A stretch of DNA of 21,295 nucleotides. Origin: a virus. The notes below the pieces were generated by a model. The model saw only the letters and a list, made by a program, of their open reading frames with translations, was not told the DNA's origin and did no database searches. The translations under genes and the position numbers were made by a program. Each line of letters begins with the position of its first letter. The stretch's first letter is position 1. Where the stretch lies: positions 1-21,295 of the IMG/VR virus record IMGVR_UViG_3300005253_000673; one strand, 5' to 3'. Positions 1-21,295 of the stretch are shown here, in pieces.

Positions 1-1
1 A

Positions 2-85
2 GCTCGCCCAACTGTGTCTCGTAAGAAGAAGTCGCAGAAGGCTCAGAAGCCCAAGTCACCCCCACCGTCGGACGATGGGGAGTGA
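2..85 (+). CDS. C-terminal end of an upstream head-region protein (partial)
   Basis: The frame is open from the left edge to a TGA at 83-85, giving about 27 residues with a Lys/Gln/Pro-rich tail that ends SDDGE. The stop overlaps the GTG start of the next gene (GTGA), the junction style used throughout this operon, so this is probably a real gene end. By position, just before the head-tail connector, it could be the end of a capsid or small head protein, but the visible piece has no diagnostic motif. Confidence 0.5.
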   Translation, partial: ARPTVSRKKKSQKAQKPKSPPPSDDGE

Positions 86-1008
86 CCAGCATTGTGACAG
101 TTCGGCGGGTGGCGGAGAGTCACCTGCTGGTTGATCCTTCTACTGTCATTGATGCACTTGAGATCACGGATGCAGAAGAGATCAAAGAGATTGAGCGTCT
201 TGTCCCAGCTATGTCTCAGCAAATCGAAGATGAGACTAATCGGGTCTTCGCCCGCGAGCTGGTCACTGAGAGGCTCGGTCTAGATCTTGTTGATGCAGGG
301 GATCTTGGCAACCGGGGCGGAGTGGCATACCGCTTCATGTTGAGCCGCATGCCCGTACTAATGGTGCAGGCAATCCGATTTGACGGGAGTGCCATCGATC
401 TAACCGACGTACAGCTGGAGGACTCGGAGGCTGGGTTCTTGTTTAGTGCAGGGGGCTTCAGTGCAACCAACATTGAGGTCCAGCAGTTGGAGCGTGTTCG
501 TACTCACTACCTTGATCCGTTGTGGGAAGTTGACTATAGTGCAGGCTTTGTCCTGCCGTCATTCCCTGCTATCGAGGAAGCATTTACTCCTAGTGATGTA
601 GACGCAGCGCTCAATCTATTCAGTATTACCAGTCATGATTTAGTTGATGGGGACACAGTTCGATTTAGTACCGATGGCACATTGCCGGCGGGCCTGTCTA
701 AGAACATCAACTATATCATTCGGGATATGACCGATGACACATTCAAGGTAGCGGCGTTACCTAATGGGGCTGTGGTTGATGTGACGGATGGTGGGTCTGG
801 GGCGCATATTGTAACTCGTCAAGTTACTATGCCTGATAGCCTGCAAAATGTTCTGGTGCGGTTGGTCGTATCGCAGTTTCGAGGTCGTAAGCGTGATCCT
901 TCTATCAAGTCTGAGAAGCTGGGGGACGCCAGCTGGACTTACATGGACTCGTTCGAGATACCCGCTGCGGTGCGTTCGAGTCTGTCACGATGGAGAAACC
1001 TCGTCTAA
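82..1008 (+). CDS. Head-tail connector (gp6-like adaptor) with an inserted beta domain
   Basis: This 308-aa protein has the layout of HK97 gp6/SPP1 gp15-type adaptors, which dock under the portal to extend the DNA channel. An acidic helical amino-terminal region (about residues 20-60, with EIERLVPAMSQQIEDETNR) is followed by a beta part, the segment WEVDYSAGF, and a carboxy-terminal helix (residues 250 onward, SLQNVLVRLVVSQF). Family members are usually 100-220 aa. The excess is explained by a block at about residues 168-249 (TLPAGLS, then TFKVA, then DGGSGAH) of the small beta type often inserted in phage structural proteins. The start is GTG at 82, overlapping the upstream stop. Neighbours (head closure, neck and tail terminator genes directly after) fit the role. 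Function is inferred from motif memory and synteny. Confidence 0.75.
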   Translation: MTSIVTVRRVAESHLLVDPSTVIDALEITDAEEIKEIERLVPAMSQQIEDETNRVFARELVTERLGLDLVDAGDLGNRGGVAYRFMLSRMPVLMVQAIRFDGSAIDLTDVQLEDSEAGFLFSAGGFSATNIEVQQLERVRTHYLDPLWEVDYSAGFVLPSFPAIEEAFTPSDVDAALNLFSITSHDLVDGDTVRFSTDGTLPAGLSKNINYIIRDMTDDTFKVAALPNGAVVDVTDGGSGAHIVTRQVTMPDSLQNVLVRLVVSQFRGRKRDPSIKSEKLGDASWTYMDSFEIPAAVRSSLSRWRNLV

Positions 1009-1352
1009 TGCCCTCAATTGCACATCTGATGAATCGGTCGGTGACCGTGCAGAGAGTAGGTACCACGTCTGATGGGCAAGGCGGATTCACGGAGAGCCTC
1101 TCAGCCGTTGCAGCATTGGCAGGACTCAAGGGGCGTCGTCAACCAGCTGGTAGTCGGGATAGGATCGTTGCCGGTCGGGAAGAAACAGAGGTAACCCACG
1201 TCTGGTACTTCGATGGAGCACCAGATGTGAAGGTGAGAGATGTATTATTGTCAGGCTCGAATAAGGATGAGGTGCTTGCATTAGTTCCTCCGTCCGAGCC
1301 GGACCATTTGAAGGCGCTAGCGAAGGAGTTTCAAATTGGCGCGACCACGTAG
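1008..1352 (+). CDS. Head closure / head-tail joining protein
   Basis: The 114-aa product resembles SPP1 gp16/HK97 gp7-type head-tail joining proteins, small beta-barrels that close the connector under the adaptor. Typical features are MNRSVTVQRV near the start, the DGQGGFTES loop, and a later strand-rich half. I chose ATG 1008 because it overlaps the upstream stop as TAATG and has GGAG at 992-995. An ATG at 990 in the same frame adds six residues but has no good Shine-Dalgarno. The gene sits between the adaptor and a gp10-like protein, the usual place for this function. Confidence 0.72.
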   Translation: MPSIAHLMNRSVTVQRVGTTSDGQGGFTESLSAVAALAGLKGRRQPAGSRDRIVAGREETEVTHVWYFDGAPDVKVRDVLLSGSNKDEVLALVPPSEPDHLKALAKEFQIGATT

Positions 1353-1761
1353 AGGAGTCCGAATAAAGATTCATCCGCTGCGGCTTTTGAAGAAGTCTGG
1401 GGACCAGCTTGTAAAGAATATGGCGGTTGCTACTATCTTTGTTCGTGACAAGGTCAAGACGAAGCTCAATCGTGGGCAACCTACTCGTACTTTTCAATCC
1501 GGATCGATCATTGGTCTCGATCCGTCGAGCCCGGGAGAGCCGCCAAAGAAGATCACGGCCCAGCTGCAGAACTCTATTCGCACTAAAGTGATTCGAGGTA
1601 AGGACAGGATCATTGGATTGGTTGGCACCAATCTTAAGAAAGGTAGATGGCTGGAGTTTGGCACTAGCAAGATGAAGCCGCGCCCTTATCTACGGCCGAC
1701 TCTATCTGAGAACAAACGCAAGATAGGGCGTATTGTTGCGCGCGGGTTAAGAGCGGTATGA
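1336..1761 (+). CDS. HK97 gp10-like neck/tail component
   Basis: The 141-aa basic protein carries the hallmark of the HK97 gp10 family: a WLEFGTSKMKPRPYLRPTL block near residues 110-128, after a helical amino-terminal part. Family members act at the head-tail interface or in tail completion. The start is TTG at 1336, supported by a strong AAGGAG at 1323-1328 with 7-nt spacing. It overlaps the previous gene by 17 nt and its stop overlaps the next start as ATGA. The assignment rests on the conserved carboxy-terminal motif and on gene order. Confidence 0.85.
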   Translation: MARPRRGVRIKIHPLRLLKKSGDQLVKNMAVATIFVRDKVKTKLNRGQPTRTFQSGSIIGLDPSSPGEPPKKITAQLQNSIRTKVIRGKDRIIGLVGTNLKKGRWLEFGTSKMKPRPYLRPTLSENKRKIGRIVARGLRAV

Positions 1762-2189
1762 GTGCGATCACGAAAGGATTCTTTGATCGGCTGGTTGGGG
1801 ATGCGACCCTCGTTGCGCTGCTGGGCACGTACAAAAGCGCCCCATCCATATTCACGAAGCGTCCGCTGCCACCTGGATTTGATATTGAAGCACATGGACC
1901 GTATGTACTAACGACAGGAGAAGCAGTGCAGGATCCTGGCCCGGCGGACGTCAAGAATTCCAAAGGTCGTGAGATCGTACGTGACATTCTCTGCTTCTCC
2001 AAACTCAGCGATTCTGCTACTGTGGTGGAGGAGGTTGCGGAGCAGGTTCGATTTTTATTTCAAAGGCAGGTATTTTCTATCACGGGATTCAGTATAATCG
2101 TAGCGGAGGTCAGTGGACCAATCGAGGCAGATGAGGATGATGCCTTGGGTCGGGTGGTATCTGTTCGTTTAGTGCTAAAGGAGAGTTAA
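1758..2189 (+). CDS. Tail terminator / tail completion protein (DUF3168-like)
   Basis: The 143-aa product looks like the DUF3168/gp17 or lambda gpU-type tail terminator that caps the growing tail tube. It starts with a helix (FFDRLVGDATLVALLG), has an IFTKRPLPPGFD turn, then alternating strands that end in RVVSVRLVLKES. It begins at an ATG overlapping the upstream stop (ATGA) and is followed almost at once by the next gene. Position between the gp10-like gene and the tail tube gene is the standard place. No unusual features. Confidence 0.72.
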   Translation: MSAITKGFFDRLVGDATLVALLGTYKSAPSIFTKRPLPPGFDIEAHGPYVLTTGEAVQDPGPADVKNSKGREIVRDILCFSKLSDSATVVEEVAEQVRFLFQRQVFSITGFSIIVAEVSGPIEADEDDALGRVVSVRLVLKES

Positions 2190-2190
2190 G

Positions 2191-2541
2191 ATGGGTACAT
2201 TGGCAATTCAGGAGATTTTGGAAACAGGTCTTAATCCGGCCTTGGTCGCGGCAGCTCCGGGCGGAGATGAGTTCGCAAACAGTGATCGTACGTTCTTCGT
2301 GATGAAGAATGGTGATACCGTCTCGCATACGGTCACGTTTACTGTGCAAAGAGCCAAATTCGACATCCCCGGTTTCGGGGAGGTCACGTTCGCGGCGTTG
2401 GCGGTTGTGGTGCCTAATGCGGAGGAGCGATGGATCAAAGTGCCTGGGGCACCTTACAACGACGGTAGTGGTAAAGTTCAAGCCACTTATGACGCGGAGA
2501 CAAGTGTCACTGTTGGCGCAGTGAAGATGCCGGGCGGCTAA
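2191..2541 (+). CDS. Small beta-rich virion protein
   Basis: The 116-aa product has Gly-, Ala- and Val-rich strands, including LNPALVAAAPGGDEF, a TVTFTVQ strand and a YNDGSGKVQATYD turn. It resembles short beta-sandwich structural proteins that occur near tail tube genes in many siphoviruses, often annotated only as hypothetical. It starts 1 nt after the previous stop with a GGAGAG upstream. A decoration or tail-surface role is possible but cannot be shown from sequence alone. Confidence 0.55.
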   Translation: MGTLAIQEILETGLNPALVAAAPGGDEFANSDRTFFVMKNGDTVSHTVTFTVQRAKFDIPGFGEVTFAALAVVVPNAEERWIKVPGAPYNDGSGKVQATYDAETSVTVGAVKMPGG

Positions 2542-2581
2542 GTAGGAAGGTAATCAGGGAGTAATTGGAGGATAATAGATC

Positions 2582-2974
2582 ATGTTAAACGGCAATGAAG
2601 TTCTCATCTTGGCAGACACTGACGGTGCAGGTACATTTGCGGCGGTGGCTAGTCAACAGGAGGCCTCGATCGATGAGTCCAACGATATCATTGATCAGTC
2701 GAGCAAAGATGCCCGCGAGCGTAAGGTTGCGGCGGGTCGATACGAGGCTACTGTATCCTTCGGTGCGTTGTACGTGCCGACTGACGTCGCGTTTAACGCG
2801 TTGAAGGCAGCTCTCCGCAACGGGACTAAGATCAAGTTGCGTGAGCAGAGGCAGGGTACCCCCATCGAGGAGTATCTTGCAGTGATTTCGTCCATGACTC
2901 GGGATTACCCCGATCAGGACAACGCCACGATCTCGCTGGAGGCAGCGGTCGACGGCGCAGTTACGATCATCTAG
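2582..2974 (+). CDS. Major tail tube protein
   Basis: The 130-aa product fits the short tail-tube families (TP901-1/GTA type) that polymerise as hexameric rings around the tape measure. Visible features are NGNEVLILADTDGAGTF at the start, the IIDQSSKDAR loop, GRYEATVSFGALYVP, and a terminal strand pair (NATISLEAAVDGAV). The ATG at 2582 is preceded by GGAGG. The gene lies between the tail terminator region and the frameshifting chaperone gene, the normal position for the tube protein. Confidence 0.78.
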   Translation: MLNGNEVLILADTDGAGTFAAVASQQEASIDESNDIIDQSSKDARERKVAAGRYEATVSFGALYVPTDVAFNALKAALRNGTKIKLREQRQGTPIEEYLAVISSMTRDYPDQDNATISLEAAVDGAVTII

Positions 2975-3020
2975 TAGTGGTCGGTAGGTAGGAAGTGAGC
3001 AAGGTAGCGAGGTATGAGTA

Positions 3021-3284
3021 ATGTTTATCCGATTCGATGGGAGTGGTCCCAACGTAGTTGAGCGAACTATACAGTGTCGTGACTACGATATTAGGCTCTC
3101 CAAGTCTTGTCGCCAGAAACTGATCCGCATACTCGATAGAGAGAACGAGATCGAGTTCATCCTCCAGGAAGGGGAGGATCAGTGGCATCGTGCCTATCTT
3201 ATGAATGATGACGGGCATACGATCGAGACTATTCTTGCTCCCTCCCTGCAAGCGTTTCAGCAGCAGCAAGAAGGAGAGGCATAA
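3021..3284 (+). CDS. Small tail-module protein of unknown function
   Basis: An 87-aa protein with alternating polar strands and a Gln-rich end (LQAFQQQQEGEA). I do not recognise a family. The ATG at 3021 follows GAGG at 3009-3012, and its stop at 3282-3284 overlaps the start of the chaperone gene. Position between tube and chaperone suggests a tail role. An ATG at 3014 in another frame opens only a 15-codon reading frame and was not used. Confidence 0.6.
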   Translation: MFIRFDGSGPNVVERTIQCRDYDIRLSKSCRQKLIRILDRENEIEFILQEGEDQWHRAYLMNDDGHTIETILAPSLQAFQQQQEGEA

Positions 3285-3685
3285 TGAGTTCGAATCCCCA
3301 TAGAGGTGATACCCCTGTTACAGTCGGTGACGCCAGTTTCGTATTGTGTTATGATCTGAATGCTTGTGCATTGATCATGGAGAAATTGGGATTGGACAGT
3401 TTTGAACAGCTAGCGGAGATGGGCGAGGCGAAAGGAGGCATAGGGCTTTCTGAGATCCGTTACTTACTATGGGCGGGGTTGCAGCGTCACCATCCCGATC
3501 TTACGGAGACGGATGTTGGGGCCTTGGAGTGGGATCTGGAAACGGTCGGGCCTAAGTTAGGCGATGCATTCCAGAAGGGATTGCTACGGCAGACCCCGCC
3601 GGACGTGGAAAAAAAAGTGACAGTGACAAGGAAGTCGCCTGGGACTGGGAAAAGGGACAAATCCGAGCATACGAAGCAGGAGTAG
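3284..3685 (+). CDS. Tail assembly chaperone, short form (GTA gp10/TAC_11-like)
   Basis: The 133-aa product begins with SNPHRGDTPVTVGDASFVL followed by a helix (LNACALIMEKLGLDSFEQLAE) and LLWAGLQRHHPDLTETDV. This is the pattern of the gene-transfer-agent gp10-like tail chaperone family (Phage_TAC_11). These proteins coat the tape measure before tube polymerisation and are equivalent to lambda gpG. The gene overlaps a -1 frame continuation: a run of eight A residues at 3609-3616, read GAA AAA AAA GTG, provides a slippery site that would make a longer gpGT-like form. It sits directly upstream of the tape measure gene. Confidence 0.82.
   Translation: MSSNPHRGDTPVTVGDASFVLCYDLNACALIMEKLGLDSFEQLAEMGEAKGGIGLSEIRYLLWAGLQRHHPDLTETDVGALEWDLETVGPKLGDAFQKGLLRQTPPDVEKKVTVTRKSPGTGKRDKSEHTKQE
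3610..3616 (+). promoter_or_regulatory. Programmed -1 ribosomal frameshift site (A AAA AAA)
   Basis: In the chaperone frame the bases read GAA AAA AAA G, which gives a textbook X-XXY-YYZ heptamer with both tRNAs able to re-pair in the -1 frame. After the slip the reading frame runs open from 3616 to the TAA at 3994-3996, with sensible protein throughout (KEVAWDWEKGQIRAYEAG). No strong downstream stem-loop is obvious by eye. Confidence 0.82.
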
Positions 3686-3996
3686 CAGGGCCTGATGCGT
3701 TCTGGCGCCTAACGCTGGTTGAGTTGTCTTTGTTATTGGAGGCGTACGAGAATAGGATGGAGACGAAAGATAGAAGGGCTGCATTCGGGGCGTGGTTGTC
3801 CGCCCGCCTAAGTCGTGCCAAGCGTATCATGCCATTTGCCCGGCTATGGCGCAAGGAGACTACAGCACATGCGCTGCCTCCTGAGGAAGCAGCCAAAGAA
3901 TATGAGCGTCACCAGCGCCTCATAAAACAGTTGGCCCCGGAGACTTTGCAGGGCACCGAGAAGTTGGATACGAAGGAGATTAGTAGTGGCTCTTAA
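3616..3996 (+). CDS. Frameshift extension of the tail assembly chaperone (long form, gpGT-like)
   Basis: This is the -1 frame part that would be fused to the first 111 residues of the short form, giving about 237 aa. The extension is helical and basic (WRLTLVELSLLLEAYENRM, then LSARLSRAKRIMPFARLW). It ends with ERHQRLIKQLAPETL and overlaps the start of the tape measure gene by 11 nt. In lambda and relatives the corresponding T domain recruits the tail tube protein. As an independent gene it would have only a poor TTG start at 3724 and would leave 36 upstream codons of good coding sequence unexplained, so frameshift expression is preferred. Confidence 0.78.
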   Translation, partial: SDSDKEVAWDWEKGQIRAYEAGVAGPDAFWRLTLVELSLLLEAYENRMETKDRRAAFGAWLSARLSRAKRIMPFARLWRKETTAHALPPEEAAKEYERHQRLIKQLAPETLQGTEKLDTKEISSGS

Positions 3997-6400
3997 TCTC
4001 GGTAGCTTCGGCGAAGCTTTCGTCGACATACGCGCGAACCTGGCTACCCTTGATAGGGACCTTAAGATGGTCTCGTCTCGTATATCGAAAGGCCTGATCA
4101 CTTCTGGTCGGCGCATGGGCCAAATAGGAAGACAACTGACTATGGGGCTTCTTGTCCCCATAGCAGGGATTGGGGGAGTAGCTGTTCGGAATTTTGGTCA
4201 GTTCGATGCGGCTATGACCGAGAGTTTGGCCATCATGGGGAATGTATCGACGGCTCTGCGTCGCGACATGGCAGGGGCTGCTCGGCAGATGGCAAAGGAA
4301 ACATCCTTCTCTGCCAAGGAAGCAGCAGAGTCATTCTTCTTCCTGGCGTCGGCAGGTCTGGATGCAGTGGCTTCCATTAAGACCCTTCCAGTAGTTGCTC
4401 GATTCGCACAAGCGGGCAACTTCAACATGGCGCTTGCAACTGACCTCCTGACCGATGCACAAAGTGCGTTGGGCAAGACCATTCGCACTGATGCGATTGC
4501 CAATATGAAGGAGATGATCAGGGTTAGTGATACTCTGGTCAAAGCCAACACATTGGCCAACGCTACGGTCCAACAGTTCTCTGAGTCCCTCACGAATCGG
4601 GCCGGCGCTGCGATGCGACAGCTCAACATCGATATAGAGGAAGGCGTTGCAGTATTGGCAACGTGGGCGGATCAAGGCCTCAAAGGACAGATAGCCGGGG
4701 AGCAGTTCAACATCGTTACTCGCGACTTGCAGCGCGCTGCTCGTGACAATGTAGAGCAGTTTAAGAAGATGAACGTACAAGTCTTCGACGCTGCTGGGGG
4801 GCTCCGGAATCTAGCAGACATCGTTGCAGATCTGGAAGCCTTGCTTGGTCCTATGTCTATCAAGCAGCAAGGCCTCACGTTGTCAGTATTGGGATTCCAG
4901 GAACGATCGGTACAGGCAATTCGCTCATTGCTTGGCTTCTCCGGCGCAATTAGGGGTTATGAAAAGGCCCTTCGTTCGGCGGGTGGTATCACAGAGGAGG
5001 TTGCGAACAAGCAGCTTGAAGGGTTCAACAAGAAGATGGGGTTGACACTGTCTCGGCTGAACGATGTGGCCATCTCGCTAGGTCAGTTGTTAGCGCCTGT
5101 GGTTTTACAGTTCGCCCGTTTCATGGAGGCCAAGGTCATCCCAGCACTCGAAAGAGGTATTGCCTCCTTTCGTAGTATGGACCAAAAGACTGTCAGTATA
5201 GTAGGTAAGTTGGCTCTGCTTGCGGTTGCTTTCGGTCCGGTACTGATAGTGGTAGGGCTGTTAGGACAAGCGCTCGGTTTTGTCGTAAGTGGGCTAGGAT
5301 TTTTCGTTAGAGGTCTTATCGGGTCAATAGGATTTTTAGTGAAGTTCGGCAATAAGATTGTGAAAGTACTTGCAATGGTAGCGACTGGATTGATGCGAAT
5401 GGTTGCTTTCTTCTTGAGTGGTCCCGGTTTGATTATTGCCGGTTTGGCCACGATTCTCGGCGCTGTGGTTGTGTTCAAATCGACTATCGTTGGGTTCTTC
5501 AAAGGCATTGTTATTGGTATCAAGAATGCGTTTGTGCGGGGCTTCCAGAACAAAGTCGTGAGACCATTCCAAGTAGCTATAAAGGCTTTGATTGAATTCC
5601 TACCGAAGAGCGTCACAGAATTTCTAGGACTCGAGCCTGTCAAAGTCCAAGATATAGTAGAGGGCGATCTTCCAGGAGATATGGGGAAAGTTTGGGCCGA
5701 GGCTGCGGAGAACAGCAAGCGAGAGATGGAAAATTTCAAGCTAGTTGCTAGTGCCGGTATCGACTTTGTCAAGACCAAGTTTGCAGGACTGGCAGAGAAG
5801 ATGTTGGGATTGGTTCCGGAGCTGGACTTTGGGTTGGCGGTAGAAGGGCTTGAGGAGTCAATAGAAGAGATAACAGTTACTGTCAAGAAGATGGCCACAG
5901 GAGTGAAGCCTATTGTCGACGGTGTGAAGATTAATATGCAGGACTTGGGGGACACCATCTCTTCTTCGATGGAAAGCAATCTGGTAGATGCAACAGTTGG
6001 GTTCCAAAAGTTTGGTGATGCGGCTCGTAATATCATTCGGTCGGTAATTGCAGAACTTGTGCGAGTTTTACTGGTCAAGAAACTTGTCTCTGGGGCGCTC
6101 TCGTTTTTTGGGCTCGGCGGGCTTGCTCGTGGTGGGCCAATGCAGGCTGGGGAAGGTGCCGTTGTTGGGGAACGTGGCCCTGAATTCTTTGTGCCTAATG
6201 TATCAGGAAAAATCATTCCGAACAATCGTCTTCGTATGGGCAATGCAGGGGAAGGAGGGGGTGGTGGGGATATACACCAAGAATTCAACTTCCCACTCGT
6301 CTTCCCGGCACAGCTTGAGGCGTTCGTGCGCAATGTTGCAGGTCCGGCCGGTCGCGATGCAGCGGCCGGAGTATTGCGAGCACGGCAGGGCCGGTTCTGA
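3986..6400 (+). CDS. Tail tape measure protein
   Basis: The 804-aa product sets tail length and is ejected with DNA. The first 350 residues form the TP901-type tape-measure core, with Ala-rich helices such as FSAKEAAESFFFLASAGLD. Two hydrophobic blocks follow at about residues 400-455 and 463-516, candidates for membrane insertion during ejection. Near residues 709-745 is the characteristic GGLARGGPMQAGEGAVVGER tail with RGPEFFVPN. The GTG start at 3986 follows AAGGAG at 3973-3978 with 7-nt spacing. By the usual proportionality between tape-measure length and tail length, a tail of roughly 120 nm would be expected. Confidence 0.92.
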   Translation: MALNLGSFGEAFVDIRANLATLDRDLKMVSSRISKGLITSGRRMGQIGRQLTMGLLVPIAGIGGVAVRNFGQFDAAMTESLAIMGNVSTALRRDMAGAARQMAKETSFSAKEAAESFFFLASAGLDAVASIKTLPVVARFAQAGNFNMALATDLLTDAQSALGKTIRTDAIANMKEMIRVSDTLVKANTLANATVQQFSESLTNRAGAAMRQLNIDIEEGVAVLATWADQGLKGQIAGEQFNIVTRDLQRAARDNVEQFKKMNVQVFDAAGGLRNLADIVADLEALLGPMSIKQQGLTLSVLGFQERSVQAIRSLLGFSGAIRGYEKALRSAGGITEEVANKQLEGFNKKMGLTLSRLNDVAISLGQLLAPVVLQFARFMEAKVIPALERGIASFRSMDQKTVSIVGKLALLAVAFGPVLIVVGLLGQALGFVVSGLGFFVRGLIGSIGFLVKFGNKIVKVLAMVATGLMRMVAFFLSGPGLIIAGLATILGAVVVFKSTIVGFFKGIVIGIKNAFVRGFQNKVVRPFQVAIKALIEFLPKSVTEFLGLEPVKVQDIVEGDLPGDMGKVWAEAAENSKREMENFKLVASAGIDFVKTKFAGLAEKMLGLVPELDFGLAVEGLEESIEEITVTVKKMATGVKPIVDGVKINMQDLGDTISSSMESNLVDATVGFQKFGDAARNIIRSVIAELVRVLLVKKLVSGALSFFGLGGLARGGPMQAGEGAVVGERGPEFFVPNVSGKIIPNNRLRMGNAGEGGGGGDIHQEFNFPLVFPAQLEAFVRNVAGPAGRDAAAGVLRARQGRF

Positions 6401-7443
6401 TGGCTAAGTTCTTTCTGCAGAATCCCGGATTTGAATTAGGCGATCGGGATTGGTCGAAGGGCACGGGCTGGGCTATTTCGAAGGATGCCCCGACCTCGCG
6501 TTCTGGGTCATGGCGGGCGGTGTTCACTGGCGCTGCGGAAGCGAATCTTGATAGTACATTATTCTTCGCGGTTCGTCCGGGACTAAAGGTATCGGCGAGT
6601 GTATACTTTGATGGGGCTGTCGCTACAGCAGGAACGGGTGTACTACGCTTGAAGTGGAGTAACTCGAATCAAGACTTGCTTTCTGTTTCTAGTAGTGCTG
6701 GCATTGCTTTTGGTAGTGGCTATTCACAGGAAGTTTTGACAGACATCGTTGCACCAGCCCAAGCAAAGTTTGTACAAGTACGCGCAGTCATTACGACGCC
6801 AAATGGTTCGACATGGCGCCTTGATGATGCGGATATGTCCGGCAGTCTAGTCGAGAACCTTCCGTCAACAGCGAAGATACAATCTCATACTCTAGTCCCC
6901 GCTCGAACTATTGGCATGTTTGACCCACTGATCGGGGTTGACAAGTTTACCGAGTTCAATGCTGGCATGTCAGACAAGTGGGGTGGGATGTTTACATTTA
7001 TCCCACTACACCCGAGTGACGATCTGGGGGAGTTGCTTGGTTTCTTAGAGCGTCTGGGGCGAATAGAGCGATTCTTTGCCTTCGACCCGGATCGGCTAGT
7101 CCCGAAGAATGGGGTGGTCAATAATATGACCGTGGATGGCACGACCACAAATGGCACAAACAGAATACCTGTTAAGGCCGGCCCTGTGAGTTCGACCGCG
7201 CTGGTTGTTGGTGACTATATAGAGATCAAAGATCAGTATTTCCAGCTGAAGCGAGACCTCGAGATTGGCCCCGAAGGAACCGGAGAGGCGATTGTGTGGC
7301 CATCTGTCCGGTCTACATTTGCAGATGGTGAGGATATCATTACGGACAACCCGAAAATGATAGCGCGTGTTACATCTGAAGTGCCGCGTCGTTCTGATCA
7401 TGATAGATGGACGCAATTAAGTATGAGTTGGGAAGAGGTCTGA
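6400..7443 (+). CDS. Distal tail-like protein with N-terminal carbohydrate-binding-like domain
   Basis: The 347-aa product directly follows the tape measure, where distal tail (Dit-like) proteins are encoded. Residues 1-150 look like a CBM_4_9/galactose-binding beta-sandwich: NPGFELGDRDWSKGTGW at the start, SGSWRAVF, and WRLDDADMSG at the end. The carboxy-terminal half (about 165-347) includes FTFIPLHPSDDLGELLGFLE and ends in a strand-rich region, RWTQLSMSWEEV, as expected for a ring protein of the tail tip. Its stop overlaps the next ATG (TGATG). Dit assignment is from position; the binding domain is from motif pattern. Confidence 0.6.
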   Translation: MAKFFLQNPGFELGDRDWSKGTGWAISKDAPTSRSGSWRAVFTGAAEANLDSTLFFAVRPGLKVSASVYFDGAVATAGTGVLRLKWSNSNQDLLSVSSSAGIAFGSGYSQEVLTDIVAPAQAKFVQVRAVITTPNGSTWRLDDADMSGSLVENLPSTAKIQSHTLVPARTIGMFDPLIGVDKFTEFNAGMSDKWGGMFTFIPLHPSDDLGELLGFLERLGRIERFFAFDPDRLVPKNGVVNNMTVDGTTTNGTNRIPVKAGPVSSTALVVGDYIEIKDQYFQLKRDLEIGPEGTGEAIVWPSVRSTFADGEDIITDNPKMIARVTSEVPRRSDHDRWTQLSMSWEEV

Positions 7444-8075
7444 TGCGCGATCTCTTACAAGCAGTTCTTGACGAACTAGGCAAGGATGAAATAAACATCG
7501 CTATCCTTGGCGAGTTCGAGTTCCTATCCGGCACACAAAACCTGTGGATCGGGCCAGAAGGTCATGTGCTCGATTACGATTCCAAGCAATGGGTAGCACT
7601 TGGCGAGATCGGCCAGATTGACAAGCTAGGAGAAGGTCAAGGTCTCGCGGATTCCCGTACTACTGTCTCGCTACGTATAGATAGTGAGAGTGTCGATGTT
7701 GTGGATGTTGAGGACAGTCGGGGACGCAACGCCACCATAACGCTGTTGCTGTTGTCGAACGAGGGGGATGTGATTGGTCCGATCGACTTTCGTACGGCAA
7801 TGGGTGCGGTGAGCATCGCAAGTTCGGTGTCTGTTGACAAGCACGGCGGGAAACTTGTTAGTGAGAGATTGTCTCTCGAGTTGCTGAGTGAAACGGCATC
7901 GCTCGGACAATCCCATTTCGTGCGCAACACCTACGAGGCAGGACTGAGGATTCAGGCGACGGATCATGGACTGGAGTTTGTCTCGGATCCTGAAATGTCC
8001 AATATCGGGCTTCGTACTACAATTCCGGGCGAGCCGGGGGGGCCACCACTCCCACCTGGAGCACACCCTCTGTGA
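7443..8075 (+). CDS. Tail-tip/baseplate hub-type protein
   Basis: The 210-aa product has the order common to tail-tip proteins encoded before DUF6950/NlpC-P60 genes. It starts with an LWIGPEG strand, then WVALGEIGQIDKLGEG, RTTVSLRIDSES, RGRNATITLLLL and FRTAMGAVSI. Next come ERLSLELLSE and a terminal Y..GLRIQATDHGLEFVSD, followed by a Pro/Gly-rich tail. I chose ATG 7443, which overlaps the preceding stop (TGATG) and has AGAGG just upstream, over the TTG at 7407. A role in the ring between distal tail and central tip is inferred from synteny with gene-transfer-agent-like tails. Confidence 0.6.
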   Translation: MRDLLQAVLDELGKDEINIAILGEFEFLSGTQNLWIGPEGHVLDYDSKQWVALGEIGQIDKLGEGQGLADSRTTVSLRIDSESVDVVDVEDSRGRNATITLLLLSNEGDVIGPIDFRTAMGAVSIASSVSVDKHGGKLVSERLSLELLSETASLGQSHFVRNTYEAGLRIQATDHGLEFVSDPEMSNIGLRTTIPGEPGGPPLPPGAHPL

Positions 8076-8470
8076 ACGAACGACAATTCTATGCCGTACT
8101 GGACGATTGGCGTACTCGTGCTTATGACTGGCACAACTCCAATTGTTGTCAGTTCGCGGCAGATATTGCACGATGTAGTGGTGTTGATATTGATATACCG
8201 AATTTCGATACTGCCGAGCAGGCGGCGAAGTGGATCAAAAAGAAGGGCACTAAGGGTCTCTACCATTACCTTGTCAAACTGTTTGGCAAGCCGGTTGCGC
8301 CATTGCAGGCAAAGAGGGGATTCATAGCATACCGAAAAGGTTTTGGTCTTGAGGGCTCCGCTATCGGGACGATAGAGCGCAAGGCATTATTCGTCGGGGA
8401 GCGAGGTTTGATCGAAGTACCGTTAAGCGACTGTGCCGGAGCGTTTGATCCAGGTAAATTCCGTGGGTAA
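8072..8470 (+). CDS. DUF6950-type (NlpC/P60-like) tail-tip assembly protein
   Basis: The 132-aa protein starts RQFYAVLDDWRTRAYDWHNSNC, then CQFAADIARCSGVDI, matching the DUF6950 pattern of a WxxHDCCxFAADxxxxxTG-like nucleophile region. It continues with LKKGTKGL-like Gly-rich linkers and VAPLQAKRGFIAYR. Such proteins are encoded immediately upstream of the central tip protein and correspond by position to lambda gpK-type cell-wall peptidases. The Cys pair at residues 25-26 is in the expected nucleophile position; activity is not proven. The GTG start at 8072 overlaps the upstream stop (GTGA). Confidence 0.72.
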   Translation: MNERQFYAVLDDWRTRAYDWHNSNCCQFAADIARCSGVDIDIPNFDTAEQAAKWIKKKGTKGLYHYLVKLFGKPVAPLQAKRGFIAYRKGFGLEGSAIGTIERKALFVGERGLIEVPLSDCAGAFDPGKFRG

Positions 8471-11400
8471 AACGGTTACAAAGATACTGCTCGGTATTGC
8501 TCTCATTGTTACTGCCGGCCTGTTGTTGCCCGCCGTACTGGCCGCGTATGGAGTTGGGTTCCTCTCGTATGCTCTTGTCGCTGTGCAGCTATTGGGGGTT
8601 AGTACTGTCTTCAATGCGTTTGCACCTGATATAGATACTGGTGCCACTAGGCTTCTAGCAGAAAATCTTTCCATTTTTTCGAGTCCAACCGCGATCCGCT
8701 CAGTCATTTTTGGCCGCTCTGGTATAGCTGGGCAAGTCCTTTTCCGCGAGAACATAAAGAACAGCGGTGATACGCCCGACGAGCTTCTGATCATATTGGG
8801 CCTTGGCGGCTATCCGGCTACTTCGCTCGAGAAATTCTGGTTGAATGAGGAACTGGTCTTCGATGGCGATTCAACGACCGGCCCTGGTGCCATCACGTCC
8901 GGAAAGTTTTCAGGCGATCTGTGGGTCTGGTTTCGCACCGGCGAGGAAGTTTCTGGTGCGTTCAATGAAATAGCCTCGCTGTCAACGGCTTGGAATGCTA
9001 AGGTTCGTATCCTACGTGGCATACCGTGTATTGGTATTCGCCTTAAGATAAGGGAGGAACTCGACGGTAAATTCCAGCCACTGGCACAAGTAAAGGGCTC
9101 GAAGCTGTATGACCCACGACTGGACTCAACAGTGCCGGGCGGGTCTGGGGCACACCGGTTTGCGGATCCTTCGACATGGGAATGGAGTGAGAACCCGAAA
9201 CTTGCCGAACTGATTTATCTTCGCGGTGCGGATGTTAATGGCACAAACATCTTTGGTATGGGAAAGGCAGCGGCAGCAATTGACCTTGAGAACTTTGCGT
9301 CCGAGGCAAACATCTGCGAAGAACAGATCAATGTAGTTGGTGGAGGCACGATCGATCGTTATACTCTCAATGGTCGGTTGATGCCAAGCGACAGCCATAA
9401 AACGAATCTGCAACGTCTCCTCTCGGCGTCTGCTGGGACCATGGATGCCAGTGGCGGCATCTATCGAACCTTTGCTGCTGCTTGGCGTGCGCCATCCATG
9501 ACGCTTACCGAACTGGACATCGACAGCGCCCCGTCCGAAATGCAACTACAGATTGACCCATCGAAAGAGGTCAATGTTATTAGTGGTTCATTTGCTGAAC
9601 CTGCTGAAATGTGGGTTGTTAAGGAATACCCAGAGCTGACGGATGCGACGTCTATTGCCGCCTTCGGGGAGAATGCGAAGAAACTCGACTTGGCATTTAC
9701 CACAGACCATCGAATTGCCCAGCGTATAGCAAAGATCCAAATGAAGCGCTACAATGCGAAGCGCTCTTTCAATGCGAATTACTGGCTTCGCGCGACGTCG
9801 TTACAGCCCGGTGATATCATCACACAAACGTATGCGCGGTATAAGATCGTAGCTGAGACCTTCCGTGTCGATTTCTGGGCGCTCGAGCCAAGCGAAGACA
9901 GAGAGGGAAGTCGTCGTCTACTCGTGGCAATGAGACTGGTAGAAGAACTGCAAAGCTGGTTCGACTGGGACGAAACGACAGAAGAAAAGTCCATCAACGC
10001 AGGTGGCATCCTGCCGGCGACGGGAGCCCCGCGCATAACAGAAGTGTTCTACATCAAGCCGACTGAAGGCACGGCAATTCAAAATGGAGTTGGCACACTC
10101 ACTGTTGAGGCCCATCGTATTTTTGCCGGCGTCGATGAATTACTTTCCACGGGCACGATCCAGCTATTCGAAGGCACAACACTTATCACGGTCGCGAATG
10201 GTTACGCGGCAGGATCTGATGGCTATACCGGCGTACTCGATTCTGGCGATATATCAGGCTTTGCGATCGTCGAGCTCAAGGATGGCCCTACTGGAGACAT
10301 CCTCGATTCGATCACGCTGGTCGACGTTCTTGATGGGGCTGGGGGCGATGATGCTATCTATGGATCAATAGACCCAGAGAACGGGCTTGCCTGGACGCGG
10401 GCGCCTAATAGTGGTTCATGGACTCCCGCGCAACAGACTAGTGATCTTGATTGTACGTTCTACCAAGCGGGAGTAGCTGTTGCGCGTATTGCGCGACGCG
10501 TCACACTGACCAGTGCTAGCGGTGCTCTTGCGGCTACGACGACTGCTCATAAAGACGGGGATCTCAATATAGGTCGCGTGACAGTGACAGTGATGGGCGG
10601 TGGTAGTGCTGCGATAAATGTTCAATTCGCTTATTCGTTTGGCGGCGAACTGGCGACAGTTGCGGAGACCCTAAAATCGGTACAGGGCGGTGATGATGGC
10701 GCCCCAGGTGGGGACGGGGGTGATGGTCTTAGTGTTTACGTAGCCAACGTCTATCAAAGAGCTACGACCCCTCCATCGACGCCTGCTGTAGATGACGGTT
10801 CATATAACTTTACGACCAATGTATTAACGCCCCCATCGGGCTGGACAGAAGCTATTCCAACAGGCACTAATCCGTTATACGCCTCGAAAGGTTCGTTTTC
10901 AATTGTGGGACCGACTGGTATCGATACCACGGTGGTCTGGACAGCACCAACGAGAATTTTGGATGGAGGGCCTACGACGCCCGTACTGTCCACAATAGCC
11001 AATTACGACGACTTGGATACAACTCAGCTGGCGGCAGGTAAAGGTCGTTATGCTTTGCTGACTGCTAGGGCAACTAATACAAGTGGTAGTCAAAACAATT
11101 TCCAGAATACTGACGGCATACTTATCAACAAGACGACCACCGACGATATAAGTTTGTCGCTATATTACTCGCATCTTAAAATTGGCGCTCGGATAACATT
11201 CTGGATTTCAAACGAACGTTGGTTTGTATTTGAGATTGATGAATTGATGGGTACTGTGGGCACTGGCGCAACCACAGCATATAAATATGGTCTCGCCCTA
11301 GTTCAATATGTGGATCCTGATCCAGCCGTCAACTGGCCAATTACATCTGGTAACGCCGTTCTATTCCAGCTCAATAAGGTCTTGCGGGATGAAACGAATT

Positions 11401-13043
11401 TGGTATTTGATCCGGACTTTGATTTGTCGACCGACATGGGCCCGGATGATTTTTGGAATGATTGGTGGAACTGGAAGTTTGGCGGTAGCGTAACTTTCAA
11501 TTTAGGCGGCGGTGCAAACGGTTCAAATTCAGTAACAATAATCAATGGTTCCGTTTTACATTCTACAAGAGGAATACAAACATCCAATCTTGTGAGGGTC
11601 AACTCTGGCGCCTTTGAATTTAGGATAAAATATAAGACGGCCACTGCGTTTGACAGAGTATTCTTCCAAGTTTGGGCTGGCGGCTGGGCTTCTCCAGATG
11701 CGGCGACACCTGACAGTTCAACAGAGGTATCCATTACTCTGCCAGCAACCAGTGGTGTTTGGACTGATCTTATATTGGTTGTGGATGTAACAGGTTCCGA
11801 TGCATCTCAATATTGGAATTTTGGAATGTATTTCGGCAAGCCTGGTGAAGTAGGAGAGAGCCAATCGGCCGATTTCGATTCTGTATTTGTTTATCCAATT
11901 CCAGCAGGTTTTGGATCTAACGTTATTGATGGCAAAGTTATATCTGCGGCTGTACCACAGTCCGACACTACAGCAGACGCAGGAAAATTCCTTAAGTCCG
12001 ATGGCACATGGCAGAATGCCGGGGCGGGTGTAAGTGAGTTAGTTGACCTATCTGATGTCAATACTTCAATACCTACTGTCCGCAATATACTTATCGCTGA
12101 TGGGGTGGACTGGGAAAGCCGCCAAGCAGTAGCGGCCGATATTCAATTCACTACACAACAAAGATTTCTCGGTAGGACTACTATAGGCGCTGGGGATGGG
12201 GAGGAACTCACAGGCGCCCAGGCCAATGTATTCTTGCCACTGTTCTCATCTGTCCTTAAAGGGTTGGCCCCATTGTCGGGCGGAGGTTCCACCAACTACT
12301 TACGTGCTGATGGTACTTGGGCCGCTCCTCCCGGCGGTGCACATCCAGTTGCCAGTGTCTTCGGGCGTACTGGCGCTGTTGTTGCTGCACAAGCAGATTA
12401 TGATTCCTTCTTCCTAACGCCAGCAGAAGGAAATGCAGCATATTCATTGCTCGGCCATGCTCATGCGGCAGCGGATATTACTAGTGGGATATTCGCTGTT
12501 GCGCGGATTCCGAATCTAAACGCCAGTAAGATCACGGCTGGAACATTCGTTGACGCCCGAATACCAAACCTAAACGCAAGTAAAATCACGGCTGGAATAT
12601 TCGCCGTCGCTCGAATACCAAATTTAAGTGCTAGTAAAATCACAACCGGAACGCTGGTAGTTCTCCGTGGTGGTACGGGCGTAACAACCAGCACTGGCTC
12701 AGGCGCAACCGTACGTGGTACGTCACCCACCTTCGTGACGGACATCAGGTTCAACGATGCCAACACAAAGCTTCTTGAGGGCCCTGGAAATTCTGTCAGA
12801 ATCCAGACTAACTTTGGGAATGTGAATATTGGCCCTCAAAATACTTCGTGGTGCCATTTTTCCACTGATCGCGTAGCATTTCATTTTGGTCAGGCTGTCC
12901 ATTTTGCTGGCACAGCGATGAAATATACCAAGGGCCACTTCGCCTACTGGAGTAGCCCTTCGACTGGAGCCAGCGCTCAAATGACCGTTAGCACACTCGC
13001 TGCCTCTGGTGGCAACAACGGTGACATCCACTTCCGGTACTAA
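8463..13043 (+). CDS. Central tail-tip protein (lambda J-like) fused to fibre domains
   Basis: About 1526 aa. Residues 5-50 contain hydrophobic stretches (KILLGIALIVTAGLLLPAVL) seen in J-like tips of this type. Residues 60 to about 520 form the hub region, with WLNEELVFDG, KVRILRGIPCIGIRLK, NVISGSFAEP, and RATSLQPGDIITQTY. From about residue 525 it becomes modular: Ig-like strands, a Gly/Asp-rich GDDGAPGGDGGDG linker near residue 741, and a CBM-like beta-sandwich at about 980-1147. Fibre motifs follow: LSGGGSTNYLRADGTWAAPP, SVFGRTGAVV, three 18-residue repeats and GGTGVTTSTGSGATVRG. This protein probably contacts the host receptor and opens the envelope. GTG 8463 was preferred over GTG 8433 because it has AGGT upstream and a short overlap with the preceding stop. 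Confidence 0.85.
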   Translation: MGKTVTKILLGIALIVTAGLLLPAVLAAYGVGFLSYALVAVQLLGVSTVFNAFAPDIDTGATRLLAENLSIFSSPTAIRSVIFGRSGIAGQVLFRENIKNSGDTPDELLIILGLGGYPATSLEKFWLNEELVFDGDSTTGPGAITSGKFSGDLWVWFRTGEEVSGAFNEIASLSTAWNAKVRILRGIPCIGIRLKIREELDGKFQPLAQVKGSKLYDPRLDSTVPGGSGAHRFADPSTWEWSENPKLAELIYLRGADVNGTNIFGMGKAAAAIDLENFASEANICEEQINVVGGGTIDRYTLNGRLMPSDSHKTNLQRLLSASAGTMDASGGIYRTFAAAWRAPSMTLTELDIDSAPSEMQLQIDPSKEVNVISGSFAEPAEMWVVKEYPELTDATSIAAFGENAKKLDLAFTTDHRIAQRIAKIQMKRYNAKRSFNANYWLRATSLQPGDIITQTYARYKIVAETFRVDFWALEPSEDREGSRRLLVAMRLVEELQSWFDWDETTEEKSINAGGILPATGAPRITEVFYIKPTEGTAIQNGVGTLTVEAHRIFAGVDELLSTGTIQLFEGTTLITVANGYAAGSDGYTGVLDSGDISGFAIVELKDGPTGDILDSITLVDVLDGAGGDDAIYGSIDPENGLAWTRAPNSGSWTPAQQTSDLDCTFYQAGVAVARIARRVTLTSASGALAATTTAHKDGDLNIGRVTVTVMGGGSAAINVQFAYSFGGELATVAETLKSVQGGDDGAPGGDGGDGLSVYVANVYQRATTPPSTPAVDDGSYNFTTNVLTPPSGWTEAIPTGTNPLYASKGSFSIVGPTGIDTTVVWTAPTRILDGGPTTPVLSTIANYDDLDTTQLAAGKGRYALLTARATNTSGSQNNFQNTDGILINKTTTDDISLSLYYSHLKIGARITFWISNERWFVFEIDELMGTVGTGATTAYKYGLALVQYVDPDPAVNWPITSGNAVLFQLNKVLRDETNLVFDPDFDLSTDMGPDDFWNDWWNWKFGGSVTFNLGGGANGSNSVTIINGSVLHSTRGIQTSNLVRVNSGAFEFRIKYKTATAFDRVFFQVWAGGWASPDAATPDSSTEVSITLPATSGVWTDLILVVDVTGSDASQYWNFGMYFGKPGEVGESQSADFDSVFVYPIPAGFGSNVIDGKVISAAVPQSDTTADAGKFLKSDGTWQNAGAGVSELVDLSDVNTSIPTVRNILIADGVDWESRQAVAADIQFTTQQRFLGRTTIGAGDGEELTGAQANVFLPLFSSVLKGLAPLSGGGSTNYLRADGTWAAPPGGAHPVASVFGRTGAVVAAQADYDSFFLTPAEGNAAYSLLGHAHAAADITSGIFAVARIPNLNASKITAGTFVDARIPNLNASKITAGIFAVARIPNLSASKITTGTLVVLRGGTGVTTSTGSGATVRGTSPTFVTDIRFNDANTKLLEGPGNSVRIQTNFGNVNIGPQNTSWCHFSTDRVAFHFGQAVHFAGTAMKYTKGHFAYWSSPSTGASAQMTVSTLAASGGNNGDIHFRY
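12477..12638 (+). repeat. Three 54-bp tandem repeats encoding 18-residue fibre units
   Basis: Units start at 12477, 12531 and 12585, each coding I-T-x-G-x-F-x-x-A-R-I-P-N-L-x-A-S-K. A decayed fourth unit begins at 12639 (ITTGTLVV). DNA differences are mostly synonymous, so the protein unit is under selection rather than being a recent duplication. Short repeats of this type usually form trimeric beta-helical fibre shafts. Confidence 0.9.
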
Positions 13044-13046
13044 ATC

Positions 13047-13595
13047 ATGGTTGTGGAAACGAAAGTAAAAGTTGGCGGATTGTGGCGCACCATCACCGCT
13101 CCCGAGGTTAAGGTTAGCGGTGTGTGGCGTGCGGTCCAAACGATTGAAGTGAAGTCAGGTGGCGTGTGGCGAGAAGTCTTTGCTTTAGCTGGCGGACCGG
13201 CCACTTCTGCTGCCGCCGATGGTGATGCAAACCTCCGATTTGGTAACGTATGCTACGCGGGGGCTCAATTCCAATTGGATGGGTCCGAATGGGAATACAC
13301 CAACAGTGGCGGTCTCACCCAGACCGGCGTAGGCGGAGACCAAATATGGATGGACACTGGTCCCAACAGTGCAATATGGATCGAAAGGATCGTCACTGCC
13401 GGATCATGGAACAGCCTTGATCCCGGCGCTGGAAGACACGTAATGTCAACTACTCGATCCTTCAGAATAGTAAGATCAACGGCTGGGATATTTACAGTAA
13501 CCGGCTACTTCAAATTCTGGGATGCTGCCTCTGGTGGCAGCCTACTACAACAAACCGCATCTGCTACTTGGACGGCAGAGCGAGAGAATTTCTAA
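13047..13595 (+). CDS. Small tail fibre/tip protein with 14-residue VWR repeats
   Basis: The 182-aa product begins with three 14-residue repeats (VKVGGLWR, VKVSGVWR, VKSGGVWR, with Trp at residues 13, 27 and 41), a pattern found in phage minor tail and fibre-associated proteins. The remainder (residues 50-182) is strand-rich and Gly/Ser/Thr/Trp-rich (WIERIVTAGSWNSLDPGAGR). It starts 3 nt after the tip protein stop, so it is likely co-translated with it, and may decorate the fibre. Exact role unknown. Confidence 0.65.
   Translation: MVVETKVKVGGLWRTITAPEVKVSGVWRAVQTIEVKSGGVWREVFALAGGPATSAAADGDANLRFGNVCYAGAQFQLDGSEWEYTNSGGLTQTGVGGDQIWMDTGPNSAIWIERIVTAGSWNSLDPGAGRHVMSTTRSFRIVRSTAGIFTVTGYFKFWDAASGGSLLQQTASATWTAERENF
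13065..13181 (+). repeat. Three 42-bp tandem repeats (V-K-x-x-G-x-W-R units)
   Basis: The repeats begin at codons 7, 21 and 35 of the 182-aa fibre-like protein. Each repeats V-K-(V/S)-(G/S)-G-(L/V)-W-R, and the spacer residues differ. Confidence 0.85.
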
Positions 13596-13924
13596 TGGCT
13601 GTAACATATGGTACTGCGACAGAAAACGGCAAGGAAGAATCATACGCCGAATTTGATAAATTGGTTTGGCGTGGTGATAGTTATGTGATACGTATTACAG
13701 CATTGTATCCGTACAAGGATTACGCGAATGGGGGAGATGATTTATCTGCACACATCGACTTCCTAAATGTGACGCAAGGCATTAGCGGAAGGTTCGACAA
13801 CATTATTATACCAGGCAGAGATCAGAACGAACCTGAAGGTCACCTACGCAGATTCTCAGCTATCAGAAAATTAAAGGATCTGGTAGATAATGCAACTCCG
13901 ATAGCATCACCAGTATTTCCGTAG
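13595..13924 (+). CDS. Hypothetical tail-end protein
   Basis: A 109-aa product with no family that I recognise. It has a moderately hydrophilic start (VTYGTATENGKEESYAEFDK), strands (SYVIRITALYPY) and a C-terminal helix (LRRFSAIRKLKDLVDNA). I chose ATG 13595, which overlaps the previous stop (TAATG), over the TTG at 13568. Its place after two fibre genes suggests a virion-associated or fibre-assembly protein, but nothing in the sequence confirms this. Confidence 0.6.
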   Translation: MAVTYGTATENGKEESYAEFDKLVWRGDSYVIRITALYPYKDYANGGDDLSAHIDFLNVTQGISGRFDNIIIPGRDQNEPEGHLRRFSAIRKLKDLVDNATPIASPVFP

Positions 13925-13970
13925 CCTAAATTCTTATAAATATAGCTCACACAAACATAGGAGAAATGAA

Positions 13971-14285
13971 ATGAACGGACCAGCAGTACGGATGGAACAG
14001 CAACCACCGACGCCTGAGCAATTATTGCAGCAGCAGGCAGATTCGCAGAAGATCATGAGCGCTATTCAGGGGGGACTCGCGTTCCTAGCTGACGAAACTG
14101 TAAACGGACCCATCAAGTATTCCGAGGGTATCTCGGATCTAAAATGGCTTCTTCGTATGTTGATTTCTGGTGAGTATGGAATCAATACAGATCCTAATCA
14201 ATTGCAAATAGAAGGGAAGGCGCCAGGATCAAAGGAAGGTGATGAGCAATCCCCAGGTGGGAATGGCGAGACGCCTTCAGTTTAA
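13971..14285 (+). CDS. Hypothetical protein, Gln-rich N-terminus
   Basis: A 104-aa protein starting at an ATG with GGAG 8-10 nt upstream. Residues 8-30 are Gln/Pro-rich (EQQPPTPEQLLQQQADSQK), followed by a helix (IMSAIQGGLAFLADE) and DLKWLLRMLISGEYGI. The end is Pro/Gly/Glu-rich and probably disordered. I do not recognise the family. The 46-nt AT-rich gap upstream (13925-13970) could hold a weak promoter, but I see no convincing -35/-10 pair. Confidence 0.6.
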   Translation: MNGPAVRMEQQPPTPEQLLQQQADSQKIMSAIQGGLAFLADETVNGPIKYSEGISDLKWLLRMLISGEYGINTDPNQLQIEGKAPGSKEGDEQSPGGNGETPSV

Positions 14286-14301
14286 TAAGGAGTACGTGTT
14301 A

Positions 14302-14340
14302 GGAGAGTGTTGGGTGGTGAATTTTCCACAAGCCCTCTCC
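14302..14340 (+). other. Imperfect hairpin in the 14286-14411 intergenic gap
   Basis: GGAGAG at 14302-14307 can pair with CTCTCC at 14335-14340, and an inner GTGG (14314-14317) with CCAC (14326-14329), separated by internal mismatches. No U-run follows, so it is not a standard intrinsic terminator. A TATAAT sits at 14359-14364, but I find no matching -35. The element may be a leader structure for the next small gene or may have no function. Confidence 0.35.
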
Positions 14341-14411
14341 GAGAGTCAATTGCTCAAGTATAATATGTTGTGAGTAATTAAAAGGTTGATAGGTCAATGA
14401 GGAGATCGAAA

Positions 14412-14594
14412 GTGAATATAGGACAAAAAGTAGCCCAGATGAAGATGGATTTGGCAAAGATTGTCACTGTCTGTAACGAAGCAGGAGATTATGGCTTAGC
14501 GCAGGCTGCGCAGTCATGCTTGCAGTCGGCAGGTTCCTTTTCTGAGCAATTAGGACAGGAAGAAGGCAAGACGGCGAAAATTGAGTTTAAGTAA
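14412..14594 (+). CDS. Small hypothetical protein at the end of the late block
   Basis: About 60 aa, Ala/Gln-rich and mostly helical (KVAQMKMDLAKIVTVCNEAG, then LAQAAQSCLQSAGSFSEQL). GTG 14412 has a strong GAGGAG at 14399-14404 with 7-nt spacing. ATG 14397, in the same frame, is the alternative and has a weaker AGG upstream. It is the last + strand gene before the convergent junction. No recognisable family. Confidence 0.55.
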   Translation: MNIGQKVAQMKMDLAKIVTVCNEAGDYGLAQAAQSCLQSAGSFSEQLGQEEGKTAKIEFK

Positions 14595-14600
14595 GCACAT

Positions 14601-14661
14601 TGCGCCGGATAGGGTATATCGGGCTGCCAATTACCCGTTTAGGCGTTGCTTATCCGGCGCA
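14601..14661. other. Inverted repeat at the junction of converging gene blocks
   Basis: TGCGCCGGATA (14601-14611) is perfectly complementary to TATCCGGCGCA (14651-14661). The 39-nt interior contains a second arm pair, GGGTA (14612-14616) with TACCC (14632-14636). This lies in 14595-14767, a stretch with no credible gene between the ends of the + and - strand operons. It could stop transcription from both sides, be a protein-binding site, or belong to a small structured RNA. No U-run follows on either strand. A second small hairpin, CCAATA-6 nt-TATTGG, lies nearby around 14683-14700. Confidence 0.6.
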
Positions 14662-14767
14662 GGCCCGGCGATCGTGGTTACACCAATACAAACCTATTGG
14701 GTTAATACCTGGACTGCTCAAAGGGCAGGGGCTTTCACGGACAGGGTTATAGGATTGTCGCCCATAG

Positions 14768-14953
14768 TTACAAGTTCAAAAGAGACTGTCGAAGATCGTT
14801 CATTACCTCTACTTCCTCTTTGGAGAGTGTTTTCTCTGGGTCGCTGGGCGTAGGAAACTCACTCACCTTACTTAGCGCAGATCGTAAGTTGCCAGATTGT
14901 TCTTCGGTCATCTCGACTGTTATGAGTACTTGCTGGCTTTTGCGTACTATCAT
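14768..14953 (-). CDS. Small hypothetical protein downstream of the SbcC C-half
   Basis: A 61-aa acidic protein with a short strand-rich start (SQQVLITVEMTEEQSGNLRS) and a helical C-terminus (SKEEVEVMNDLRQSLLNL). Its ATG overlaps the stop of the ATPase gene as ATGA, so it is probably translated by coupling. It is the last gene of the - strand block before the convergent gap. No family recognised; a partner of the upstream ATPase is possible by position only. Confidence 0.65.
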   Translation of the reverse strand: MIVRKSQQVLITVEMTEEQSGNLRSALSKVSEFPTPSDPEKTLSKEEVEVMNDLRQSLLNL

Positions 14954-15570
14954 GTTTTAGTGCCCTCCTCGAACACCTTGCTGATTCCCTTCGTTTGTCG
15001 CACAGAGAAGATCTTGTCCCCGCACGATATCAATTCTTCTTCGTGAGTGACAATGATCATTTGAATGTTCAAGCGGGACGATATTTCGTGTAGCATACCT
15101 CCTGCCTTCTCCTGGAGGTCTGTACTGAGGTAACGAAATGGCTCGTCCAGTATTAGCACCGGCTGTGATTTTGGATGGCGCATTGACCATGCTGCGATCC
15201 GAAGGGCGAACCCAGCCACGTCGATTGCCCCGCCGCCAGATGCACTGATCGGGTCTATCACGACATCGTCCCGTTCGAATCCCAAGTCACATTCCGTTTT
15301 TCCGCGTCGTTCCACAAACTTCACGGATAGACTGTAGGGGTCCGGGAAAACGGCTTGCAGGGCTGAAGTGACTATGTCTGAGAAGTGATACTCCAACTGT
15401 TGTTGGGTAGCAAGGCCTACTGTCTTGACGACCTCTCGGGCCTGCATATGTTTTATGAGATCGCGGTTGGTGTGCTTCAAGAAGCGCTTACACTCTCTGA
15501 GATCGAGCTTGATCTGCACAAGACGCCCCTTGCGCTGCTCCAATTCGGTTCGTAGTGACGCTATAGTCAT
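14950..15570 (-). CDS. SbcC/Rad50-like ATPase, carboxy-terminal half as a separate protein
   Basis: The 206-aa protein has a short coiled coil (residues 5-50, SLRTELEQRKGRLVQIKLDL), then the C-lobe of an ABC-type SbcC/Rad50 ATPase. This includes an ABC signature SGGGAID (111-117), Walker B PVLILDEP (137-144), a D-loop-like FRYLS, and the H-loop VTHEEE (174-179). There is no Walker A, so it needs an N-lobe in trans; the gene at 20462 onward can supply it. I chose ATG 15570 because GGGGGAG lies just upstream and the ATG overlaps the preceding stop (TGATG). It probably acts with the SbcD-like nuclease in processing DNA ends during replication or recombination. Full SbcC/Rad50 is usually 600-1300 aa in one chain. 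Confidence 0.88.
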   Translation of the reverse strand: MTIASLRTELEQRKGRLVQIKLDLRECKRFLKHTNRDLIKHMQAREVVKTVGLATQQQLEYHFSDIVTSALQAVFPDPYSLSVKFVERRGKTECDLGFERDDVVIDPISASGGGAIDVAGFALRIAAWSMRHPKSQPVLILDEPFRYLSTDLQEKAGGMLHEISSRLNIQMIIVTHEEELISCGDKIFSVRQTKGISKVFEEGTKT

Positions 15571-15857
15571 CAGAGCTCCCCCAGCAGTATGTTGCGGTAC
15601 GTAGATGGATGTCCACACCAGTTGCAATAGCTGATTTCTGTTTCGGAGATTCTCCTGACCGTGTTGGTTTTGTCACAATTGGGGCATAGCCATATTGCGA
15701 CTCGAAGGCGTTCAATGCGAATCGCATCATAGAATCCTCGTGCAATTGCTTGATAGCCGCGAATGAATCGAGCCATGTTTTCCGCGTTGTACGTTCCAGT
15801 TGGAGGATCATTGCGACGGAGGTAAGGGAGAGGGGGATGCGTGCGTCGTAGTATCAT
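15570..15857 (-). CDS. Zinc-ribbon protein
   Basis: A 95-aa basic protein whose C-terminal half carries CPNC (about residues 58-61) and CNWCG, a classic four-Cys zinc ribbon. A helical region comes before it (NAENMARFIRGYQAIARGFYD). The ATG at 15857 overlaps the stop of the upstream 59-aa gene (ATGA), and its own stop overlaps the ATPase start, so it is tightly coupled to the SbcC C-half. Ribbons of this type often bind nucleic acid or partner proteins; no specific role can be assigned. Confidence 0.72.
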   Translation of the reverse strand: MILRRTHPPLPYLRRNDPPTGTYNAENMARFIRGYQAIARGFYDAIRIERLRVAIWLCPNCDKTNTVRRISETEISYCNWCGHPSTYRNILLGEL

Positions 15858-16033
15858 GTGATTCGGTCCCATATTCGTTCTAGCATCTCTTGCTGTTTCT
15901 GCGTCAGACTACCCTCTCCTCGGAGTTGGGAGTCGATGCTGTCAATGAACTCTGCCTCCCATTCACTGAGTTTGGACTCCCGCTGAAGACAGTCCTCAAT
16001 CATGATTGGAATGTCGTCGTCCAGTTTACCCAT
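15854..16033 (-). CDS. Small phage protein (59 aa) with an LTxKQxxxLExIWDR-type helix
   Basis: The 59-residue product is acidic and helical: SEWEAEFIDSIDSQLRGEG, then SLTQKQQEMLERIWDRIT. I have seen this C-terminal pattern as a common short phage protein or domain of unknown function. The ATG at 16033 has a perfect AAGGAG with 7-nt spacing, and the stop overlaps the next start as ATGA. That combination makes this a confident gene despite its size. Confidence 0.8.
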   Translation of the reverse strand: MGKLDDDIPIMIEDCLQRESKLSEWEAEFIDSIDSQLRGEGSLTQKQQEMLERIWDRIT

Positions 16034-16044
16034 GTTCAGTCTCC

Positions 16045-16299
16045 TTAAACTGCTTCTAGATATTGTAATTCATCCTGTTCAAAGCCATCGCGCAGAATGT
16101 TTGTTTGCATCGGTAGTTTTCCGTCGTGTCGAGAGTAGCCTACAGGCAGTGGTCGATCCGGTAGATCCCATGCGACCATAAATCCTGGTCTATTTAGCAG
16201 AACGTAATGTTCATCGACCACTCCTTCTGTGCCCTGCGGTACGCTGCGGAATGGTATTTTGCTGCGGATGCGAGTACCAATTTGTGGTATGAGATTCAC
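16045..16299 (-). CDS. Small beta-rich hypothetical protein
   Basis: The 84-aa product has an SH3/KOW-like feel: GTRIRSKIPFRSVPQGTEGV, then MVAWDLPDRPLPVGYSRHDG and ILRDGFEQDELQYLE at the end. A similar conserved pattern is carried by uncharacterised phage and bacterial proteins. The start is GTG at 16299, chosen for AAGGAG 6 nt upstream. It lies 14 nt downstream of a zinc-ribbon gene in the same operon. Function unknown. Confidence 0.7.
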   Translation of the reverse strand: MNLIPQIGTRIRSKIPFRSVPQGTEGVVDEHYVLLNRPGFMVAWDLPDRPLPVGYSRHDGKLPMQTNILRDGFEQDELQYLEAV

Positions 16300-16313
16300 G
16301 TTTACTCCTTTGC

Positions 16314-16469
16314 TTACTTAAACAATCCTCGAAGCCGATCCGAGAATCTTTGCCACCACGGATAGGCATACGACATCAGATCGGCCTTGCAACTAGTACA
16401 TTCCCATCCAGTGTCTAGGTCCCCTGAACAGTATGGGCAGTAGTCCCATGATTTATACTGTTTGTTCAT
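16314..16469 (-). CDS. Mini zinc-ribbon protein (51 aa)
   Basis: A 51-residue product with CPYC (11-14) and CTSC (24-27), spaced as a compact zinc ribbon, then an aromatic/basic tail (YAYPWWQRFSDRLRGLF). The ATG at 16469 overlaps the end of the preceding gene by 17 nt and has AAGGA upstream. The tail may be amphipathic and could touch membrane or protein. Likely a nucleic-acid- or partner-binding accessory; no family name. Confidence 0.75.
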   Translation of the reverse strand: MNKQYKSWDYCPYCSGDLDTGWECTSCKADLMSYAYPWWQRFSDRLRGLFK

Positions 16470-16740
16470 TCTTCTTTTCCTTTGCTAGCTCGTCTTGGTA
16501 TGCCCTTAGCACTCGGCCCACCCTCGCTGCCCACTTCGGCGGGAGATACGAACCGATGAGCTGTACCTTATCCCCATGCACGCCTCGGAGTAGGAGAAAG
16601 TCACATTCTTTCAATTGGCAGAATACTGCTCCCTTCTTCCTGTCTGGGTTAACATGTTGTTTGTTTACCGCATCAAATGCCCCGAGGGCTGCTTTTGCCA
16701 CTCGTCCGTTTCTGAATTTGATGTCGAAGTCAGGTGTCAT
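16453..16740 (-). CDS. Paralog B of a tandem pair (GAVFCQLKE / YLPPKWAAR family)
   Basis: The 95-aa protein shares with its upstream neighbour (16747-17013) the patterns F-x-x-K-F, A-F-x-A-V-x-K-Q, G-A-(V/I)-F-C-Q-L-K-E, and Y-L-P-P-K-W-A-x-R followed by a helix. Relative to the neighbour it has a six-residue insertion before the last strand and ends in a basic tail (KEKKNEQTV) rather than the acidic DDIPF tip. Start ATG 16740 lies 6 nt after the upstream stop, with no strong Shine-Dalgarno, so coupling is likely. I do not recognise a named family. Confidence 0.78.
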   Translation of the reverse strand: MTPDFDIKFRNGRVAKAALGAFDAVNKQHVNPDRKKGAVFCQLKECDFLLLRGVHGDKVQLIGSYLPPKWAARVGRVLRAYQDELAKEKKNEQTV

Positions 16741-16746
16741 GATATA

Positions 16747-17013
16747 TCAGAATGGTATGTCATCCTCCTCGGGCTCGTATCCCTCTTGCAGTTCCTTTTT
16801 ATACTCCTGAAGGACCTCGTTGATTCTATCTGCCCATTTGGGCGGTAGATAGACCCCAGTCAGAAGAAATCTAGAACCATCCTCTTTCAACTGACAGAAG
16901 ATTGCCCCGCGCTCGTTACCCCCTTTACAGACCTGTTTCGCTACCGCGTTGAAAGCGTCTCGCGAGGCTCTCACAACTTGCTTGCTTCCGAATTTGGCCT
17001 TGAAACTGTGCAT
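16747..17013 (-). CDS. Paralog A, ending in an SSB-type acidic tip (EEDDIPF)
   Basis: The 88-aa protein has a compact alpha/beta core: FKAKFGSKQVVRASRDAFNA, then GAIFCQLKEDG and VYLPPKWADRINEVLQEYKK. It ends EPEEDDIPF. Bacterial single-stranded DNA-binding proteins end in DDDIPF, which recruits ExoI, RecO, RecQ, PriA and other partners. The core is not a recognisable OB fold and is shorter than usual SSB (about 170 aa). It may be a divergent phage SSB or a factor that uses the SSB tip to recruit or sequester host repair proteins. It starts at an ATG overlapping the preceding stop (TGATG), in the SbcC/SbcD operon. Confidence 0.72.
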   Translation of the reverse strand: MHSFKAKFGSKQVVRASRDAFNAVAKQVCKGGNERGAIFCQLKEDGSRFLLTGVYLPPKWADRINEVLQEYKKELQEGYEPEEDDIPF

Positions 17014-17252
17014 CAGATCGCGTCGTACTGTTCCTCGACTTTGAGTATGGCAGTATTGAGTTCCTCCTCCTTCTCCTCGATTAGATTGTCGAGCTTCTTC
17101 AATGCCTTCTCCGCTTCTTTGACGGAGGAGTAGCCTAGCTTCTTCAGGCTTTCTATCAAGGAGGTCATCTGACCTTCCAACCGTGCTGCGTCACGATCTG
17201 CATCTTCAATGCGTTCCTTCAGATCGAGGAGGCCCTTCTCGTTCATAGACAT
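17013..17252 (-). CDS. Small coiled-coil protein
   Basis: The 79-aa product is nearly all charged helix: LKERIEDADRDAARLEGQM, a break at KKLGYSSVKEAEKAL, then LDNLIEEKEEELNTAILKV. It looks like two helices separated by a short turn. The ATG at 17252 has AGGAG upstream, and the stop overlaps the next ATG. Small coiled coils like this could pair with the long helical arm of the SbcC N-half, because the C-half has too short a coil of its own; that is inference. No known family named. Confidence 0.75.
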   Translation of the reverse strand: MSMNEKGLLDLKERIEDADRDAARLEGQMTSLIESLKKLGYSSVKEAEKALKKLDNLIEEKEEELNTAILKVEEQYDAI

Positions 17253-17327
17253 ATGTGTCGCTCCTGCTTGCTCATTTATATTTTACATGTTCCATTGCTT
17301 GGTCAGTCATTTAGGGACCCTATTAAG
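17253..17327 (-). promoter_or_regulatory. Intergenic gap with palindrome; possible internal promoter/operator
   Basis: This is the largest gap inside the - strand block upstream of the coiled-coil gene. It contains TAGGGACCCTA (17312-17322), a 5-bp palindrome with a single central base. On the - strand it also holds AT-rich TAAAAT/TATAAA stretches resembling a -10, with a CTGACC about 15 nt earlier. The spacing is poor, so promoter assignment is weak. The location, separating a hypothetical pair from the coiled-coil/SSB-tip/SbcC group, makes an internal start plausible. Confidence 0.3.
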
Positions 17328-17918
17328 TTAAGGATCGAAAATACCGTTACGAAGAAAGCCGTGATAGTCACCCGACCGGATACTTCCGGCGCCCGCTTGG
17401 CAGGTTATCCCGTCCTTAGAGACGGTGATGTTTGGCGGCTCCCCTTTACGAATCCAGCAATGATGGTTCGTGTCTTTGGGCAGGGTACAGTTCTTGGCGC
17501 GCTGATCGATCGCCCATTCCTTCCCGTTCGGTAGCAAGGTTACGAGTGCACGACCGTCAGGGCCCTTTTGGGGTAGCCAGTAGGCGTCCCACATCATCCC
17601 TGGGGTATTCTCTGATCGCAGAACCGGCATTCTGGTGTCAGTGCGAACGTAAATCGTCTCACGAAAGACCTGCCATTGGTCATCGTTTGTGAACTTATAA
17701 TCACAACCGGCGCAATGAATCGGCCAGCGTTTGTCAGCATGAGGCCATGTTGGCACGTCGTCAGAGTCGTCATCGTCCTTGAGAAAGGTACGTGCGTTGT
17801 GATAACCGTGCGGGCCAGGACATTCGTCTTTCGCGCCCTGCACGTAGCGACGAAGGTACTGGCGTTCGCGGCCGGTCGGTTCACAAAAGAATGTACAAAC
17901 CCCGCACTCGTATGGCAT
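17328..17918 (-). CDS. Cys/His-rich phage hypothetical protein
   Basis: The 196-aa product begins PYECGVCTFFC with further Cys/His pairs (CPGPHGYHN, HCAGCDYKF), consistent with one or two zinc sites. The second half is conserved-looking: VTLLPNGKEWAIDQRAKNC, then HHCWIRKGEPPNITVSKDG and AGAGSI..GDYHGFL. I recall this latter pattern from widespread uncharacterised phage genes. Start ATG 17918 overlaps the upstream stop (TGATG); ATG 17924 two codons earlier is an alternative. No enzymatic assignment is justified. Confidence 0.72.
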   Translation of the reverse strand: MPYECGVCTFFCEPTGRERQYLRRYVQGAKDECPGPHGYHNARTFLKDDDDSDDVPTWPHADKRWPIHCAGCDYKFTNDDQWQVFRETIYVRTDTRMPVLRSENTPGMMWDAYWLPQKGPDGRALVTLLPNGKEWAIDQRAKNCTLPKDTNHHCWIRKGEPPNITVSKDGITCQAGAGSIRSGDYHGFLRNGIFDP

Positions 17919-18238
17919 CAGCATCTACCCTGTCTTTCTTCGTCACGAATTAGCCGGATGGGTCGGCTGTTTATCGAACACTTGTCCGGGTCTTCTGATG
18001 GCCCATACCAGCAGAGATACCACGGCCCAGCTGGTCCTCCAGGAGTGCCGTGCCCTTGCCGAGACTTCCACATCTTTCCCTCATAGACGCCGGTCGGTAT
18101 CGTTGTGCTGTACTCGGGCAGGCGTTGCAACGTGGATCGATCCATAATTGCGATATCATCGTAGACGGCCATCTCATCTGCGTTTGGCTGATGCCAGCCA
18201 CTGGAAAGCGGGTGTGTCATTTGAGGCAGTTTGATCAC
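17918..18238 (-). CDS. Hypothetical protein paired with the Cys/His-rich gene
   Basis: A 106-aa product (PEYSTTIPTGVYEGKMWKSR, GPAGPWYLCWYGPSEDPD) of a type common in phages, usually encoded next to the gene that follows it here. GTG 18238 has GGAG with 7-nt spacing and overlaps the stop of a 30-aa reading frame (GTGA). Its stop overlaps the next start. No function known to me. Confidence 0.68.
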   Translation of the reverse strand: MIKLPQMTHPLSSGWHQPNADEMAVYDDIAIMDRSTLQRLPEYSTTIPTGVYEGKMWKSRQGHGTPGGPAGPWYLCWYGPSEDPDKCSINSRPIRLIRDEERQGRC

Positions 18239-18327
18239 TGTTTATCTCCGTCACTCGTTGGTCGAGGCGGGGCTTTCGGTCTCGGATACGGCGGTATCCC
18301 TTTCCTGAATATGCCTTTTCTGCTCAC
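18235..18327 (-). CDS. 30-residue basic, Pro-rich microprotein
   Basis: GTG 18327 overlaps the upstream stop (GTGA) and has GGGAG 8 nt upstream; the TGA at 18235-18237 overlaps the next GTG in the same way. The peptide is basic and proline-rich (RKGIFRKGIPPYPRPKAPP). A reading frame locked between two genes by GTGA junctions on both sides, with its own Shine-Dalgarno, is best explained as translated, at least as a coupling leader. Confidence 0.55.
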   Translation of the reverse strand: MSRKGIFRKGIPPYPRPKAPPRPTSDGDKQ

Positions 18328-18557
18328 TTGCCACTCTCCCTGGCGGGCTGGGGGCGCCCACCCCAGATGCACCTTTCTAGCTTCCCCTCAAGCTGTTCGA
18401 TGCGCATATCTCGCATACCTATAGATCGAACCAATGACTTGCGAACCTCAACGGACGCAGCGATCTCAGTAGTGGCCCGTTTCAGTGCGGCAGCGAGATC
18501 GTCCCGCTCTTTAGTAGTGTCCTTGAGACAATCAGCCAGTAGGCCCAATTCACTCAT
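18324..18557 (-). CDS. Small coiled-coil hypothetical protein
   Basis: A 77-aa product, mainly one helix: CLKDTTKERDDLAAALKRAT, then MRDMRIEQLEGKLERCIWGG. I chose ATG 18557 over the in-frame start at 18602 because it has GAGG 6 nt upstream and a short overlap with the previous stop. Similar to many phage heptad-rich small proteins; role unknown. Together with the gene at 17013-17252 this gives two small coiled-coil proteins in the SbcC/SbcD operon. Confidence 0.62.
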   Translation of the reverse strand: MSELGLLADCLKDTTKERDDLAAALKRATTEIAASVEVRKSLVRSIGMRDMRIEQLEGKLERCIWGGRPQPARESGK

Positions 18558-18768
18558 CGGCGTCCTCGTCATTGAGTTTTGTGCGGTATTCGACCTCGAC
18601 AAGCCCGTCGCAGTTATCGCCGCGCGCCGTCATGTGTATAGCATGATCAAAATGGGATTTCGCGCTACTTAGCTTTTCGCAGCAAAGACCGCTTGGCCCT
18701 GCTGTTAAGTATCGACAGCATTCCCTACCTTGTCCAATTTTGCAGATGTCTTTTAGATACTGGTTCAT
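18550..18768 (-). CDS. Cys-rich hypothetical protein
   Basis: A 72-aa product with Cys at residues 9, 17, 18, 29, 30 and 53, in the pattern GRECCRYL..GPSGLCCEK...GDNCDG. I recall a common phage family with CCRYLxxGxxGFxCxK and a later GDNC, of unknown function. Metal binding by the Cys pairs is likely. No strong Shine-Dalgarno is visible; a weak GAG lies 6 nt upstream of ATG 18768. Confidence 0.62.
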   Translation of the reverse strand: MNQYLKDICKIGQGRECCRYLTAGPSGLCCEKLSSAKSHFDHAIHMTARGDNCDGLVEVEYRTKLNDEDADE

Positions 18769-18789
18769 TGTGCTCGTTTTCGTTTTCCT

Positions 18790-19032
18790 TTACTCTCTGT
18801 AATGTAATCGCGCGCTCCATGGCAAGCGCCGCGCATTTTCCGGGCCAGTCTGTGCCGTAAGATCGACCGGATGGTCTGGCTTAGCTCGTGCTATTTCGCA
18901 CAGGTGTTCTATGTCGCGGGGATCACAAACTGATGGGCATTGCAGTATGACCCCAGCTACTGTTGTACATGACACGCACAAGCCAGTCGGTCTGCCGTCT
19001 GGGGCAAGCGGCTGAAATTCAAAGTGTGACAT
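18790..19032 (-). CDS. Cys-rich hypothetical protein
   Basis: An 80-aa product with CVSC and CPSVC in the middle (GLCVSCTTVAGVILQCPSVC) and a hydrophilic C-terminus, suggesting a metal-binding knuckle. ATG 19032 has AAGGAG 7 nt upstream, so I use it rather than the TTG two codons earlier. No family recognised. It belongs to the run of small Cys-rich genes in this block. Confidence 0.68.
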   Translation of the reverse strand: MSHFEFQPLAPDGRPTGLCVSCTTVAGVILQCPSVCDPRDIEHLCEIARAKPDHPVDLTAQTGPENARRLPWSARLHYRE

Positions 19033-19047
19033 ACTCAATCTCCTTCG

Positions 19048-19371
19048 TCATTTATTGTCCCGCATTCTAACCGAGTGATTGAACAAGTCACAGCGCATAA
19101 TTTTCGGCTGTTTGTGCATCTTATGGAAACGATGTTCTACAATATCTAAGGCGTCCCCAAAGTCATATTCTTTTGCAAAATACGAAACAACCGTCCATGC
19201 TTCACCAGTCCAATATTCTCGCTGTCTATGTGCAGTATTGTGCTTCTGCACGATGAAAAATTTGGGTCCTCTGTTCACGTTAAAAACAGTGCCGGGGAAT
19301 GCTGCGTCCCTGCTCCAGTTCACAGCACTATCAGACCCCGACACTGCTAACCATTGTTTCCCTCGTTCCAT
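19048..19371 (-). CDS. Hypothetical protein downstream of the SbcD-like nuclease
   Basis: A 107-aa product with a beta-rich central part (FFIVQKHNTAHRQREYW, then TGEAWTVVSYFAKEYDF) and a basic C-terminus. It starts 11 nt downstream of the nuclease stop. In the absence of a strong Shine-Dalgarno I use ATG 19371; in-frame GTG and TTG codons precede it directly. No family recognised. Confidence 0.58.
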   Translation of the reverse strand: MERGKQWLAVSGSDSAVNWSRDAAFPGTVFNVNRGPKFFIVQKHNTAHRQREYWTGEAWTVVSYFAKEYDFGDALDIVEHRFHKMHKQPKIMRCDLFNHSVRMRDNK

Positions 19372-19382
19372 CACCAAGTGCT

Positions 19383-20279
19383 CTATAAATCTAAATCTAC
19401 CGCCTTTTGTATCAGCTCTTCTGTCCGAGCATCTACGCGGTTACTTGACAAGTACTTTTTCAGATTGCCTTCGAAACTCAGTTCGGTGGACCAGTCCACG
19501 TCGAGTCTGCTTATGAACGCTTCAATGCGCTCATTCCGTTCCTTCATCACGTCGAGATGCTCTCTGGATACGGCGTCCGGGTTGATCGGAAGAAAGGCTG
19601 GGACGACATCATTATCCTCAGCCGACCATAAATAGATTCGAGGTTGGAAGTCGATCTGATCTGCAGACTGTCGCATCAGACTACCGGGATTGACTAGTAG
19701 GCGATCCCCGTCTCGGTCGATACAAGGGATATGGAAGTCCCCTGTCACGATGAGATCGAACATGTCGTACTTTTCTAATACCTCCTCGGTGGTCGGGTTA
19801 GTGCACCCAGGCCATGGGGACTTCCCCTGCCATACTCCCTCGTGCCATACGAGTGTTTGGTATCCGCATAGGTCGAAGCCATCGTCGTACGTCGGTTCTT
19901 GCCCGGCATGGGCTCCCGAAAGAACGATCAGCTCACCGGCCATTTCGAGCGTATGGACCCCGCTGCGTTCCATTAGTTCAATGCTGTGTTGCGGCAGGTC
20001 GTGATTGCCATATACAGTATGGAAGTTCTTGGGGAGATGCTTGAGAGTAGTACTTAGTAAGTATGGGCTAGCTTTCCAATGATGAAACAAATCTCCCGAG
20101 TGGAAGACGGGGCAGTCGTATTGTTGCTGTAGGGTTGCTACGAAGTCGACCTTCACCCATTGTGCCTCCCAAAAGTCATCTGTACGGCAGACGGGTATGG
20201 AATCACGCAAATGAAAGTCAGCACATAAGATAGCCTGCACTGCCCCTTCGGAAGGTAATTTACTTGTACGTCTCATCAT
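19383..20279 (-). CDS. SbcD/Mre11-like DNA nuclease (metallophosphoesterase)
   Basis: The 298-aa protein carries the calcineurin-type phosphoesterase motifs of Mre11/SbcD in order: ADFHL (residues 20-24), SGDLFHH (61-67), YGNHD (90-94), WHEG (144-147) and TGDFH (178-182). The usual GHxH is here GDFH. The C-terminal helical part (about 225-298) is shorter than the capping domain of E. coli SbcD (400 aa total) and may bind the SbcC-like half. It lies 6 nt after a small gene that is coupled to the SbcC N-half, so the three are probably translated together. The ATG pair at 20279/20276 follows a weak GGA; the TTG at 20282 is unlikely. Confidence 0.9.
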   Translation of the reverse strand: MMRRTSKLPSEGAVQAILCADFHLRDSIPVCRTDDFWEAQWVKVDFVATLQQQYDCPVFHSGDLFHHWKASPYLLSTTLKHLPKNFHTVYGNHDLPQHSIELMERSGVHTLEMAGELIVLSGAHAGQEPTYDDGFDLCGYQTLVWHEGVWQGKSPWPGCTNPTTEEVLEKYDMFDLIVTGDFHIPCIDRDGDRLLVNPGSLMRQSADQIDFQPRIYLWSAEDNDVVPAFLPINPDAVSREHLDVMKERNERIEAFISRLDVDWSTELSFEGNLKKYLSSNRVDARTEELIQKAVDLDL

Positions 20280-20285
20280 CAAGTC

Positions 20286-20465
20286 TCAATTCCGCTTGTT
20301 GAACTTCACCTTTCCTTGTTCGATCTCGTCTGCTGTCTGGCGAAGGAAGGATACAATCGCATCATTCATGATCGGATCCCCTTTCACATAGAACATAGGG
20401 ACAGTCGATATCTTGCCTGTGGCGTCCTGCTCCACTTCCATCACGAGTGTGAGAGTCGATTTCAT
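20286..20465 (-). CDS. Small hypothetical protein between the SbcC N-half and SbcD
   Basis: A 59-aa product with a strand-rich start (STLTLVMEVEQDATGKIS) and a helical end (DAIVSFLRQTADEIEQGK). ATG 20465 overlaps the stop of the SbcC N-half as ATGA, so it is translationally coupled to that gene and precedes the nuclease by 6 nt. Its position inside the SbcC-SbcD gene pair suggests a partner of the complex. Unrecognised family. Confidence 0.65.
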   Translation of the reverse strand: MKSTLTLVMEVEQDATGKISTVPMFYVKGDPIMNDAIVSFLRQTADEIEQGKVKFNKRN

Positions 20466-21295
20466 TTCCCTATCACGCTTCCGCATAGTATGCATTGATC
20501 ACCCATAGCCTCGTCGAACTGCTCATGCAACGTGTCGCGTTCCTCCTTTGCTTCTTCGATGCGACGCCCCATACGTCGATACTGCTCGATGAGTTGTGCC
20601 AGACGATGGACCTCTGTTTGGGTGTTTGACAACTTGCCTTGCAATTGTATAGCATGATCTACTGTCGGGGCTAGCTCTTGTAAGGGCTTGAGTTTTTTCT
20701 GTTGGTTTTGAACGTTCCCAATTCGATCTGTCAAGTCGAATAATGAACTGGCTTCTTTGACGAGACCTCTCTTGACCTTTCGATGCTCGAGGGCTACGTC
20801 AACCAGCGGGTCGAGATCCAGCAAAGGACGTATAGTATCCAGCTTAGTGTTGACGCGCAGGGCCTGATCGATTGTTTCGCCCAGTTTCCTGTGCTTGTCC
20901 TGTTTCTCGCGTAGGGTTCCCTCCTGCTCCTCCAACCTCTCGATTGTCTTCTCCATGTTTGGCAGGTAATCGAAGGATGATTGAGCTTCCCCCAATCGCT
21001 CTTGATTTGAGGTATGTGTTCGGATGTCAGATTCGATCCCGCGGATCCATTTGGCCAGTCTTTGTAGGGCCCGGTCAATCACGTCCAGATGAGCCACTTC
21101 GTTCAGATAGTGTGCAACCTGCCCAGGCGGGGTGTCCAGCAGGAAGGGCCGATCCAACTGCTGTTGTAGATTCACTGAATCGAGGTTCAAGAGTTTCACA
21201 ACGTCGGACGGTACTTCGGACCCGAATGCTTCATATACGTGATCGTCAATGTAGTACGCGTTATGGTTTTTCGCACGTACACGACGGACCAGGGT
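20462..21295 (-). CDS. SbcC/Rad50-like protein, amino-terminal half ending at the zinc hook (partial)
   Basis: The frame is open to the window edge, about 277 aa seen; Walker A would lie beyond it. The visible start (RRVRAKNHNAYYIDD, then NLQQQLDRPFLLDTPPGQVA) matches the N-lobe of phage Rad50/SbcC-like ATPases. A GTG at 21197-21199 is internal, not the start. About 190 helical residues follow with loosely repeated units containing L-x-P-x-V-D/M-E-x-A/T-I. The protein ends DQCILCGSVIGK, a CxxC zinc hook (codons at 20483-20494), directly before its stop. Rad50 normally continues from the hook back into a second coil and C-lobe; here those are in another gene (14950-15570). Confidence 0.85.
   Translation of the reverse strand, partial: TLVRRVRAKNHNAYYIDDHVYEAFGSEVPSDVVKLLNLDSVNLQQQLDRPFLLDTPPGQVAHYLNEVAHLDVIDRALQRLAKWIRGIESDIRTHTSNQERLGEAQSSFDYLPNMEKTIERLEEQEGTLREKQDKHRKLGETIDQALRVNTKLDTIRPLLDLDPLVDVALEHRKVKRGLVKEASSLFDLTDRIGNVQNQQKKLKPLQELAPTVDHAIQLQGKLSNTQTEVHRLAQLIEQYRRMGRRIEEAKEERDTLHEQFDEAMGDQCILCGSVIGK

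Follow-up and report, generated by a model that had tools for sequence, protein, structure and literature searches.

Bacteria steer enzymes of repair and replication restart to single-stranded DNA chiefly through one hub, the SSB tip. Bacterial SSB consists of an OB fold, a linker and the tip DDDIPF, and the tail of E. coli SSB reads PMDFDDDIPF (PMC4118853). Recognition of the final SSB residues by host enzymes is established (PMC10164576; PMC7913777). In phage HK620 a tip of the same type (NDYPPF) recruits the phage recombinase, and deletion of the last six residues of the phage SSB abolished the binding of Sak4 to SSB-coated ssDNA (PMC5928155). Here, we report this docking peptide, already known, on small phage proteins of a new family with a narrow distribution, first seen in a stretch of 21,295 nucleotides (the window) from the IMG/VR virus record IMGVR_UViG_3300005253_000673. 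The protein, P0001, resembles bacterial SSB in its final DDIPF, which follows a stretch that is acidic and probably flexible. It differs from bacterial SSB in being only 88 aa long, in having no detectable OB domain and a core predicted as alpha-beta-beta-alpha, and in being encoded next to a tipless paralog. Whereas the HK620 tip belongs to a bona fide SSB, that of P0001 is carried by an unrelated small protein; in the open-licence literature, no account was found of a non-OB phage protein with an SSB tip.

The features of the locus, by position in the window, are these:
14950..15570, minus strand: C-terminal ATPase half of Rad50/SbcC (phrog_15167, E=3.7e-22; SMC_N, E=2e-5)
16453..16740, minus strand: P0002, tandem paralog of P0001, 95 aa, tipless and with a longer hairpin (40% identity to P0001, pairwise E=2e-20)
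16747..17013, minus strand: P0001, the tip-bearing protein of 88 aa, a real ORF with an ATG start, stop codon included
16750..16770, minus strand: SSB-type tip EEDDIPF, P0001 residues 82-88, identical in the ortholog at L003:6001-6255
16789..17013, minus strand: P0001 core, residues 1-75, with helix 11-25, beta-hairpin 37-45/48-56 and helix 58-78 predicted from low-confidence models
17013..17252, minus strand: coiled-coil ORF of 79 aa, probable middle piece of a split Rad50, directly upstream of P0001 and overlapping it by one base
19383..20279, minus strand: Mre11/SbcD-like metallophosphoesterase (Metallophos_2, E=1e-9; 80% identical in L003)
20462..21295, minus strand: N-terminal half of Rad50/SbcC, cut at the record end and finishing just past the CILCG zinc-hook half

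The initial annotation, which named no strand, had described the last seven residues of P0001 as a near-copy of the SSB tip, and this is confirmed. Read on the minus strand from 17013 to 16747, the gene encodes MHSFKAKFGSKQVVRASRDAFNAVAKQVCKGGNERGAIFCQLKEDGSRFLLTGVYLPPKWADRINEVLQEYKKELQEGYEPEEDDIPF, a protein of 88 aa whose C-terminus is EEDDIPF directly before the stop codon. Residues 84-88 (DDIPF) are identical to the final five of E. coli SSB, and the two residues preceding them are EE in P0001 versus FD in E. coli. The acidic tip ending in DDIPF, a feature of the bacterial SSB family, is present in both P0001 and the one ortholog found, which lies on IMG/VR contig 3300005253_002026 (L003/L005, hereafter the sister phage). 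This ortholog has 84 aa, is 69% identical to P0001 and likewise ends with EEDDIPF. It occupies the same site, with the coiled-coil ORF on one side, the Rad50 C-half on the other and a tipless paralog next to it. Gene-wide, synonymous change between the two is saturated (dS about 1.8) and dN is about 0.21. The only changes in the last seven codons are two synonymous ones, and an indel of 4 aa in the linker lies directly before them. This single ortholog pair provides modest evidence that the tip has been conserved by selection. The tip codons also read GAGGAG, which was considered as a ribosome site for the downstream paralog; the idea was rejected because the paralog ATG is about 23 nt away in each phage and IPF would be left unexplained.

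The presence of a tandem paralog without the tip in both phages is a new observation, absent from the initial annotation. P0002 begins six bases past the P0001 stop, and its ortholog in L003, P0007, also ends without the tip. The motifs GA[IV]FCQLK and YLPPKW are invariant across the four family members, while the tails of P0002 and P0007 have diverged completely. Since the adjacent paralog is tipless in both phages, the tip is an add-on to one copy, and the presence of the tipped and tipless pair in both indicates a duplication older than the split between the phages. The expectation that homologs would keep DDIPF was thus borne out for the ortholog and not for the paralogs. The family is small: single-sequence and profile searches of IMG/VR, GTDB genomes, INPHARED and PLSDB retrieved no further relatives of P0001, of 26 clade records scanned in full with a profile, only L005 carried the family, and of two extra relatives of the module obtained by a Rad50-C-anchored viral search (L148 and L149) neither encoded a member. 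No host or prophage was found by a search of GTDB genomes anchored on Mre11.

The initial annotation also placed the gene in an operon with Rad50- and Mre11-like genes, and the locus agrees with this. The minus-strand order is Rad50 N-half, Mre11-like gene, small genes, coiled-coil ORF, P0001, P0002, small genes and Rad50 C-half. The ATG of P0001 overlaps the stop of the coiled-coil ORF, itself part of the Rad50 module, by one base (TGATG), so that the two are probably translationally coupled. Over the region they share, the N-half and L003 P0010, which bears the AAA_23 P-loop domain, are 88% identical. As an observation in its own right, Rad50/SbcC is here encoded in pieces, namely an N-half that ends just past a CPxC-type zinc-hook motif, a separate coil ORF (about 80 aa) and a C-half (about 205 aa) bearing the ATPase signature; Mre11 lies between the pieces. 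Across L005-L034 the N-half ends in the same way wherever the region is present and three pieces are found in nearly all; no description of such a split arrangement was found in the literature.

Upstream of this region the sister phage encodes a gp32-like SSB, UvsX/RecA, a PDDEXK nuclease and a complete Rad50 N-half. Its gp32-like SSB (L005:1233-2474, 413 aa) is tipless, ending with CIDAKEARGSK, and the corresponding SSB of the window phage lies beyond the record. As the sister phage has a gp32-like SSB of its own, P0001 is probably not the main SSB of the phage. An uncharacterised sister-phage protein (L005:4503-5486, 327 aa), encoded between the PDDEXK nuclease and Rad50-N, ends with PDDELGF, possibly a degenerate acidic tip. 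For a comparison across the clade, 30 IMG/VR loci with a related Mre11 were collected. The gp32-like SSBs of the clade share the recombination module with P0001 and, in L012 (5456-6559, ending CIDAQDDIPF), even the tip (AQDDIPF), which is absent from nearly all others. They differ from P0001 in being unrelated in sequence, encoded by a separate gene and about 330-490 aa long; their linker is long and acidic, and their end usually Cys-rich. A D[IV]PF end occurred in three of 26 clade records, once each on a P0001-family protein, a gp32-like SSB and a clamp-loader-like protein; the other 23, many of them fragments, were without it, which suggests that the tip is dispensable for the module.

From these observations, the probable role of P0001 is to summon host repair enzymes or to draw them away. 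We give about an even chance to the reading that it is an adaptor whose SSB tip, shown in trans, gives host SSB-binding enzymes a docking site on phage recombination intermediates. P0001 would then be a small accessory of the phage recombination module, alongside split Rad50, Mre11, UvsX and the gp32-like SSB. Its core, perhaps together with the tipless paralog, would anchor it on DNA intermediates of the phage or on the machinery of Mre11-Rad50 and gp32, and its flexible C-terminus would present the tip in trans. Candidate host partners, namely RecO, RecQ, PriA, ExoI, RecJ and chi, might dock at sites from which host SSB had been displaced by the tipless SSB of the phage, recruitment being the presumed purpose. 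The HK620 SSB and Sak4 offer a precedent for recruitment through a tip; the single known ortholog and the many clade records with no D[IV]PF end count against the reading. A more elaborate version is offered tentatively and is, in our estimate, on the unlikely side: the tip may have shifted from the phage SSB to a dedicated adaptor with a tipless paralog, an arrangement that would bring host enzymes of repair and restart, in trans, to DNA bound by split Rad50, Mre11 and gp32. The adaptor reading was not considered in the initial annotation, which proposed a new ssDNA-binding fold or a mimic, and it fits at least as well as either.

The mimic, in the form of a decoy or inhibitor, would be a free SSB tip that fills the SSB-binding pockets of host enzymes (ExoI, RecJ, RecQ, RecO) and keeps them away from DNA coated with host SSB or stops them from attacking the phage DNA. 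A small, separate protein with a terminal tip is suited to such a role, and it is precisely the tip that the host partners recognise (PMC10164576; PMC7913777). A pI of 9.6 makes the core of P0001 basic, but that of the ortholog, at pI 6.3, is not. This makes a conserved DNA-binding surface less likely and is in keeping with a decoy that has no clear surface of this kind. However, P0001 is located in the phage's own recombination operon, overlapping an ORF of the Rad50 module, and a simple decoy would have no need of the conserved tipless partner. A monovalent tip would presumably also require a high copy number. Operon position and conserved paralog together favour a role in the phage's own recombination over pure sabotage, and we regard the decoy as unlikely.

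The core matched no family in Pfam, PHROG or PDB sequences. AlphaFold2 models built with the four family sequences were of low confidence (mean pLDDT 58.7 for P0001 and 50.6 for P0002), and both of these weak models had the same order of helix, beta-hairpin, helix and C-terminal tail, with two strands only. The P0001 core is accordingly described, at low confidence, as a predicted helix-hairpin-helix and not an OB fold. The view that it is not a recognisable OB fold was hence upheld as far as testable. With no SSB match in Pfam or PHROG and only two strands in low-confidence models, the OB fold of the bacterial SSB family was not detected, and P0001 is therefore not classed in that family; it may still act like the interacting half of an SSB. 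For an SSB of the T7 gp2.5 type, which has an OB fold and an acidic tail ending in an aromatic residue, Pfam and PHROG gave no sequence match to any SSB family, and in PDB and BFVD the weak models retrieved no fold match at E<0.1.

A further explanation is that the paralog pair forms a (hetero)dimeric ssDNA binder, perhaps PC4/whirly-like, that has converged on the SSB tip. The fold search gave non-significant matches to the ssDNA-binding proteins MoSub1 (PC4), Pur-alpha and ThermoDBP-RP1 (E about 0.9-1.7), which serve as a lead only and were excluded as evidence of membership in these families; the best PC4-type match had E=0.85. PC4/whirly-like proteins have a four-strand sheet and a C-terminal helix, and the order predicted here, at mean pLDDT 59 and 51, is alpha-beta-beta-alpha. 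P0001 is small, with strands followed by a helix, as are PC4-type proteins (Sub1/PC4, ThermoDBP-type), but its predicted topology differs from theirs, the models having two strands instead of four or five. The basic core of P0001 would suit an ssDNA binder, as would a weak PC4 match (E=0.018, below the cut-off) of L101, a small phage protein that also ends with EEDDIPF. Against this stand the pI of 6.3 of the ortholog core and the gp32-like SSB already present in the sister phage. We consider a new ssDNA-binding fold rather doubtful.

The distribution of the tip beyond this clade was surveyed in IMG/VR. A search with back-translated EEDDIPF plus stop gave at least 100 stretches, and the permuted control EEDDPIF plus stop gave none. 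Translation of 80 retrieved stretches revealed 19 proteins in an SSB cluster, 20 in a cluster of small proteins of GALF/GGLW type and five helicases, besides a DnaQ/Rv2179c-like exonuclease (L087), a gp32-family SSB (L077) and small singletons. Being found on SSBs, helicases, an exonuclease and others, EEDDIPF behaves as a portable C-terminal docking peptide. In L087 (655-1257 and 2183-3130) the gp32-family SSB is tipless and EEDDIPF is carried separately by the exonuclease. The small phage proteins L035 (91 aa) and L101 (111 aa) end with EEDDIPF and belong to no clear family; relatives of the two were not found in INPHARED. In the window itself, a 59-aa protein (15854-16033, minus strand) starts with MGKLDDDIP, and this internal DDDIP, where L003 has DDIST, is probably a coincidence. 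It is highly improbable that P0001 is an unrelated small protein whose C-terminal tip arose by chance or neutrally. In favour of this view, only two tipped sequences of the family are known, the paralogs are tipless and, at the overall identity of the pair, luck could preserve seven residues in several per cent of cases. The empty permuted control and a tip with synonymous changes only, beside an indel, argue otherwise.

If the proposed role is true, a tip without an OB domain would mean that the SSB hub is separable from DNA coating and usable as a portable signal for recruitment or sabotage. The binding of the tip should be easily testable with existing peptide-binding assays. The survey suggests that such tips occur on many phage proteins, which may provide a simple handle on the phage factors that plug into host repair.
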